Origin: Methanorbis rubei
GTDB taxonomy: Archaea; Halobacteriota; Methanomicrobia; Methanomicrobiales; Methanocorpusculaceae
NCBI RefSeq assembly: GCF_032714495.1
Contig: NZ_JAWDKB010000005.1
Span: forward strand, 1-64,000
DNA length: 64,000 bases
Reading direction: 5' to 3'
Numbering within the stretch: position 1 is the stretch's first letter; every line of letters starts with the position of its first letter. Both the position numbers and the translations under genes were made by a program. Positions 1 to 64,000 of the stretch are shown here, in pieces. The notes beneath the pieces were generated by a model. It had not been told where the DNA came from, ran no database searches, and saw only the letters and a program-made list of their open reading frames with translations.

Positions 1-2
1 TT

Positions 3-608
3 GCATGCGGTAACTGGGGTGTTGTCGGTGACAAGGCCGGTAAAGCCACTTTCGTTGAGGTCTGCTCTGAGAAGGGTGCAATGCTCTTTGACGGTGCGGT
101 GAAGGCAGGAGCGATCAGCTCGTCTGCCCCAGACCCGAAAGGACTTGAGATCCGCGGGAAGATCGAGAACGTCATGATCAAGATGGGGAAAAATGCTCAG
201 GCAAAACAGTTCTCCGAGGCAGGACCCGGACTTGCAAACTACATGGAAGCAGCATCCAAGTGTATCAAATGCTACGGATGTATTGAGAACTGTCCGATCT
301 GTTCCTGCTCTGAGAACTGTTCCACCAAGAACCCCGAACTCGTCCGCCCGGGAATTATTCCGCCGGACTTCATGTTCCAGATGATCCGGTTCTCGCACAT
401 TGCAAGCTCCTGTATCAACTGCGGTCAGTGCAGCGAGCTTTGTCCGATGGACATCCCGAACTCGCTCTACATGCATGCCCAGCAGCTGGAGTATGAGAGA
501 GTGTTCGGCCACAAACCAGGGTATGACATGACACTGCCAGCAGTGAACTGCGATTGTGCTGCCAAAAAAGCGGACCCGCACGTTACGATCTACAAGAGAT
601 CCAAGTAA
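3..608 (+). CDS. fdhB: F420-dependent formate dehydrogenase beta subunit, C-terminal part (partial)
   Basis: The 5' end lies outside the window; the reading frame is open from the first bases (ACGNWGVVGDKAGKATF) to the stop at 608, giving about 201 residues. Two 4Fe-4S motifs are visible, CIKCYGCIENCPIC and CINCGQCSELCP, the layout of the C-terminal half of FdhB/FrhB-type subunits that pass electrons between formate and coenzyme F420. FdhB is normally about 400 residues, so roughly half is present. The catalytic molybdenum/tungsten subunit FdhA would be expected upstream. A related F420-reducing beta subunit is the main alternative. It converges on the helicase gene downstream, with an inverted repeat between them. 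Confidence 0.85.
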   Translation, partial: ACGNWGVVGDKAGKATFVEVCSEKGAMLFDGAVKAGAISSSAPDPKGLEIRGKIENVMIKMGKNAQAKQFSEAGPGLANYMEAASKCIKCYGCIENCPICSCSENCSTKNPELVRPGIIPPDFMFQMIRFSHIASSCINCGQCSELCPMDIPNSLYMHAQQLEYERVFGHKPGYDMTLPAVNCDCAAKKADPHVTIYKRSK

Positions 609-650
609 TACAATAATCCTCTTCATCCTATTTTTTTGGAGTTGGTCTTA

Positions 651-904
651 GCCGCCCACGGAAAAACGGAATACACGGAGTTTCACGGAAAAAAAAACAT
701 CACGGAGCAGACGTGAACACCACGGAAATGATTCACTTCAGTTGCATTGCGCGACGCGATTTTCCGAAGTAGCGAGTCTGCCGCATTGTGATTCAAAATA
801 TTTGCTACCATACAAACCCTAATTAAAATTCCGTGGTGTTCACGTCTGCTCCGTGATGTTTTTCTGTGGAGTTCAGTATGTTCCGCTTTTCCGTGGGCGA
901 CTCA
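651..904. repeat. Long inverted repeat, CCACGGA family
   Basis: The left arm starts GCCGCCCACGGAAAA and carries ATCACGGAGCAGACGTGAAC; the right arm is its complement and ends TTTTCCGTGGGCGAC. Arms of about 80 bp are separated by about 100 bp of unrelated sequence. It fills the gap between the convergent fdhB and helicase genes, where it could fold into a very long hairpin in transcripts from either side. Related copies lie near 14.8, 22.1, 23.2, 29.4 and 35.8 kb. Confidence 0.85.
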
Positions 905-935
905 GAAATTACACTGCAAAGCCGCGAAAAAAAAA

Positions 936-3644
936 TTACGATTGTTTCTTCTTCACTACACCAGTCGACTGACGGTCGGCTGGAACATCAGCATCAATAT
1001 CAACCGTGATTCCGATCAGATATGCATTCATCCGATCGATTGCCTCACGGTTCTGGGTATCAGCACTCACCGCACGCTGATAGCAGGAGTAGGCAGTGTC
1101 GCGGTCGCCGCGAAGATCGTACACCTTCCCAAGCTCGGTCAGGGCACGACTGTTCGAAGGATGGTCGGCAACATAGCTGCCGAGAATCTTCAGCGCATCA
1201 TCATACTTTCCGGCACGGCGCTGGTCGATACCTGCCTCAATTGCATCCCACTCAGCCTCACGTTTCCGCTTCGGTGCAGGAATGAAGGAGGCAGCCTCAC
1301 GCTTCTTGCGCTCGATCCGTTCTTCGAGTTCTCTGCTTGCACGACGCGGGGCTGCGGCCTCAGCGGCGGTCGCAGCATTCTCCTCACGTTCGCGCCGGAG
1401 TTTTCTCTCAGGCTCAGGTTTTCCGGCACGGGACCTGCGATCGGTCTCATGCACACGCTTCGCCGCAGCAGACGCTGACTTCTTCTCAGCAACCCATGCT
1501 GGCGGGGCATCGCTCTTTGGTTTCTTTTCTGATGAGCCTGCGCCCGGAGCAGTTTTCTTTCCTGCCATCCAGTCAGACTCCTTCTTCTCAGACGCCCTCC
1601 GGTCGGCCTTGCGCCTCTCCTTGCCGCGTTCCTCTTCAGAACATTCAAGCTCAGCGATCAGCTCAAGGGGATCGTCCATCATTCTGACCAGTCGGTCGAT
1701 CTCAAGCAGCCGCTCCATACCGATGAACTGCTCTGCCATCACGCGACCGAGCGGTGACAGCTCAAGAACTCCGCCGCTCTTCTTCACCAGCTTGTGACGA
1801 AGAAGGTCCGGCAGAGGATCCTCACCGCAACCGACCATCGTCTCGCCAACTTTGATGATGTCTGCTTCCCTGCCGCGGCACACAATCGCGTTCGCCGCAA
1901 ACTCTTCAGAGGTCTCCTCGATCTCATAGACCGGAGCGACCTCCTCCATCTCGCCTTTCAACAGACGAATCGCAACCTCCTCCTCGGTGAGCTTCGTGTC
2001 GCGCGAGTAGGAGCCTCCGGGCTCAGCAAGAATTACCACGCGGCCGAGATCATGGAAGTCAGGACGGCCGGCACGCCCCATCATCTGATGGAACTCCTGA
2101 ACAGTCAGCCAGTTGATACCCATCGCAAGAGCATCAAAGATAACCTGGGACGCAGGAAAGTCAACTCCTGCAGCAAGAGCTGCGGTCGTCACCACACAGG
2201 CAAGCTTTCCTTCCTCAAACTGCCGCTCGACCGCACGCCGCTCCTGCGACGTGAGACCGGCATGGTAGGGAGCCGAGAGCTTCCCGATCGCGTCAGAGAT
2301 CGTGTGACATCGGCTGCGTGCATTTGCAAAGATGATCGTCTGACCGCGGAAACCCTTTGACGATGTTTTGTCGTACTCCTCAAAGACCAGCTTCTTGATG
2401 TACGGAACTTTGGAGTCACGCTCGGTAAAGATCAGATGCCGCTCCAGCGCAACAGGCCGATCTGCATAGGAGACCAGGTTTGCGCCAAGTTTTTTTGCGA
2501 GAAGGTGGGGAGAGCCGATTGTTGCCGAGAGGTAGAGGAACTGTGCCTTGGGTGCAACATACTTCAATCTTGCAATAAGGCCGTCAAGCCGATGACCACG
2601 CTCGGGGTCTTCGAGCATCTGCACTTCATCGATCACAATCGTTCCGATGTTGTGCATCGCTGATCCTTTTCTTAGGAGATTGTCCACACCCTCATAGGTT
2701 CCGACAACAATTCCTCCGCCCGACCCGCGGTTGCCGATTGGTTTTGTCTCCGGCAGATTCACACGCGAGACACCGGTCATCAGAGAGGTTGAGGCAAGCT
2801 TCTCGTACTTCTGTGAGAACCTGTCGTACTTCTGGTTCGCAAGTGCGACAAGCGGCACAAGGAACAGCATGCGCCCGCGCTTCTCCAGATAATTTTTCAG
2901 ACCGGCCATCTCACCGATGAAGGTCTTGCCGCTCGCAGTCGCTGCGACCACCAGAAGATCTTTTCCAAACAAAAGTCCTGACTCAACAGCCCTCTGCTGC
3001 GCAGGCATCAGGGTCTCGACTCCGCAGACGTCCACAAACTCGCGGGGCAGCGGAAGATTTTCGATGCGTTCGGTCGGCGTCTGCTCGTGAGCCTCAAGCC
3101 GGTCGAACATCGTCTTCTTCGTGTCAAGCGAGTCAGGCTGCAAAATTGCAAGCACCATGTCAAGATCGCGGTACTCTTCTAAGAGATCCTCGATATGCCC
3201 TTGGGTCTTCTTCCCGAGCCTCTTGATGTGAGCAAGCTCGCGGCGGAGCTCGCGCTTCGCACAGTCAAGACAGACAAATTCCTGCCCGCATTTGATGCGG
3301 GTTGCATCCGACAGAAGTGTGAGCCGGTCATCGAACATGCAGGTCCGGCAGAGCGTCACCCGCTCCCACGGAATCTGCATGCTGTCAAGAAATTCCTGAA
3401 ACTCAGGCATCGTTTCGGTCAGCTGAACCATGCCGTTTGACCGGAGAACAGTTATCAGTTCCTTTGTCGGTGTCTTCTGGGCATGCGAGGTGCCGGGCCT
3501 CCGAACAAAAAACTCTGAAGGTCGAACGCCCTTTGAGGTCTGCTCAAGCTCGACCGTTCCCACGTGTTTTATTCTTCCGTTTTTGGAATCATCACAAAAA
3601 TAGGTTTTGTACCCTTTTTTATAGGGCTGGACGACAGTTACCAC
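936..3644 (-). CDS. Ski2/Hel308-like DEAD/DEAH helicase with zinc finger and C-terminal TPR
   Basis: A 902-residue superfamily 2 helicase. Residues 99-128 hold a Cys-rich knuckle (CRTC...CLDC). Motif I is ATASGKT at 235-241, motif II DEVQ at 339-342, motif III SATIG follows, and motif VI appears as QMMGRAGRP. From about residue 690 the chain becomes very rich in Lys, Arg, Glu and Ala, then ends in a TPR-like segment near 815-875 (AGKYDDALKILGSYVADHP). The fusion suggests a nucleic-acid motor with a protein-docking tail. The start is GTG at 3644, just after an in-frame stop. Only 3 bases separate it from the regulator upstream, so the two are probably one transcript. Whether the substrate is DNA or RNA cannot be read from the sequence. 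Confidence 0.8.
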   Translation of the reverse strand: MVTVVQPYKKGYKTYFCDDSKNGRIKHVGTVELEQTSKGVRPSEFFVRRPGTSHAQKTPTKELITVLRSNGMVQLTETMPEFQEFLDSMQIPWERVTLCRTCMFDDRLTLLSDATRIKCGQEFVCLDCAKRELRRELAHIKRLGKKTQGHIEDLLEEYRDLDMVLAILQPDSLDTKKTMFDRLEAHEQTPTERIENLPLPREFVDVCGVETLMPAQQRAVESGLLFGKDLLVVAATASGKTFIGEMAGLKNYLEKRGRMLFLVPLVALANQKYDRFSQKYEKLASTSLMTGVSRVNLPETKPIGNRGSGGGIVVGTYEGVDNLLRKGSAMHNIGTIVIDEVQMLEDPERGHRLDGLIARLKYVAPKAQFLYLSATIGSPHLLAKKLGANLVSYADRPVALERHLIFTERDSKVPYIKKLVFEEYDKTSSKGFRGQTIIFANARSRCHTISDAIGKLSAPYHAGLTSQERRAVERQFEEGKLACVVTTAALAAGVDFPASQVIFDALAMGINWLTVQEFHQMMGRAGRPDFHDLGRVVILAEPGGSYSRDTKLTEEEVAIRLLKGEMEEVAPVYEIEETSEEFAANAIVCRGREADIIKVGETMVGCGEDPLPDLLRHKLVKKSGGVLELSPLGRVMAEQFIGMERLLEIDRLVRMMDDPLELIAELECSEEERGKERRKADRRASEKKESDWMAGKKTAPGAGSSEKKPKSDAPPAWVAEKKSASAAAKRVHETDRRSRAGKPEPERKLRREREENAATAAEAAAPRRASRELEERIERKKREAASFIPAPKRKREAEWDAIEAGIDQRRAGKYDDALKILGSYVADHPSNSRALTELGKVYDLRGDRDTAYSCYQRAVSADTQNREAIDRMNAYLIGITVDIDADVPADRQSTGVVKKKQS

Positions 3645-3647
3645 GTA

Positions 3648-4445
3648 TTAGCTCACCAGTTCATGTATCGTATAAGAGAGACCCGCGGTCTCAAGCCGTT
3701 TGAGGAAGTCCGTGAACTCTTCATCCACAATCAGCATAAGGCAGTGCATGCCGTGGAATGCTGCCTCAATAACACCTTCGCGCGCGCCAAAGAACATGTC
3801 AGGAGTAACGTCCGCGTTTTTCAGCGCAAGGTACGCTTCAAGTCCGACCGCGCCGACAATATCTGCATTTTTCACCAGAGAGAGGAGTTTTGCCGAAGGA
3901 ACCATCTTTGATCCGCCGCGTTCGATGCGCGGAACTTTGGCGATGTCGATTTTTCCTTCGGTATGCTCAATAATACCCGCAAGACGGGCAACACCTACGT
4001 CCATCCCTGCGTTTGCGTCCGCAGTCACCATGCCCATGGCGGTCTGCGGCTTTCTTCCTGCATACAGCCATCCGTCCTTCATGTAGACGCCGACCGAGTC
4101 GCCGGTCTTCAGATCAGTGTCTGCGATTGCTGCCCATGTTGCGACCTGATGAATGATGTCACGACGAACGTGACGTGCATAGGACTCAAGAACCTCGGCA
4201 TTGTTTAAGACCCACTCAACACCTTTGTGCGTTACATAGTACCGGCCGCGGCCTTCAGCACTGATGAATCCGTCCTCGACAAGGTCGCGGACGTACTCGG
4301 AGATTGCCTGCGGGGTGACGCCCAGCTTTTCTGCGATCTCCTGCTGACGGATCGAGGGCTGGTGTTCTGCAACCTCCACAAGGACCTGAAAGCGTGTGGT
4401 CTCGCGCTTGCTTCTGAGTATGTTGAATAACGGATCGTCGGGCAT
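3648..4445 (-). CDS. Winged-helix transcriptional regulator, archaeal family
   Basis: A 265-residue protein. Residues about 15-75 form a MarR-like winged helix (IRQQEIAEKLGVTPQAISEYVRDL), followed by a wing segment (GRGRYYVTHKGVEWV). The rest is an uncharacterised alpha/beta domain conserved in methanogens; it contains a Gly-rich stretch (GMVTADANAGMDVGVARLAG) and may bind a ligand. The gene directly precedes the Ski2-like helicase with a 3-bp gap, which suggests co-expression. It is divergent from hypF across 77 bp. Neither its DNA target nor its ligand is evident. Confidence 0.7.
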   Translation of the reverse strand: MPDDPLFNILRSKRETTRFQVLVEVAEHQPSIRQQEIAEKLGVTPQAISEYVRDLVEDGFISAEGRGRYYVTHKGVEWVLNNAEVLESYARHVRRDIIHQVATWAAIADTDLKTGDSVGVYMKDGWLYAGRKPQTAMGMVTADANAGMDVGVARLAGIIEHTEGKIDIAKVPRIERGGSKMVPSAKLLSLVKNADIVGAVGLEAYLALKNADVTPDMFFGAREGVIEAAFHGMHCLMLIVDEEFTDFLKRLETAGLSYTIHELVS

Positions 4446-4479
4446 TGTTTTCTCCGGCTTCTGGTGCAGAAACCCTACA

Positions 4480-4488
4480 CTTATATTG
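4480..4488 (+). promoter_or_regulatory. Putative TATA box of hypF
   Basis: CTTATATTG lies in the divergent gap. Its centre is about 39 bp before the hypF ATG at 4523, which would give a short leader of about 13 nt. Assigned by pattern only. Confidence 0.4.
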
Positions 4489-4522
4489 TCTGTGATTCTA
4501 TAATGGTTTTTGAGTTACATAC

Positions 4523-6757
4523 ATGCGGGGTGGCAGAGTTATTTTACGCGGGATTGTGCAGGGAGTGGGGTTCCGGCCTTTCGTCTACGCTACAGCAGAG
4601 AGATTCGGCATCCGCGGGAGTGTTATTAATCACGGGAGTGAGGTGGAGATAACAGCTTTCGGGAATCAGTTTGAAGAGTTCTGTTCTGCGGTGTCCAAGG
4701 GGCCGAAGATGTCGGTGATTGATTCAGTGACCGTTGAACCGCTGCCCGAAGGCTTCGCCGCCCCTGACAACTTTTCGATTCTTCCAAGTGCGGACGGCGC
4801 ACGAACAGGATTCATCCCTGCAGACATTGCGACCTGCGAGAGCTGTCTTGCAGACATGCTGAATCCGAAAAGCCGGTACTACGGATACTGGGCAACGTCC
4901 TGCACCGACTGCGGACCGCGCTACAGCATCATCCAGGCGGTGCCCTACGACCGCGAGCGAACATCAATGGATGCGTTCCCGCCTTGCGATGACTGTCTTG
5001 CAGATTACCATAATCCGCACAACCGCAGACATCATGCACAGACTATCGCGTGCACTGCGTGCGGTCCAAAGCTTTCGCTGACGACGAACGCAGGCGCCCC
5101 CGTGGAGACGGATGATCCGATTGGGAAAACTGCGGAGCTGCTTGATGCAGGATGCATTGTTGCGGTTCGCGGGATGGGAGGCTTTCACATCTGTTGTGTG
5201 GAAGAGTCGGCAAGCCGATTGAAGGAACTCCTCGGCAGACCGCACCAGTCGCTTGCGGTGATGATGACACTCGAGTCTCTCGGCGATTATGTGGTGGACC
5301 CGAACGACGCAGAGCGTGAGATGCTTTCAGGGCCGGTTCATCCGATCATGATCCTTGACAAGCGAGATCCTGCCGCACACCCTGAGCTCTCGGAGCTGCA
5401 CAATCTTGGAGTCATGCTGCCCTACACCGGTCTGCATCATCTTCTTTTTGAGAAACTGCAGCATCCGCTTCTTGTGATGACGAGTGCGAATGTGCCAGGG
5501 ACACCGATGATCACCGAGACCTCCTACATCACAGAACGAATGGGAGATGTTGCGGAGTATATTCTCTCGCATGATCGGGAAATTATTAACCGATGCGATG
5601 ACTCGGTGGTCCGCGACGGCTACATCATCAGAATGTCGCGCGGTCTTGCACCACTTCGGACCGCGATGGATCTTGGGAACTCACAGATTCTTGGTGTCGG
5701 GCCGGAGCTGAACGCGAACGCGACGATCTATAAGAATGGATTTCTGGTGACCTCACCGCACATAGGAAACATTCGCAACCCTGCGACCGTTTCCTATCTC
5801 AATGAGACGATCGAAAAACTCACGAGCCTGACTGGGGCGAGGCCACAGATAGTTGCTCACGATCTGCATCCGCAGTTCCTGAGCACCAGAGTTGCGCATG
5901 AGCTTGCCGAGCGGTACGACGCGGTCCTCTGTCCGGTCCAGCATCATCGTGCACATATTGCGTCGGTGACGACCGAGGAGGTCGTAGGAATTGCAATCGA
6001 TGGTGTCGGGTATGGAGACGATGCAACGATCTGGGGCGGAGAGATTCTGACCGGCTCTCCTGAGAACAGCTATGCAAGGACCGGCCATCTGGAGCCGGTG
6101 CTGATGCCCGGAGGAGATCTTGCGACACGGTTTCCTGAACGAATGTTGTACGGAATTCTGCCGGATGATGCAACACTTGAGATGCTCGCCGGACGCGGCT
6201 GGGGTGACGTTGCACTCCGCGTACTTAGCCAGCAGACGGCAAAAAAATTCAACTGTCCGGTGACTACGTCGACAGGCCGCGTGCTTGACGCGGCTGCGGC
6301 ACTTCTTGGCATCTGCCGCGAGAGAACGTACGACGGGGAGCCTTCGATGATGCTTGAAGCGTACGCAGCGCGGGGCACGGCATCACCGCTGCCGATAAAA
6401 ATTGTTTCCGGCAACGGCGGGGCTGATGTTTTGCTGACGTCAGAGATTCTCAAAGAGGGACGTGCGATGCTTGCACGAGGGAGTTCGGTTGAAGACACCG
6501 CAGCATCCATCCAGACCGCTCTTGCAAAAGGCATTGCAGAGATGACGGTCCGCTCTGCGGAGCGAAGCGGCATCGATACTGCAGCACTCTCGGGCGGCGT
6601 TGCCATCAACCGATCGATCCGGGAAACAATTCTCGCATCCCTTGCGGATGCGAATGTTCCGTGTAGAATAAATCCGAAGTATCCGTTCGGCGACGGCTGC
6701 ATCTCCTGCGGCCAGGTTGTTACGGCAGGAGTCCTCTCCAAGGCAGGAAAATTATGA
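4523..6757 (+). CDS. hypF: Carbamoyltransferase HypF, [NiFe]-hydrogenase maturation
   Basis: A 744-residue, full-length HypF. An acylphosphatase domain (GIVQGVGFRPFVY, residues 10-22) comes first. Two zinc-finger pairs follow, with Cys at 105/108, 127/130, 155/158 and 177/180. Then come a YrdC-like domain (about 195-375) and a Kae1-like carbamoyltransferase domain with VQHHRAHIAS. HypF activates carbamoyl phosphate and passes the carbamoyl group to HypE to build the cyanide ligands of the NiFe centre. The Ech hydrogenase 10 kb away is an obvious client. The gene overlaps the next one by 4 bases (ATGA), so the two should be translationally coupled. Confidence 0.95.
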   Translation: MRGGRVILRGIVQGVGFRPFVYATAERFGIRGSVINHGSEVEITAFGNQFEEFCSAVSKGPKMSVIDSVTVEPLPEGFAAPDNFSILPSADGARTGFIPADIATCESCLADMLNPKSRYYGYWATSCTDCGPRYSIIQAVPYDRERTSMDAFPPCDDCLADYHNPHNRRHHAQTIACTACGPKLSLTTNAGAPVETDDPIGKTAELLDAGCIVAVRGMGGFHICCVEESASRLKELLGRPHQSLAVMMTLESLGDYVVDPNDAEREMLSGPVHPIMILDKRDPAAHPELSELHNLGVMLPYTGLHHLLFEKLQHPLLVMTSANVPGTPMITETSYITERMGDVAEYILSHDREIINRCDDSVVRDGYIIRMSRGLAPLRTAMDLGNSQILGVGPELNANATIYKNGFLVTSPHIGNIRNPATVSYLNETIEKLTSLTGARPQIVAHDLHPQFLSTRVAHELAERYDAVLCPVQHHRAHIASVTTEEVVGIAIDGVGYGDDATIWGGEILTGSPENSYARTGHLEPVLMPGGDLATRFPERMLYGILPDDATLEMLAGRGWGDVALRVLSQQTAKKFNCPVTTSTGRVLDAAAALLGICRERTYDGEPSMMLEAYAARGTASPLPIKIVSGNGGADVLLTSEILKEGRAMLARGSSVEDTAASIQTALAKGIAEMTVRSAERSGIDTAALSGGVAINRSIRETILASLADANVPCRINPKYPFGDGCISCGQVVTAGVLSKAGKL

Positions 6758-7374
6758 GTTTATCCGCAAAAATGAAAACCCCTGAGTTCTCTGAAGAGAA
6801 CGGCTCGATATTAATCGATGTACACATTGCCAGCATGGATCAGTTCTACAATTATCTGGATCCATCACCGGCTGATGAAAAAGATCTTGACGAGGACACG
6901 GAAACCTACATCCAGAACGCGGTCGAAGACCTGACTGCTGAGGAACGGAAGCGGGCGAAGATCGTTCTGTATCTCGGAGCAGATCTCTATCAAAATGTGA
7001 GTGTCCGGGAAAATATGGAACGGGCTGCGACGGCAAATTTTGCATATCGCCTGAAACATGAAAAGAGAAAGTACTCATATGCAATGGAACGGGGAAAACG
7101 CTACCTTGCCAGAGGCCTCGTCTTCCTTGTGATCTGCCTTGTGGTGAGCAGTGTTTTTACCCGCATTTTCTCGGAAAACGATATCAATCTCGCCCTTGCC
7201 CAGAGTTTTGTCATCATCGGATGGGTTGCCCTCTGGAAACCGGTGGAGTTCTATCTCTATGATCGGAAGGATATTCTGGATGAACTGGAGATCCTTGAGG
7301 TGCTCTCGGTAATGCCGGTGGAGACACGGAGATGGTATCAGGGTCTGGAGAATGAGACGCTGGTTCTGATGTAA
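6754..7374 (+). CDS. Hypothetical membrane protein, HypF-coupled
   Basis: A 206-residue protein not assigned to a family. The first 110 residues are acidic and soluble, with a charged helix rich in Glu, Arg and Lys (EDLTAEERKRAKIVLYLGAD). Two hydrophobic segments follow at about 120-140 and 147-165 (FLVICLVVSSVFTRIF and AQSFVIIGWVALW). A cytoplasmic tail ends the chain. The start overlaps the hypF stop by 4 bases. That argues for co-expression, but nothing in the sequence links it to hydrogenase maturation. Confidence 0.65.
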   Translation: MSLSAKMKTPEFSEENGSILIDVHIASMDQFYNYLDPSPADEKDLDEDTETYIQNAVEDLTAEERKRAKIVLYLGADLYQNVSVRENMERAATANFAYRLKHEKRKYSYAMERGKRYLARGLVFLVICLVVSSVFTRIFSENDINLALAQSFVIIGWVALWKPVEFYLYDRKDILDELEILEVLSVMPVETRRWYQGLENETLVLM

Positions 7375-7378
7375 TTTT

Positions 7379-7658
7379 TGAAACGCGAATCGCATGCCTT
7401 CGGCCTGCTCACCGCTTCGCGGAATAGCGCGAATAAAAAAATCGCCAATGACGATTTTTAAGGATTTGCTAATATTTAGATAGATCAATCTGTTTAAAAA
7501 AAACGCGAATAGCGCGAATAAAAAATCGCCAATGGCGATTTTTAAGAATTTACTAATATTTAGATAGATCAATCAATTTAAAGAAACACAGATATTTTTT
7601 TTCTTTTTTTTGAAAAATTGCCATTGGCGATTTTTTTATTCGCGCTATTCGCGTTTTT
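7379..7658. repeat. Inverted repeat, CGCGAAT/TCGCCAATGGCGA family, left arm duplicated
   Basis: The arm GAAACGCGAATAGCGCGAAT followed by AAAAAATCGCCAATGGCGATTTTT occurs at the left, and its complement at 7611-7658. The left arm plus about 60 bp of AT-rich interior is present twice in tandem (about 7380-7495 and 7500-7600), and the first copy is interrupted by a 31-bp insert. It lies between convergent genes and ends in T-runs, so it could serve as a two-way terminator. Sister copies lie near 16.8, 24.4 and 54.6 kb. Confidence 0.85.
7391..7421 (-). mobile_element. 31-bp micro-element with 4-bp target duplication
   Basis: A 31-bp block, CGCATGCCTTCGGCC...CGCTTCGCG, splits the arm of the surrounding repeat. 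The flanks are GAAT on both sides (7387-7390 and 7422-7425), while uninterrupted copies of the arm have GAAT once. Further copies are at 29502, 29746 and 35889. No gene for its movement is present in the window. Confidence 0.65.
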
Positions 7659-7741
7659 TTCTAAAAACGAAACCGTACCCCACCGAACACAACTCAGATA
7701 AATATTTCAAAACAGACTCAATTTTTTAGGAAAATATGGAT

Positions 7742-7769
7742 ATGCCGCAGCAGTATCCTGCCGCGGCAT
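7742..7769 (-). terminator. Hairpin after the ribosomal protein operon
   Basis: A 12-bp stem (ATGCCGCAGCAG with CTGCCGCGGCAT, one G-U pair in RNA) closes a 4-base loop that reads GATA on the minus strand. It lies 33 bp beyond the rpl12 stop and is followed on that strand by U-rich sequence, so it is a plausible transcript end. Confidence 0.6.
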
Positions 7770-7802
7770 CGAAGTATCTCTTACTAGAAAGATAACTCGA
7801 AT

Positions 7803-8111
7803 TTATCCGAAGAGTGCGCCAAGGCCTGCCATGGCGTTCTCTTCTTCCTCTTCCTTCTTCTCTTCCGGTTCTGCTGCTGCCTCTGCTGCTGCTGCCGGTG
7901 CTGCTGCACCTACTGCTGCAACTGCAACCGGTGCTGCTGCTGCCTTAGAGATTGCTTCCTCGATGTCAACACCGTCAAGTGCTGCAACAAGTGCCTTCAC
8001 ACGGGAGTCGTCAACTGCGATACCTGCGGCAGAGAGAACTGCCTTAACCGATTCTTCATCCACAGTTTTGTCTGCGGAGTGAACTAACAGAGCTGCGTAA
8101 ATATACTCCAT
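7803..8111 (-). CDS. rpl12: Large ribosomal subunit protein P1 (L12 family)
   Basis: A 102-residue archaeal P1/L12 stalk protein. The N-terminal helical dimerisation domain begins [16 protein letters not shown] long Ala-rich hinge leads to an acidic tail ([20 protein letters not shown]), which ends in the typical GLGALFG that recruits translational GTPases. Several dimers bind the C-terminal helices of P0, encoded just upstream 27 bp away. It is the last gene of the operon, followed by a strong hairpin. Confidence 0.95.
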
Positions 8112-8138
8112 TTTAACTTCACCTATTTTGTATGATAA

Positions 8139-8984
8139 TTATGCCTTCAGGGCGTTTGCTTGTCTGTATGCCTTGCTGATGATCATCTCGATGACGCCCT
8201 TCTCATAGATTGGGGCCTCCACACCAAGGTTGCGTGCCTCACGGACTGCCTTTGCAATCTGAGCCTCAGTAACAAAGTGACATGAGGTCGGGACTGCTGC
8301 ATTGACTGCGAGGTTGAACGCCTGCTGTGCTGCAAGAGTGATCTTTGCCTTGTATGCCTCGTCGTCGACGGACAGAACATCCGGCAGATAAATATCGCCT
8401 TCGTAGCAAACTGCAAGAAGTGAAAGACCAACCGGCATCGGCTTGATGTCAAGCTTTGCCAGGACGTCTGCCTGTTTCTTGTTGATTGCCTGGCCAGCTT
8501 TCACGACGGTCTTGGTCTCTTTAATTTTGACCTTTCCGCCATCGATTGCTGCGGGGATACCTGCCTGCTGGAGTTCTCCAACGATCGGTCCGGGCTTGAA
8601 GGAAGTTGGTCCTGCGGGGACGACAATGTCCTCAGGAGTGACTTCGCCTGCTTTTGCGGCACGCTTTGTCTTGGTCTGTTCAAGAGACTTGAACAGCTTA
8701 AACGGGTTGCCGTTAGCGAAGATAAGTGCAGAGTGCTCACTTACGTGACCGTTTAAGTCAACGTAGTGGTTGCCAAGCTCATTGAATGCATGCTCAACAA
8801 GCGTGTTTCTTGCAACTTTCACCACTGCACTGCCGTGCAGGTTTCTGCGGATCTGCTGGAACTGCTTTGCGGGGATACCGTAAATGTCAACCAGACCGAC
8901 AAGTTCGTACTTGCCGGAGTTATCCACAATTTCTTCAACTTCTTCACGTTTCCACGCCGGGAGGTGTTGAGTATAAATTGCCAT
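8139..8984 (-). CDS. rpl10: Large ribosomal subunit protein P0 (L10)
   Basis: A 281-residue acidic ribosomal protein P0, the base of the ribosomal stalk, which binds 23S rRNA and P1 dimers. The N-terminus (AIYTQHLPAWKREEVEEI) and the RNA-binding segment (LRRNLHG-like QIRRNLHGSAVVKVARNTL) are typical of archaeal L10. The C-terminal region is shorter than in many archaeal P0 proteins and lacks the usual acidic GFGALF tail, ending in AYRQANALKA. It starts 2 bases after rpl1. A GGTGATGT stretch before the ATG can act as a ribosome binding site. Confidence 0.92.
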   Translation of the reverse strand: MAIYTQHLPAWKREEVEEIVDNSGKYELVGLVDIYGIPAKQFQQIRRNLHGSAVVKVARNTLVEHAFNELGNHYVDLNGHVSEHSALIFANGNPFKLFKSLEQTKTKRAAKAGEVTPEDIVVPAGPTSFKPGPIVGELQQAGIPAAIDGGKVKIKETKTVVKAGQAINKKQADVLAKLDIKPMPVGLSLLAVCYEGDIYLPDVLSVDDEAYKAKITLAAQQAFNLAVNAAVPTSCHFVTEAQIAKAVREARNLGVEAPIYEKGVIEMIISKAYRQANALKA

Positions 8985-8986
8985 TT

Positions 8987-9628
8987 TTACATCACCTTCA
9001 CAGCGGGACCCATCGTAGTCTTGACGTAGACGGAGCGAATGTTTAATTCACCGCTCTCAAGTCTTCCCACTACCCTCTTTAAGACCGCGTCAACGTTCTC
9101 GGCGACTGCGTCAGCAGTCATTGCGGAGGTTCCGACCTTGACAGACATGTTGAGTCTGTCTTTGGACCGGATCTTCACAGAGTTCCGAAGACGTTCGACG
9201 ATCGGAGTAATGTCCTGACCCATCTGAATCGGCTGCGGCATTTTGCCGCGGGGACCGAGTCTCTGACCGAGCCAGCGACCAACAAGTGGCATGACCGCAG
9301 TCTCAGCAAGGAAGTAGTCATATTGACCTGCGAGTTTACGTGCCTCACGCGGGGCACCACCCAGACGCTCAATCTCTTCGGGGCCGATAATGATATCGAC
9401 TCCAGAGCTGCGAGCCTGGGACACAATGTCTCCCTTACCCAAGACGGCGATCTTTTTGACGCCCATTGCCTGTGGCAGAAGAATCGTCTCATCAATACGG
9501 TTTTTGGGCTGCGCCATGTCCACGTGTTTGAGATTGATAGTAATATCAATACTCTCCTGGAACTTCCTCTTGGGCGCCTGCTCCAATGCTGCCGTAACAG
9601 CGCTGATAATTTGGGTTTTGTCAACCAT
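8987..9628 (-). CDS. rpl1: Large ribosomal subunit protein L1
   Basis: A 213-residue L1 protein that binds 23S rRNA at the L1 stalk and helps release E-site tRNA. The signature GKMPQPIQMGQDI and the flanking GRWLGQRLGPRG region are clear, and the length is normal for archaea. A GGAGG site precedes the ATG. In other methanogens L1 represses its own operon by binding mRNA near its start; no unambiguous copy of that RNA motif was found here, but a hairpin lies in the leader. Confidence 0.95.
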   Translation of the reverse strand: MVDKTQIISAVTAALEQAPKRKFQESIDITINLKHVDMAQPKNRIDETILLPQAMGVKKIAVLGKGDIVSQARSSGVDIIIGPEEIERLGGAPREARKLAGQYDYFLAETAVMPLVGRWLGQRLGPRGKMPQPIQMGQDITPIVERLRNSVKIRSKDRLNMSVKVGTSAMTADAVAENVDAVLKRVVGRLESGELNIRSVYVKTTMGPAVKVM

Positions 9629-9704
9629 TTTGATGAAGCCTCCATAGTTCTCGACCGATTTTTCACGATCTCCTATGGTTGTTCTCTACAACTGTACATT
9701 TTTC

Positions 9705-9721
9705 GCGGGATTATAACCCGC
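9705..9721 (-). promoter_or_regulatory. Small hairpin in the rpl11-rpl1 gap
   Basis: GCGGG and CCCGC flank a 7-base ATTATAA loop about 80 bp before the rpl1 start, in a 118-bp gap that is unusually long for this operon. It could be an attenuator, a processing site, or part of an internal promoter, since its loop reads TTATAAT on the minus strand. Confidence 0.35.
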
Positions 9722-9746
9722 TACCCGTTTGAAGCGTTACACAACT

Positions 9747-10220
9747 TTATGCAAGCTGTGCGTCATATTCGCCTGCATTGACGGCGGCAATTGCGTCCTT
9801 GGGGGACTTGCCTTCGATGGTCACACCAACGGAAACGCAGGTGCCCATGACTTCCTTGACCGCATTTCTGAGGTCGTAGGCAAGCATGTTGTCCATCTTC
9901 ATCTTTGCAATGCGTATGACAGCTTCAAGCGGCAGATTACCAACTGCCTGAGTATTCGGAGTGCCGGAACCCTTCTCGACGCCCGCTTCCTTCATTACAA
10001 GTGCGGTTGTCGGGGGAATTCCAACAGTTAACGTGACGTTCTTTTTGTCATCGACTGTTACCGTTACCGGAACAGACATGCCGTTGAACTCAGCAGTCTT
10101 TTTGTTGATATCATCAACGACTGCTTTCACGTTGATCCCAAGGGGACCCAGTGCCGGACCAAGTGGTGGTCCTGCAGTTGCTCTACCGCCAGGTACCAGT
10201 ACCTCGACAGTTTCTGCCAT
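9747..10220 (-). CDS. rpl11: Large ribosomal subunit protein L11
   Basis: A 157-residue L11 that binds the GTPase-associated centre of 23S rRNA next to the P stalk. The proline-rich N-terminus (VEVLVPGGRATAGPPLGPALGPLGI) and the C-terminal rRNA-binding domain (EAVIRIAKMKMDNMLAYDL) are both present. L11 normally follows nusG directly in archaea; here a transporter gene and a 178-bp gap lie between them. The gap may therefore hold its own promoter. Confidence 0.95.
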   Translation of the reverse strand: MAETVEVLVPGGRATAGPPLGPALGPLGINVKAVVDDINKKTAEFNGMSVPVTVTVDDKKNVTLTVGIPPTTALVMKEAGVEKGSGTPNTQAVGNLPLEAVIRIAKMKMDNMLAYDLRNAVKEVMGTCVSVGVTIEGKSPKDAIAAVNAGEYDAQLA

Positions 10221-10398
10221 TGTATCACCGTATGTCAGCGTAAGGCCGGAGCCTCCCTGACATTGGTTGAATAAGGTCGACGTGTAAGAAGATAAAACTA
10301 ATGGGTTAATGAGGTTTGAGAGAAGAGGTTGCCCGGTTACTTAACTGGCAATATTTTTTGTGACGAAAAAATCCCATTTCCACGCACCATCCCAGCGC

Positions 10399-11310
10399 TC
10401 ACCGTTTCGCGCTTCGAAGATGAGGATATGCTATCCCTGCAAAAATGCACAGAACACCCACCCACTGAACCCAGGACACCGCCTCATGCAACACAACAAC
10501 CGCCGTAATAATTGCCACCGGCAGCTCTGCGGAACCGAGGATCGTTGCAGTACCAGTCGATATCTTCGGCGCACCGATTGCATAGAAAAGAACCGGCAGA
10601 CACGCACCAAAAAGACCAAGTGTCGCACCATACACCCAGATATCAGACACCACAACACCACTCGTAAAATATTCCGGCGAAAACACACACAATAGAACAA
10701 ACAACGCGCACGTAACAATCCAGAAACTCCGGTTCACCGGATGCATCTGCGGCTCCACGCGCCCGCTCAGGAAAATAAAAATCGCATAGCACAGCGCAGA
10801 CAACAGACCAGCGCACACCCCGACAACCGTGAAAGAAATAGCATTCCCGATGATCCCGCTGGCAAGAACAGTTCCAGCAAGCAGAATCAGCACCGCAACA
10901 ACCGAACTTTTCGACGGCAGCTTCCGCTCGACCAGACAGTCCAGAAGAACACCAATCCAGGTAAACTGAAACAGCAGCACAATTGCAACCGACGCTGGCA
11001 TCGACTCAAGCGACAAATAATAGAACAGACACACCGAACACGTAACAGCCCCTGTAATCAGAAGAATCGGCATCCTCCGGCTCAATTTCACGGAAGACCG
11101 CGGCGCGTCGCGGCGCCTTCCAACGATCGCAATAACCGCACAGAGAATGCCCAGGAAAATCCAGCCGCTGAAGTACTGGCTCATCACCACTTCAGAAAAC
11201 GTATAGCCGTTCCCGTACGCAAGTTTCACAATCGTCGCAAGGATACCATAACAGCACCCGCCCAGAAGAACCAGCAGCGGATACAGCAAAAGCTTTAGAT
11301 TCACGAGCAC
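10399..11310 (-). CDS. EamA/DMT-family membrane transporter
   Basis: A 303-residue integral membrane protein with about ten hydrophobic segments, in the two-repeat layout of drug/metabolite transporters. The second repeat ends in LGSAELPVAIITAVVVLHEAVSWVQW, the typical EamA motif. The substrate cannot be predicted. The start is GTG at 11310 with no clear ribosome binding site; a second GTG lies 6 bases on. It sits 26 bp after nusG and 178 bp before rpl11, inside what is normally an unbroken translation operon, so it looks like a later insertion. Confidence 0.85.
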   Translation of the reverse strand: MLVNLKLLLYPLLVLLGGCCYGILATIVKLAYGNGYTFSEVVMSQYFSGWIFLGILCAVIAIVGRRRDAPRSSVKLSRRMPILLITGAVTCSVCLFYYLSLESMPASVAIVLLFQFTWIGVLLDCLVERKLPSKSSVVAVLILLAGTVLASGIIGNAISFTVVGVCAGLLSALCYAIFIFLSGRVEPQMHPVNRSFWIVTCALFVLLCVFSPEYFTSGVVVSDIWVYGATLGLFGACLPVLFYAIGAPKISTGTATILGSAELPVAIITAVVVLHEAVSWVQWVGVLCIFAGIAYPHLRSAKR

Positions 11311-11336
11311 AAACCCGAAAAAAGTGGGATGGAAAA

Positions 11337-11813
11337 TTAATCGTTGTTGCGATCGATCACGCGCACGTTGTCCCCGCGCACCGTAATCGGAATCGGCACA
11401 ATCGACTCATACAGCTCAACGGTGATCTCTTCTTTTGCATGGTCAACGCGCTTGACCACAGCCTTCTCACCCTTGAACGGACCTGCAATCAGCTCAACGA
11501 TCGTACCCTCGCTGATACCGGCAACGACCGGTTTGGGCACAAGGAAGTGTTTGATCTCTTCCATTGAAGTCTCATTCTGCAGAACAATCCGGGCATGCGC
11601 AATCGTCTCGACAAGCTCCTCGATTCTTGCATGCTCCTCCGGGCTTTCCACAAAGACGTAGCCCTTAATATCCTCAGGCACCACTACGGCGGTGACAACA
11701 ACATCGGTCATGTTATTTTCGATTGCCTCGCGGATATTATCTGCAACCGTCCGCTCATGCTTGGAAGTTGTCTTAATTATGTAGTAGTGGTTGCCAAACT
11801 CTGAATCACTCAT
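11337..11813 (-). CDS. spt5: Transcription elongation factor Spt5/NusG
   Basis: A protein of about 158 residues with an NGN domain (NHYYIIKTTSKHERTVADNI) and a C-terminal KOW domain (EGTIVELIAGPFKGEKAVVKRV), the standard archaeal Spt5 length. Spt5 binds the RNA polymerase clamp with Spt4 and raises processivity. I chose the ATG at 11813. A GTG at 11822 would overlap the secE stop as GTGA, an arrangement used elsewhere in this genome, and would add three residues. Confidence 0.92.
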   Translation of the reverse strand: MSDSEFGNHYYIIKTTSKHERTVADNIREAIENNMTDVVVTAVVVPEDIKGYVFVESPEEHARIEELVETIAHARIVLQNETSMEEIKHFLVPKPVVAGISEGTIVELIAGPFKGEKAVVKRVDHAKEEITVELYESIVPIPITVRGDNVRVIDRNND

Positions 11814-11818
11814 GATTG

Positions 11819-12088
11819 TCACGGAAGCAGATAGTGGAAGACCAGATAAATGATAAAGCCCAGAACACCGATGACTGCAATACCTGCGGCCGAAACTGCC
11901 GAGATCTTGAAGAATTCATCCTTCGTAGGTCTGCGGGCAAGCTTTAACACGCGCAGATACTTGCGGAAGAACTCGGAGATACTCTGCTTGGAGACCTCCG
12001 GCATCTTTACATTACCGACAGCAGACGATGCTGTCGTCTTCTCCGTCTTCTTATTGTTGGTATTTTTCTCGTCAGCCAATGTATTCAC
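11819..12088 (-). CDS. secE: Preprotein translocase subunit SecE (Sec61 gamma)
   Basis: An 89-residue protein. A charged N-terminal half leads to the amphipathic SecE helix ([23 protein letters not shown]) and a single C-terminal membrane span ([24 protein letters not shown]). SecE clamps the SecY channel. The N-terminal 30 residues, rich in Asn, Lys and Thr, are longer than in minimal archaeal SecE. It overlaps ftsZ by 4 bases upstream and touches spt5 downstream. Confidence 0.9.
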
Positions 12089-13413
12089 CTCAGGAAATCA
12101 ATCTCAAACTTGGATCTCTGCACCTGACTTGATTGTGGTGCCGTATATGTTTGCTCCTGCTTACCATAAATCTGTGGGGATTGCACACCGGTCACAATCA
12201 GCATGGTACGCATTCTGCCCTCCATCGACGGGTCAACCTGAACTCCCCAGATGATGCGTGCCCCGGGATCAATACGCTGATAGACCTCCTGCACAACACC
12301 CTCTGCCTCAAACATTGTCATATCAGGGCCGCCAATCACGTTGATCAGTGCTGCGGTCGCGCCCGTGATGTCGACATCAAGCAGCGGAGAGCGAAGAGCC
12401 TTCTTGATAGAGTCGGTCGCCTTGTCCTCACTGTCGGACTCGCCCATACCGATCATTGCAATGCCGCCCTGCTCCATAACCGTGCGGACATCGGCAAAAT
12501 CAAGGTTCACAAGACCGGGGAGAGTGATAAGTTCGGTGATTCCTTTCACCGCACGCATCAGAACCTCGTCTGCAACCTTGAACGCCTGTGCCAACGGAAG
12601 CCGCGGAACAACTTCAAGAATGCGGTCGTTCGGGATCACAATGACCGTGTCAGCAACTTCACGAAGCCGCTCAAGACCGATCTCTGCATTCTCCATACGG
12701 GTTGCACTCTCGCTCGTGAACGGAAGCGTAACGATTGCAATCGTTAACGCGCCGACCTCTTTCGCGATCTTTGCAACGACCGGAGCACTGCCGGTACCGG
12801 TTCCGCCGCCAAGACCTGCGGTCACGAACACCATGTTCGATCCGCTCAGGGACTGGCGGACAACATCCTCGCTCTCAAGCGCTGCTTCTTCACCGCGCTG
12901 CGGCATTGCGCCTGCGCCAAGACCCTTCGTGGTCTGGCGGCCGATGAGAATACGCTTCCCAACGCGTCCGCGAAGCATGGACAGATGCTGCGCATCGGTG
13001 TTTAAGGCATAGATATCAGCGCCCTCGACGCCTTCTTCAAAGATTCGGGCAACAGTATTGGACCCTCCGCCGCCGCAGCCGACGACCGTGATCTTGGTTC
13101 TCAGAGACTCAAGAATGTCATCGAACTCGTCATCATCATCGGTATGGTTCGATGCAGTGGGAACATATTTGTACTGGCTGGAAAAATCGATGTCCTGTTT
13201 TGCCGGTGCAGGTCTCGGTTCGACGACCGGCCTTGGTGCAGGAACCGGGGCCTGGCGAACCGGCTCCGGAGCAGGAGCTGCATATGCCTGCTCCTTTCTC
13301 GGAGTCAGTTCGACCTCGTCCTCTGCGTCATATATAGCGGAGACTGCGCTGTTGTCGCGTGCAGTTTCTTCGAACCGCTTGCGTGATAGTGCTTCTTCTA
13401 CGATTGATCTCAT
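12085..13413 (-). CDS. ftsZ: Cell division GTPase FtsZ with long N-terminal extension
   Basis: A 442-residue FtsZ. The nucleotide-binding motif VGCGGGGSN is at 111-119 and the tubulin signature GGGTGTGSA at 202-210. A 100-residue extension precedes the core: a helix ([16 protein letters not shown]), a Pro/Ala/Arg-rich linker and an acidic patch ([10 protein letters not shown]). The C-terminus KFEIDFLR resembles a partner-binding tail. FtsZ forms the division ring. Linkage to secE and spt5 is typical of archaeal FtsZ1-type genes, which supports that class. It starts by ATGA overlap with dtdA. Confidence 0.95.
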
Positions 13414-14741
13414 GAGTAATTCTCCAATCCCGGGATGCGGAGGGTAGACCGGATCGTTTTTGTTACCATCTCCGGCGTTATCGTCCTGCCGTCCGGAAGG
13501 GTTACAGGTTCACCTGCAACCAGTTTTCCAAACAACGGACCGGACGGGACGCCCTGCATGCGCGCGAGCTGGGCGTCAAACTGCAGGCGGGTTATTGTGA
13601 TCAGATCACCTTCCACCGTTGTACCCTGTCTACGTGTTATTTGTTGGACTGATAAAGCTATTAATTCACCTGCTATTGCATGACGCCGCTCCCCGGTCGT
13701 CAGGAGGGTTGGAAGAACTTTTCCGCTCTTTCCGGTCAGATGAAATACGCCGCCGACTCTGTCCAGTTCAGCAAACAGTTCGTCTTCCAAGCCCCCGAAT
13801 GCTTCGCTAAAGAAGTCCTCCGGAAGAACGATGGATGCAGGGTTCCCTGCGGGAACTTCTCCGTGCGGGAAGATTTTTGCCGCAGAATCGATATTTTTAG
13901 CAAAGTCGACAAATGCGGACCATGTTTTCCATGACATGGAGCCGAGTTTATGCATGTCGCTTTCGGTGATCTCAGGGATGCCAAGCTCCGCAAGAATTTT
14001 TTCGAGGCGGTCGGCTTCAACTTTGGACATGGCCTTTTTGTCAAGATGCGCGGCAATTGCCCCGCTCTTTTGGATCATTTGCATAATCATGTCCGCGCTG
14101 ACCGCTCCGACATCCCGCGTATGCATCATGTGGCCGAACGCCCCCCTCGTTTCAAGGGCAATTGCGGTCTGCCGCACGGCATAGTGGGTGCCGCCAAATC
14201 CGATCAGCGGAATAACAGTTTCAGAGTCAGGGTCTGCCATAAGAACACTCATGGCAGCAGCGCGGACGGCAACAGCATTGCGCCACTCGGTTTCTGTACT
14301 GCCGACCTCGACGAAAAAGTACGGGACATGGATGCTGGTCGGCCCGTGATGGGTTATCTCGTACGAAACGCGAAAGCCTTCCGGGGCATACAACTGATGA
14401 TTGCGCAGCACCGCACGCATCCATGCGGGAGCGGCTGGCCCGAGCTCGCGGGGATTTCCGCCGAGGTCTGCGGTGATGAAGTTTCCTGCCGGATGTACGG
14501 TGAGAACAGGTACCGGGTTGACGCTTGCATGGCGTGCGAGAAAGATCGCAAGGTCTGCGTCGGAATCGACTACGTCGTCATCAGCGTGAATGATGCGGTC
14601 GTTCCATTCATGAAAGGTGACGGTGTGCTTTGCAAGCAGCGGCCAGCCGCCTTCCGGAGGATTTTGGATGAGTTCATCCATTGCGGCGCGGATGTTGGAT
14701 CCGGCAATATCGGTTGAGGAGTGGATGATATTGATCTTCAT
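13410..14741 (-). CDS. dtdA: D-aminoacyl-tRNA deacylase (archaeal DTD2 type)
   Basis: A 443-residue protein of the archaeal and plant DTD2/GEK1 family, which removes D-amino acids from mischarged tRNA. Typical segments are [17 protein letters not shown] and [18 protein letters not shown] with clustered histidines. The C-terminal 150 residues extend beyond the minimal catalytic domain, as in other archaeal homologues. It is the first gene of the division/translation operon. The 72 bp upstream lead into an inverted repeat. Confidence 0.9.
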
Positions 14742-14813
14742 GCGTGATAGGTAGTTTTGGCAGAGAGAAAAGAAGTGTGTTTTCTTTGGGGGTTTTGCAT
14801 CCTCCCGCGTGAA

Positions 14814-14962
14814 CCGCCCACGGAAAATCAGAACACACGGAGCTGCACGGAAAAAATATCACGGAGCAGACGTGAACAGCACGGAATTTGAAAATAGTTC
14901 ATTATTATGGCATTCATTATTTTTCCGTGAAACTCCGTGTGTTCTGATTTTCCGTGGGCGGC
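14814..14962. repeat. Long inverted repeat, CCACGGA family
   Basis: The left arm CGCCCACGGAAAATCAGAAC runs on to ATCACGGAGCAGACGTGAAC; the right arm reads ATTTTTCCGTGAAACTCCG and ends in CCGTGGGCGG. It lies between the dtdA start and the end of the first acyltransferase gene (both minus strand), where it could form a terminator-like stem. Confidence 0.8.
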
Positions 14963-14969
14963 TCGCAAA

Positions 14970-15737
14970 TCAAAGATACCCAATGCCGGTGATTGTACTC
15001 ACGATCCAGAGTATTCCAAAGATGATCGGAATGTGGACAAGATACACCGCAAGCGTTATTCTGCCGTTGCCGATATGGGCGAAGAACCTGCCGAGGGCCC
15101 CGGGGTTCGGAAGACGAAACGCCCGGATGCCGTTCGGATAAAAGACCGCACCAAGAGCAATACCGATCAAGAGAACGCCGAACCAGGGAAACAGCGGGAA
15201 GTAGTCCTGCGTGTACTGCATGAAATCAGCCCCGTGAACACCTAAGGGGTAGAGCCATCCGGGTTCGGTGAACTGCGGGATTACAAAGATACCGAGGAGA
15301 ACGATGATGATGCCCGGGATAAAATTCCATTTCCCAAGCTGCAGGAACGGGATGCACAGAAGCATCGAGACACCAAGCATATGCATGAACCCGAACTTGA
15401 TGAACGCACCATTGTGAAGAAAGAGGGTTGAGCCGATCCAGCTGACAATGGTGATCATCATGCCGATTCCAAATAAAAACAGGGCTTTCACAACGATTGA
15501 GCGATAGTACTCGCTGGTGGTTCTTCCTTTTTTTCTGGCATGCCTGAGGATTAAGGCAACACCTGCGATCAGAACAAAAGATGCCGAAGCGATGTTGATG
15601 GTCCCGTAATAGGTGAGGAACTCTGGATCCTCAACGATCATATGGTACATCACCATGCATGCAAGGAAGTGATAGACGATCATTCCCACAAGGGCGATTC
15701 CGCGAATCGCATCCACTTCCCAGTATCTTTCACCCAT
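14970..15737 (-). CDS. DUF1624/heparan-alpha-glucosaminide acetyltransferase-like membrane protein
   Basis: A 255-residue membrane protein with about seven hydrophobic segments. The N-terminus MGERYWEVDAIRGIALVGMI is the conserved start of DUF1624 acyltransferases, which move acetyl groups across membranes to sugars. The expected acceptor here would be a surface glycan, but that is inference. The next gene upstream is a paralogue with the same opening motif, so this is a tandem duplication. Confidence 0.8.
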   Translation of the reverse strand: MGERYWEVDAIRGIALVGMIVYHFLACMVMYHMIVEDPEFLTYYGTINIASASFVLIAGVALILRHARKKGRTTSEYYRSIVVKALFLFGIGMMITIVSWIGSTLFLHNGAFIKFGFMHMLGVSMLLCIPFLQLGKWNFIPGIIIVLLGIFVIPQFTEPGWLYPLGVHGADFMQYTQDYFPLFPWFGVLLIGIALGAVFYPNGIRAFRLPNPGALGRFFAHIGNGRITLAVYLVHIPIIFGILWIVSTITGIGYL

Positions 15738-15801
15738 GTTACTCCGTGCTATTTGGTTTTTGCTGATATATATTTTGAGATTGAAAAGTACGCCCGGAAA
15801 C

Positions 15802-16581
15802 CTACAGATATCCCCACGGCATGCCGAGTGCGGAGGACACGATCATAATCAGATACAGTATCGCGAAGAGAATCGGGATATGGAGCAGGTAAATCTCCAG
15901 CGGATACTTGCCGACGAGCGCCAGGAATCTTCCAAACACTCCGGCATCAGGCATACGGAATCTCCGGATTCCATGCGGATACAGAACTGATCCTATGGCA
16001 ACTCCCAAAAGCATCACGCCGACCCAAGGAAGAAGCGGGAAGTAGTCACGCGGATAAAACATGCCTTCCGGTAAAATGCCAAACGGCAGATACCATAAGA
16101 AACCTGCAGAGGCATATATTGTTTTAAAAGACAGTCCGATCCAGATGAGAACAGCAGCCGGAATAAAATTCCATTTGCCAAGTCCGAGGAACGGAATGCA
16201 CAGGATCATCGAGAGGCCCATCATCTGGAGGAAGTTGAACAGCATGTAGTTGCCGTCGCCGATGACAAAGTGAATGGCAAGAGATCCAACAACCGCAATT
16301 GCAACACCGATGAAAAAAATCTCCAGACCGCGCTTCACAATTGCAATATAATAGGCGCGTTTCGGCTTGCCGGCCATTCGTCCGTGTCTGAGAACCAACG
16401 CGACACCGGAGACTATCACGAAAACGCTTGTTCCGAGGTGAATGTACTGGCAGACGTCGTAGTACCAGTCCAGGGTAAGACTCATATGAAAAATTACCAT
16501 CAGGGAGATCAGATGAAAAACGATCATCCCGATCAGGGCAATCCCGCGGATTGCGTCGACCTCCCAGTACCGCTCACCCAT
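15802..16581 (-). CDS. DUF1624 acetyltransferase-like membrane protein, tandem paralogue
   Basis: A 259-residue paralogue of the downstream neighbour, opening MGERYWEVDAIRGIALIGMI and sharing the late LPWVGVMLLGVAIGSVLYPHGI block with its counterpart. I set the start at 16581 because this is where similarity to the paralogue begins. The frame stays open for 58 more codons upstream, but those run into the inverted repeat at 16709 and are not expected to be protein. A 64-bp gap separates the pair. Confidence 0.8.
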   Translation of the reverse strand: MGERYWEVDAIRGIALIGMIVFHLISLMVIFHMSLTLDWYYDVCQYIHLGTSVFVIVSGVALVLRHGRMAGKPKRAYYIAIVKRGLEIFFIGVAIAVVGSLAIHFVIGDGNYMLFNFLQMMGLSMILCIPFLGLGKWNFIPAAVLIWIGLSFKTIYASAGFLWYLPFGILPEGMFYPRDYFPLLPWVGVMLLGVAIGSVLYPHGIRRFRMPDAGVFGRFLALVGKYPLEIYLLHIPILFAILYLIMIVSSALGMPWGYL

Positions 16582-16708
16582 TGCTTTGGAGTTGGTGCTT
16601 TCAGATAATCTCTTTTGTGTTTGAAGAGGTGTGATACCGCAAAAAAATTTAACCAGTTTCTTTCTGAAAAGGGAAATGGTTGAATAGTATATGGGAAAGA
16701 TAAATATC

Positions 16709-16862
16709 TGAAACGCGAATAGCGCGAATAAAAAATCGCCAATGGCGATTTTCAAAGAAGTGCTAAATTATTTCTTTTTAGATAAATTCACCTAAAAAAG
16801 TACAAAGAATTTTTTTTTGAAAATCGCCATTGGCGATTTTTATTCGCGCTATTCGCGTTTCA
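16709..16862. repeat. Inverted repeat, CGCGAAT/TCGCCAATGGCGA family
   Basis: This is the cleanest copy: 154 bp with arms of about 45 bp starting TGAAACGCGAATAGCGCGAA and ending in the complement. Each arm contains a nested palindrome around TCGCCAATGGCGA. The interior is AT-rich and ends in a T9 run. The right arm overlaps the last four codons and stop of echF. Confidence 0.9.
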
Positions 16863-17247
16863 AAACTTCATCCTCGGTCTCAGGATCCTTCTTCGGTTTC
16901 TCCGGCTTCACGTACGTAATCTCGTACGTCTCCACTCCCCGCTCATCAGGCCGGGCCGATGACGAATAGGCAGGATCAACAGACAGAGCACCAAACTTGC
17001 ACAACTCAGCGCACTGACCGCAGATAACACAGCGGAACAGATCAATCGTCCACAGCTTCGCCGCACGATCAACCGTAACCGCCTGGGACGGACAGCGTTT
17101 CATGCAAATCATGCAGGACGTGCACTTGGACGGATCGAACACCACATGACCGCGGGTGATATCAAAGCGCTTTGCAGGTTCGGCAGGAAACGTCGTCGTC
17201 ACTGGCTTATGCACAAACTGCTTCAGAATCGTTTTCAGCATTTTCAT
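16849..17247 (-). CDS. echF: Ech hydrogenase subunit F, 2x[4Fe-4S] ferredoxin-like
   Basis: A 132-residue iron-sulfur subunit. Two clusters are visible: CTSCMICMKRCP and CVICGQCAELC. EchF passes electrons between ferredoxin and the small subunit EchC and corresponds to NuoI of complex I. It is the last gene of the ech operon, 6 bp after echE. The final residues LKRE and the TAG stop are encoded by the arm of the inverted repeat, so the natural C-terminus seems to have been replaced by repeat sequence. Confidence 0.92.
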   Translation of the reverse strand: MKMLKTILKQFVHKPVTTTFPAEPAKRFDITRGHVVFDPSKCTSCMICMKRCPSQAVTVDRAAKLWTIDLFRCVICGQCAELCKFGALSVDPAYSSSARPDERGVETYEITYVKPEKPKKDPETEDEVLKRE

Positions 17248-17253
17248 ACAGCC

Positions 17254-18336
17254 TCACCTCTCCATACATCCGATACAGGGATCAATCGTCAGCACAATCT
17301 GCGGCACATCCGCAAGCTCAGCACCCGCAAGCATCGCAACAAGGGAGGGAACATTCGTCAGCGTCGGCGTCCGCACGCGGAACTGCGTCAGATTTTTCGT
17401 GCCGTTACCGCGCAGATAATGAATCACCTCGCCGCGGGGCTGCTCGGACCTGCTGAAGAACTCGCCGTCAGGGTTGCCTTTCACCGGAACCGACACATCA
17501 CCCTCTGGCATGCCGGCAATAATCTGGTGAATAATATCAACCGACTGGAACAACTCCTTACACCGCACCTCGCACCGCGCATAACCGTCGCAGCCGTCAG
17601 CGGTCACTGGCTTAAAAGAAATATCCCCGTATGCCAGATACCCTGACGTCCGTACATCCTCGACAAGACCGGACGCGCGGGCAACAGGGCCGACAGCCCC
17701 GAGATTGTAGGCAGCGTCAGTTTTTAGAACACCTTTTCCCACCAGACGCTTCTTCAGCGTGTAATCTGATAAGAACACCTTCGACATCTCCTGCATCTCG
17801 GCTTCGATATCATCGAGGCGCTTGTCCATCCCTGACAGGAACTCATTGGTCACATCACGGCGGACGCCACCGACCTTGCACACGCCCTGAATCACTCTGC
17901 CGCCGGTCGTTGCCTCAAGCTCGTTCAAGATCGACTCCCGAATCTTCCATGCATTATAGAACAGACTCTCAAAGCCAAGAGCGTCCGCAAACAAACCGAG
18001 CCACAGAAGATGGCTGTGAAGACGCGAGTACTCGCCCCACATCGTCCGTAGATACGTAGCCCTCGCCGGAACCTCAATACCCATCAGCCCTTCCACACCC
18101 TGGCAGAACGTCGAAGAGTGCGTGAAACTGCAGATGCCGCAGATACGCTCTGCAAGATACACGAAATCAGAATACTCGCGACGGTCCACCAGACTCTCAA
18201 GACCGCGGTGAACATACCCGATCGAAGGAATCGCCTCCACCACATGCTCATCCTCAATCACCAGATCCAGATGAATCGGCTCCGGGAGAACCGGATGCTG
18301 CGGACCGAACGGAACAACCGTCCTCTTGCCGGTCAT
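17254..18336 (-). CDS. echE: Ech hydrogenase large subunit E, [NiFe] catalytic
   Basis: A 360-residue large subunit, homologous to NuoD. The NiFe ligands are present: RICGIC at 64-69 and DPCIGC at 352-357. The chain ends three residues after the last Cys (MER), so there is no C-terminal peptide to cleave during maturation, as known for Ech of Methanosarcina. The enzyme couples ferredoxin-dependent proton reduction to ion transport, and in hydrogenotrophs it supplies reduced ferredoxin for CO2 reduction and biosynthesis. It overlaps echD by 4 bases. Confidence 0.95.
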   Translation of the reverse strand: MTGKRTVVPFGPQHPVLPEPIHLDLVIEDEHVVEAIPSIGYVHRGLESLVDRREYSDFVYLAERICGICSFTHSSTFCQGVEGLMGIEVPARATYLRTMWGEYSRLHSHLLWLGLFADALGFESLFYNAWKIRESILNELEATTGGRVIQGVCKVGGVRRDVTNEFLSGMDKRLDDIEAEMQEMSKVFLSDYTLKKRLVGKGVLKTDAAYNLGAVGPVARASGLVEDVRTSGYLAYGDISFKPVTADGCDGYARCEVRCKELFQSVDIIHQIIAGMPEGDVSVPVKGNPDGEFFSRSEQPRGEVIHYLRGNGTKNLTQFRVRTPTLTNVPSLVAMLAGAELADVPQIVLTIDPCIGCMER

Positions 18337-18722
18337 GATGCATCCTCCTTGGACACCTTCGTCACTGTTGGCGCAGGAGCCTCTTTCTTCTTGAACGGAT
18401 ACGGCACAGATGTCCGGATGAACGTCCCGCCAAAGTCAAGCGCCATATTGGTGAACGTGAACCCGTAGAGATCATGAATCTCATTCTCGTAGACAAACGC
18501 ACCGCCAAACGATGCATCAATCGCAGGAATCGATGTACCTTCCGGAACCGTCATCCGGTAATGCAGGAGATCATTTCCCTTCGCAAACGAGTAGGTGATA
18601 TCATAATCATTCGCAGCCGCAGTGCAGGTAATCACCACAAGACGGCGGCCGTCAGCCTTCATGTCAGCTGCGACCTTCTCAATCCCCGCAGGAGACGCGG
18701 GGATAATTTCCATTGTCGTCAT
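18333..18722 (-). CDS. echD: Ech hydrogenase subunit D (NuoC-like)
   Basis: A 129-residue soluble subunit related to NuoC. The core match is HDLYGFTFTNMALDFGGTFI, the end of the 30-kDa subunit domain. It is held between EchE and EchC in the peripheral arm and has no cofactor motifs of its own. It starts and ends by 4-base overlaps with echC and echE, so the operon is tightly coupled. Confidence 0.9.
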   Translation of the reverse strand: MTTMEIIPASPAGIEKVAADMKADGRRLVVITCTAAANDYDITYSFAKGNDLLHYRMTVPEGTSIPAIDASFGGAFVYENEIHDLYGFTFTNMALDFGGTFIRTSVPYPFKKKEAPAPTVTKVSKEDAS

Positions 18723-19159
18723 CTCAAACCTCCGTTATCAACTGCCGCACGTTTCTCTTCCAGAACCCCGAGCGCCTTTACCACGCCCTCAATCAGTGCC
18801 TCAGGCCGGACTGAGCACCCCGGTACATACACATCCACCGGAATAATCGTGTCAACGCCGCCTGAAACATTGTAGCAGTCGCGGAACACGCCGCCCGATG
18901 ATGCGCAGATGCCGACCGCAAGAACAACCTTCGGCTCAGGGATCTGGTCATAGAGATTTTTCAGGACCTCTTTGTTCTGCTCGTTCACACTGCCGGTCAC
19001 TACAAAAATATCCGCGTGCGCCGGATTGCCGGTGTTGATGATACCAAACCGCTCCACATCGTACAACGGCGTCAGGGCTGCAAGAATTTCAATATCGCAT
19101 CCATTGCAGCTGGACGCATTGTAGTGCAGAAGCCAGGGGGATTTTCCTGCCGAACTCAT
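18719..19159 (-). CDS. echC: Ech hydrogenase small subunit C (NuoB-like)
   Basis: A 146-residue small subunit holding the proximal 4Fe-4S cluster: CNGCDIE at 18-24, a Cys in GICASSGG, and Cys in the segment VYVPGCSVRPE. I placed the start at the ATG at 19159, which overlaps the echB stop as ATGA. The longer frame adds 31 residues that are echB sequence read out of frame. It sits next to EchE and passes electrons to the NiFe centre. Confidence 0.93.
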   Translation of the reverse strand: MSSAGKSPWLLHYNASSCNGCDIEILAALTPLYDVERFGIINTGNPAHADIFVVTGSVNEQNKEVLKNLYDQIPEPKVVLAVGICASSGGVFRDCYNVSGGVDTIIPVDVYVPGCSVRPEALIEGVVKALGVLEEKRAAVDNGGLR

Positions 19160-20028
19160 ACAATCACACCTCCGAGGATGCCAAGCACGGCAATGTTTGT
19201 CGCGCCAAGAATCAGCGTAATGGTCCACAGACTCTTCACCGTCATCTTCCACGTAACCCGCGGGAACAGATTGTCCATCAGAATCTCAAGGAAGTAGCAG
19301 ATGATGACAACGATAATACCGAGAATCGGGTTTGCCGCAAAGAACAGAAGCATCATCGCAAGGATAATGATCGTCTCATACCAGTGGGCAAGCTCAACTT
19401 TTGCAAGGGTTCTGCCCGACAGAGACGACGTAACTCCTTTCACCAACTCCTGATGCGCGTGATGCGAGGTCGCGATATCAAACGGAGACTTGCGCAGCTT
19501 CAGTGTCAGCACTGCAAAGAGTGCAAGGAACACACCCGGTAGATACACAATTGCTGATGTCGTGTCAGCAAGAATGTCAGAGACAAAGAAACTGCCTGTG
19601 ACCATGAAAAATCCTGCGGCAAGAAGAATCAGAATCGGTTCAGCAACCATCACGCCGATCAGTTCGCGTTCTGCACCTACAGTTGAGTAGGGAGCGTTTG
19701 CTGCGTATGCTGCAAGAATCAGGAACGTGTGCGAAAGCGCCAGCGCAAACACAACGAGTAAGAGGTCGCCTCCTGAGAACAGAATTGCTCCGGAGAGAGC
19801 GATCAGCACCAGATACCCGCTGGTCAGAATCATTTCAACCGGATTTGCAAACGCCCGCTCTTTATGCCAGAGCTTGCTGATGTCATAGAACGGCTGAAGA
19901 ACCGGAGGTCCACGTCTGCTCTGCATGCGTGCCGTAAGCACACGGTCGACTCCTGAGATCAGTCCGCCGATAACCGGTGCGAGAATCAGAAACAGGACCG
20001 CGCCTGCTGCTGCCATTACCAGATTCAT
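19156..20028 (-). CDS. echB: Ech hydrogenase membrane subunit B (NuoH-like)
   Basis: A protein of about 290 residues with eight hydrophobic segments, homologous to NuoH. The conserved loop GVDRVLTARMQSRRGPPVLQ and the later segment SPFDIATSHHAHQELVKG mark the contact with the peripheral arm and the ion path. The ATG at 20028 overlaps the echA stop by 4 bases and begins MNLVMAAAG. Confidence 0.93.
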   Translation of the reverse strand: MNLVMAAAGAVLFLILAPVIGGLISGVDRVLTARMQSRRGPPVLQPFYDISKLWHKERAFANPVEMILTSGYLVLIALSGAILFSGGDLLLVVFALALSHTFLILAAYAANAPYSTVGAERELIGVMVAEPILILLAAGFFMVTGSFFVSDILADTTSAIVYLPGVFLALFAVLTLKLRKSPFDIATSHHAHQELVKGVTSSLSGRTLAKVELAHWYETIIILAMMLLFFAANPILGIIVVIICYFLEILMDNLFPRVTWKMTVKSLWTITLILGATNIAVLGILGGVIV

Positions 20029-21965
20029 ATCATCACCCCCAGAAACGCGAGCACAAACATCACGATGATGATGAGGATCGAGATGATGCACGCAGGCTTC
20101 ATCAGCACATCCTCGCCAAAGTACTCGGACAGATAGTAGTTCGAAGATTTTGCCTCTTTGTAGACACCAAGTGAACCGCGGAAGCGACCGGCCTCGTCAA
20201 CACCTCTGCCGCAGAGGTACGGGGCAAGTGTTCTGCCGGACTTTGATCCTGCATGCGCTGCTGCGATCAGGACCGCAAGAATCACGAACATGATGCCGAG
20301 CATCAGCACATTGTCGAGGACTGCAACCGTTGCGGTGTCAATATATCCCGGATAGATGGATGTAAGGTAGGGATCGATGAACTGGTGAATGATTCCAATA
20401 AAACCGATACAGCAGACGATCGTCAGAGCTCCCATCACAACAACAGGAATCTTTTCTGAAACATGCAGAACCGCCGCCGCCGCGGGCGGGCCGCTCATAC
20501 GCATGAACAGTTTTCCAAGCCACTTAGTCCAGAAGAAGATGGTAAGTGCACTGCCGAATGCAAGCATAATCACAAATGCCCAGCCGAATGGTGCCGAGAG
20601 GAACGCGACCACTGCCGTCCACTTGGAGATCAGCATCCCGAACGGTGCAAGATACATACCGCAGATGCCGATAACCATCATAGTCGCAAGAAGCGGGAGC
20701 CGCACCAGAAGTCCGTCCATGTCCTCGATGTCGCGGCTGTCGATTCTGTGCTCGACCGCTCCGACACATAAGAAGAGGAGCGCCTTTGCAACCGCATGGA
20801 AGATGATCAGAAGAATTGCCGCGAGCACTGCCGTAGGCGTTCCAATTCCTGCACATGTAGTGATAAGACCGAGGTTTGCGATTGTGGAGTAGGCAAGAAC
20901 CTTCTTTGCATTACTCTGCGAGATCGCAAGAGCTGATGTTATCACAAACGTGAACAGTCCGATGAAAGCAAGAGCCGTGCCAACAGCAGTCTGCGAAAAT
21001 ATCGGGGCGAACACAACCAGAAGATACACGCCGGCTTTCACCATGGTGCTCGAGTGCAGCAGTGCCGAGACCGGAGTGGGTGCAACCATTGCGCCGGTAA
21101 GCCAGCTGGAGAACGGCATCTGGGCAGCTTTGGTCAGACCGGCAATGGCAATCAGCGCGGCAGGAATGGTCAGGGCCGCCATGTCAGGATAATGAATGAT
21201 GTCGGTGATGCCAAGAACGCTGGATCCGGTTGGATCAATATTCAGAAGAGAGATTATTGCGAGCGTAAATGCAATCCCGCCGACAAGATTCATCCAGACT
21301 GCGCGGAACGAGTTGGTAACAGCCTCCGGAGTTTTTGAGTAGCCGATCAAAAGGAACGAGCAGAGCGTTGTTACTTCCCAGAAGCAGAGGATCCACATCA
21401 GACTGTTTGAAAGCACGATGCCGAACATTGCTGTCAGGAACACGAACAGCATGGCAAAGAAGTAGGCCTTGCGCTGCGGCACGCTCTCCTGATGGTGGTG
21501 ATAGTCTTTCATGTAGCCGAGCGCGTAAACGCAGATGAGCGTCCCGATGATGCCGATAATGAGCACCATGATTGCAGTAAAGTCGTTGACCACAAATGCT
21601 GCTGACATGCTGACTGACTCTGCATAGAACAGTTCCATGATGCAGATGAGGAGCAGCTGAACTGCGCCGAGAACAAGCGGAAGCATCCTGCGATATTTCA
21701 GAGACAGGACGATGATTGCAAGAGCAACGGCGATCTCAACAATAAAGAGCCAGACGCCTATCTGTTTTGCATATTCCAGTGCAATTACTACCGGACCCGA
21801 CAACGCTGACCATGCGAGGTATAGAGAGGTCGCGATAATAACTGCCGAAGCAATGCCGACGATACCGGTGCGGAGGTTATCCCTGTTCAATACCGCAAGA
21901 AGGACTGCGGCAAGCAGGGGAACCAGCAGCAGTACGAGGATGGCTACGAGTTCCGGCTGGTACAT
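20025..21965 (-). CDS. echA: Ech hydrogenase membrane subunit A (NuoL-like ion pump)
   Basis: A 646-residue antiporter-like subunit with about 16 hydrophobic segments. The NuoL/MrpA core is recognisable at SSWLTGAMVAPTPVSALLHS and STMVKAGVYLLV, with charged residues inside membrane helices that carry protons or sodium ions. It is the first gene of echABCDEF. The promoter region (21966-22060) is AT-rich with TTATTAATC-like stretches, followed by a decayed repeat. Confidence 0.93.
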   Translation of the reverse strand: MYQPELVAILVLLLVPLLAAVLLAVLNRDNLRTGIVGIASAVIIATSLYLAWSALSGPVVIALEYAKQIGVWLFIVEIAVALAIIVLSLKYRRMLPLVLGAVQLLLICIMELFYAESVSMSAAFVVNDFTAIMVLIIGIIGTLICVYALGYMKDYHHHQESVPQRKAYFFAMLFVFLTAMFGIVLSNSLMWILCFWEVTTLCSFLLIGYSKTPEAVTNSFRAVWMNLVGGIAFTLAIISLLNIDPTGSSVLGITDIIHYPDMAALTIPAALIAIAGLTKAAQMPFSSWLTGAMVAPTPVSALLHSSTMVKAGVYLLVVFAPIFSQTAVGTALAFIGLFTFVITSALAISQSNAKKVLAYSTIANLGLITTCAGIGTPTAVLAAILLIIFHAVAKALLFLCVGAVEHRIDSRDIEDMDGLLVRLPLLATMMVIGICGMYLAPFGMLISKWTAVVAFLSAPFGWAFVIMLAFGSALTIFFWTKWLGKLFMRMSGPPAAAAVLHVSEKIPVVVMGALTIVCCIGFIGIIHQFIDPYLTSIYPGYIDTATVAVLDNVLMLGIMFVILAVLIAAAHAGSKSGRTLAPYLCGRGVDEAGRFRGSLGVYKEAKSSNYYLSEYFGEDVLMKPACIISILIIIVMFVLAFLGVMI

Positions 21966-22067
21966 AATATCACTTGTTGAAAGTTATGTGGATTGATCAT
22001 TATTAATCATTCTAATTCAGGGCGCTGTATTTTGTTGATGAACTTCAGATGAATGATGTCGCAGCTC

Positions 22068-22150
22068 CGCCCACGGAAAACGCGGAGCACACTGAAATTA
22101 GCACGGAAAAAACATCACGGAGCAGACGTGAACATCACGAAAATGAATCG
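22068..22150. repeat. Truncated copy of the CCACGGA inverted-repeat family
   Basis: Only one arm is clear (CGCCCACGGAAAAC and ATCACGGAGCAGACGTGAAC). A degenerate TTCCGTCGCCCAC near 22275 may be what is left of the other arm. The 330-bp gap between echA and the DUF169 gene holds no other feature I can recognise. Confidence 0.6.
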
Positions 22151-22295
22151 TTTTTGAAATTCTATGATGTCTTCGTCGTCTCGCAATGATGTTTTTTTCT
22201 GTTGAGAGTTGCGCGGTGGTGGATATTTCAAAATGGTATCATGTTGAAAAAATAATTGTCCGGAAACATCCGGATTCCGTCGCCCACAGGAACAA

Positions 22296-23123
22296 TTAGT
22301 CTGATTTGCGAAGTTCTTTCCAGACATGCGACTGAAATATGCTATTTTCTTTTGCCGATGCGTCCATTGCAAGAAACATCTTCCAAGGGACGGCATAGGT
22401 AAGATACTCGTTTGAAATGAGATTTCGCGAGTGGAGTCTTCCGGCAAGATCGGTGAACCCAAGGACTGCGCTCGGAACGTCTTTTTCTCCCTGTCGCACA
22501 ACTTCGGACCCGATCGCCTGACATGCGGATGCACGCGAGGTGCATACCATGCCGTTGCCGTCCGGCAAGGCTCCCGCAAGATGCATGAGTGCAGACATCT
22601 CCACTGGATTCACGGTGAAGATAACAGAGAGCGGAACTTCGCCGTCTTTGAGTTCAGCAAGCGGTTTATAGACCGCATACTTTTCCGGTAGATCATAATT
22701 CGGCATCTCTTCTTCGATGAACTTGCGTGCAATCTCCTGCGAGTAGTGCATGCACTCTCCGGTCCGAAACATCTCCTGTCGTTTCTCAGGCATGAATGAG
22801 ATCACTTTTTCGTAGAGCTCAGGATCTTTTGCCGAGGCAAGGCCGTGAGAGAAGAAGGCGGCAAAGGTGTCAATGCCGCCCGGCAGCCAGCGATCATATG
22901 CCCGACCGAAGCAGAGCCCGCTCGATGCTCCGGCACAGAGAAAGGTGTCACGGTCAAAGACAGCAGTCCTTCCCTTCACCGCTGCCTGGGCAAAGTACGG
23001 CATCACACATCCGCTCTTCATGCCGGCACGCGGCTGCATGGCATTTTCGGGTTTTGTGTCGGTGCGAAGGAACACCACAGGGTGAAACCTGCTGCCAAGT
23101 TCGTTTGCAATATTGCTATCCAT
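22296..23123 (-). CDS. DUF169 family protein
   Basis: A 275-residue protein that matches the archaeal/bacterial DUF169 pattern: an N-terminal VVFLRTDTKPENA segment, Cys-containing stretches (SGCVMPYF and AGASSGLCFGRAY), and a late GMVCTSRASACQAIGSEVV. Function is unknown. Conserved cysteines and occurrence in anaerobes hint at a metal or redox role, but this is speculative. It is transcribed alone, divergent from the PH-like gene, with a long inverted repeat in the 419-bp gap. Confidence 0.7.
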   Translation of the reverse strand: MDSNIANELGSRFHPVVFLRTDTKPENAMQPRAGMKSGCVMPYFAQAAVKGRTAVFDRDTFLCAGASSGLCFGRAYDRWLPGGIDTFAAFFSHGLASAKDPELYEKVISFMPEKRQEMFRTGECMHYSQEIARKFIEEEMPNYDLPEKYAVYKPLAELKDGEVPLSVIFTVNPVEMSALMHLAGALPDGNGMVCTSRASACQAIGSEVVRQGEKDVPSAVLGFTDLAGRLHSRNLISNEYLTYAVPWKMFLAMDASAKENSIFQSHVWKELRKSD

Positions 23124-23178
23124 AGTTGAGTGAGTGATGTGAGACGAGAAATATTTTCTCTCTATAAGTGGCCTCGCT

Positions 23179-23405
23179 TGGGGTAACCACGGAACACACT
23201 GAACACACGGAATGCCACGGAAAAAACACAGAATACCGCTTCGCTTACGGAAAACACGGAAAGACTAAGAGTAGGGGTATACGCATATATCATTTTTTTG
23301 AGATGTCCGCTTCCTTAGTCTTTCCGTGTTTTCCGTAAGCGAAGCGGTATTCTGTGTTTTTTCCGTGAAATTCCGTATGTTCAGTGTGTTCCGTGGTTGC
23401 CCCAA
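23179..23405. repeat. Long inverted repeat, CCACGGA family
   Basis: Arms of about 95 bp begin TTGGGGTAACCACGGAACAC and include ACAGAATACCGCTTCGCTTA; the right arm is a near-perfect complement. The loop is about 45 bp. Unlike most copies it lies between divergent genes, where it would separate two promoters instead of two gene ends. Confidence 0.9.
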
Positions 23406-23542
23406 ATGAGACCAAGGAGAGAGAAATTCCGTAAACGGAAATCATTATGAACAAAGATTTCGAATCCTGTGATATTTGATATCACAACAGTCCCGGTAGA
23501 CAAGAAGGCATAAGAACTGAAAAAACAAAGATACAATCAGTT

Positions 23543-24235
23543 ATGGCTGAGAATGAAGCAGGCGGTTCGATGCCTGAAGACATCCTGAATACCTTTTACT
23601 CCGGGGAAAACCCGCTGTGTGTACTGCAGAACCTGCAAGAGAGCGGAAAACAGCGAAAGATCATCGTCGTGACTGATCAGCGGCTGATGTACTTTGAAGA
23701 GAATGCCACCGGTCTGTATGATGACACGCTGTTTGCATTCGCCCGCATCGACACGGTAGTCTATCACGAAGGAAAAAAAGTTTCAGAGCTGAAGATCACC
23801 GAAACCGACGGTGTGATGCTCAAGGTCGGCTGGCTCACAAACGAAGAAGCACAGCGGGTTATCCTGACGCTTCAGTCAGCGATGAACGACCTTGGAACCG
23901 CAGCAGTCTCGCTCGACCGCAAGAAATCCGTCTTCTCCGGCGAAGAGTGGACACTGAAAAAACCGGTTGACTATCTGACCAAGACCGTGAAAAACGAAGC
24001 AGCATCCATGAAGCAGAGCTACATCGCACCCATCCTTCCAAAGGACGCGTGCGAGGAAAAAGAGCAGGAGCTCTTTGAAGAAGAGATCTGCGGAGCAGTT
24101 GCGGCTGACGAAATGGATCAGCAGACCGTGATCGAATGCCTGAAGGCTCTTCGCATCCTCTATGACAACTGCATCCTCACCGAAGAGCAGTACCGCAAGT
24201 ACCGGCTGCCGCTCCTGGAAAAACTCGATATTTAA
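23543..24235 (+). CDS. PH-like domain protein with C-terminal SHOCT-like helix
   Basis: A 230-residue soluble protein of unknown function. Residues about 20-115 look like a bacterial PH domain (KIIVVTDQRLMYFEENATGLYDDTLFAFARIDTV, cut here by beta-strand spacing). A charged linker follows. The last 45 residues (CLKALRILYDNCILTEEQYRKYRLPLLEKL) resemble a SHOCT oligomerisation motif. This domain pair is common in bacterial and archaeal proteins of unknown role. It converges on the DUF35 gene, with an inverted repeat between. Confidence 0.6.
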   Translation: MAENEAGGSMPEDILNTFYSGENPLCVLQNLQESGKQRKIIVVTDQRLMYFEENATGLYDDTLFAFARIDTVVYHEGKKVSELKITETDGVMLKVGWLTNEEAQRVILTLQSAMNDLGTAAVSLDRKKSVFSGEEWTLKKPVDYLTKTVKNEAASMKQSYIAPILPKDACEEKEQELFEEEICGAVAADEMDQQTVIECLKALRILYDNCILTEEQYRKYRLPLLEKLDI

Positions 24236-24274
24236 ATTTCATCAAAACTTTTTTTCTACGAACGAAAAATATTT

Positions 24275-24439
24275 TGAAACGCGAATCACACGAATAGCGC
24301 GAATAAAAAATCGCCAATGGCGATTTTTGAGAAAGTACTATGTAATTTATTTTAGATAGACACGTCCAGAGAAACACAAAAATTTCTTTTTTTGAAAAAT
24401 CGCCATTGGCGATTTTTTATTCGCGCTATTCGTGTTTCA
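24275..24439. repeat. Inverted repeat, CGCGAAT/TCGCCAATGGCGA family
   Basis: Arms run from TGAAACGCGAAT to the complement ATTCGTGTTTCA. The left arm carries a 9-bp insert (CACACGAAT). The AT-rich interior shares TTTAGATAGA and GAAACACA with the copy at 7.5 kb. It lies between two convergent genes. Confidence 0.88.
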
Positions 24440-24526
24440 AAAATTTATCCTGCCCACTCACTCAACAGTTCACAAAAAAAAGATTTGACCGTATTGGTCG
24501 CTGATCAGAGAACCCTTGCGGAAAAA

Positions 24527-24922
24527 TTATGCCACGTCCGGCACGAATTTCGTACCATAGTGGATAATACCGTCAGAGCCCTCACGATCAAGAACACGGA
24601 ACACTGACTTCACCGGCATGCCGATATAGACCTCTTCCGGCTCGCAGATAACATGCGTCGTCATGCGTGCGCCTTCCTCGAGCTCAATAATTGCCAGCAC
24701 ATACGGCTTCATCTCCGAGTACTGATCGCTTGCCGAGTGGACAACGGAAAAAGTCATGACTTTTCCCTTGCCGGAACACTGGTACTCAACAATCTTACCG
24801 TCACGGCGGCAGTGCGGACAGACCGAACGCGGCGGGAAAAACACCGCTCCGCAGGTCTCACACTTTGTTCCGACCATGTTGTATCTCTGGGGGATTGCTC
24901 TCCAGAATCGTGCAACTGTCAT
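24527..24922 (-). CDS. DUF35 OB-fold/zinc-ribbon protein, thiolase-HMG-CoA synthase partner
   Basis: A 131-residue protein. A zinc ribbon (CETCGAVFFPPRSVCPHC, residues 22-39) is followed by an OB fold (GKGKVMTFSVVHSASDQY). In methanogens this DUF35 protein bridges thiolase and HMG-CoA synthase so that the unfavourable acetoacetyl-CoA step is drawn forward. It lies 3 bp after the thiolase gene as the third enzyme-complex gene of the operon. Confidence 0.9.
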   Translation of the reverse strand: MTVARFWRAIPQRYNMVGTKCETCGAVFFPPRSVCPHCRRDGKIVEYQCSGKGKVMTFSVVHSASDQYSEMKPYVLAIIELEEGARMTTHVICEPEEVYIGMPVKSVFRVLDREGSDGIIHYGTKFVPDVA

Positions 24923-24925
24923 CGC

Positions 24926-26089
24926 TTACACCCTCCCGAAAATATGCGACACAACCGTCGCTCCGGTACCGCCCACGTTCTGGGTCATACCGATTTCAGC
25001 TCCGTCAACCTGACGCTTACCGGCCTCGCCGCGAAGCTGCTGCACAGCCTCCCAGACCTGTTTGATACCGGTTGCACCAACAGGGTGACCGCAGGACTTC
25101 AGACCGCCGGACGTATTGACCGGCAGCTTGCCGCCAATCTGTGTCTGGCCTTCCTCGGTGAACTTTCCTGCCGTTCCCTTCTGAACAAAACCAAGATCCT
25201 CGATAGCACAAAGCTCAGCGATCGTGAAACAGTCGTGAACCTCAACAAAGTTCACTGCCTTTCTCTCCAGCTTCGCCTGCTTGAATGCAGAATTACCTGC
25301 GGCAACCGTTGCGCCCATCGTCGAAAAGTCCGGACGGTCATGCAGGGCAATCGTATCGCCTGCCTGAGCAGATGCCAGAACCTTAATCGGCGTGTCGGTG
25401 AACTCCTTTGCACGCTCAAGCGGACAAACGATCACAGCGGCTGCACCGTCAGAAACCGGAGAACAGTCAAACAGACGGAGAGGCGACGCAACAAGCGTTG
25501 ACTTCAGCACAGTAGACTGCGTAATCTCGGATCTGAACTGTGCATACGGATTTCTTGCGCCGTGATAGTGGTTCTTCACCGCAACCTGTGCAAGCTGCTC
25601 GCGGGTAAGGCCGTACTTGTTCATGTAGTCGCATGCGATCATCGCATACAGACCCGGGAACGTTGCTCCTGCAAAACTCTCCCACTCTCTGTCTGCTGCG
25701 CCTGCTAAAACATCAGTCGCGTCTGCAACATCAGTCATCTTCTCAACACCTGCTGCAACCACAATGTCAGACATTCCTGACGCAACTGCGGCGACCGCCT
25801 GACGGAACGCAAGACCACCGGACGCACATGCCGCTTCCACACGGGTTGCCGGCACATGCAGGTCGCCGCCGAGTCCTACGTAGTCTGCGACGAGCGCACC
25901 AACATGTTCCTGACCGATGAACCTGCCAGCAGACATCGAACCGACAAACATCGCATCGATCTGCTCGCCGACAACGTTTGCATCCTCCAGTGCCTTCACA
26001 CCGGCTTCTGCACACATGTCACGGAACGAGGTGTCCCAAAGCTCTCCAAATGCCGTGATACCGGCACCAATAACTGCTACTTCTCTCAT
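24926..26089 (-). CDS. Acetyl-CoA C-acetyltransferase (archaeal thiolase)
   Basis: A thiolase of about 387 residues that condenses two acetyl-CoA for the mevalonate pathway. Catalytic segments: [15 protein letters not shown] around the nucleophile Cys, [17 protein letters not shown] near the C-terminus with the catalytic His, and [14 protein letters not shown] at the end. I chose the ATG at 26089, which has GAGGTG about 7 bases upstream and gives the usual [10 protein letters not shown] opening. A GTG at 26104 overlapping the previous stop would add five residues. Confidence 0.93.
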
Positions 26090-26100
26090 TTTTCCGCACC

Positions 26101-27144
26101 TCACACCTTGATCTTTCCTTTGTGGCGTGCATACACTGCATAGTCAAGATACTTTGCCTTTGCGAGCATCGACTCAACCGACGGGCCTTTGTTGCGATCG
26201 ATCTTCGAAAGGATCGCATCGGTCACGGTGATGTCGAACGCATCTGATCCTGAACCACTGCCGTAGCTGGTGACAAAGATCTTCTCGCCCGGCTTTGCAA
26301 CATCAAGAATTGCCGCAAGGCCGAGAGGGACAGCACCGCTGTAGGTGTTGCCGAGTCTTGGCACAAGCAGACCGGTCTTGATCTGTTCAGGCGTGAACCC
26401 GAGCATTGCCGCAGCTTTCTGCGGGAACTTTGCGTTCGGCTGGTGGAACACCGCATAGTCATAGTCTGCTGGTTTGGTTCCCATATCCTCAAGCATCATC
26501 TTGGCACAGCCGGTCACGTGCTTGAAGTATCCGGGTTCGCCGGAGAATCTTCCGCCGTGACGGGGATAATCCTCTCCTTCGCGGCGCCAGAAGTCCGGCG
26601 TGTCGCTGGTGAAAGAACAGGTGTGGTTGATGACTGCGATCGGATCATCGTTGCCGATGATGTAGGAGGCTCCCCCTGCTGCCGCGGTGTACTCAAGGGC
26701 ATCGCCGGGCGCGCCCTGGGCGGTGTCGGCACCGACAGCAACGGCATACTTCATCATGCCGGAGGAGACCAGACCCATTGCGGTCTGAATGCCTGCGGTT
26801 CCTGCTTTGCAGGCGAACTCGTAGTCTGCTGCGGTCATAACCGGCGTTGCGCCGATAGCTTCACCAACCGTTACAGCAGTCGGCTTGACTGCGTACGGGT
26901 GAGACTCGGAACCAACATAGACCGCTTTGATCTCTTTTGGATCAATTGGTCTGCGGGCAAGAGCAGTGCGGGTGGATTCAACCGCAAACGTTGCGGTGTT
27001 TTCATCGTAGTCGGGTACGGCTTTCTCGCGAACGCCAAGACCGCCGGTGATCTCTGCGGCGTTGGCGCCCCAGACACGTGCGATCTCCTCGACCTTAATC
27101 CGGTAACTGGGGATGTATGCCCCATAACTAATGATTCCTACCAT
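26101..27144 (-). CDS. Hydroxymethylglutaryl-CoA synthase (archaeal type)
   Basis: A 347-residue HMG-CoA synthase of the archaeal class. Catalytic features: [20 protein letters not shown] holds the nucleophile Cys, [15 protein letters not shown] the catalytic His, and [15 protein letters not shown] a conserved substrate loop. It makes HMG-CoA for isoprenoid lipids. The ATG at 27144 overlaps the regulator by 7 bases. Confidence 0.95.
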
Positions 27145-27848
27145 TCTGTATTCCTCAGGCGGGTAATAATTTCCTGCACATCAAGGGATGTGCACAAGAC
27201 AGTGATGCGATCCTTTTCTGCAAGCAGTTTCACCAGCGGGTGCACATGCTCGGCGTCGATTCCCTGAAGAATGACGTACGGCGGTTTGAACGGGGTTACG
27301 CGAATGGCAATCATCGGGGATTTGCCGGTTGAGACATCCGTGAAGATTAAGGCACGCTCCGTGCTCCAGCCGTAGATACGGTTGAATTCGTTCGGTGAAA
27401 GGTTCAGGATCGCGTTCGGACTGTTCACCACGGTGTAGCCGAAGATCTGGTGATCTTCAGAGCCGCAGAGAAGGGTGCAGTCGATCAGTTCCGACAACTC
27501 TCGGATCGGAATTGATGAGGCGAAATCATGGATATCATAGATTACTTCGTCATCGTAGTCGGAGAAGAGCAGTTTGCCGTACTTCTGAATGTACTTGCCG
27601 CCGTTCTCTTCATCGATGTCTAAGAGGGTGTCTACAATTTTTCCAACCACTCCCGTACCCGGGCTTTTTCTCCGACCGCTTTCATAGTCACTGATAACGG
27701 ACGGGGATATCCCGAGGTGGTCTGCTAACACACCGGGAGCGATCTGAAAACTGGATCTCCATTTTTTCAGCGCTTTCCCGGGCGCGTCTGAGAGAGTAAT
27801 TTCACCTGCCATTTTTTCGGCAAGCTGTTGACGCAGTCCCGGTTTCAT
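27138..27848 (-). CDS. HTH (XRE-like) regulator heading the mevalonate-entry operon
   Basis: A 236-residue protein. A helix-turn-helix occupies about 35-75 ([26 protein letters not shown]). The C-terminal 150 residues form an alpha/beta domain with [31 protein letters not shown], conserved with the HTH in methanogen homologues. It is the first gene of the operon with HMG-CoA synthase, thiolase and DUF35. That position suggests it senses something linked to isoprenoid supply, though no ligand is known from the sequence. Confidence 0.75.
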
Positions 27849-27928
27849 ACAGGATAATTGTATTTCGTTCCTTACATAAAAGGCTGGTCGTCGAATTCGT
27901 CAATACACGAACTACAGTATCAGAACTC

Positions 27929-27936
27929 ATATATAA
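27929..27936 (+). promoter_or_regulatory. TATA box of ribK, leaderless transcript predicted
   Basis: ATATATAA is centred about 27 bp before the ATG at 27960. At normal archaeal spacing, transcription would begin at or next to the start codon. This supports the short RibK start. Confidence 0.6.
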
Positions 27937-27959
27937 GAAACCACCCAATAGTGAGTATC

Positions 27960-28634
27960 ATGGATACAGTCGACGCAGAGGATACACTCTGTCTGAAGCG
28001 TATTGCAGCAATGGGAGGATGCAAGGGGCCGGTTCGTCTTTCGACCCAGAGCCTTGGCGATCAGCTTGGCATCAGCCAGCAGACTGCGTCGCGCAGACTG
28101 CGTGCGCTGGAAACTGCGCATCTGATCTCGCGAACGACCGAGCCGTCAGGCCAGTTTGTGCTGGTGACGAAGCTTGGTGAGGAGCTGCTCCGCCGTGAGT
28201 TTTCCGAGTACTGTAAAATATTTGACAGAATCGGAGGGCACTACGTGCTGACTGGCGGAGTCATCTCCGGAGTTGGCGAAGGGAGATATTATATGTCAAT
28301 CCCTCACTATCAGGAGAAGTTCACCGAGCTTTGCGGGTTTCCTCCGTATCCCGGAACGCTGAACCTGAAGCTGAATCCGCAGAGTGTTCTGGTCCGGAAA
28401 CGGATCGATACGCTGGAGTGGACAAGTGTGCCGGGCTTTTCTGATGAGCACCGGACATTTGGCGAGGCGCGATGTATTCCGTGCAGGATTGAGAATGTTC
28501 CTTGTGCGATTGTGGTTCCGGGACGGACTCATTATCCTGAGGATATTATCGAGGTGATCTCAGGTGTGCCGCTTCGTGCGACACTCGGACTTGAGGATGG
28601 AAAGGAAGTTGTTGTGGAGATAGGATATGATTGA
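27960..28634 (+). CDS. ribK: CTP-dependent riboflavin kinase with N-terminal HTH (RibK/RibR)
   Basis: A 224-residue fusion. A MarR-like winged helix occupies about 1-85 (LSTQSLGDQLGISQQTASRRLRAL). The archaeal riboflavin kinase domain follows (GVISGVGEGRYYMSI, PPYPGTLNLKL, GRTHYPEDIIEVISG). It makes FMN from riboflavin with CTP, and the HTH suggests it also regulates flavin genes. The start is set by the TATA box spacing; the open frame runs 34 codons further upstream but would cross the promoter. The end overlaps ribB by 8 bases. Confidence 0.92.
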   Translation: MDTVDAEDTLCLKRIAAMGGCKGPVRLSTQSLGDQLGISQQTASRRLRALETAHLISRTTEPSGQFVLVTKLGEELLRREFSEYCKIFDRIGGHYVLTGGVISGVGEGRYYMSIPHYQEKFTELCGFPPYPGTLNLKLNPQSVLVRKRIDTLEWTSVPGFSDEHRTFGEARCIPCRIENVPCAIVVPGRTHYPEDIIEVISGVPLRATLGLEDGKEVVVEIGYD

Positions 28635-29304
28635 GCAGGCATTGGAAGCCCTGAAGCAGGGCAAGGTAATTTTGTTGTACGATTTTGATAACCGTGAGAA
28701 GGAGACGGATTTTGCGGTACTTTCCTCGGCAGTGACGCCGGAGACGATCCGGATGTTCCGGAAAGACGGCGGCGGTCTGATCTGTACTGCTATTTCAGGC
28801 GAGTCTGCAAAAGCGTTCGGCCTGCCGTTTGCATCAGACGCGCTGCAGTTTGCCGGAGATATTGTGGAGAAGGAGGGAGATGTCCCGTACGACCGGCGGA
28901 ATCGTTCGTCGTTTTCGCTGTGGGTAAATCACCGCGATACCTATACCGGCGTGACCGACCGCGATCGTGCGCTGACGGTTACCTCGATCGCACGGTATGT
29001 CAAGGACTTTGAGGCAGGAGCGCATGGGAAATTCTCGGATGAGTTCCGAACTCCGGGCCACATGGCGCTGCTGCGTGCTGCGGATGGGCTGCTGGATCAG
29101 CGTCGCGGCCAGACCGAGCTGTCGGTTGCTCTTGCGGACATGGCAGGAGTTGCTCCTGCGGTAACGATCTGCGAGATGATGGCTGATGACGGTTTTGCTC
29201 TGGATAAGGAAGGGGCAAAGGCGTACGCGAAAAAGCATGGACTGATCTTCATCGAAGGGCAGGACGTGCTGGATGAGTGGGAGCGGCGCAGAACCGCTGC
29301 CTGA
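28627..29304 (+). CDS. ribB: 3,4-dihydroxy-2-butanone-4-phosphate synthase
   Basis: A 225-residue RibB, which makes the four-carbon precursor of riboflavin from ribulose 5-phosphate. The acidic metal-binding loop reads DFDNREKETDFA where many homologues have DxExREnEgD. The later motifs RRNRSSFSLWVNHRDTYTGV and SDEFRTPGHMALLRA are clear. It is co-transcribed with the riboflavin kinase. Confidence 0.93.
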   Translation: MIEQALEALKQGKVILLYDFDNREKETDFAVLSSAVTPETIRMFRKDGGGLICTAISGESAKAFGLPFASDALQFAGDIVEKEGDVPYDRRNRSSFSLWVNHRDTYTGVTDRDRALTVTSIARYVKDFEAGAHGKFSDEFRTPGHMALLRAADGLLDQRRGQTELSVALADMAGVAPAVTICEMMADDGFALDKEGAKAYAKKHGLIFIEGQDVLDEWERRRTAA

Positions 29305-29351
29305 TACTTTTTTTCATTTTGTGGATTTCCGTTTATGGGGAATTTTTATCT

Positions 29352-29624
29352 TTGGTTTCGCTTGGAGTAACCACGGAACACACGGAATTCCACGGAAAAA
29401 AACACAGAATACCGCTTCGCTTACGGAAAACACGGAAAGCCTAAGTGTACGGGTATTGGTATATGTCACCGTTTTGAGATGCCAACTTCCTTAGTCTTTC
29501 CCGCGAAGCGGTAAGCAGGCCGAAGGCATGCGTTCCGTGTTTTCCGTAAACGAAGCGGTATTCTGTGTTTTTTCCGTGGAATTCCGTGTGTTCAGTGTGT
29601 TCCGTGGTTGCCCCAAACAAAACC
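29352..29624. repeat. Long inverted repeat, CCACGGA family, interrupted
   Basis: The left arm begins TTGGTTTCGCTTGGAGTAAC and runs through CCACGGAACACACGG; the right arm ends TGGTTGCCCCAAACAAAACC. A 31-bp micro-element interrupts the right arm at 29502. The sequence before it (GGATTTCCGTTTATGGGG near 29322) is mirrored near 29875, so the whole 29.3-29.9 kb gap may be one composite palindrome. The ribB and HTH genes converge on it. Confidence 0.85.
29502..29532 (+). mobile_element. 31-bp micro-element with 4-bp target duplication
   Basis: The block CGCGAAGCGGTAAGCAGGCC... ending GGCATGCG sits between two TTCC copies (29498-29501 and 29533-29536). The intact counterpart near 23.3 kb has AGTCTTTCCGTG with TTCC once. 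Confidence 0.65.
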
Positions 29625-29745
29625 AAGGACAGAAAATCCCTTTTTCCTTATACTATTTCATACCGCGTAAGTCCTATTTGAATAAGATTTACGCAATGCA
29701 ATTTTTTGAAAAATAATTTTTCTCGGAAATTTTTCCGTGCAGTCC

Positions 29746-29776
29746 CGCAAAGTGGTGAGCAGGCCGAAGGCATGCG
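29746..29776 (+). mobile_element. 31-bp micro-element copy
   Basis: The core CGCAAAGTGGTGAGCAGGCC... ends GGCATGCG. The flanks are AGTCC and AATCC, where an intact relative near 35.98 kb has ATTCC once. This fits a 5-bp duplication with one change on each side. Confidence 0.55.
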
Positions 29777-29799
29777 AATCCGGCACCGCAGGCATTCAC

Positions 29800-29895
29800 C
29801 GTGAATTCAGTGAAGCTCTGTGTACTCGGTGTACTCCGTGGTTACTCCAAGTGAGACGACGTACAGAAGATCCCAAAAACGGAAATCTATAAAAA
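29800..29895. repeat. Right arm of a CCACGGA-family inverted repeat
   Basis: TGTACTCCGTGGTTACTCCA followed by ACGGAAATC mirrors the left arm near 29.32-29.40 kb and resembles the right arm near 36.0 kb. It closes the intergenic repeat cluster before the HTH gene. Confidence 0.65.
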
Positions 29896-29909
29896 AAATA
29901 AAAAAATCC

Positions 29910-30104
29910 TCACCCTTCGAAGGTGAAGATCTCCTCAATGGTTGTGTTAAAGTACTTTGCCATGCGAAACGCCAGCTCCAGTGACGGATCATACTTGCCT
30001 TTTTCAATGGCCAGGATCGTCTGCCGCGTGACGCCGAGAGCCTGCGCGAGTCCCTCCTGCGTGAGGTCGTTCATCGCTCGGTAGACTTTGATCTTATTCT
30101 TCAT
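29910..30104 (-). CDS. Small HTH (Cro/CI-type) regulator
   Basis: A 64-residue protein that is essentially one helix-turn-helix domain: MNDLTQEGLAQALGVTRQTI and AIEKGKYDPSLELAFRMAKYF. I start it at ATG 30104; it overlaps the end of the membrane-protein gene by 11 bases. Small regulators of this type are commonly paired with DUF2178-like membrane proteins and repress their own operon. A palindrome upstream of the pair is a candidate operator. Confidence 0.85.
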   Translation of the reverse strand: MKNKIKVYRAMNDLTQEGLAQALGVTRQTILAIEKGKYDPSLELAFRMAKYFNTTIEEIFTFEG

Positions 30105-30735
30105 CGTCGTCCCACTCACCGAACTTGTGAGAGTAATAAATTCTGAATGCAGCGTAGATGAATATCATCAGCACAAGCAAAAGGATCTGAATCACACCAA
30201 AGATGCCGAGATGCGATATCGCGATCATCTCAGGGGGTCCCGGAAAGAGAGTTACAACCTCCATCGGGGTCGAATTCACAACAGCGACAACATCGTTCGC
30301 ACTCGGATGCAGAGTGATTGCTACCGAGTAAGCGTCAACCGGAGGCTGATAGGCGGCCATATTGTGAGCAAGCTTGCCGGTCGCATTCACAACCTCAGGG
30401 CCTGCACCGGTAGTAGGAGAAATCACATTGTAGGTGATATTCTTAAAACCGAGAGGAACACTGAAAACATACACGACCGTTGCAAGATTAACGGTAAAAA
30501 AGCTGACCCAGAACGCTTTGAGCGTTGCTGAAGCTGTTTTCATGTTGATCATATTCTGGCGCTCATCTGCATAGCAGTCGGTTACCGTCCGCCTCAGAGC
30601 AAAGTAGAGAACAGCGCCTACGAGGAATCCGATCGCGATGATGAACGGGTTGGATAACTGAATCGATGCCCAGAAAAGCAGAACCTCAAGGAGCGCAATG
30701 ATGCCTATGATGATATAGAAGGTATTTTGTTTCAT
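30094..30735 (-). CDS. DUF2178-like membrane protein
   Basis: A 213-residue protein with two N-terminal membrane spans (FYIIIGIIALLEVLLFWASI and FIIAIGFLVGAVLYFAL), then the conserved TDCYADERQNMINMKTASAT motif, a third span, an extracytoplasmic loop of about 75 residues, and a last span near the C-terminus. The loop is an addition to the usual short DUF2178 protein. Function unknown. It shares a transcript with the small HTH regulator. Confidence 0.75.
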   Translation of the reverse strand: MKQNTFYIIIGIIALLEVLLFWASIQLSNPFIIAIGFLVGAVLYFALRRTVTDCYADERQNMINMKTASATLKAFWVSFFTVNLATVVYVFSVPLGFKNITYNVISPTTGAGPEVVNATGKLAHNMAAYQPPVDAYSVAITLHPSANDVVAVVNSTPMEVVTLFPGPPEMIAISHLGIFGVIQILLLVLMIFIYAAFRIYYSHKFGEWDDDEE

Positions 30736-30796
30736 AATTTCAACTCAGATAGAGATCCCGCCGGAGAGAGCGGACATGTATGCAATCTTTTACATA

Positions 30797-30808
30797 ATAC
30801 AATTGTAT
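30797..30808. promoter_or_regulatory. Palindromic operator candidate
   Basis: ATACAATTGTAT is a perfect 12-bp palindrome 62 bp before the membrane-protein start and near its expected promoter. It is the natural candidate site for the HTH regulator encoded in the operon. Confidence 0.45.
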
Positions 30809-31191
30809 ACACGGGTATTATTATTTTTCTCATGACCAAGCGAAAAACACAAACTGAAAAGAGACGGACCAAGGGCCTGGCCGCCTCATGGGGTGTGTGC
30901 CGGCCAAAAGCCCAAAGTCTTATCGTGTGGTGTGTGGGTGGTGTGTATGTGTGACTGATTCTTACCTGATCTTGGTATGGTGTTGGATTTTTTGCTGTTG
31001 GTGCATATAGAGGAGGAATTTTCATCTATTCCTGGAGAAACAGACGGCAAACCGCATGTGGGGAACATGTTTTCCGGCTCACCATGTTTCTTCAGTGTAT
31101 AGTATATTTTACATAATGTGATATATAGTTTCCTCTAAGATCACACTTCCGAGATACTTATCACTGACGCAAACCAACATACAAAAAAGAT
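30809..31191. other. Intergenic region without a clear gene
   Basis: The gap between the DUF2178 operon and ygiQ. It holds a TG-rich stretch (GTGTGGTGTGTGGGTGGTG near 30923), AT-rich TATA-like runs near 31095-31130, and short open frames with no recognisable product. I saw no tRNA or other RNA gene. The ygiQ promoter is presumably within the last 100 bp. Confidence 0.4.
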
Positions 31192-33039
31192 ATGATCACA
31201 TTTGGACACAATCTGCCGCAGCCCGAATTCTTACCGATGACAGCGGCAGAGCTCAAAAACCTCGGCATTGAACGTCTGGATGTGATCTTAGTATCGGGCG
31301 ACGCCTATGTAGATCACCCTTCCTTTGCCGCAGCACTGCTCGGACGTGCGCTGTGGGACGTGGGATTTACCGTAGGCATTGTCGCCCAGCCTGACTGGAA
31401 GAACCGGGAGTTCAAGGACTTCAGTAAACTCGGCAGACCAAAACTTTTCTTTGCCGTTGTGCCAGGCGCAGTCGACTCAATGGTCAACGCCTACACCCCT
31501 GCTCTGAAGAAGAGGTCGGAAGACAGTTACTCGCCGGGCGGAAAACCAAAACGGCCGGAACGAACCACAATCGTCTACGCGAATGCGATACACGAGTTGT
31601 ATCCGCAGATACCGATCGTCATCGGCGGTATTGAAGCAAGTCTGCGCAGGTTCGCGCATTATGATTACTGGAGTGACAGTGTGCGGCAGGGAATTCTCGC
31701 CGACGCACCGGCATCGCTTCTCGTCTACGGCATGGGAGAACTTGCCCTGATTGAGATCGCGAAGAGACTGCGTGACGAAACTCCTGTACGCGAGATCACG
31801 GATATTCCCGGAACCTGCTGGACGATGAGTGTTGCCGAGTACCGGAAGAATCCGCCGGAGAATGCGGTTATCCTTCCGGCGTACCCGCAGATCGCCAATA
31901 AGGAAACCTTCGCCAGAGCATTTGCCATGCTCTATCAGGAGACGGAAAGGCGAATCGTGCAGGCGCATCCAAAAACCGTCATCGTCGCCAATCCTCCCAT
32001 GCGGTCGATGATGACCAAGGAGCTGGACCATCTCTATGAGCTGCCGTTCACCCGAAGACAGCACCCATCCTACAAAGAGGTGATTCCAGCACTTGCTCCG
32101 GTACAGTTTTCCCTCATCACCCACCGCGGATGTTTCGGCAACTGTTCATTCTGCGCAATCACGCATCATCAGGGAAAGATCATCACTTCCAGAAGCGAGG
32201 AGTCCATCATCCGCGAGGCAAAGCGGATGATCAAGATGCCAGAGTTCCGGGGGACCATTCAGGATGTCGGCGGGCCTTCGGCGAATATGTATGGAACGGT
32301 CTGCGAGAAATGGCGGGAGAAGGGGGCCTGCCGGGACAAACAGTGCACGGTCTGCAAACAGTATGATGACGGAGTAGAACTCCAGCTCTCTCTTCTGCAA
32401 AAACTCCGGAAGCTGACAGGCGTGAAACATGTGTTCATCAACTCCGGCATCCGGTATGATCTCATACCTTCCGGAGCACCAGGCGATAAATATCTTGTCG
32501 AGATAACTGAGCATCACGTCTCAGGCCATATGAAGGTCGCGCCCGAACACATCACCCCTCATGTGACAAAACTGATGCACAAACCTGCCAGATACAGGTT
32601 TGAACAGTTCCATGGCAGATTTGAACGAATTCAGGAGGAAAAAGCTGCGAAGAATCACGGCAAACGCCAGTACATTCTGCCGTACCTGATGTCCTCACAT
32701 CCGGGATGTACGATCACTGATATGATCGAACTTGCCCTGTATCTGAGGGAAAAAGATCTCTACACCGAACAGGTGCAGGATTTTACGCCAACTCCGATGA
32801 CGTTGTCGACAGCGATGTACTACAGCGGTATGAATCCTCTGACCGGAGACAAAGTTTATGTACCGCTCGGCAATGAAAAACGGATTCAGCGTGCCATGCT
32901 GCACTGGAGAGATCCAACCCAGTACGATTATATCGTGACCGGCCTGCTGAAAACGAAGAGAACCGACCTCGTCGGCGATCTTGTCCCGAGGCCCGATAAA
33001 ATCAGAAACAGAAAAGCAAAAACAAAAACAAAAAAATAA
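31192..33039 (+). CDS. ygiQ: YgiQ family radical SAM protein
   Basis: A 615-residue protein of the YgiQ family. The radical SAM cluster motif is GCFGNCSFC in the middle (about residue 310), preceded by TYGMGE-like YGMGELAL and followed by ENGG-type QDVGGPSANMYG. The N-terminal third has a B12-binding-like fold. The C-terminus is a Lys-rich tail. The reaction catalysed by the family is not established. It is a single-gene unit converging on the antiporter gene. Confidence 0.9.
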   Translation: MITFGHNLPQPEFLPMTAAELKNLGIERLDVILVSGDAYVDHPSFAAALLGRALWDVGFTVGIVAQPDWKNREFKDFSKLGRPKLFFAVVPGAVDSMVNAYTPALKKRSEDSYSPGGKPKRPERTTIVYANAIHELYPQIPIVIGGIEASLRRFAHYDYWSDSVRQGILADAPASLLVYGMGELALIEIAKRLRDETPVREITDIPGTCWTMSVAEYRKNPPENAVILPAYPQIANKETFARAFAMLYQETERRIVQAHPKTVIVANPPMRSMMTKELDHLYELPFTRRQHPSYKEVIPALAPVQFSLITHRGCFGNCSFCAITHHQGKIITSRSEESIIREAKRMIKMPEFRGTIQDVGGPSANMYGTVCEKWREKGACRDKQCTVCKQYDDGVELQLSLLQKLRKLTGVKHVFINSGIRYDLIPSGAPGDKYLVEITEHHVSGHMKVAPEHITPHVTKLMHKPARYRFEQFHGRFERIQEEKAAKNHGKRQYILPYLMSSHPGCTITDMIELALYLREKDLYTEQVQDFTPTPMTLSTAMYYSGMNPLTGDKVYVPLGNEKRIQRAMLHWRDPTQYDYIVTGLLKTKRTDLVGDLVPRPDKIRNRKAKTKTKK

Positions 33040-33124
33040 TTTTTTTTCAATTTGGATCTATGCGATGATGAATTTTTTTTGAATCACAAATGTGATACCA
33101 CGAAAAGATTTAGTCGATTTTTCC

Positions 33125-33481
33125 AGTAGGAGTTACGCGGTGTGATTCTGTGAAGTGACGTACGACCTCGGAAGAGTTATTTTTCAACGTGGTACTGCTT
33201 TGAGATTTTTTGAAACACGAACCACACGAAAAATCACGAAATAGTTAACTCACGAAATATTTCCAAAAACACGAAATTAGTTCTTGGATTCAAATTCAAT
33301 CACTGCATAACTCGGAAGAGACAGGAAAAAACAACGTGTTGCAGCCCAAAATTACTCAGCATCATAGCTTGTACCAAAACTCCTATTTCGTGTTTTTCGC
33401 ACTATTTCGTGAGTTAACTATTTCGTGATTTTTCGTGTGGTTCGTGTTTGAAAATATTCGCCACCGCATAACTCCTACCAG
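33125..33481. repeat. Nested inverted repeat, AGTTACGCGGTG family
   Basis: The outer arms are AGTAGGAGTTACGCGGTG and the complement CACCGCATAACTCCTACC. Nested inside are longer arms starting GAAACACGAACCACACGAAA with CACGAAATAGTTAACTCACG, mirrored near 33400-33455. It fills most of the 520-bp gap between the convergent ygiQ and antiporter genes; nothing else was found there. Confidence 0.85.
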
Positions 33482-33559
33482 AAAAAAAGGAGCTGAATTT
33501 TTTGCGGCATCATGCAAACCTTTGGTTCATCATGCAATCCAACACCGCAGCAATTCACA

Positions 33560-34825
33560 TCATAACTCAAATTGATCCATCTCACACACATCGTCGGGCT
33601 TCTTCTCTGACTTGAAGAGCCATCCTTTGTAGACGAGCGGCACAACGATAGTGGTAATCAGAGACATCACCACAATTGCGATGAACACCTCGTTACCCTG
33701 CCGGAGGAGAAGCTCCCTCTGGACAAGATCGGTCGCAGCCGCTGCCATATCCTGGAAGTGCGTCAGGGCAATCAGACCCACAATCATCGCAACCTCGCCG
33801 CGCGGCACCATGCCAAAGCCAATGATCAGCGAGTCACGGGTATTCATGCCAAGGAATTTGGCAGGAACACCGCAGCCGACAACTTTGGTGATGATCGCAA
33901 TGATGATCAGAGCGATGATGAACCAGATCATCTCAGGGGTCAGGAAGTGCAGGTCCACAATGATACCCAGCGACACAAAGAAAATTGCCGCGAAGATGAT
34001 GTAGAGGTACTCAGCCCCCAGCTTGATGTCAAGACTGTGCTTCAGACTCACCCGATTCACGCAGACGCCTGCAAGGAATGCGCCGACAATTGCGGACACA
34101 CCGACAAACTCCGCTGCCATCGCATACAAAAATGCGATCATCATCGCAAAGATGAACACAAACTCAGGGAACTGTCTGGCAAGTTTTGTGCCATCCATCT
34201 TAGTGATCAGCGGAGGAATGACTTTGATGCCGACGAGAGCTGCAATCACCACAAAGCCGATGGACTTAATGACCGTAAATATCACAGCTGCCGGCACCAG
34301 TTCGCCGGTAGCGCCGAGATCCTTACAGATCGATAAAACGATCAGACTCAGCACATCGTCGATGACCGCAGCGCCAATAATCGCTTTTGCAAAGGGCTGA
34401 TGGAGTTTGCCCATCTCCCGCAGAACATTTGCGGTGATCGCAATGCTTGTCGCGGTAAGGGCTGTTCCGATAAATATCGCGGTAAAGAAGTCCATGCCAA
34501 AGAACATGGAGGTCGCATAGCCCCCTATCCAGGGGACGATAACCCCCACGAGGGCTATCACCCCGTACCGCCAGTCGGTGATGTCGCTCAACTCAAACTC
34601 GAAACCAACGACGAACAAAAGAATAATTGCACCAAGCCCTGCGAGGCTCTGGACGAAATCCGTGTAGGTAATCAGCCCGAGAACGCTGGGGCCGACAATT
34701 AAACCCACAATGATCTCACCAATCACCGCAGACTGGTGAATGCGGGTTGCCAGAAGATATCCGCCAAGTGCCACGAAGAGCAAAAGACTCATCTGGAACT
34801 CGACTGTTGAAGTGATATCCTCCAT
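33560..34825 (-). CDS. CPA2-family monovalent cation:proton antiporter
   Basis: A 421-residue membrane protein with about 12-13 spans (KefB/NapA type). Key segments: VGLIVGPSVLGLITYT, GTALTATSIAITANVL, IGAAVIDDVLSLIVL with the transport Asp pair, and GMVPRGEVAMIVGLIAL. It lacks the C-terminal TrkA domains of full Kef channels and so is a simple Na+/H+ or K+/H+ exchanger. The ion is not predictable. Confidence 0.9.
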   Translation of the reverse strand: MEDITSTVEFQMSLLLFVALGGYLLATRIHQSAVIGEIIVGLIVGPSVLGLITYTDFVQSLAGLGAIILLFVVGFEFELSDITDWRYGVIALVGVIVPWIGGYATSMFFGMDFFTAIFIGTALTATSIAITANVLREMGKLHQPFAKAIIGAAVIDDVLSLIVLSICKDLGATGELVPAAVIFTVIKSIGFVVIAALVGIKVIPPLITKMDGTKLARQFPEFVFIFAMMIAFLYAMAAEFVGVSAIVGAFLAGVCVNRVSLKHSLDIKLGAEYLYIIFAAIFFVSLGIIVDLHFLTPEMIWFIIALIIIAIITKVVGCGVPAKFLGMNTRDSLIIGFGMVPRGEVAMIVGLIALTHFQDMAAAATDLVQRELLLRQGNEVFIAIVVMSLITTIVVPLVYKGWLFKSEKKPDDVCEMDQFEL

Positions 34826-34879
34826 AATTATACTTTCACATGGGGGCTGAGATGTAAAAAGAATATCGTTTGACCGATA

Positions 34880-35326
34880 TTACTCTTCGCGAACGGAAAA
34901 AAGCGCAGAATCGTCCATTGCCTGCATCACAAGAAAGAGTTCATGCTTAATCTCGTTCATGCGCTGCATGTCAGCAGGACCGGCAGTTTTTGCCTCGACC
35001 TTCTTTTTGAGTTCAGTCAGTTCATCAGTGGTGAGGTGGGTTCCCGGGATCTCGTCGATGAACAGTTTTCTGCCGTCAGGCCTTGTGATGACAAAGCTCA
35101 CGATGCCGGTATTTTCCACGATGATTCGCTCAGGATGATTTTTCGCGTCAAACGTGACCTTCAGTGCGTCAAGCGGACAGCGGGTGGTGTGGGAGACAAT
35201 TCTGACGTCGTCATACTCTCCGGCCCATTTTGCGACAACGACGGCAATTTTGTAGCCGAGTGCGATGCCCGGGCAGGTGTGGCCGTGAGCTTTCGCCACG
35301 GCTTCGAATGCTGGAATCTGTACCAT
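34880..35326 (-). CDS. FmdE-like protein (formylmethanofuran dehydrogenase subunit E domain)
   Basis: A 148-residue protein with the FmdE signature: HGHTCPGIALGYKIA near the N-terminus and SHTTRCPLDALKVTF, including the conserved His and Cys residues. There is no C-terminal zinc-finger domain, unlike the long FmdE. FmdE proteins accompany formylmethanofuran dehydrogenase, but their role is unclear. It lies 26 bp after aIF1A in the same direction. Confidence 0.85.
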   Translation of the reverse strand: MVQIPAFEAVAKAHGHTCPGIALGYKIAVVVAKWAGEYDDVRIVSHTTRCPLDALKVTFDAKNHPERIIVENTGIVSFVITRPDGRKLFIDEIPGTHLTTDELTELKKKVEAKTAGPADMQRMNEIKHELFLVMQAMDDSALFSVREE

Positions 35327-35352
35327 GATGGAAAAAAATGGAGTTTATCTGT

Positions 35353-35661
35353 TCAGAGATATTTGTGCGAACGGAGCCAGTCCACCTGCGGGGTAGTGTA
35401 GCGGTAGACGATGTCACATTTGTCGTCCTGGAAGTCCCAGGGAGTGACGACGAGAATATCGCCCTCGCGGATCCAGACGCGTTTCTTGATGGTTCCTTTG
35501 ATTCTGCCGAGGCGTGTTACGCCGTCAGAACAGCGGACACGGATGTGATTGGATCCAAGCATGAGCTCTGCCTGAGCGAACTGTTCTCTGGAACGTTTGT
35601 TAGGAAGTCTTACACGAATGATGCTGCCGTCTTCTGCGACGGACTGGTTTTTATTTTCAAT
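35353..35661 (-). CDS. eif1A: Translation initiation factor 1A with a non-canonical start
   Basis: An aIF1A of about 102 residues: RVRLPNKRSREQFAQAELML, then HIRVRCSDGVTRLGRIKG, then KKRVWIREGDILVVTPWDF, an OB fold that binds the ribosomal A site. An ATG-started version would begin in mid-domain (MLGSNHIRV) and lose the conserved RVRLPNKR strand. No ATG, GTG or TTG occurs between the upstream stop and that strand. The best candidate is ATT at 35659-35661, giving an initial (M)ENKNQSVAEDGS; a CTG at 35668-35670 is the alternative. A TATA-like AATATATAC lies about 35 bp upstream. Confidence 0.85.
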   Translation of the reverse strand: MENKNQSVAEDGSIIRVRLPNKRSREQFAQAELMLGSNHIRVRCSDGVTRLGRIKGTIKKRVWIREGDILVVTPWDFQDDKCDIVYRYTTPQVDWLRSHKYL

Positions 35662-35810
35662 ATATCCCAGAATATCTACCCCTGTTTGTGGTATATATTA
35701 TCCCTGTGATATGATAAACATGCCTGATGGGGATTACTTTGTTCGTAAAGTTTGAAAAGTTGGTTGATTTTGGATTTCCGTTTCTTGGGATTTTTATTTT
35801 TGGTCTCGTT

Positions 35811-36060
35811 TGAAGTAACCACGGAATGCACGGAGTACACTGAGCATCACAGAAAAAAATGCACGGAGAACGCCTGCGGCGCCGGATTCGCATGCCTTCG
35901 GCCTGCTCACCGCTTTGCGGGAATGCACTGAAAGATTTCCGAGATAATTTATTCTCTCAAAAATGAAAAAAATATTCCGTGCATTCCGGCGCCGCAGGCG
36001 TTCTCCGTGCATTTTTTTCTGTGAAGCTCCGTGTACTCTGTGCATTCCGTGGTTACTCCA
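35811..36060. repeat. Long inverted repeat, CCACGGA family
   Basis: Arms start near AGTAACCACGGAATGCACGG and continue through AACGCCTGCGGCGCCGGA; the right arm is the complement. The left arm is interrupted by a micro-element at 35889. It lies between the divergent aIF1A and GntR genes, and sequence before it (GGATTTCCGTTTCTTGGG) extends the similarity to the 29.3 kb copy. Confidence 0.85.
35889..35919 (-). mobile_element. 31-bp micro-element copy
   Basis: The core CGCATGCCTTCGGCC... ends GCTTTGCG. Flanks are GGATT and GGAAT; the intact opposite arm reads GGAAT once, which fits a 5-bp duplication with one change. Confidence 0.6.
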
Positions 36061-36085
36061 AGCACAGCTTGAGCGAAAGAGTTAA

Positions 36086-36106
36086 TGTATATACACGATA
36101 TATACA
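36086..36106. promoter_or_regulatory. Operator/promoter of the GntR-ABC operon
   Basis: A perfect 8-bp inverted repeat, TGTATATA and TATATACA, with a 5-base spacer. It coincides with the TATA-like elements and ends 20 bp before the GntR start, so GntR bound here would block initiation. Confidence 0.6.
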
Positions 36107-36115
36107 GTATGCCGC

Positions 36116-36122
36116 AGGAGGT
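36116..36122 (+). promoter_or_regulatory. Ribosome binding site that fixes the GntR start
   Basis: AGGAGGT ends 4 bases before the GTG at 36127. This is the strongest Shine-Dalgarno site noticed in the window and favours the GTG over upstream ATGs. Confidence 0.7.
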
Positions 36123-36126
36123 ACTC

Positions 36127-36501
36127 GTGAACATCATCATCAGCAATGCAAGTGATAAGCCCATTTACGAGCAGATTACCTCGCAGATCAAACGCATGAT
36201 CATCAGTGGAGAACTGCCCGAAGGGGCAGCTCTTCCCAGCATGCGTCTTCTCGCAAAGGAACTGCGCATCAGTGTCATCACCACAAAACGTGCCTACACT
36301 GATCTGGAACGCGACGGATTCATCGAAACAGTCGCCGGCAAAGGAAGTTTTGTCGCAGGCTCGAATCTTGAAATCATCAGAGAAGAGCAGATGCGGCTCT
36401 GCGAAGAGCATCTGCAGAAAGCAGTCGACACCGCTCTTCAAAGCGGAATCACCTATCAAGAGCTCACAGAAATGCTCGAACTGCTTTACAATGGAGAGTA
36501 A
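36127..36501 (+). CDS. GntR-family (YtrA-like) repressor
   Basis: A 124-residue regulator. The GntR winged helix is KPIYEQITSQIKRMIISGEL through LPSMRLLAKELRISVITTKR. The short C-terminal helical tail, with no ligand-binding domain, is typical of the YtrA subgroup that controls ABC exporters. The start is GTG 36127 by its ribosome binding site. It is the first gene of a four-gene operon, 3 bp before the ATPase, and the palindrome at the promoter points to autoregulation. Confidence 0.9.
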   Translation: MNIIISNASDKPIYEQITSQIKRMIISGELPEGAALPSMRLLAKELRISVITTKRAYTDLERDGFIETVAGKGSFVAGSNLEIIREEQMRLCEEHLQKAVDTALQSGITYQELTEMLELLYNGE

Positions 36502-36504
36502 CAC

Positions 36505-37365
36505 ATGGAGTATGCAATACAGGTAACAGGTCTCACCAAGACCTATCAGGACTTTACTCTGGACAAAGTATCCTTTGCTGTGCCGAAAGGCAGCATCATG
36601 GGATTCATCGGAGAAAACGGAGCAGGAAAATCAACAACGATCAAGGCAATCCTCAATCTCATCCATCGCGATGCGGGAACCGTTGAGATTCTCGGCATGG
36701 ACCTTGAAACACATGAAAAGGAGATAAAGGAGAGGATTGGCGTGGTATTTGATGAATGCTGTTTCCACGACAACCTCAATCCAGCTGACATCTCCAAAAT
36801 ACTTGGAAACATCTATCAGAATTGGGACGAGCAACTATATCAAACGTATCTCAAAAAATTCGGACTGCCGGAACACAAAAAGATCAAGGACTTCTCCCGC
36901 GGTATGAAGATGAAGCTCAGCATTGCGGCGGCCTTGGCGCACAAGCCGGAGGTATTGATCCTTGACGAGGCAACAAGCGGTCTCGACCCGGTCGTTCGCG
37001 AAGAAATTCTCGACATCTTTCTCGAATTTATTCAGAACGAAAACCATGCAGTGCTGATCTCATCCCACATCACGAGCGACCTTGACAAGATTGCCGACTA
37101 TCTCACGTTTATTCATCACGGCAAAATCGTCTTCTCGGCAGGCCGTGATGAGCTGATGGATGACATGGGCATTGTGAAGTGCAGCAGTGACGACCTTGCA
37201 AGAATCAGCAAAGAGATGATAATCAGATACCGCAAAAACCAGTTCGGCTGCGAGGTGTTGATCAGAAACAGAGAAGGTTTTGTCGCAGCACATCCTGAGA
37301 TGATTCTTGATCCGGTAACAACAGAAGCTATCATGCTGTTCTACTCGCGGGGTGAGGAGGCGTGA
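36505..37365 (+). CDS. ABC transporter ATP-binding protein
   Basis: A 286-residue ABC ATPase. Walker A GENGAGKSTT, signature FSRGMKMKLSIAAAL, Walker B VLILDEATSGLD, then the D-loop and switch His (SSHITSD). The C-terminal 80 residues are family-specific. It powers the two small ABC-2 permeases encoded next. The set resembles YtrABC-like modules of Firmicutes, usually linked to export of, or resistance to, cell-envelope-active compounds. Confidence 0.92.
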   Translation: MEYAIQVTGLTKTYQDFTLDKVSFAVPKGSIMGFIGENGAGKSTTIKAILNLIHRDAGTVEILGMDLETHEKEIKERIGVVFDECCFHDNLNPADISKILGNIYQNWDEQLYQTYLKKFGLPEHKKIKDFSRGMKMKLSIAAALAHKPEVLILDEATSGLDPVVREEILDIFLEFIQNENHAVLISSHITSDLDKIADYLTFIHHGKIVFSAGRDELMDDMGIVKCSSDDLARISKEMIIRYRKNQFGCEVLIRNREGFVAAHPEMILDPVTTEAIMLFYSRGEEA

Positions 37366-38006
37366 ACGGATTACTCTACAAGGATCTGGCGAACCTCAAC
37401 TCCACGCTGAAGTATCTGGCATTAATGATACTGGTATTTTCCATCATATTCATTCCCATGGGAAACGAGCTGCCGGTGTTCATCATTCTCGCGATGTACG
37501 GCGCTATGTTGCCGGTTACAGCGATCAGCTATGATGCGACCGCACGGTGGGACAAGTATGCAATAACCCTGCCGCTCGCAAGAAAGGAGATTGTGAGAAG
37601 TAAGTATCTTCTGATGCTTATTGCAACTATTGGGGCAGGAGTTGTCTGCCTGGCAATTTCCCTGATAATGACCATCCTGATGCCAGGGAAAGGTATCTTC
37701 CTTTCAGTGATTGATCCGCTTCCGTTGATCGCTTTGTTTGTTGTCTGCGGGCTCTTGCTTGGCAGTACTGCACTGCCGCTGGTGTTCAAGCTTGGTGCGG
37801 AAAAGATGCAGTACATCATTCTGATTATTGTTCTGGTGCCGATTATGCTGGTTGTCGGACTGTCGGCCGCGGTGTACTCGATAGGCATTGAGATCAATAT
37901 GCCGCCTCTTGTGGTGCTGATTGCCGCGGCAGCTGTGATAACTGCTGCTGTGGTCTGGGCGTCCTACAGGATTTCGACGAAGATTTACACGAAGAAAGAG
38001 TTCTGA
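37362..38006 (+). CDS. ABC-2 type permease (first)
   Basis: A 214-residue protein with six hydrophobic segments (LKYLALMILVFSIIFIPMG, IATIGAGVVCLAISLIMTIL, IILIIVLVPIMLVVGLSAAV and others) and the early GLLYKDLANL opening of the ABC2_membrane_5 type. GTG start overlapping the ATPase stop as GTGA, with GAGGAGG just upstream. It likely pairs with the next permease as a heterodimer. Confidence 0.85.
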   Translation: MNGLLYKDLANLNSTLKYLALMILVFSIIFIPMGNELPVFIILAMYGAMLPVTAISYDATARWDKYAITLPLARKEIVRSKYLLMLIATIGAGVVCLAISLIMTILMPGKGIFLSVIDPLPLIALFVVCGLLLGSTALPLVFKLGAEKMQYIILIIVLVPIMLVVGLSAAVYSIGIEINMPPLVVLIAAAAVITAAVVWASYRISTKIYTKKEF

Positions 38007-38018
38007 GGCGAGACAAAA

Positions 38019-38642
38019 ATGAACGGACTGATACTGAAGGACTGGCTGTATCTGCGAAAGGTGTTTCTTATTCTGGGAGGTGCGACGGTTATCCTTGCAG
38101 GGTTTCTGGTGCCGATGGGATTAGGATGTATTTCGTATATGATTATGGCGTTCTTTGCGGTTCTGATGCCGGTAAATGCTATGTCTATTGATGGAGTCAG
38201 TCGTTTTGACCGGTATGCTCTTGCCCTGCCGCGGACGAGGCGCGAGATTGCGGCTGCCAGGTATCAGTTCGGACTTCTCTGTTTCGGGGCTGCTGCGGCA
38301 TTCTGTTTTGCGGCCGCCGTTCTCGCCCAGATATTTCTGCCGGCAGGTCATGCAGACCTGCTGGGGATTTCCCCCTTAATCTGGTGGGCGGGAATTATGG
38401 GAGGGACGCTGCTGGTGCTTGATGTGACGCTTGCGGTGTTTTACCGGTATCGGGTGAACATTAGTGTTGTTGCGATTATTGCTGTTGCGATACTGCCGAA
38501 TCTTGTAGTCTATATGCCGGATCTGATGAAGCAGCCGATGGTCGGCTGGATTGCGGTTGTGCTTGCGGTTGCCGGTCTTGCGGGGCTGTGGGTGTCATGG
38601 CGGGTTTCGCTGGCTGCGTATGAGCGGTGGGATGTGAACTGA
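38019..38642 (+). CDS. ABC-2 type permease (second)
   Basis: A 207-residue, six-span paralogue of the preceding permease. Both open MNGL(L/I)xKD and carry a shared middle block (RYALALPRTRREIAAARYQF here, KYAITLPLARKEIVRSKYLL there). It lies 12 bp after the first permease and completes the exporter. The substrate is unknown. Confidence 0.85.
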   Translation: MNGLILKDWLYLRKVFLILGGATVILAGFLVPMGLGCISYMIMAFFAVLMPVNAMSIDGVSRFDRYALALPRTRREIAAARYQFGLLCFGAAAAFCFAAAVLAQIFLPAGHADLLGISPLIWWAGIMGGTLLVLDVTLAVFYRYRVNISVVAIIAVAILPNLVVYMPDLMKQPMVGWIAVVLAVAGLAGLWVSWRVSLAAYERWDVN

Positions 38643-38771
38643 GATGATTCAAAAGAATGTTGTCAGTTATTTTCGCATTTTATCTGATATCAGTGAGGAA
38701 ATACGAGGCCGTTGATCTGTGAATGTGCTTCGACCAAAGTGTGTATATCGGATGAGGGATGATTATAACGT

Positions 38772-38996
38772 ATGACAACAAGTGCAGCGAAGAAGGCAGA
38801 GATTGTGGCATATCTTGAGCAGATTGCTGCGATTTTGAAAGAGGGTGATAATGATGTCCTTGAGGTGCGGATTGCGAAGCTTTCTGATGGTATTCACAAC
38901 TCGAAGGAACTGAATCATCATGAGAAGCAGACTGCCGCGGGCATTCTCACTGTTCGTGACTGGAATGCTTTGAAGAAGTTTCTGGAAAACATGTAA
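38772..38996 (+). CDS. Small hypothetical protein
   Basis: A 74-residue, mainly helical protein with no recognised family. It is charged throughout (AAKKAEIVAYLEQIAAILKE and ELNHHEKQTAAGIL), with no signal peptide or membrane segment. A TATATC element and a GGATGAGGG stretch precede the ATG. It follows the exporter operon after 129 bp and may be a separate unit. Confidence 0.55.
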   Translation: MTTSAAKKAEIVAYLEQIAAILKEGDNDVLEVRIAKLSDGIHNSKELNHHEKQTAAGILTVRDWNALKKFLENM

Positions 38997-39029
38997 ATTT
39001 TTCTTTTTTTTTGAAAAAAAAAAATAGAT

Positions 39030-41039
39030 TTAAGTTCTTCTTCTGAGGAAGATTCCCACCGCAAACAGTCCGGTCAGCATACCAAATACCGGGGCAGGCG
39101 CTTGAGTCATCGTTGGTGGAATTTCGGCGGATGAAGTCACTGATGCAGTTGTGTTCTGTGTAGAGGAGGAGGTTGGTGCGTTGGTCGGTCTCACTGTTTC
39201 GATCTGCGTTACTTCTGAGGTGGGTTTTTCGGTCGCAGATAAAGTTACAGTGCTGACAGGTATCCATTTTGCATACAGCGTGATGTCACCAGATACTGCG
39301 TCTTCACCAAACATCCACGGAATAGTACACGCCGCATCCTTGTACCAACCACCAAAATTGTAGCCGTCTTTCGTTGGTACAGCTGGTTGACCAATTTTGT
39401 CACCATAGGAGAGGCCGGTCGCAGGCTGCACGAAACTTCCACCTTGAGTGTCGAAAAGAACGCGGAAAGCATTGTCCATGTTACCGTCAGAGGAGGAAGA
39501 GGAGGTGGGCGGTACGGGTGGAACCGGAGGTTTAGGGTTCAGATAGTTTGCGTCGCCGGGAACAGGAGTTTTCTGCCAAGAGAGAACCGGCAGTTGATAG
39601 TTGTTGTTGCCGGAGTTCATCTTCCAGACATGTTCAAAATTCCATCCGAGAGTGTCAGAGAAGAAGCTCTGTTTACCCCAGAACTCTGCGGTGGAAACTC
39701 CGGTTCCGTTGTATGAGCTTCCTTTGATAGGAGTTCCCGAATCATCGGTATATCCGAGGTTGTCCCATCCATACGTATTCGTGAGTTGTTGATTATCATC
39801 CAGTACATACCCAATAAATCGGCCAACATTATCTTCCCCCTGTGTTACAGAGATGGAACTCACGAGTACGGCACAACTGCGTATCGTTGTTACAGTAGAT
39901 GAATCACTACGGATCTGCCCAAGAAATCCGCCAACATTCGTCATGGGATCACCGATTACGCTAATTTTACCTACTGCATAACAATTCTCAAGAGTTGATC
40001 CTTTAGTAGTACCAACAAATCCGCCAATGTTTGTCTCTCCACTCCCCCACGTTTTGGGTACAATAATCTCCACGTTGCTGTAACAGTCTGTGATTTTGCT
40101 ATTCACGCGTTCTTGACCCACAAACCCCCCAACGACTTTCCCCGTACCTTGAACAGTTCCGGCAACGCTACAGTTGTCGATCTGACCCTCACAATACCCT
40201 ACGAAACCACCAAGTCCGTTCAGCTCGTTCTGAGAGACGATAGTCACTTCTATAGCAGCACTTTCGGTAATAACAGATTTTGAGCCAACAGACCCAACAA
40301 ACCCTCCAGCGTATTGCGCCATATTATTGCCAGTACCCGCATTCATACCAACAGTTATTTTGGAGGAGGTACAGTTCTCAATAATACTATTTCCACTTAG
40401 TACTCCGACAACACTGCCACATATTGACCATGCCTGATTACTTGTTATCTGACCATCGGAGATTGTGATATTTTCAATTTGGGTATCCACAACGTATCCC
40501 ACGAGACCTCCTGCAGATTGTGATGTCGTGTCGGACCGTGATATAGACACACTAATTTTCGAGACAGCCAAATTTCTAATTGTAGCCCCATTCGTATAAC
40601 CAAACAGCCCCATATCATATTCTACAGGATTCATGAGATTTTTGATGGTATGATACCGGCCATCGAAGGTCCCGTTGAAAGATCTCGAATTAGATCCGAT
40701 CGCCGTCCAATTGTATGCACCCAGATCAATGTCTTCCATGAGTATGACGGTTTTTCCGGAGAAATCAGATTTACTACTATTTTTTGAGACTTTTTCGGAA
40801 AACGCGGCAAGACTTGCTGCATCATAGATGTAGAATGTGTCGCCACCACTGTAGGTGTCATACCACGATGCGTTGAAGTTTCCTGCATCCGTCCAATTTT
40901 CCGCACTCACAGCACCTGTGATAAGCACAGAACAAAAAACTACTACGAAAACCGCCAACACGAACCCGTGACGCAGTCTTCTTTCAGTCGTAGAACTCTT
41001 CGTTCCTCGAACCATAAATCGCATAATATCAGCACACAT
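39030..41039 (-). CDS. Secreted surface protein 1: GLUG repeats, InlB-type repeat, CTERM-like anchor
   Basis: About 669 residues. A signal peptide (RLRHGFVLAVFVVVFCSVLI ending VSA) is followed by at least six GLUG-type repeats (GGLVGYV, GGFVGSV, GGFVGYC, GGFVGQE, GGFVGTT, GGFLGQI) that make a beta-rich rod. One Listeria-Bacteroides InlB repeat follows (DTQGGSFVQPATGLSYGD to ITLYAKW), then a Thr/Ser stalk and a C-terminal TQAPAPVFGML helix ending RRRT, like archaeosortase substrates. I start at ATG 41039, where all three proteins of the locus share MCADIMRFMV. Adhesion or S-layer association is inferred. Confidence 0.8.
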   Translation of the reverse strand: MCADIMRFMVRGTKSSTTERRLRHGFVLAVFVVVFCSVLITGAVSAENWTDAGNFNASWYDTYSGGDTFYIYDAASLAAFSEKVSKNSSKSDFSGKTVILMEDIDLGAYNWTAIGSNSRSFNGTFDGRYHTIKNLMNPVEYDMGLFGYTNGATIRNLAVSKISVSISRSDTTSQSAGGLVGYVVDTQIENITISDGQITSNQAWSICGSVVGVLSGNSIIENCTSSKITVGMNAGTGNNMAQYAGGFVGSVGSKSVITESAAIEVTIVSQNELNGLGGFVGYCEGQIDNCSVAGTVQGTGKVVGGFVGQERVNSKITDCYSNVEIIVPKTWGSGETNIGGFVGTTKGSTLENCYAVGKISVIGDPMTNVGGFLGQIRSDSSTVTTIRSCAVLVSSISVTQGEDNVGRFIGYVLDDNQQLTNTYGWDNLGYTDDSGTPIKGSSYNGTGVSTAEFWGKQSFFSDTLGWNFEHVWKMNSGNNNYQLPVLSWQKTPVPGDANYLNPKPPVPPVPPTSSSSSDGNMDNAFRVLFDTQGGSFVQPATGLSYGDKIGQPAVPTKDGYNFGGWYKDAACTIPWMFGEDAVSGDITLYAKWIPVSTVTLSATEKPTSEVTQIETVRPTNAPTSSSTQNTTASVTSSAEIPPTMTQAPAPVFGMLTGLFAVGIFLRRRT

Positions 41040-41240
41040 CCGGGAAACAGGAGCGTTCGTCAGAGAAAACGATCCAAATATCCTGAGATAGTCCCTATAT
41101 GGGATTCGCAGCCATATCAACCTATCCAATAGAGAAAAAATATATCAGAAATATAAGAAATACCATTGAAAAAACACTTTGAAAAAATAATTTATTCTCT
41201 CCATCTCAGGAGAGAATTGCTGCCACTATACCAAGAGCAG

Positions 41241-42720
41241 TTACTCTTTTCTTCTGAGGAAAAATCCCGCCGCAAACAGCCCAACAAGTAATCCTGCAAT
41301 CGGAGCAGGCGCTTGAGTCATCGTCGGAGAAACTCCAGCGGATGAAGTAGTCGCCGCAGAAGTAACCGCAGTCGCGGACGAAGTCTGCTTCTGAGTCGCC
41401 GAAGCTGTCGGCTGAGTGATCGCGGCACTTTGCTGCTGCGTTGTCGCCCCAGTGCTACCGGAGATCCACTTCGCATACAGCGTCATGTCACCCGGAAGAG
41501 CATCCTCCTTAAAGATCCAGAGAATGTTCATCGCCTCGTCCTTGTACCAGCCACCAAAGACATAGCCGTCTTTCGTTGGCGTGACCGGTTCCGGCACACG
41601 GTCACCATAGGAGAGACCGGTTGCCGGTTGCACGAAGCTGCCTCCTTTGGCATCGAAGAGGACGCGGAAGGCGTTCTCCATGTTGCCGTCAGAGGAGGAG
41701 GAGACAGGCTGCGGTCCCGGGTTTGGACCCGGATTCGCGCCGGTATATGCTGCAAGAACGATTGCAGAGAACTCATTTCCTTTTACGGTGATGGTGACCG
41801 GATCTGTGGGGTCTGGGCTCATATAGACGATGTCAAGCATGTCTACTTTGCCGTTTTTCACGTGGAATGCCTTGATGTTGTTTCGACCAATTGCGTCAAC
41901 CCACTCTTTGGGAACCGTGAAGTTCACCAGAATACCGCCGGCAGTGATGTTGCTGTTGATCTCATCCAGATTATGGTTGGCTGGAGCTGAAGCAGTAATC
42001 ATGGTGGCGGCAGTGTAGCCCTGCGAGAGGATGAGGAGTGACACATCAGCGTCGTAGTCAGGGCTGATAATCGGCAGAATTGACGTCACGTTTCCGAGAG
42101 AGAGGTTCAACTGATAGGAAGCTTTCTTCGGCACTTTTGCTCCTCCTTCGGGCGGGGTGACAGCCACATCAGGTGGATAGATCACGCCGACGGCAGTCAC
42201 GTTTCCTTCCACAGTCTTATCGGTCATCTGTGGTTTTTCATTGAAGGTGACGACCATCGTTGCACCGGAGTTTTTGTCTTCGATGATGGCTTTGTGGTCT
42301 TCTGTGGGATCGGCTTCGATGAAGTTACCGGTCGACACAGTGATTGAGGTGTTGCCATTCGCTTCCTTTATCGGTTCCTGAATAGGTTCTGGACTCGTCA
42401 CGTTATAGACCGTGATGAGAACGGTCTTCTGAACTCCGTCTGCTGATACAGTGAGGTTGGCGGTACCGGTTTTCACGGCATTGTAGGTAAATGAGGAGCC
42501 GGTCGTCGCAGAAGAGGAGGTGATAACACCACTTCCATCAGGAGTCCATGTGAAGGTTCCGGAACTATCGTCGCTGAATTTTGCATGAAGGGTCCCTTGT
42601 GCACCAGCAACATTGGCTGCTACCGAAAAATTTCCGGTAACAATAATGGTTTTTGTGGGGGCCGCTCCTACAGTGACAAGCGGATAGAGGTCAGCGACCG
42701 GAAGCCCTGCGGCTTTTGCT
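41241..42720 (-). repeat. Direct repeat, copy A (3' third of surface protein 2)
   Basis: About 1.4-1.5 kb is shared in the same orientation with 45526-46990, with long identical stretches such as CTTTTACGGTGATGGTGACC. The boundaries are approximate. Confidence 0.8.
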
Positions 42721-45152
42721 TCAGCGGGGGTGGCATAGGTCAGGTAACCGGTGGGATTCTTTTTACCGGAGGACCAGTCACCCCACCAATTGCCGGCTTT
42801 GACATCACCGACGGCGATGTGAGCTTTGTCTCCGGTGCCGTAAGTAATCGTTCCGGACGGAATTGCATTCCATTTCAGATCTGCACTATTCGTGGGCAGA
42901 GTAACACCCGGCGTCCCAAAGCCGGTGAATGCATTGTTGTAAATGGAACCCTTCAGAGTAACCTCACCAATAGAGTTACTATCAACATAGATTACGGAAC
43001 TTTTCCCATCACCGGTGAAGATGTTGTCATGAACATTCAGATTCAGGGTTGCGTTGACATAGTTCCCGATGAAGATCAGAGAATCATTACCAGCTGAAGA
43101 AGTTCCTTTCGAGAGATCAATCGTATTTCCAAGAATATTAATGGAATCTGGGGTCTGTCCGCTGATGTGCTTTACTTTGTAGATGCCAATACCTATCTTC
43201 CTATATACATCTGAATCAGTACTGATGATGTTTCCCTCAATTGTTGCCTGGTCGAGAACAGCAGTCTTCGTATCATCACAATAGAGCATGACACCAATGC
43301 TTCCCAAACCTCCTCCTGATTTTCCCAGATAAATGGTGTTATTTTTCACGAGTATGGGGCATGCCGAAGACCTATCTTTCGGGAAAATAACATCAATACC
43401 AATTGAGTTATGTAATGTGGAGGGACCAGTCCAGAGAGTGTTGTTGTATACCACGCTGTTCGCACAGTCTTGGAATAGTATAGTATCCACTTTGGTTTCT
43501 GCAGGGTTAACTTTCATTTTCGACAGATCGATTATACTGTTTGAGAGGGTGGAATTGGGACTGTATACGAAATATACATCGTACAGAGTGGGACCAGTGT
43601 GTTCGGTAGTTTCGACAGACTGCAAGTTCAATTTGTCGAGAGTTACGTTATTGCTATTAGCTACCCAGACGTTTGCCATGTTCATGCCGGTCCATGGTTG
43701 GGGGCTTGCCAAGATTATTTTCTGATAGTCACCGTCAAGATTGACATAGCTGACCCCATTTATTTTTATAGACGTTAGGGTGAAAGGAGTAGTAATTTGG
43801 TAATTTTTTGGTGAGTTGACATCCCCAGAAGCAGTTTTATCAAGAGTCAAATTCCAGCCAGCATTGTTGCCGGTCCACGTAACTCCCGTGACATTTGTGC
43901 CCGGAATCAAAGCTATCGTCGTGCTCAGGCTGTCTTTATCAATCATTCCGTTTTGGTCCAGAGCAGTGTAGTAGGGAAGTACAGATGCTCTGTTCGGATA
44001 TGCAGTTATTGTGCCACCAAAGATGCCATCTCCGGTGGGATTTTTCATAGTTCCATCTATCATACCCCAGAAGTTATATTGAGCATCAAATGAAGTAGGA
44101 TTATATCCCTTAGAAAAGCAGATCAATGTAGAACCGAGCAGGACACTATTCTGAATCGATACACCACCACTTGTATTGCGCAAAGCTATGGTACCCTCAG
44201 TATAACTAGAATTAGTACATACAAGAGTACTGTTAACGATCGTAACGTTTTGGGATGTACGAACTGCATATTTAGTGACATTAATCTCCGAATCGGAAAT
44301 AGTGACGTTTTTTCCTTGACCATCCGCAATATTAATACCTCCACTTTCCATTTCAGAGATCTTAGAGGATCTAACAGTCAGTCCTTCCCCATAAAAAGAA
44401 ATACCATTATAGCCTCCACTAAAAGTGGAAGAAATAACGGTAACGTTTCGAACCCCAGAACCTGCAGGTGATAAAATTCCATATGTTAACTTTCCAGAAC
44501 CTGTGTAGTTACCCAGAAAAATACAATTTTCAACGAGAACATTGTGTCCATAACGAGTCGTACCAATACCAGTGATATCTAGGCCACTTGATCCACCAAA
44601 AAGAATCGCACCTGCTTCTCCATGCTGATATACACTTTGGGTATCAGCACTTGAAATCGTCATTGAGTAATCAGGTGCAGAGAGATTGAAGACAATGTTT
44701 TTGAAAGTTAAAATTTCCGGTCCAAAGTCTTTGTCAGAACGGCCATTAATGAAAATCTGACTTTGCACATCTACTTTGCCAAGCTCCTCACCCACAAGGA
44801 TCAGATTTTTCTTGTCGGTTTGATTTACCATGATGTAATTATATCCACCAGTAGTGAAGGTGTACTTACCTTCTAACATGTGTATAGTATACGTTGCAGG
44901 AAGAGAGGGGGCATCAGTTTCAATCTTCGTCAGAACATTCTGAAGATACGTAGGGTTATCTTTAGTTCCATCCCCAGTACCACCCGGACTAACCCAATAC
45001 TCTACCGCACCATCAGCACTCACAGCTCCCGCCATCAGCACGCTACAAAAAATCAGTACCAAAACCGCCAACACGAACCCGTGTCGCAGTTTCCTTCCAG
45101 TCGTAGAACATTTCGTTCCTTGAACCATAAATCGCATAATATCAGCACACAT
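41241..45152 (-). CDS. Secreted surface protein 2: right-handed beta-helix, InlB-type repeat, CTERM-like anchor
   Basis: About 1303 residues. The signal peptide is nearly the same as in its neighbours. Two long Asn-rich parallel beta-helix blocks follow (NVLVENCIFLGNYTGSGKL and IYLGKSGGGLGSIGVMLY are typical rungs), then a Big-like domain (GNFSVAANVAG to KTVLITVYN), a domain ending VTITVKGNEFSAIVLAAYTG, an InlB repeat, a Ser/Thr/Gln stalk and the TQAPAPIAGLL anchor ending RRKE. From about residue 830 on it is nearly identical to surface protein 3. Many N-glycosylation sequons are present. Confidence 0.8.
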   Translation of the reverse strand: MCADIMRFMVQGTKCSTTGRKLRHGFVLAVLVLIFCSVLMAGAVSADGAVEYWVSPGGTGDGTKDNPTYLQNVLTKIETDAPSLPATYTIHMLEGKYTFTTGGYNYIMVNQTDKKNLILVGEELGKVDVQSQIFINGRSDKDFGPEILTFKNIVFNLSAPDYSMTISSADTQSVYQHGEAGAILFGGSSGLDITGIGTTRYGHNVLVENCIFLGNYTGSGKLTYGILSPAGSGVRNVTVISSTFSGGYNGISFYGEGLTVRSSKISEMESGGINIADGQGKNVTISDSEINVTKYAVRTSQNVTIVNSTLVCTNSSYTEGTIALRNTSGGVSIQNSVLLGSTLICFSKGYNPTSFDAQYNFWGMIDGTMKNPTGDGIFGGTITAYPNRASVLPYYTALDQNGMIDKDSLSTTIALIPGTNVTGVTWTGNNAGWNLTLDKTASGDVNSPKNYQITTPFTLTSIKINGVSYVNLDGDYQKIILASPQPWTGMNMANVWVANSNNVTLDKLNLQSVETTEHTGPTLYDVYFVYSPNSTLSNSIIDLSKMKVNPAETKVDTILFQDCANSVVYNNTLWTGPSTLHNSIGIDVIFPKDRSSACPILVKNNTIYLGKSGGGLGSIGVMLYCDDTKTAVLDQATIEGNIISTDSDVYRKIGIGIYKVKHISGQTPDSINILGNTIDLSKGTSSAGNDSLIFIGNYVNATLNLNVHDNIFTGDGKSSVIYVDSNSIGEVTLKGSIYNNAFTGFGTPGVTLPTNSADLKWNAIPSGTITYGTGDKAHIAVGDVKAGNWWGDWSSGKKNPTGYLTYATPAEAKAAGLPVADLYPLVTVGAAPTKTIIVTGNFSVAANVAGAQGTLHAKFSDDSSGTFTWTPDGSGVITSSSATTGSSFTYNAVKTGTANLTVSADGVQKTVLITVYNVTSPEPIQEPIKEANGNTSITVSTGNFIEADPTEDHKAIIEDKNSGATMVVTFNEKPQMTDKTVEGNVTAVGVIYPPDVAVTPPEGGAKVPKKASYQLNLSLGNVTSILPIISPDYDADVSLLILSQGYTAATMITASAPANHNLDEINSNITAGGILVNFTVPKEWVDAIGRNNIKAFHVKNGKVDMLDIVYMSPDPTDPVTITVKGNEFSAIVLAAYTGANPGPNPGPQPVSSSSDGNMENAFRVLFDAKGGSFVQPATGLSYGDRVPEPVTPTKDGYVFGGWYKDEAMNILWIFKEDALPGDMTLYAKWISGSTGATTQQQSAAITQPTASATQKQTSSATAVTSAATTSSAGVSPTMTQAPAPIAGLLVGLFAAGFFLRRKE

Positions 45153-45297
45153 CAGGGAAACAGGAACGCTCGTCAGAGAAAACGATCCAAATATCCCGAG
45201 ATAGCCCCTATATAGGACTCGCAGCCATATCAACCTATCCAATAGAGAAAAAATAGATCAAAATTATAAGAAATACCAAAGAAATACCATTAAAAAT

Positions 45298-45513
45298 GTC
45301 ATGGATAGGAGTTACGCGGTGGTGAATATTTTGTATTATGAAAAATGTTGATCGGAATAGTGATGAGTGGAAATGACGAGGAAAAAAAGAACCGCATTTG
45401 TGTGGATTTGCGATTTTTTCTCACGAGGCCACACTCACCACTAACCAGATTACTTTTTTAGAAAAAAAGAACGAGGATCTTTTTTGCAATATCACACCGC
45501 GTAACTCCTATTG
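45298..45513. repeat. Inverted repeat, AGTTACGCGGTG family
   Basis: The left arm is GGATAGGAGTTACGCGGTGG and the right arm is ACACCGCGTAACTCCTAT. About 170 bp lie between the arms. It fills the gap between surface proteins 2 and 3 and shares its arm with the repeat at 33.1 kb. Confidence 0.8.
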
Positions 45514-45525
45514 AAAAAAAATAAT

Positions 45526-46990
45526 TTATTCTCTTCGTCTGAGGAAGAGACCAGCAGCCAGTGCACCGAACAGAAGTCCGGCAATTGGAGCAGGAGCCTG
45601 AGTCATCGTTGGAGAGACTCCGGCTGAAGAACTCGTCGCCGCAGAAGCCACCGCAGTCGCGGACGAAGTCTGCTGCTGAGTCGCCGAAGCTGTCGGCTGA
45701 GTGATCGCGGCACTCTGCTGCTGAGTTACCGCGCCAGTGTTACCCGATATCCACTTCGCATACAGCGTCATGTCGCCAGGAAGAGCGTCTTCCTTGAAGA
45801 TCCAGAGAATGTTCATCGCCTCATCCTTGTACCAGCCGCCAAAGACATAGCCGTCTTTCGTTGGCGTGACCGGTTCCGGCACACGGTCACCATAGGAGAG
45901 ACCGGTTGCCGGTTGCACGAAGCTGCCTCCTTTGGCATCGAAGAGGACGCGGAAGGAGTTCTCCATGTTGCCGTCAGAGGAGGAGGAGACAGGCTGCGGT
46001 CCCGGGTTTGGACCCGGATTCGCGCCGGTATATGCTGCAAGAACGATTGCAGAGAACTCATTTCCTTTTACGGTGATGGTGACCGGATCTGTGGGGTCTG
46101 GGCTCATGTAGACGATGTCAAGCATGTCTATTTTGCCGTTTTTCACGTGGAATGCCTTGATGTTGTTTCGACCAATCGTGTCAACCCATTCTTTAGGAAC
46201 CGTGAAGTTCACCAGAATACCGCCGGTAGTGATGTTGCTGTTGATCTCATCCAGATTATGGTTGGCTGGAGCTGAAGCAGTAATCATGGTGGCGGCAGTG
46301 TAGCCCTGCGAGAGGATGAGGAGTGACACATCAGCGTCGTAGTCAGGGCTGATAATCGGCAGAACTGACGTCACGTTGCCGAGAGAGAGGTTCAACTGAT
46401 AGGAAGCTTTCTTCGGCACTTTTGTTCCTTCCGGCGGGATGACAGCCACATCAGGTGGATAGACCACGCCAACGGCAGTCACATTTCCTTGTACAGTCGT
46501 ACCGGGTGTTTGCGGTTCGTTGAAGATAACGATCATCGTTGTGCCGGAGCTTTTGTCCTCGATGATGGCTTTGTGGGTGTCGGTGGGATCCACATTGATG
46601 GGATTACTGTTTGATGAGGTGATTGAGGTGTTGCCGTTCGGTTCCTTTACCGGTTCGTTGATAGGTAATTCAGGTTCGGTTATGTTATAGACCGTGATGA
46701 GAACGGTCTTCTGAACTCCGTCTGCTGATACAGTGAGGTTGGCGGTACCGATTCCCTTGGGAGTATAGATTATTGATGCACCTGATGCTGGGGAAGGGAG
46801 GGTAATAATATCAGAGTCCGTTGTGCTCCAGCTGAATTGTCCGGAACTACCGTCACTGAACGTTGCATTGAGAACTCCATTTGCACCAGTGGCTGCTACC
46901 GAAAAGTTTCCGGTAACAATAATGGTTTTTGTGGGGGCCGCTCCTACCTTGACAAGCGGATAGAGGTCAGCGACCGGAAGTCCTGCGGCT
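45526..46990 (-). repeat. Direct repeat, copy B (3' third of surface protein 3)
   Basis: Partner of the repeat at 41241-42720. The same orientation and high identity make deletion or gene conversion between the copies likely. Confidence 0.8.
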
Positions 46991-49317
46991 TTTTCGGTCA
47001 GGGACAGGTAACCGTTTGGATCATTATAGTTTTCAGACCAACCTACCCACCAATTGCCGGCGAGATATTTCTGATCAGGGGCGATCTTTTTGTGGGGGCC
47101 GAATGATGTTGTCGGATCAGTGTCCCATTTCAAATTGTTCGTGTATGAAGCCCCTGATGCATTTCCAAAGCCCAGATTGGTGTTGCTGAACTTGTTGTTG
47201 TAGATCGAACCAGAAAGAGTAACGATATCCAGAGGTTTACTACTGCTTTTATTATCCACATAGATGATACTCGAACGACCGGTATTCGCAGTAAAAGTAT
47301 TATCATAAATGGTCAGATTGAAGGTTGCATTAACATTAGATCCGATGTAAAGCAGAGAATCATTATTACTTGTGGATGTTCCTCTGGTGAGATCGATGGT
47401 ATTACCGATAATGGCAATCGCCTGTTCGTCGCCATATTTCTGTGTAGCATTCACTTTGTAGATACCAATACCGATTTTACGGGGAGTATTAGTGGTATCT
47501 GTACTGAAGATGGTGTTGTTCACAATATGAGATGGATTGATCGATCCCTGAGTACTGCCAGTGTCATAAGCCCCATAAAGCCTGACACCCATGCTACCGA
47601 GACCAGTTGCGCCGGAATTTCCCAGATTTATCGTGTTTCCTTCTACTGTCAGGGAGTGTGGAGAGGAGTCACTGAAAAAGGTATCAACACCTATCGAGTT
47701 GTAGTTCGATTTTCCCGTCGTGAGGGTATTGTTGATGGCGTGAAGATCGTTGCCCTGCTCGAAGTAAATGTTATTCAACTGCCCAGAGGGGCTGCCCTGA
47801 TTCAAATTGGCCAAATTAATCACCGAATTTGAAATAGTGCCATTTTTGACCGACTTGAATCCAACGGCAGAAAATCTACTCCCAACATCACGTGTCGTAC
47901 CACTATTAACCACAACAGAGAGCTTGTCCAGAGTGATATTCTGAAGAACAGCAGTACCCTCGACGAGAATGGCATCAGCATTGGAGCGATCTACTGCATC
48001 CTTGGTAAGCGTGATCGTCTTGTAATCACCATCAACAACAACATCACTCGCGGTGACAGTCATCTTATTGAGATTGAAGCCCTGCGTCAGTTTGTAGTTG
48101 CCGGCCTGAGATATGGTAAGCGTGTAACCACTGGTGTCGCCGGTCCACGTAACGCCCGGAATATTCTTTCCCGGATTTAAGGGAAGATATCCGTCTTCCA
48201 CATACCCGATAATGTCACCACCAAAATACGTTGCCAAAACGAAAGAGTTCGCGATTTCGTAGTTGATGTTGATATTAATGAGAGGGACGGAGGAAAATGT
48301 AGTTGTATTAGCGCTATTGTTTAATGCAAGATAAACAGTATGTGCAGATTCGTTTTTGAACGTGTTTCCGGTAATTGTAGGATACCTATTTTCTGGAAGG
48401 GTGACTGTGGAATCCTTTGCACCTTTCGGTTCAAACACAACACCATTAGACACAGTGGAGCCAAATGTGTTGTCTGAAATGATGTTATTATAAGAGGGGG
48501 CCTGAACATCATATCCCATATCACGGACATGAACAATGGCCCCTGGAGAGCCGCCGTTAACCGACAGACGAGTATCAAGCGCACTTCGATAAATATTGAT
48601 CGTATTTCCAGAGATGTTGTAATTGTCAAAACTATGAACAGCAGTTTGGAAGTAACCATTCACGGTATTATTAATAAATGTGACCCGACCGGGAACAACA
48701 CCATCATACTGATTCACAACAACACCCGAGTGAGTATTGGGGCCGTTAGAAGTGATTGTGCAATTAACAATAGTGTAATTATACTGAGGTAGGGAACCCG
48801 TGGCCGTTATGACTACACCACCTGTCTGTCCATTACCCCCGATAGTTACATTACAAGAATCCATTGTGATTTCATCGCCGACGTGGGATCCAATTAATTT
48901 CATGATTATCGGAACGTTTGTTGAGTTCTCATATTTTAAATCCAAATTCCGCAATGTAAACGAGGAAGGAGGACCTATCTCGAATAGATAACCTGAACCA
49001 GTCATATTAAGAAGAGGCTTATTGTCAATAGTTTCACCTTCAATGACAAGATCACGATTAATCGTAATCTTACTGGTTATCGGATAGTAACCCGCTTGGA
49101 CAATAATCTTCGTAACAGCCGAGTCATTGATTGCATCCGTAAAATTCTGAACGGTATCAACCGTAACCGTCTTCTCCCCCGCACTCACAGCTCCCGCCAT
49201 CAGCACGCTACAAAAAACAATCACGAGAACCGCCAACACGAACCCGTGTCGCAGCCTCGTTCCAGCCATGGAACTGTTCGTTCCCTGAACCATAAATCGC
49301 ATAATATCAGCACACAT
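45526..49317 (-). CDS. Secreted surface protein 3: right-handed beta-helix, InlB-type repeat, CTERM-like anchor
   Basis: About 1263 residues with the same architecture as protein 2: a signal peptide (RLRHGFVLAVLVIVFCSVLM to VSA), beta-helix blocks with rungs like NYTIVNCTITSNGPNTHSGV, the Big-like and VTITVKGNEFSAIVLAAYTG domains, an InlB repeat, a stalk and TQAPAPIAGLL with RRRE. The helix region differs from protein 2 except for short blocks, while the last 430 residues nearly match. I start at ATG 49317 (MCADIMRFMV). Confidence 0.8.
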   Translation of the reverse strand: MCADIMRFMVQGTNSSMAGTRLRHGFVLAVLVIVFCSVLMAGAVSAGEKTVTVDTVQNFTDAINDSAVTKIIVQAGYYPITSKITINRDLVIEGETIDNKPLLNMTGSGYLFEIGPPSSFTLRNLDLKYENSTNVPIIMKLIGSHVGDEITMDSCNVTIGGNGQTGGVVITATGSLPQYNYTIVNCTITSNGPNTHSGVVVNQYDGVVPGRVTFINNTVNGYFQTAVHSFDNYNISGNTINIYRSALDTRLSVNGGSPGAIVHVRDMGYDVQAPSYNNIISDNTFGSTVSNGVVFEPKGAKDSTVTLPENRYPTITGNTFKNESAHTVYLALNNSANTTTFSSVPLINININYEIANSFVLATYFGGDIIGYVEDGYLPLNPGKNIPGVTWTGDTSGYTLTISQAGNYKLTQGFNLNKMTVTASDVVVDGDYKTITLTKDAVDRSNADAILVEGTAVLQNITLDKLSVVVNSGTTRDVGSRFSAVGFKSVKNGTISNSVINLANLNQGSPSGQLNNIYFEQGNDLHAINNTLTTGKSNYNSIGVDTFFSDSSPHSLTVEGNTINLGNSGATGLGSMGVRLYGAYDTGSTQGSINPSHIVNNTIFSTDTTNTPRKIGIGIYKVNATQKYGDEQAIAIIGNTIDLTRGTSTSNNDSLLYIGSNVNATFNLTIYDNTFTANTGRSSIIYVDNKSSSKPLDIVTLSGSIYNNKFSNTNLGFGNASGASYTNNLKWDTDPTTSFGPHKKIAPDQKYLAGNWWVGWSENYNDPNGYLSLTEKAAGLPVADLYPLVKVGAAPTKTIIVTGNFSVAATGANGVLNATFSDGSSGQFSWSTTDSDIITLPSPASGASIIYTPKGIGTANLTVSADGVQKTVLITVYNITEPELPINEPVKEPNGNTSITSSNSNPINVDPTDTHKAIIEDKSSGTTMIVIFNEPQTPGTTVQGNVTAVGVVYPPDVAVIPPEGTKVPKKASYQLNLSLGNVTSVLPIISPDYDADVSLLILSQGYTAATMITASAPANHNLDEINSNITTGGILVNFTVPKEWVDTIGRNNIKAFHVKNGKIDMLDIVYMSPDPTDPVTITVKGNEFSAIVLAAYTGANPGPNPGPQPVSSSSDGNMENSFRVLFDAKGGSFVQPATGLSYGDRVPEPVTPTKDGYVFGGWYKDEAMNILWIFKEDALPGDMTLYAKWISGNTGAVTQQQSAAITQPTASATQQQTSSATAVASAATSSSAGVSPTMTQAPAPIAGLLFGALAAGLFLRRRE

Positions 49318-49507
49318 TCCTGAAAGCAGGACATCAATAACAGAGAGACATCCAGACACCCAAGAGATAACCATACTATTAGCTCATCTACCTATATCAA
49401 CATGTCTGATCAGCAAAAAAAAATCAAAAAAAAATAAAAATATCCGCAAAACCAAAAAGAAATACCTAGGGAATACCTCACAAAAATAAAACTCAATCGA
49501 GTGAACA

Positions 49508-49754
49508 CCATCCGGTTACAAAACAAACCCGCAAAAATCACACCAAACCAAAAACAACCCCAGAAAAACAGAAATCACCAGACCTGTAACCGCTGTAACC
49601 GCTAAAACAGTACTCTTCTATCAACCAAACCATTACCAGAACCAACAATACACAACCATCGGTTACACAAAAAAATAAAACCAAAAAACATCTCCAAACA
49701 AAAAACAAACCCCGCACAAAAGAAAAAAATGTAACCGCACCATCCGGTTACAAA
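49508..49754. repeat. Iteron-like cluster of TGTAACCG/CGGTTACA
   Basis: Six exact 8-bp copies within 250 bp: TGTAACCG at 49585, 49594 and 49730, and CGGTTACA at 49513, 49660 and 49745. CCATCCGGTTACAAA occurs twice (49508 and 49740), and CTGTAACCG is a 9-bp tandem pair at 49584. The rest is A-rich. This looks like an origin or partition region beside the SF3 helicase. It accounts for the 440-bp gap after surface protein 3. Confidence 0.55.
49730..49752 (-). terminator. Terminator-like hairpin after the SF3 helicase gene
   Basis: TGTAACCG and CGGTTACA form an 8-bp stem with a 7-base loop, followed on the minus strand by a T-run. It is built from two of the iteron-like units, so both uses are possible. 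Confidence 0.5.
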
Positions 49755-49755
49755 C

Positions 49756-51276
49756 TCACTCATCAACCAGACGCCAACCCATCAGAACATTCGTCTCCAT
49801 CTTTCCCGACACACGCATCCTTTTGCGCACCTCGACCCCTCGCAGCCGAAGCCCGGCATACAGCTCAGACGCACTCACATTCCTCCGCAGACCCCGCCCT
49901 CCCCGGGACTCATGCATCCCCTGCTCATCCCCAAACTCCCACGAATACCACCGCTCAAACACCACACGCCCCGGAGTTCGTGCCCCTTCCTCAGGAACCA
50001 GACACACCCGCACAAACTCCCCAAGAGAGTCCTGACCCGCAATCACATCCCGCGAATCCCCCGTAATCCGCGAACACAGAGACGCCCAGAACCCTGCCTT
50101 ACTCTCCGCATCCACATACTCCTGAGCACCCGCAACCAGCCTCGCAAACAGCCAGCGGTTCCCTTCCGGAGTCGCCAGCCGCTCAAGCAGCCCCTCATCC
50201 TGATCTTCTGTAGGAACATCCAGATCAAACGGAACGCACACCTCCCGCCGCATCATCCCCCGCCCGCCGGTAGAAAACATCGGCAGCGAATTTGTCACAA
50301 ACACCAGCGTCCCGTTCACCCGATACTCAGCCTCGCCCCGGTAAATCGCATTCAGCACCACATTCGAATCTCCCGTCAGACGCTTCACCAGATCATCATT
50401 CAGCACGCCGCCACCAGCCTCACTCACCACCAGCAGCCGCCGATGCACATGACTCGCAAGGCTCGTCTCACGCTGCGAAGAAGAGTTCACAAACAGCTCC
50501 CGCGCAGACACTCGCCCCGCAAGCTCTCCAAGAACCCGCATCACCCACTCAATCAGAACCCCTTTCCCGTTCCCGCCCGACCCGTGAAACACAAAAAACT
50601 TCTGCGACGGATTCCCGAGCAGCAGACAGTACCCGAGAATTTTGAGCACATCCCGCACCCAGTCCGGGTCGCCGCACGAAATCTCAGCAAAAAATTTCTC
50701 CCCTTCAGGAAAATCTGCGGGCGGCGACTTTGCGAAGCAAGTCGCAGCCCGGCTCCGCACAAACAGACTCGGACCGTACGGAACCTTACTCACGCCGCCA
50801 TCCTCCCCGAACTCAACCACACAATCGGCCGCAGGAATCCCCATCACCTGATCGAACGGACTCACACTCCGCACCCGGAAATCCGTAACACGCGACAGAA
50901 GATCAGACTTCATATCCCGCACCGGCCCGGTATAACCGGACGCGTCCACCAGTCGCTGAATCTCAGACTCAACTGTTCGCGCATTCTCCGCATACAGACC
51001 GGTCTTTGCATCATACACAAACAGCTTGCCGCCAACCGTAACCGGCCGGAACAGCTCACACAGATACTGCGAAAACGACAGCGACCGCACGCGGCAGCGT
51101 CCAAGATCATCAGCATAGAAAATATCCGCGCGCAGCTCGCCAAGCCGCAGCGTGTCCTTCGGAAGAGCAAGGGGATCGCTCTCAACGATACAAACCTCAG
51201 CAGAAGACTCTGCCAGGCAAATCGGACCCGCAAAAGATGCAAGGTCCACATCCTGATATTCGGAGTTGATGTTCAT
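49756..51276 (-). CDS. Plasmid/phage-type SF3 helicase (P4/D5 primase C-terminal family)
   Basis: A 506-residue protein. The first 200 residues resemble the D5 N-terminal region. The SF3 helicase core has Walker A GSGGNGKG at 232-239, a Walker B-like RRLLVVSEAGGG, the LTGDSNVVLNAIYR segment and sensor VTNSLPMF. Such proteins unwind replication origins of viruses and plasmids. There is no primase active site, integrase or capsid gene nearby, so it is an orphan. I start at ATG 51276; an ATG at 51306 would place ten residues over the operator. The gene is strongly G-rich on its coding strand, unlike the surface-protein genes. Confidence 0.85.
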   Translation of the reverse strand: MNINSEYQDVDLASFAGPICLAESSAEVCIVESDPLALPKDTLRLGELRADIFYADDLGRCRVRSLSFSQYLCELFRPVTVGGKLFVYDAKTGLYAENARTVESEIQRLVDASGYTGPVRDMKSDLLSRVTDFRVRSVSPFDQVMGIPAADCVVEFGEDGGVSKVPYGPSLFVRSRAATCFAKSPPADFPEGEKFFAEISCGDPDWVRDVLKILGYCLLLGNPSQKFFVFHGSGGNGKGVLIEWVMRVLGELAGRVSARELFVNSSSQRETSLASHVHRRLLVVSEAGGGVLNDDLVKRLTGDSNVVLNAIYRGEAEYRVNGTLVFVTNSLPMFSTGGRGMMRREVCVPFDLDVPTEDQDEGLLERLATPEGNRWLFARLVAGAQEYVDAESKAGFWASLCSRITGDSRDVIAGQDSLGEFVRVCLVPEEGARTPGRVVFERWYSWEFGDEQGMHESRGGRGLRRNVSASELYAGLRLRGVEVRKRMRVSGKMETNVLMGWRLVDE

Positions 51277-51288
51277 TTGATTTCTTGT

Positions 51289-51335
51289 AATACATTTGTA
51301 TTCCATAAGTATTAAATGTATTTACTGTCATACAT
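51289..51335. promoter_or_regulatory. Divergent promoter/operator with TGTATT half-sites
   Basis: AATACA-TT-TGTATT (51289-51302) is a perfect inverted repeat at the expected start of helicase transcription. A further TGTATT lies at 51317, 20 bp on, and ATACAT at 51330. Repeated short half-sites in phase are typical of ribbon-helix-helix operators. Confidence 0.55.
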
Positions 51336-51356
51336 AGTATCGAGTAGCATACCATC

Positions 51357-51995
51357 ATGACATCAGAACCTCTCGGTGGAAAACCCGAAAAAAAACTCAT
51401 CTCCCTTCGTCTTCCCCTTCCCCTTCTCGAAGAGATCGACACCTTTGCCTGGAAACACCGGACCGACCGCTCAGATATTATTGAAAAATCCTGCCGCCAC
51501 TACATCACCGCAGTCCCCTGCACCGAATGCGGCACCCTCAACCCCCAGTCCGGCAAAAAGTGTGCACTCTGTGGTGCGCGGCTCACCCGTCCCGACCAGT
51601 GGGTCGAAAAACTCCAAAAGGATACCGACGAACTCATCTTCCGCCAGAGACAGCTCTGCGACGTTGAAACCAGACTTGAATCCTCCATCTTCAGTCTCGA
51701 AGAGCTCGAAGAAGAAATCTCCGCCGAACAAAAACCCTTCCTCAAATTTCATATCGGCGACAGTTACCTCACCCTCAAAGAAATTCAGAAAGCCCTCATC
51801 CTCAGCGGAACCGCCGACCTCTCCAAAGACATCCGCGAAGCAGAAGCCCTTCTTGAGGACCCTGACCAGTCCCTGGTTCCTGACATGATCGGCAGAATCT
51901 CGCACAGACTCGCCGAACTCGAGTACCTCGAAGGTCGTGCCGAGCATACCATCGAAAGCAACGCTGAGCTTACCCGCAAACTCACCGCCGACTAA
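51357..51995 (+). CDS. Ribbon-helix-helix protein with zinc ribbon and coiled coil
   Basis: A 212-residue protein. Residues about 10-50 form a CopG-like ribbon-helix-helix (KLISLRLPLPLLEEIDTFAW then RTDRSDIIEKSCRHYI). A zinc ribbon follows (CTECGTLNPQSGKKCALCG, residues about 57-75). The rest is acidic helix and coiled coil. It is divergent from the SF3 helicase over an operator-like region, so it probably represses both. It ends 2 bp before taw1, which ties this regulator to a tRNA-modification operon. Confidence 0.75.
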   Translation: MTSEPLGGKPEKKLISLRLPLPLLEEIDTFAWKHRTDRSDIIEKSCRHYITAVPCTECGTLNPQSGKKCALCGARLTRPDQWVEKLQKDTDELIFRQRQLCDVETRLESSIFSLEELEEEISAEQKPFLKFHIGDSYLTLKEIQKALILSGTADLSKDIREAEALLEDPDQSLVPDMIGRISHRLAELEYLEGRAEHTIESNAELTRKLTAD

Positions 51996-51997
51996 TC

Positions 51998-52936
51998 ATG
52001 CCCAGAACCATCTCACCCCCCAAAACTCCCAAAGACTCCCTTCACCGGCAGGGCTACAACTTTATCGCCGCAGGATCTTCGGCAGCCGTCAAACCCTGCA
52101 TGTGGTGTAAACGCGCGCTTCGCGGCGGAGAGCAGTGTTATAAACATCAGTTCTACGGAATCGAGAGCTGGCGGTGCGTTCAGATGACGCCAACCCTTCG
52201 CTGCAACCAGCGTTGTCTCTTCTGCTGGAGAAGCATGGAACACGAAATCACCGAAGAGGTCGAACTCGACCCCAAAGAAATCATCGATGCCATCCCCCGC
52301 GTTCAGAGAAAAGGACTCTCCGGCGACAAGCCATGGAGCGACCCTGACCGCTGGGAAACGGCCACCAGCCACCCGAATCAGTACGCGATATCCCTTTCCG
52401 GGGAGCCGACGCTGTACTCCCGTCTCCCCGAACTCATCGACCTGCTTCGCGAGGAGGGCAACAGCATCTTCCTTGTCTCAAACGGCACCGTTCCGGAAAT
52501 GATTCAAAAAGTCCGGCCCAGCCAGCTCTACCTCTCGCTTGACGCGGCGAATGCCTCGAGCTACGCCGAGCTCTGCCGGCCCGCAGGAGATCCCACAATA
52601 ATGTGGGGAAACATTCAGAGATCCCTCGGCATGCTCAGGCAGAAGGAGGAGGAAGGCGTGCGAACGGCCGTTCGCACGACTCTTGTCAAAGGATATAATG
52701 ACGGCAGCGGCGCTGCCTCCGGCATCGCCGCCCTCATCAAAGATGCCGCGCCCAACTTCGTCGAGATCAAAGGATACATGTATCTTGGATACAGTCGAAC
52801 CAGATTACCAGAAACTGCCGTGCCCACAATGGATGAAATCCGATCCTTTGCGAGCCAAGTTGCAGAGCATGCAGAGTACCAGATACTGGACGAAAACGCA
52901 CCCAGCCGGGTGGTATGTCTTGTGAGAAAACCATGA
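51998..52936 (+). CDS. taw1: 4-demethylwyosine synthase (Taw1/TYW1)
   Basis: A 312-residue archaeal TYW1. The radical SAM motif CNQRCLFCW (residues about 67-75) is followed by a second Cys-rich zone at the N-terminus ([14 protein letters not shown]) that could hold the extra cluster. Further signatures: [17 protein letters not shown] and [14 protein letters not shown]. It condenses N1-methylguanosine-37 of tRNA-Phe with pyruvate to make the wyosine ring. It overlaps sepS by 4 bases. Confidence 0.93.
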
Positions 52937-54516
52937 AATTCGATATTGAAGAGTTCAGACAGCGCAGAAAGACCGACTTTGAAGGAGCCTGGCACGCCGG
53001 CCCCTCAGTTATCACGCCGCCCGCGGCCGCGGGAGTGTATCCGCGCTACGCATACCGCAGAGCAAAAGTTCATCCGATCTTTGACACCATCGCACGCCTT
53101 CGTGCGGCCTATCTCTCAATGGGATTTGACGAGGCGATGGTTCCGGTATTCATCGACGAACAGGATGTGTACCGCCAGTTCGGTCCGGAAGCTGCCGCGG
53201 TTCTCGATCGCGTCTATTATGTCGGCGGTCTGCCAAGACCAAACGTGGGAATTTCCCGCGAGCGGCTTGATGCAATCGCGGCAATTACCGGAACGCCTGT
53301 TGACACGGCAACTGAAGAGAAGCTGATGAAGTGTCTGCACGGCTACAAGAAGGGCAAGTTCGACGGCGATGATCTGACGCACGAGATGTCGGTCGCACTC
53401 AAAGTGGACGACGGTGTGGTCGTCCACATTCTGGATTCGGTGTTCCCTGAGTTCAAGGAGCTTGCGCCCGAGTCGTCGCGGACGACTCTGCGCTCGCACA
53501 TGACGAGCGGCTGGTTTTTGTCGCTTGCCCAGATGTGGGACAAGCGGCCGATGCCGATTCGGATGTTTTCGGTTGACCGCTGTTTCCGCCGCGAGCAGGA
53601 GGAGGACGCAACGCACTTGCGAACATATCACTCTGCGTCCTGTATTGTTGCGGGCGAGGATGTGACGGTTGACGAAGGCAAGGCGGTCGCAGAAGCTCTC
53701 CTTTCGGCGTTCGGGTTTACGGAGTTCCGGTTCCAGCCTGATGAGAAGCGGTCGAAGTATTATATGCCCGAGACCCAGACCGAGGTCTACGGCAAGCATC
53801 CGGTTCACGGCTGGGTTGAGGTGGCAACGTTTGGTATTTACTCGCCCGCGGCTCTTGCTGAGTACGGGGTCGGTGTGCCGGTGATGAATCTTGGTATGGG
53901 TGTTGAGCGGCTGGCGATGGTGCTGACTGAGGCCGAGGATGTACGGAGGCTTTCGTTTGCCCAGCTGTTCCCGCCGGTTTACTCAGATACGGAACTTGCG
54001 AAGGCGGTTGGTCTTCGTGAGGAGCCGAAGACGATTGAAGGCCGCCGCGCGGTTGAGGCAATTATTGCAGCAGCCACACCTAACGCAGCAGTGAAGTCTC
54101 CGTGCGAGTTTTCGGCATGGACCGGCGAGCTCTACGGCAAGAAGGTGGAGATCACCGTAAGCGAGCCGGAAGAAAACTCGACTCTTCTGGGTCCTGCGGC
54201 ACTGAACGAGGTGTTTGTGCGGAACGGCGCAGTTCTTGGCGTGCCGGATAATGAGAAGTTCGCGGATGTGCGTGCTGAAGGCGTTCCGACCGGAATTTCG
54301 TTCCTGTATGCGGTGGCAAATCTGGCGGTCGCCCGTATCGAAGAGGCCGCCCGCCTCGGCGAGGAGACGAGTGTGCAGGTAAAGATGTCCAAGCACCCGA
54401 GTGACGTGAATCTCAAAATCGAGGAGTATGCGATGCGGTATATTACGGATAATAAGAGAAAGCTGGATCTCCGCGGCCCGGTGTTCATGACGGTTTCGTC
54501 GAGGATTGTGGAATAA
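52933..54516 (+). CDS. sepS: O-phosphoseryl-tRNA(Cys) synthetase
   Basis: A 527-residue class II synthetase that charges tRNA-Cys with phosphoserine, the methanogen route to Cys-tRNA together with SepCysS. The phosphate-binding and class II segments are clear: [40 protein letters not shown], and [10 protein letters not shown] as motif 3. The start is ATG 52933 in ATGA overlap with taw1; a longer frame has no support. It converges on a small membrane protein with an inverted repeat between. Confidence 0.95.
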
Positions 54517-54525
54517 TTTTTTTTT

Positions 54526-54706
54526 TGAAACGCGAACTCCGAAACGCGAATAGCGCGAATAAAAAATCGCCAATGGCGATTTTTAGAAACTTATTAAAAT
54601 TATTTTTTTAACAGATTGCATTATTCCAAAAATATAGATAATTTCTTTTTTTTTGAAAAATCGCCATTGGCGATTTTTTTATTCGCGTTTTAAAAATCGC
54701 GTTTCA
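54526..54706. repeat. Inverted repeat, CGCGAAT/TCGCCAATGGCGA family
   Basis: Begins TGAAACGCGAACTCCGAAAC, with the outer arm end repeated, and contains the AATCGCCAATGGCGATT palindrome in each arm. Ends AATCGCGTTTCA. It lies between two convergent genes, 10 bp after the sepS stop. Confidence 0.88.
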
Positions 54707-54740
54707 AAATATTTTCAAAAAAAAGATTGTCAAGGAAAAA

Positions 54741-55034
54741 TTATTCCTTAACTTTGATCTCGATGCCGCCAAAGAGTCTGGAGGAGTGGTTAAACGCCCA
54801 GGCACAGACAGCGCCGACAACGAGACCGACAAACAGGCCGAGAATACCGAAGAGAATGATCAGCATAAGAGTCTCCAGAAGACCCACACCAATTCCCGGA
54901 ATAACGCCAAGCGCAAACGAAAGTCCGACAAGTCGTAAAATTCCCTCAATGAATCCACCAATAGCGCCAAGGACAGCGAAAATACCGCCAAGAACAAATG
55001 CGGCGGACGAGATGCCAATATACTCGATTTTCAT
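54741..55034 (-). CDS. Small membrane protein, glycine-rich
   Basis: A 97-residue protein with two or three hydrophobic segments rich in Gly and Ala (ISSAAFVLGGIFAVLGAIGG, LIILFGILGLFVGLVVGAVC), a glycine-zipper pattern, and a charged tail ending IEIKVKE. No family recognised. A strong TATA-like AATATATATA about 30-40 bp upstream gives it its own promoter inside the end of the helicase gene region. Confidence 0.65.
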   Translation of the reverse strand: MKIEYIGISSAAFVLGGIFAVLGAIGGFIEGILRLVGLSFALGVIPGIGVGLLETLMLIILFGILGLFVGLVVGAVCAWAFNHSSRLFGGIEIKVKE

Positions 55035-55075
55035 GGTTATACCTTAGTTAGCATTTACATTTCACCTATATATAT

Positions 55076-57265
55076 TCATGGGTTTTCGATTCCAAGGCAG
55101 GATGTAAGCGAGGAGAGAAGCGCGACCGTGCCTGCTTTGCTTAACGGCTGATTGTTGTTTCCGCATTTGGGGGAGTGGATGCAGGACGGACAGCCGGTTT
55201 CACATGAACAGCCTGCAACCATGTTGCGGGCAAGCCGGACGATCTCGGGGAAGACGGTCGCGGCTTTCTCCGCAAGGCCGACGCCGCCCGGAACTCCGTC
55301 ATAGATGAAGATCGCAGCGTCTCCTGCATCAGGATGGAACGGTGTTGAGACACCCCCGATGTCTGAGCGGTCGCAGAGAACATGAACCGGCATTGCGGCA
55401 ATGAGGGCATGCTCCGCACCATGCAGGGCTCCGGCAATTTCGGAAGGTGTGATGATGCCTTCGGCGTCAGGCGTGATCCAGCAGGCTTTGGTGGTGAACT
55501 CCATTGCAGGAACTTCCAGAGGATGGGTTGCCACAATCTGATCATACTCAAGGACCGAGTAGCCAAGCATCTGGGTCGAGACAAGGACCGAACCGTAGTG
55601 AACCAAAAGGCTTCCGTGTCTACAGGTTTTTTCGCGCGAGAGGATGCGGATGTCGGTTGTGTGAAGCGAACGCGTGCGATAGTTGTCAAGGGATTTCTTC
55701 ACGCGGATGGTGAGATTTTTGCGGTCGGTCTCTTCCACAACGTACCGTTCGCCCTGATGGAAGATGATTGCTCCCGGGTACGCCTCGCGAAACATCTGAT
55801 ACTCGTCCATTGTTTCGAGCACCGTGTTTTTGAAAACAACCGTCCATGTGCCTGAACTTTTACCGGAGAGGGAAACTTTCTGCGCAGGAGGTTCGGTGCC
55901 GCAGTAGACGAAACCTTTGGGGGTACTTGCTATCAGGTGTTCGTCTTTGAGGACCGGAAGAATATCTGCGGCGGTCTCCCCAAAGTAGGCGGCATCGCGT
56001 TCGGTCCGGTACGGGAGCTCGGCTGCTGCGCAGAGGATGTGTTCGCGCAAGACATAGGGATTTTCCAGATCGAGAATCGGCTGCTCGTGAGGCGCGTCGA
56101 AGAAGGCGTCCGGATAGCGCATAAAGTACTGGTCGAGCGGATTCTGCTGGGCGACAAAGGTGATGAGCGCGTCTTTTCCGGCCCGGCCGGCTCTCCCTGC
56201 CTGCTGGCGGACCGACATCATGGTGCCTGGAAATCCGCTGATGATCACCGAGTCAAGACCACCGACATCGATGCCGAGTTCAAGCGCATTCGTGCTGATG
56301 ACGCCTGAGAGATCGCCTTCTTTCAGATTCTTTTCGATGTTTCGCCGTTCGTTCGGGCGGTAGCCGCCGCGATAGGAGGAGATGCCGGTGTTTGGCATAT
56401 CTTCCCTGCATCGCATGGCGGTTATCTCAGCCATGTTGCGGGATTTGGTGAAGCAGAGTGTCTGCATGCCGCTCTGCACCTGATCACGGATGAGATCAGC
56501 GGTCGCGGTAATGCTGCTCTTGCCGGAGGCTGAAGGATTGTAAAGCCGAAACGTCTGTTTCGCACGTGGTGAGCCGTCGTTGGATACTTCGAGCGCCGGA
56601 AGACCGGTGAGGGTTTCTGCAAATGTTTCGGCTCCTCCAATGGTTGCAGACGACAGAACAAACTGCGGACGAGCGTCATAGTAGCTGCATATGCGCCGAA
56701 GGCGCCGAAGGAGAAGGGCGATGTGGGAGCCGAAGATTCCGCGATACCGGTGGGCTTCGTCGATGACGATCGCACTAAGGTTCGCCCAGAAGTCGCCCCA
56801 CTGCATTCTCCATGCGAGAATCTGGTGCAGCTCATACATGTTGGTGAGAATTATCCGGGAGCTGGATCTGATCTTTCCCCTGGCTTCGCGGGGCGTGTCG
56901 CCGTCATAGATTGCTGGTCTGGTCTTTGCGCCGAGATCTTTGTCAAGTTTGTCAAAGACTGCGAGCTGATCGCGGGTCAGAGCTTTGGTCGGGTAGATGA
57001 AGAGCGCGGTCGCATCACGATTCTGCATCAGCTTTTCAAAAACCGGCAACGCATATGCAAGGGTTTTTCCGGAAGCCGTAGGGGTCGTGAGGATGATATT
57101 TTTTCCTGCGGTGACCGCATCATATGCATCAGCCTGATGGGTGTAGAGCGAGATATTGTGATTTGCCAGATATCCTGCAACCGCTGGCGATACAGCGGTT
57201 GCCGGACGTTTATGCACAGCAGTCCTTGCTTCAAACACCCGTGTATGCATCTCAGGAATTTCCAT
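55076..57265 (-). CDS. mrfA: MrfA/YprA-like DEAH helicase with DUF1998 cysteine cluster
   Basis: A 729-residue SF2 helicase. Walker A TPTASGKT at 61-68, DEAH at 169-172, SSATIGG next, and QQAGRAGRAGKDAL as motif VI. The C-terminal DUF1998 region holds the cluster CSCETGCPSCIHSPKCGNNN, as in Bacillus MrfA (YprA), a DNA translocase needed to repair mitomycin C damage. The nuclease gene lies directly upstream with a 14-base overlap. The bacterial role is known; its role in this archaeon is inferred. Confidence 0.88.
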   Translation of the reverse strand: MEIPEMHTRVFEARTAVHKRPATAVSPAVAGYLANHNISLYTHQADAYDAVTAGKNIILTTPTASGKTLAYALPVFEKLMQNRDATALFIYPTKALTRDQLAVFDKLDKDLGAKTRPAIYDGDTPREARGKIRSSSRIILTNMYELHQILAWRMQWGDFWANLSAIVIDEAHRYRGIFGSHIALLLRRLRRICSYYDARPQFVLSSATIGGAETFAETLTGLPALEVSNDGSPRAKQTFRLYNPSASGKSSITATADLIRDQVQSGMQTLCFTKSRNMAEITAMRCREDMPNTGISSYRGGYRPNERRNIEKNLKEGDLSGVISTNALELGIDVGGLDSVIISGFPGTMMSVRQQAGRAGRAGKDALITFVAQQNPLDQYFMRYPDAFFDAPHEQPILDLENPYVLREHILCAAAELPYRTERDAAYFGETAADILPVLKDEHLIASTPKGFVYCGTEPPAQKVSLSGKSSGTWTVVFKNTVLETMDEYQMFREAYPGAIIFHQGERYVVEETDRKNLTIRVKKSLDNYRTRSLHTTDIRILSREKTCRHGSLLVHYGSVLVSTQMLGYSVLEYDQIVATHPLEVPAMEFTTKACWITPDAEGIITPSEIAGALHGAEHALIAAMPVHVLCDRSDIGGVSTPFHPDAGDAAIFIYDGVPGGVGLAEKAATVFPEIVRLARNMVAGCSCETGCPSCIHSPKCGNNNQPLSKAGTVALLSSLTSCLGIENP

Positions 57266-58202
57266 ACATCATCTCCGTCTGTTTTGCGAGCAGCAGGGCG
57301 AGGCTTGTGACATCGCTCCTGTTGTGATCAACAATTTCCTTGAGCGGCTCAGGATTGCCGGTCCGCAGATATCTCTGGTAGTAAACCGGCACAAGGTAGC
57401 CGGGGAGGTCATCCTCTCTGCCGCAGCCGAGCACATACTCTTCGACCGTGCCAAGACAGCAGTCCGGCAGGTCGGCTCTGAACAATCTCCGTGAGGGGTG
57501 CAGGAGATCGAAGTGGAGGTTTGGTCTGCACTCGCGTTCGCCGTAGTAGGCGAGACGGTTGTTGGTGAACGGAAGATCGAAGGATCTGCCGTTGTAAGTG
57601 ACGAGCACCGGATGGTTTCGCATGATGTCTGCGACAAGTTCGAGGGCCGGCAGTTCTTCGCCGATGTTTCGCAGCAGATACTGGGTGACGCGGAGGTTTT
57701 CTCCGTCGCACACACCGCAGCCGAAGAGAATGATCGGCGAGTGCACCATGCCAAGCGTCTCGATGTCAAAGAAGAGGAGATCATCCCGCGGAACAACCGC
57801 ACCAAATCCGGTGAGGAGGGGATCTGCACCGCGGCCTTTGTTCGTAAACAGCCGGATGATCTCTTTCGGAGAACCGTTTCTGATGATTCCAGCGGTCTCG
57901 TTCGCTTCTGCCTTCCAGTTCGTGCGCCGCAGGTCGTCCAGCGTCTGAATGCCGCGGCGTCTGCACATCTTTTCCCGTTCCGGTCCGATACCGCGGACAA
58001 GACTGATCTCCTGCATCAGTCGCTCACGGAGAGTCTCTTCAGCGAGAAAAACATCCGGCATCGGATGCACTGACTCAACAGCAAGGCAGGAGCCGTCCGC
58101 TGTCTCTGTCTCCCATACCTCAGCTCTGCTGCTGCGGCCTCCGGCAGCAGTCGTTTTCAGCGACAGGGCCGGCGTGAATGCCTGTTCCAGTACCTGCATC
58201 AT
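57252..58202 (-). CDS. mrfB: MrfB/YprB-like DEDD exonuclease
   Basis: A 316-residue protein. A helix-hairpin-helix (GIGPEREKMCRRRGIQTLDDL, residues about 71-91, quoted in part) precedes an RNase H-like exonuclease: FFDIETLG at 145-152 with the first two acidic residues, VTYNGRSFDLPF in the middle, and HNRSDVTSLALLL near the end. In Bacillus subtilis MrfB is a metal-dependent exonuclease partnered with MrfA. Here the two genes overlap and are surely co-expressed. Bacterial MrfB has a C-terminal TPR tail that is missing here. Confidence 0.85.
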   Translation of the reverse strand: MMQVLEQAFTPALSLKTTAAGGRSSRAEVWETETADGSCLAVESVHPMPDVFLAEETLRERLMQEISLVRGIGPEREKMCRRRGIQTLDDLRRTNWKAEANETAGIIRNGSPKEIIRLFTNKGRGADPLLTGFGAVVPRDDLLFFDIETLGMVHSPIILFGCGVCDGENLRVTQYLLRNIGEELPALELVADIMRNHPVLVTYNGRSFDLPFTNNRLAYYGERECRPNLHFDLLHPSRRLFRADLPDCCLGTVEEYVLGCGREDDLPGYLVPVYYQRYLRTGNPEPLKEIVDHNRSDVTSLALLLAKQTEMMYGNS

Positions 58203-58229
58203 TCCCGCGACTCTCCGACCTCTGACAGC

Positions 58230-58385
58230 TTATGCAATAAGATAGCTCGGGTCGCGAAGCGAGGATATCATATTCCCAGGCGTTCCCGCAGCATACCAGC
58301 AGAGCTTGGAAAGCTGGTTTTTGCGCTGAATTGCTGTGTACTGTGCTGCACGTTCTGCCATTGAAACTAATGCCATGCTTGTCAT
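58230..58385 (-). CDS. Small 51-residue protein, leaderless, upstream of mrfB
   Basis: An uninterrupted 51-codon frame from ATG 58385 to TAA at 58230. It reads MTSMALVSMAERAAQYTAIQ, then RKNQLSKLCWYAAG, ending SSLRDPSYLIA. A TTTATATT box is centred 25 bp before the ATG, which is the spacing for a leaderless archaeal transcript. It lies 27 bp before mrfB on the same strand. No homology is recognised. It may be a real small protein, or a leader peptide for the operon. Confidence 0.55.
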   Translation of the reverse strand: MTSMALVSMAERAAQYTAIQRKNQLSKLCWYAAGTPGNMISSLRDPSYLIA

Positions 58386-58406
58386 GATCAAACATCAGAA
58401 TGAGAG

Positions 58407-58414
58407 AATATAAA
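58407..58414 (-). promoter_or_regulatory. TATA box of the small gene/mrfBA operon
   Basis: TTTATATT on the minus strand, exactly 25 bp (centre to ATG) from the small gene's start. Confidence 0.55.
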
Positions 58415-58515
58415 CCCCGGACCGCGCGTACTGAAAGTGCCCGTTTCGTGCGAAGTGGATCGCCGAAACCCGTATCTTTACAACCCACCGCACCCAACAC
58501 TACAATAGATTTTCC

Positions 58516-59244
58516 ATGCTTGAGATCAGCAATCTTCATGTGGAAGTTGGCGGACGCGAGGTCCTCCACGGCGTTAGTCTAAAGATTAGCGACGGCGAAA
58601 CCCACGTTCTCCTTGGCCCGAACGGCTCGGGAAAGACCACCCTTCTGCGCACCATAATGGGATTTGGCAGCTCCCGGGTCACCAGCGGCAAAATACTTTT
58701 CAACGGCATTGATGTCACCGCAAAGCCTGTCCACGAACGGGCACAGCTTGGGATGGGCATCATGTTCCAGCGGCCGCCCACCATCTCCGGCTTAAAGCTC
58801 GGCAAGTTCCTCAACGCGACCACCAAGATAGGCGAAGAAAATATCCCCGAACTTGCAGAGCGGATGCACATGACAAAGTTCCTTGACCGCGACGTCAACG
58901 CAGGATTCTCCGGCGGCGAGATCAAACGCAGCGAAGTCCTGCAGCTCATGGTCCAGAACCCATCCTTTGTCATGCTCGACGAACCCGAAAGCGGTGTCGA
59001 CGTCGAAAACATGGAACTGCTCGGCAACGCCGCAGCAACCCTCCTCGAAAAAGACCAGCACATGATCAACCGCACCAAATCCGGCCTTATCATCACCCAT
59101 ACCGGCTACATCCTCGACTACATCGAAGCTGACGTCGGCCATGTCTTAATCGACGGACAGATGCGGTGCAGCGGAAACCCGCGGGAAATTCTCCGGAGTG
59201 TCAAAACATCCGGCTACAAGGAGTGTATCGCATGCCAGAAATGA
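58516..59244 (+). CDS. sufC: Fe-S cluster assembly ATPase SufC (SmsC-like)
   Basis: A 242-residue ABC ATPase. Walker A GPNGSGKTTLL, Q-loop MFQRPPTISGLKL, signature FSGGEIKRSEVLQL, Walker B FVMLDEPESGVD. The signature FSGGEIKR is typical of SufC. It works with the SufB-type scaffold encoded next. The two-gene set without SufS, SufD or SufU matches the minimal system of methanogens. Confidence 0.93.
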   Translation: MLEISNLHVEVGGREVLHGVSLKISDGETHVLLGPNGSGKTTLLRTIMGFGSSRVTSGKILFNGIDVTAKPVHERAQLGMGIMFQRPPTISGLKLGKFLNATTKIGEENIPELAERMHMTKFLDRDVNAGFSGGEIKRSEVLQLMVQNPSFVMLDEPESGVDVENMELLGNAAATLLEKDQHMINRTKSGLIITHTGYILDYIEADVGHVLIDGQMRCSGNPREILRSVKTSGYKECIACQK

Positions 59245-60341
59245 ACGGCTTTGACGCCATCAGCAAAGAAGACAAGGAACGCCTCGCACTCACCGGAATC
59301 CAGACCGATTCACTCGAAGGACGTGCAGGAAGCTTCCTCCTTGTCAACGACCATGTCCTCCATGCAGGCTCCAACGCAGAAGGCGTTGAAGTCATGATGA
59401 TCGACAAAGCCCTCGAAAAATACTCCTGGCTGTCGGAATACTGCTGGAAAATTGTTCCAAAAGACAAAGACCAGTACACCCAATATGTCGCCGACCATCC
59501 GCAGAGAGGCTACGTCATCATCGCCCGCAAAGGAGCAAAGACCACGTTCCCGCTCCAGAGCTGCATGTTTTTACAGGGAGACTCTATCCAGGCAGTTCAC
59601 AACATCGTTATCGCCGAAGAGGGAGCTGAGGTTCACTTGATTGCAGGCTGCGCAAGTTCGTTTGCAACCAAAGAAGGAGCTCACTATGGTATCAATGAGA
59701 TCTATGTCGGCAAGAACGCGAAAGTCACCTCAACGATGATTCACACATGGGGCGAGCAGATCGAAGTGTTCCCGCGGACTGCGTCCGTCGTCGAAGAAGG
59801 TGGAACTTTCATCTCAAACTATGTCTGCATGAAGCCGACAAAGATGGTGCAGATGTACCCGACCGCCTATCTCCGCGGTAAGGGAGCGGTCGCCAGATTC
59901 TCAGGCGTGATTGTGGCCGGACCCGGCTCACACATCGACTCAGGATCTCGCGCGGTTCTTGAAGCGCCCGAGACGAGCGCTGAGCTCATCACTCGCGCTA
60001 TTACAAACGGCGGAACGATCATCTCTCGCGGCGCTATCATCGCCCATGTGCCGCAGACGAAGGGACACATCGAGTGCCGCGGCCTTATCTTAAAAGACGG
60101 CATTATGCATGCGATCCCGGAGATCGACGGCCGTGTTACGGATGTGGAACTCTCTCACGAAGCAGCGGTCGGCAAGATCGCCCGCGATGAGATCGAGTAT
60201 CTGATGGCGCGCGGTCTTTCAGAGGAAGAGGCGACGGCAACGATCATCCGCGGATTCCTTGATGTGCGCATCGAAGGACTCCCGGACGCACTGCAGAAGC
60301 AGATCGATGATGCGATCGATTCTGCAGATCATGGTTTCTAA
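59232..60341 (+). CDS. sufB: Fe-S cluster assembly scaffold SufB/SufD-like (SmsB-like)
   Basis: A 369-residue beta-helix scaffold. Signature stretches: HYGINEIYVGKNAKVTSTMI, AHVPQTKGHIECRGLIL, and ELSHEAAVGKIARDEIEYLM near the C-terminus. It is shorter than bacterial SufB (about 480). The start ATG 59232 has AAGGAG 8 bases upstream; a second ATG at 59241 overlaps the sufC stop and is a weaker candidate. Fe-S cluster supply is essential in a methanogen full of ferredoxin-like proteins such as EchF. Confidence 0.92.
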   Translation: MPEMNGFDAISKEDKERLALTGIQTDSLEGRAGSFLLVNDHVLHAGSNAEGVEVMMIDKALEKYSWLSEYCWKIVPKDKDQYTQYVADHPQRGYVIIARKGAKTTFPLQSCMFLQGDSIQAVHNIVIAEEGAEVHLIAGCASSFATKEGAHYGINEIYVGKNAKVTSTMIHTWGEQIEVFPRTASVVEEGGTFISNYVCMKPTKMVQMYPTAYLRGKGAVARFSGVIVAGPGSHIDSGSRAVLEAPETSAELITRAITNGGTIISRGAIIAHVPQTKGHIECRGLILKDGIMHAIPEIDGRVTDVELSHEAAVGKIARDEIEYLMARGLSEEEATATIIRGFLDVRIEGLPDALQKQIDDAIDSADHGF

Positions 60342-60342
60342 G

Positions 60343-60897
60343 ATGAAGATTTACGATGTGACCCGGGCCCTTGTGCCCGGAATGTATGTGTATCCCGGCG
60401 ATCCCGAGTTTGTGCGAAGAGAGTTGCACGCAGGAGAATCAACGATCTCGGCTCTCTCGCTCGGCACGCATACAGGAACCCACATCGATGCCCCAGCGCA
60501 TTACTTTCCTGCGGGCACAACCGTTGATGAACTGCCGCTTGGTTCACTGATTACGATTGCAGAGGTGGTGTCGTTCGGCGCTCTTTTCTCCCACACGAGT
60601 TCTGCTGTTCTGTTCCGCTCAGGATATCATGATGCGGACAAAACCTATCCTGAACTTTCCGAGAAGGAGGCAGAGTATCTGATCTCCTCCGGAGTAAAGG
60701 TTGTCGGCTGTGACACGCCCTCAATCGGCAGCGATGCAGTTCACCGCATTCTGCTCGGAGCAGGCATTGCAATTATTGAGTTGCTGGACCTGACCCATGT
60801 TCCTGACGGAATGTACCACATGTTTGCCCTGCCGCTGAAAATCCGAGGGGGCGACGCAGCTCCTGCACGGGTTGTTCTGCTGGAGGATGAAGAATGA
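60343..60897 (+). CDS. Cyclase-family (kynurenine formamidase-like) metal hydrolase
   Basis: A 184-residue protein with the cyclase-family metal site HTGTHIDAPAHYF (residues about 46-58) and a later GCDTPSIGSDAVHRILL segment. The family includes arylformamidases and other amide hydrolases. No tryptophan-breakdown gene is nearby, so kynurenine is unlikely as the substrate. The ATG at 60343 lies 1 base after the SufB stop, and the end overlaps the next gene by 4 bases. Confidence 0.85.
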   Translation: MKIYDVTRALVPGMYVYPGDPEFVRRELHAGESTISALSLGTHTGTHIDAPAHYFPAGTTVDELPLGSLITIAEVVSFGALFSHTSSAVLFRSGYHDADKTYPELSEKEAEYLISSGVKVVGCDTPSIGSDAVHRILLGAGIAIIELLDLTHVPDGMYHMFALPLKIRGGDAAPARVVLLEDEE

Positions 60898-61484
60898 TTT
60901 TACATGAAGCAATTTCGCGCCTACAGGAGGTTTCCGCAGGCGCAGGATGTGAAGACGGGGATTTGCAGTATGCTCCTCTGCCGAAGCATCACATCTGTAG
61001 GTTTTGTCGCGGCAGCTGTCTTGGCATTGAGTACGGCGGACGGGTTGCTGAGATCAGTTCTACTGAACCGTTTTCCGCGAAAATGATGCTTGCAAATATC
61101 TATGATGCTCCCCTGAAGTCAGAAAAGACGCGGGCTGCGGCTGCCGGCGCATTGACTGCGGCGGCAGGGTTTCTGATGATCACGCGAAAGCTCGGGCCGT
61201 GCCCAACGGTGAACTTCGATGACTGTCTGGAGGAACTCGTCGCGCACTGCGGAGGACGACTCGTGTATGTTATCGGCGATGACATCCCGGGCATTCGTCA
61301 GGCATTGTTCGCCGAAGAGGCCGATCTGGTGATTGTGACCGGTGACGCTCTCCTGACTGATGAGGGACTGGCCGAGATTGATGAGGCGCGGGCGCTTGGC
61401 AAAGAGATGCTGTATCTCGGACCTGAGTGGGCAGGTGCTGCGTGCCTGCTCGGGCTTGAGCACTGGTGTCCGTACGGAACCTAA
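60894..61484 (+). CDS. Unknown protein, Rossmann-like, in the suf-cyclase operon
   Basis: A 196-residue protein not assigned to a family. A Cys/His-rich segment lies at about 29-43 (PKHHICRFCRGSCLG). The rest has alternating strands and helices with GRLVYVIGDDIPGIRQALF and ADLVIVTGDALLTDEGLAEI, reminiscent of the putative metal-chelation fold of DUF364 proteins, but only loosely. The C-terminus is LEHWCPYGT. The 4-base overlap with the cyclase gene and the sufCB context hint at a metal- or Fe-S-related role, which is inference. Confidence 0.6.
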   Translation: MILHEAISRLQEVSAGAGCEDGDLQYAPLPKHHICRFCRGSCLGIEYGGRVAEISSTEPFSAKMMLANIYDAPLKSEKTRAAAAGALTAAAGFLMITRKLGPCPTVNFDDCLEELVAHCGGRLVYVIGDDIPGIRQALFAEEADLVIVTGDALLTDEGLAEIDEARALGKEMLYLGPEWAGAACLLGLEHWCPYGT

Positions 61485-61541
61485 AATTTCTTATTTAAAC
61501 CGAATCTTCATAATTTATCGGGTTCCATTGATGTATCACGT

Positions 61542-62921
61542 ATGTATTCCGTAATCCTTGCCGGCGGTTCGGGAACCCGCCTCTTTCCGCTGAGCCGGAG
61601 TGAGTATCCGAAACAGTTCATTCCTCTGCTTGACAAAGAGTCACTGTTCCAAAAGGCGGTGCTGCGTGCCTGCCTCTATTCCATGCCTGACGAAATTTAT
61701 GTGGTCACGAACGAGGCACATAAGTTTCTGGTGCGGGACCAGCTGGAGGAGATGGATGCAGACTGCCATATCCTCACAGAGCCCTGCGGAAAAAATACCC
61801 TTCCGGCAATACAGTATGTGGTCTCTGAAATAGCAAAGAGGGATCCCGACGCAGTGGTTGCGGTCTTCGCATCAGATCAGCTGATTGAGGCGGACGGCCG
61901 CTATACAAGGGCGATCGATCAGGCCTGTGTTCTTGCAAAGACGCATCTGGTTGTCTTCGGCGTTGTTCCCACTTCCCCTCACACCGGCTACGGATACATC
62001 AGGCCGGGAGCAGCGCTCGAGGAGGGATACGTTGTTGACGCATTTGTGGAGAAGCCCGATGCACCGACAGCCGAGCGGTATCTTGCGGAAAAGTATCTCT
62101 GGAATGCAGGAATGTTTTGCTTTGGTGTTCCAATCTTTCTTGAGGAGTGTAAAAAACTCAGTCCGGAAGTCTACGCCGCATTCCAAAAACCGACAGACGA
62201 GGCATACAACCTGACACCGAAGATCTCAATGGACTACGGGATCATGGAAAAAACCGATAAAGCGGCAGTTGTGCCTCTGATATCGTCATGGAGCGATCTC
62301 GGCAGTTTTGAGGCACTCTACTCGGTAATGGACAAGGACTCGCTCGGAAATGTTGTGGAAGGCGAGTATCTGTCTCCGGACGGCAAAAACAATCTGATAA
62401 TTTCCGACAAGCTGGTGGCGACACTTGGCCTGTCAAATGTCGCCGTGATCGACACGCCTGATGTTCTTCTGGTCTGTCCGAAAGATCAGTCCCAGAATGT
62501 CGGAGAGATCACGGCGCTTCTGCAGAAAAACGGCGACAGTCGTGCATCTGTTCACACGACGGTGCACCGACCATGGGGAAGCTATTCGGTGCTTCTCAAA
62601 GGGAAAGCGTATCTGATCAAGCGGCTGACGGTGAAGCCGCATGCGCGCTTGTCTCTGCAGTACCACCATCACCGCAGTGAACACTGGATTGTAGTAAGCG
62701 GTATGGCTGAGGTTGTGAACGGAGATACGACGTTTTTCGTCAGAAACGGCGAGAGTACCTTTGTTCCGGCAGGAACGATGCATCGCCTGTCAAATCCGGG
62801 AATTTTGCCGCTTGAGGTAATTGAGGTACAGTTGGGTGAGATTCTTACGGAGGAGGATATTGTCAGATGTGATGATGATTACCTGAGATACTCTGAGGAG
62901 TCTCCCAAAAATATTGAATAA
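61542..62921 (+). CDS. manC: Mannose-1-phosphate guanylyltransferase/mannose-6-phosphate isomerase
   Basis: A 459-residue bifunctional enzyme. The nucleotidyltransferase domain opens AGGSGTRLFPLSRSEYPKQF and has FVEKPDAPTAERYL and WNAGMFCF. The C-terminal cupin isomerase domain carries KPHARLSLQYHHHRSEHW and VPAGTMHRLSNPG. It makes GDP-mannose for glycans and pairs logically with the glycosyltransferase gene that follows. A TATTTAAA box lies about 50 bp before the ATG. Confidence 0.93.
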   Translation: MYSVILAGGSGTRLFPLSRSEYPKQFIPLLDKESLFQKAVLRACLYSMPDEIYVVTNEAHKFLVRDQLEEMDADCHILTEPCGKNTLPAIQYVVSEIAKRDPDAVVAVFASDQLIEADGRYTRAIDQACVLAKTHLVVFGVVPTSPHTGYGYIRPGAALEEGYVVDAFVEKPDAPTAERYLAEKYLWNAGMFCFGVPIFLEECKKLSPEVYAAFQKPTDEAYNLTPKISMDYGIMEKTDKAAVVPLISSWSDLGSFEALYSVMDKDSLGNVVEGEYLSPDGKNNLIISDKLVATLGLSNVAVIDTPDVLLVCPKDQSQNVGEITALLQKNGDSRASVHTTVHRPWGSYSVLLKGKAYLIKRLTVKPHARLSLQYHHHRSEHWIVVSGMAEVVNGDTTFFVRNGESTFVPAGTMHRLSNPGILPLEVIEVQLGEILTEEDIVRCDDDYLRYSEESPKNIE

Positions 62922-62927
62922 ATTACT

Positions 62928-64000
62928 CTATTTTTCAACACGATCCCACAACTGAATATTTTTCCGTCTGAGGAGTCCTATCAGCAAGTAAAACTGGTTG
63001 AGGACAAAACTGCTCAGGAGATTGTCCGGTTTTATCAGAGAAAACATCAGCACCGCAATAACAAGTGCTACAATTGCCAGACAGTACAACACTGACCAGA
63101 GAAAGAAGCCTGCACAAAGAAGTACTGTAGAAACTACAAACAGCAACGGTGAGTAGAGCAGCATCCATCGTCGAAGAGGAAATATCTGTTTCCAGAACAG
63201 TTTTCTCTTTTCACTATATGATGACTGAAAATGACGGGTGCTGTTTATCAGACCGTCAGCACGGCGAATTTTCTGATGATACTGTTCGCGAAATGACACT
63301 GGCTGCAACTCGTATGCTACTGCATCGACCGCATATATCGCCCGATATCCGTTTGTAATGCAGGTCAGCGCAAGATTTGCATCATCTGCACCGGTAGTCT
63401 CTTCAATATGCGGCACGGCAGATTTTTTGAAAGCAATCAACGGGCCGTTGAAGTTGTATGTTGAATCAATCAGACTGTCGTACTCGCACATTTTTCCGTA
63501 GACGGAACGGTAAGCTCCTTCAGAACCGGTCACACTCCGGGTTGAGCCGACCGGAACCAGATCAGCACACACTGCACCAACTTCAGGATTCTGGAGATGG
63601 GCCACGAGTTTTACAAGAGCATCAGGTTTTGTAGTGATGTCTGCGTCAGTGAAAACAATGATCTCATCCTCAATTGCTGAGAGCATCATATTCTGACATC
63701 GTATTTTTCCAAGTCGCATTTCCGGTTCGATCAACTGTGACTTAACCGGACTGTGTACCAAGGACTCTTTTGCGGCAACACTTGTTGCAGGGTCAGCCCC
63801 GTCATTAACCACATACAGAGTAAGCCGGTCCTTGGGATACTGAGATTGAAATACGTTCTCAATACGCGTTTTAACGAGAGGACCCTCTTTATATGCATTG
63901 ATCACAACACTGATCGATGGATAGACAATGATCTCCGGAGCAGAAACAGAGGGCAGTGTTCGGATCTTCAAAAGATAGGAGATGTAAGGATATACTGCAG
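62928..64000 (-). CDS. Family 2 glycosyltransferase, membrane-bound (partial)
   Basis: The 5' end is beyond the window; the frame is open to position 64000 (upstream residues include YPYISYLLKIRTL), so the TTG at 63971 should not be taken as the start. At least 357 residues. The GT2 fold has SVVINAYKEGPLVKTRIENV, a DAD metal motif in VFTDADITTKPDAL, and a QxxRW-like region HQKIRRADGLI. Three or more C-terminal membrane spans follow. It probably builds a surface polysaccharide and converges with manC. Confidence 0.85.
   Translation of the reverse strand, partial: AVYPYISYLLKIRTLPSVSAPEIIVYPSISVVINAYKEGPLVKTRIENVFQSQYPKDRLTLYVVNDGADPATSVAAKESLVHSPVKSQLIEPEMRLGKIRCQNMMLSAIEDEIIVFTDADITTKPDALVKLVAHLQNPEVGAVCADLVPVGSTRSVTGSEGAYRSVYGKMCEYDSLIDSTYNFNGPLIAFKKSAVPHIEETTGADDANLALTCITNGYRAIYAVDAVAYELQPVSFREQYHQKIRRADGLINSTRHFQSSYSEKRKLFWKQIFPLRRWMLLYSPLLFVVSTVLLCAGFFLWSVLYCLAIVALVIAVLMFSLIKPDNLLSSFVLNQFYLLIGLLRRKNIQLWDRVEK

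Follow-up and report, generated by a model that had tools for sequence, protein, structure and literature searches.

The window, that is, the whole stretch of 64,000 nucleotides analysed here, belongs to the genome that we call G000, a draft assembly of 1.83 Mb in 15 contigs and 96% complete. In the window are roughly ten long palindromes, all imperfect and drawn from four families or more, many of them between convergent genes (657-889, 7381-7660, 14811-14964, 16692-16870, 23159-23424, 24282-24456, 29324-29851, 33205-33457, 35810-36061 and 54538-54687). On the minus strand at 39030-49374 lie three large neighbouring ORFs of 699, 1333 and 1282 amino acids. They have long direct repeats of 60-95% identity in common, as in tandemly duplicated surface proteins, and the length of this region differs from that in the sister species genome, G004.

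A 31-bp double-hairpin element recurs within the palindromes. Copy 1, on the plus strand at 7391-7421 (CGCATGCCTTCGGCCTGCTCACCGCTTCGCG), matches the consensus exactly. It is preceded by CGCGAAT and followed by GAATAGCG, with GAAT duplicated at its left (7387-7390) and right (7422-7425). The host is a palindromic intergenic repeat of family A at 7381-7660 (AAACGCGAATAGCGCGAATAAAAAATCGCC...), which lies beyond the 3′ end of an ORF ending at 7374 and includes an 84-bp internal duplication of its left arm; the intact version of the site, ACGCGAATAGCGCGAAT, is found at about 7501. Copy 2 is on the minus strand at 29502-29532, where CGCGAAGCGGTAAGCAGGCCGAAGGCATGCG stands between CTTTCC and TTCCGTG. 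Here the duplicated word is TTCC (29498-29501 and 29533-29536), or GGAA in the orientation of the element, and the host is a palindromic repeat at 29359-29625 whose outer part is of family C (AACCACGGAACACACGG). The related empty site, at about 23314-23330, is in an intact paralogous palindrome (23159-23424). Along the homologous stretch at 23221-23425 the offset to the repeat at 29.4-29.6 kb is 6176 to the left of the block and 6211 to its right, a gain of 35 that equals 31 + 4 bp. The sequence-only reading of this DNA had reported one 31-bp block in opposite orientations at these two sites, flanked by GAAT/GAAT and TTCC/TTCC, each word being single in intact repeats elsewhere in the window, and all of this is borne out. 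However, the block that it called the same is alike at 30/31 bases, the sole difference being C in copy 1 and T in copy 2 at block position 20. Moreover, that reading did not include copy 3 (29746-29776, minus strand, two mismatches, flank type GATT..GGAC) or copy 4 (35889-35919, plus strand, one mismatch, flank type GATT..GGAA), both of which are without an exact duplication. The 18-bp core of the block has 4 matches in the window, with 0.07 expected.

Other small hairpin inserts, for example ACCGCTTCGCTTACGG and GAACGCCTGCGGCGCC, occur at window positions 29397-29445 and 35870-35888 and at G000 loci, and they resemble additional families of micro-elements hosted by these palindromes. The palindromes contain compound blocks too, for instance CGCTTCGCACGCCGTTCCGTCGTGCTCACTGCTTCGCAGCTTCGCG.

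Copies, fold and long form of the element

A search of G000 at up to 3 mismatches returned 95 copies of the block, compared with 0 for a reversed-pattern control, which rules out a chance repeat. The G004 genome, whose DNA is about 90% identical to that of G000, has 66 copies at up to 2 mismatches; both assemblies are drafts, about 95-96% complete. Among the remaining genomes of the genus, Methanocorpusculum (25 in total), three have one or two copies and the others zero. Exact matches to the core in GTDB genome_contigs came from Methanocorpusculum, together with scattered single matches, and those inspected outside Methanocorpusculum consist of the core alone, without the ends of the block. 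The single match in IMG/VR was rejected, as it sits in apparent coding sequence. No known RNA family was recognised by Rfam, which gave chance-level matches alone, below gathering scores and arising from large palindromes.

The consensus of the block reads CGCATGCC TTC GGCCTGCT(C/T)AC CGC TTC GCG. The short internal hairpins mentioned in the sequence-only reading are two mini-hairpins, H1 and H2, which together make up the block, and H2 carries compensated changes. H1 (GCA-T-GCC/GGC-C-TGC) has a 3-nt loop, and its positions 2-4 and 6-8 pair with 12-14 and 16-18 around one mismatch. In H2, (C)CGC/GCG(G), positions 23-25 pair with 29-31 across a 3-nt loop, and C22 pairs with the first flanking G. 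This two-hairpin fold is predicted for both strands, as DNA and as RNA. Sequence variation is concentrated in the H1 loop. Among 54 distinct sequences, any of the four letters can occur at position 10 in the loop (T 37, G 9, A 6, C 2), whilst its neighbours are mostly kept (T9 in 53/54, C11 in 43/54), a pattern that can be read, for the complementary strand, as a G-N-A triloop. The H1 loop of one copy, L085, is inverted from TTC to GAA. The stems change in a compensated manner, with G6-C14 becoming A-T, C23-G31 becoming T-A and G24-C30 becoming A-T. In total, the short form has 13 compensated double changes against a mean of 3.5 and a maximum of 9 in 2000 shuffles; since the copies are related and the shuffles ignore their kinship, the covariation is inflated and this comparison is not a clean probability.

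A long form of 78 bp has ends identical to those of the short form, and in place of the H1 loop it carries 47 extra bp that form two further hairpins. There are 8 such copies in G000 and 20 in G004, with targets and duplications as for the short form. H2 compensates here also (C-G to U-A in 5 sequences), whilst compensation within the long form is slight in H1 and in both added hairpins. Folded as RNA, the long form is strongly structured (z -3.5); a cloverleaf as a proven RNA was found to be unsupported, as RNAalifold preferred another fold. A covariance model of the long form identified a diverged copy in a third genome of the genus, G022 (65/78 identical, flanks TGAA/GGAA), and weaker traces in G022 and G016, and among 199 genomes of the order it gave no match outside this genus. 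Most simply, the short form would have arisen from the long one when the 47 bp lying between a pair of TTC repeats were deleted. The two forms meet at one orthologous site, which is long in G000 (C2:221442) and short in G004 (C1:36165).

Targets and recent precise insertion in sister species

All listed copies in G000 and G004 sit in long intergenic repeats that are palindromic and belong to a few families (family A, ACGCGAATAGCGCGAATAAAAAATCGCC; family B, CCCACGGAAAAACGGAACACACGG; family C, AACCACGGAATGCACGG), and the orientation of the block relative to the palindrome arm is constant. Exact 4-bp duplications flank 43 of the 100 copies collected in G000 and 22 of the 36 collected in G004. A preference for ATTC and TTCC had been suspected from the two window sites, and it extends to every exact duplication in both genomes, each of which is either GAAT or GGAA when read in the CGCATG orientation. 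Identity between the flanks never reaches 5 bp, and the duplicated word is preceded by C, with one C-to-T exception in G000. The target motif of insertions, inside the palindromes, is CG(A/G)A(A/T). Coincidental duplications were rejected as an explanation: distance and register peak at 35 bp, there are two different duplicates, and empty orthologues exist. Partial and compound blocks were found at L025, L072, L066 and L081.

Copies lacking flanking duplications had been named in the sequence-only reading as evidence against insertion. Such copies are indeed common (57/100 in G000 and 14/36 in G004), but this does not extend to the duplicated sites. The non-duplicated copies fall into a small number of left-flank types that recur among them (GATT, AAAT, GTAT and GAGA) and resemble the products of copying of the block together with its flank, and therefore they do not refute insertion where the duplications are exact.

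We compared G000 and G004 across three syntenic contig pairs, with about 267 kb aligned at 88-91% identity. This yielded eight orthologous filled/empty sites, four per direction and involving both forms, at which the empty allele is continuous across the junction; orthology at most of the eight is confirmed by unique sequence on the outer side. Those filled in G000 only are C5:7391 (copy 1 of the window), C5:117405, C5:117718 and C2:256735. Those filled in G004 only are two sites on C6, one of them long, as well as C9:71500 (long) and C9:81383, making two long and two short. In the palindrome at window position 7391 the short form sits in the left arm in G000 and the long form in the right arm in G004. 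No donor-type replacement is seen in the flanks at C5:117405, C9:71500 and C6 85433, which follow the orthologous empty allele right to the junction, whereas at C5:117718 the insertion came with a change of flank from AAGCGGAA to AAACGAGA. C5:117405 and C5:117718 are the two arms of one palindrome. They carry different block subtypes and both are empty in G004, so that conversion from one arm to the other is not what happened here. Taken together, the eight sites show recent precise insertion since the sister species split. Clean empty sites in a relative are what the sequence-only reading had looked to for a test, and its transposition-like event with an exact 4-bp duplication is thereby supported, including at window position 7391.

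Whole palindromes also differ between the sister species at shared intergenic sites, and turnover is thus rapid in the host repeats as well. Palindromes present in G004 only correspond to window positions 15788 and 58446, and the palindrome at 16692 is of family A in one species against family B in the other.

Mode of spread and relation to known small repeats

We favour, and consider reasonably probable, an account in which the block is a non-coding mobile micro-element, inserted by an enzyme with a 4-bp duplication and then probably spread further by copying of block plus flank. New insertions would be in a single orientation, at CG(A/G)A(A/T) within palindromes, and would duplicate GAAT or GGAA. 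An enzyme acting in trans would open the target with a 4-nt stagger, the folded element would be joined to it and the gap would be filled in. Insertion of this kind would have produced the founders and probably many of the duplicated sites as well. Thereafter, much of the spread would probably be homology- or microhomology-guided copying of the block and some flank between palindromes, by gene conversion or template switching. Duplications at identical boundaries, in two sequences and with flanks matching the empty orthologue, point to true insertion. In 130 of 136 copies the base at block position 20 can be predicted from the last one of the left flank, and flank types GAGA, GATT and GTAT each occur largely with one block subtype. 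This tracking of flank by subtype, with the flank change at 117718, suggests that later spread probably copies flanks too, and the shared left flank, down to about 12 bp, favours template switching over recombination of the classical kind. We therefore infer a mix of two spreading modes, although over half of the G000 copies lack an exact duplication, which counts against the favoured account, and with two duplication sequences only, as few as two founding insertions could explain all of the exact ones. More tentatively, the 31-bp DNA may move as a folded single strand handled by an archaeal enzyme that cuts with a 4-nt stagger at CG(A/G)A(A/T) in palindromes; it would be too small for ordinary transposase end sites, would derive from its 78-bp relative and would be the first such case in archaea.

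The main rival account, which we regard as rather unlikely, dispenses with continuing insertion: one or two ancient events would have been followed by ectopic gene conversion or template switching alone, the duplications being inherited from the founders. It draws on the almost perfect agreement of block subtype with flank type (130/136), the non-duplicated GAGA, GATT and GTAT flanks common to many loci, the flank replaced along with the insertion at C5:117718, and the location of every copy in the two carriers in repeats with matching flanks. However, family A sites in first position share about 12 bp of left flank (TGAAACGCGAAT) and then enter unique sequence, which is short for homologous recombination, and at C5:117405, C9:71500 and C6 85433 the flanks agree with the empty allele as far as the junction. 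Moreover, two different duplications at identical block boundaries require at least two true insertions. Precise deletion reverses the direction: the palindromes would have had the block as a module ancestrally, and slippage between the 4-bp repeats would produce the empty alleles. Short repeats around a hairpin are a classical substrate for slippage, and at the eight sites gain is not polarised against loss by any outgroup that has these palindromes. Loss could in principle have occurred there but is by far the less economical reading: eight precise losses in two lineages would be needed, both arms of one palindrome included, the block is nearly absent from the other 23 genomes of the genus, and one module occupies several different positions in unrelated palindrome families. 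We thus consider deletion very improbable, and we infer that the direction was one of gain.

The profiles searched bear on two further accounts. Mobilisation as RNA, with reverse transcription of the element at nicks in the target DNA, is a route proposed for some small dispersed repeats (SDRs) and GC clusters, and here it is in our view improbable. The strong RNA structure of the long form, the compensated changes and a rise in copy number that fits copy-and-paste are in its favour, but no RVT_1 reverse transcriptase (PF00078) was detected in G000 or G004, drafts that are each ~95% complete, whereas six genomes of the genus without the copy burst have one. Furthermore, the H1 loop, with T9 and C11 kept and position 10 free, fits a GNA triloop of the other strand as well as it does an RNA loop. 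Integration of fragments of about 31 bp by a Cas1-Cas2-like or casposase-like enzyme seems extremely improbable. The size is close to that of CRISPR spacers and Cas1 is present in G000, but Cas1 is found in 25/25 genomes of the genus, element-free ones included, the insert is a single fixed sequence where spacers would vary, and only 4 bp are duplicated instead of an entire CRISPR repeat. The sequence-only reading had proposed a Tnp1/REP-associated or a Cas1-like enzyme. Neither proposal found support: the Y1 transposase profile (Y1_Tnp, PF01797) had no match in the 25 genus genomes, although positive controls gave matches, and Cas1, being in all 25 whether carriers or not, does not track the element and is uninformative. 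DDE_Tnp_1 has one decayed copy in G000 and two matches in G004, and was rejected as the mover because G000 has the decayed copy alone. No mobilising enzyme was therefore identified in a search that covered the Y1_Tnp, RVT_1, Cas1 and DDE_Tnp_1 profiles; with both drafts near 95% complete, enzyme absence is provisional.

To our knowledge, mobile elements of 20-80 bp without genes or real terminal repeats come from cyanobacteria and organelle genomes only. SDR1-8, which are small dispersed repeats found in Nostoc and its relatives and attributed to Elhai et al. 2008 (Genome Res 18:1484), are reportedly 21-27 nt long. They are said to have in common with the 31-bp block its size class and hairpins with compensated changes, and reportedly also lodging in other repeats, nesting, long variants, a narrow clade and recent mobility. 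We know of no enzyme that moves them. The block differs in its archaeal host, its two hairpins, its exact 4-bp duplications of two fixed targets and its long form of 78 bp, in which the ends are unchanged; we claim no sequence relation. Yeast mitochondrial GC clusters (GC42; PMC4478555) have short terminal direct repeats, AG or ACT. Along with the double-hairpin elements of fungal mitochondria, they resemble the block in being palindromic, 30-50 bp long and polymorphic for filled and empty sites, and GC clusters also show merging and shuffling, putative co-conversion of flanks and no settled mechanism (PMC4478555). Unlike them, the block resides on an archaeal chromosome rather than mtDNA and makes 4-bp duplications, and no intron-type reverse transcriptase was found in the G000 and G004 carriers. 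The sequence-only reading had remarked that 31 bp is far too small for known insertion sequences or most MITEs, but this does not place the block below all known elements, as cyanobacterial SDRs and mitochondrial GC clusters and double-hairpin elements match it in size.

REP/REPIN elements, whose mobility depends on RAYT (PMC3116915), are, like the block, short, hairpin-forming, intergenic, non-autonomous and present in many copies. Identity with them was rejected on the defining enzyme, Y1/RAYT (PF01797) being found in 0/25 genomes of the genus. REPs, as far as we know, make no 4-bp duplications. Prokaryotic MITEs (reviewed in PMC10969869) are likewise non-coding and intergenic, with a target duplication and an origin as an internally deleted derivative of a longer form, but the block is 31 bp long and its terminal inverted repeat is only ~3 bp (CGC...GCG). 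Its ends, CGCATGCC and, as reverse complement, CGCGAAGC, have CGC at the tip alone in common, and identity with MITEs was rejected on this ground. The block agrees with very small mobile repeats in copy number and size, compensated hairpins, presence/absence at orthologues and lodging in repeats. In the way it works it resembles cyanobacterial SDRs and yeast mitochondrial GC clusters. It is among the smallest mobile DNA known and apparently new for archaea, no archaeal case having been found in the literature surveyed, of which coverage was partial. How gene-free elements of 20-80 bp move is a long-standing question, to which an archaeal case is now added. It brings a target motif together with exact duplications of the target, a longer relative whose ends are identical, and sister genomes filled and empty both ways, and therefore transposition, reverse transcription and gene conversion can be tested against one another. 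If the folded-strand reading were true, few mobile elements that insert precisely would be as small as the block, and it would be the first such in archaea.

Lastly, two further features were noted on contig C5 of G000. A stretch of ~17.8 kb (G000:C5:134287-152057) is missing at the syntenic place in G004 and is a possible integrated element. The 16-mer AGTAGTAGTAGTAGTA occurs 37 times on the same contig, presumably as one or more trinucleotide repeat tracts.
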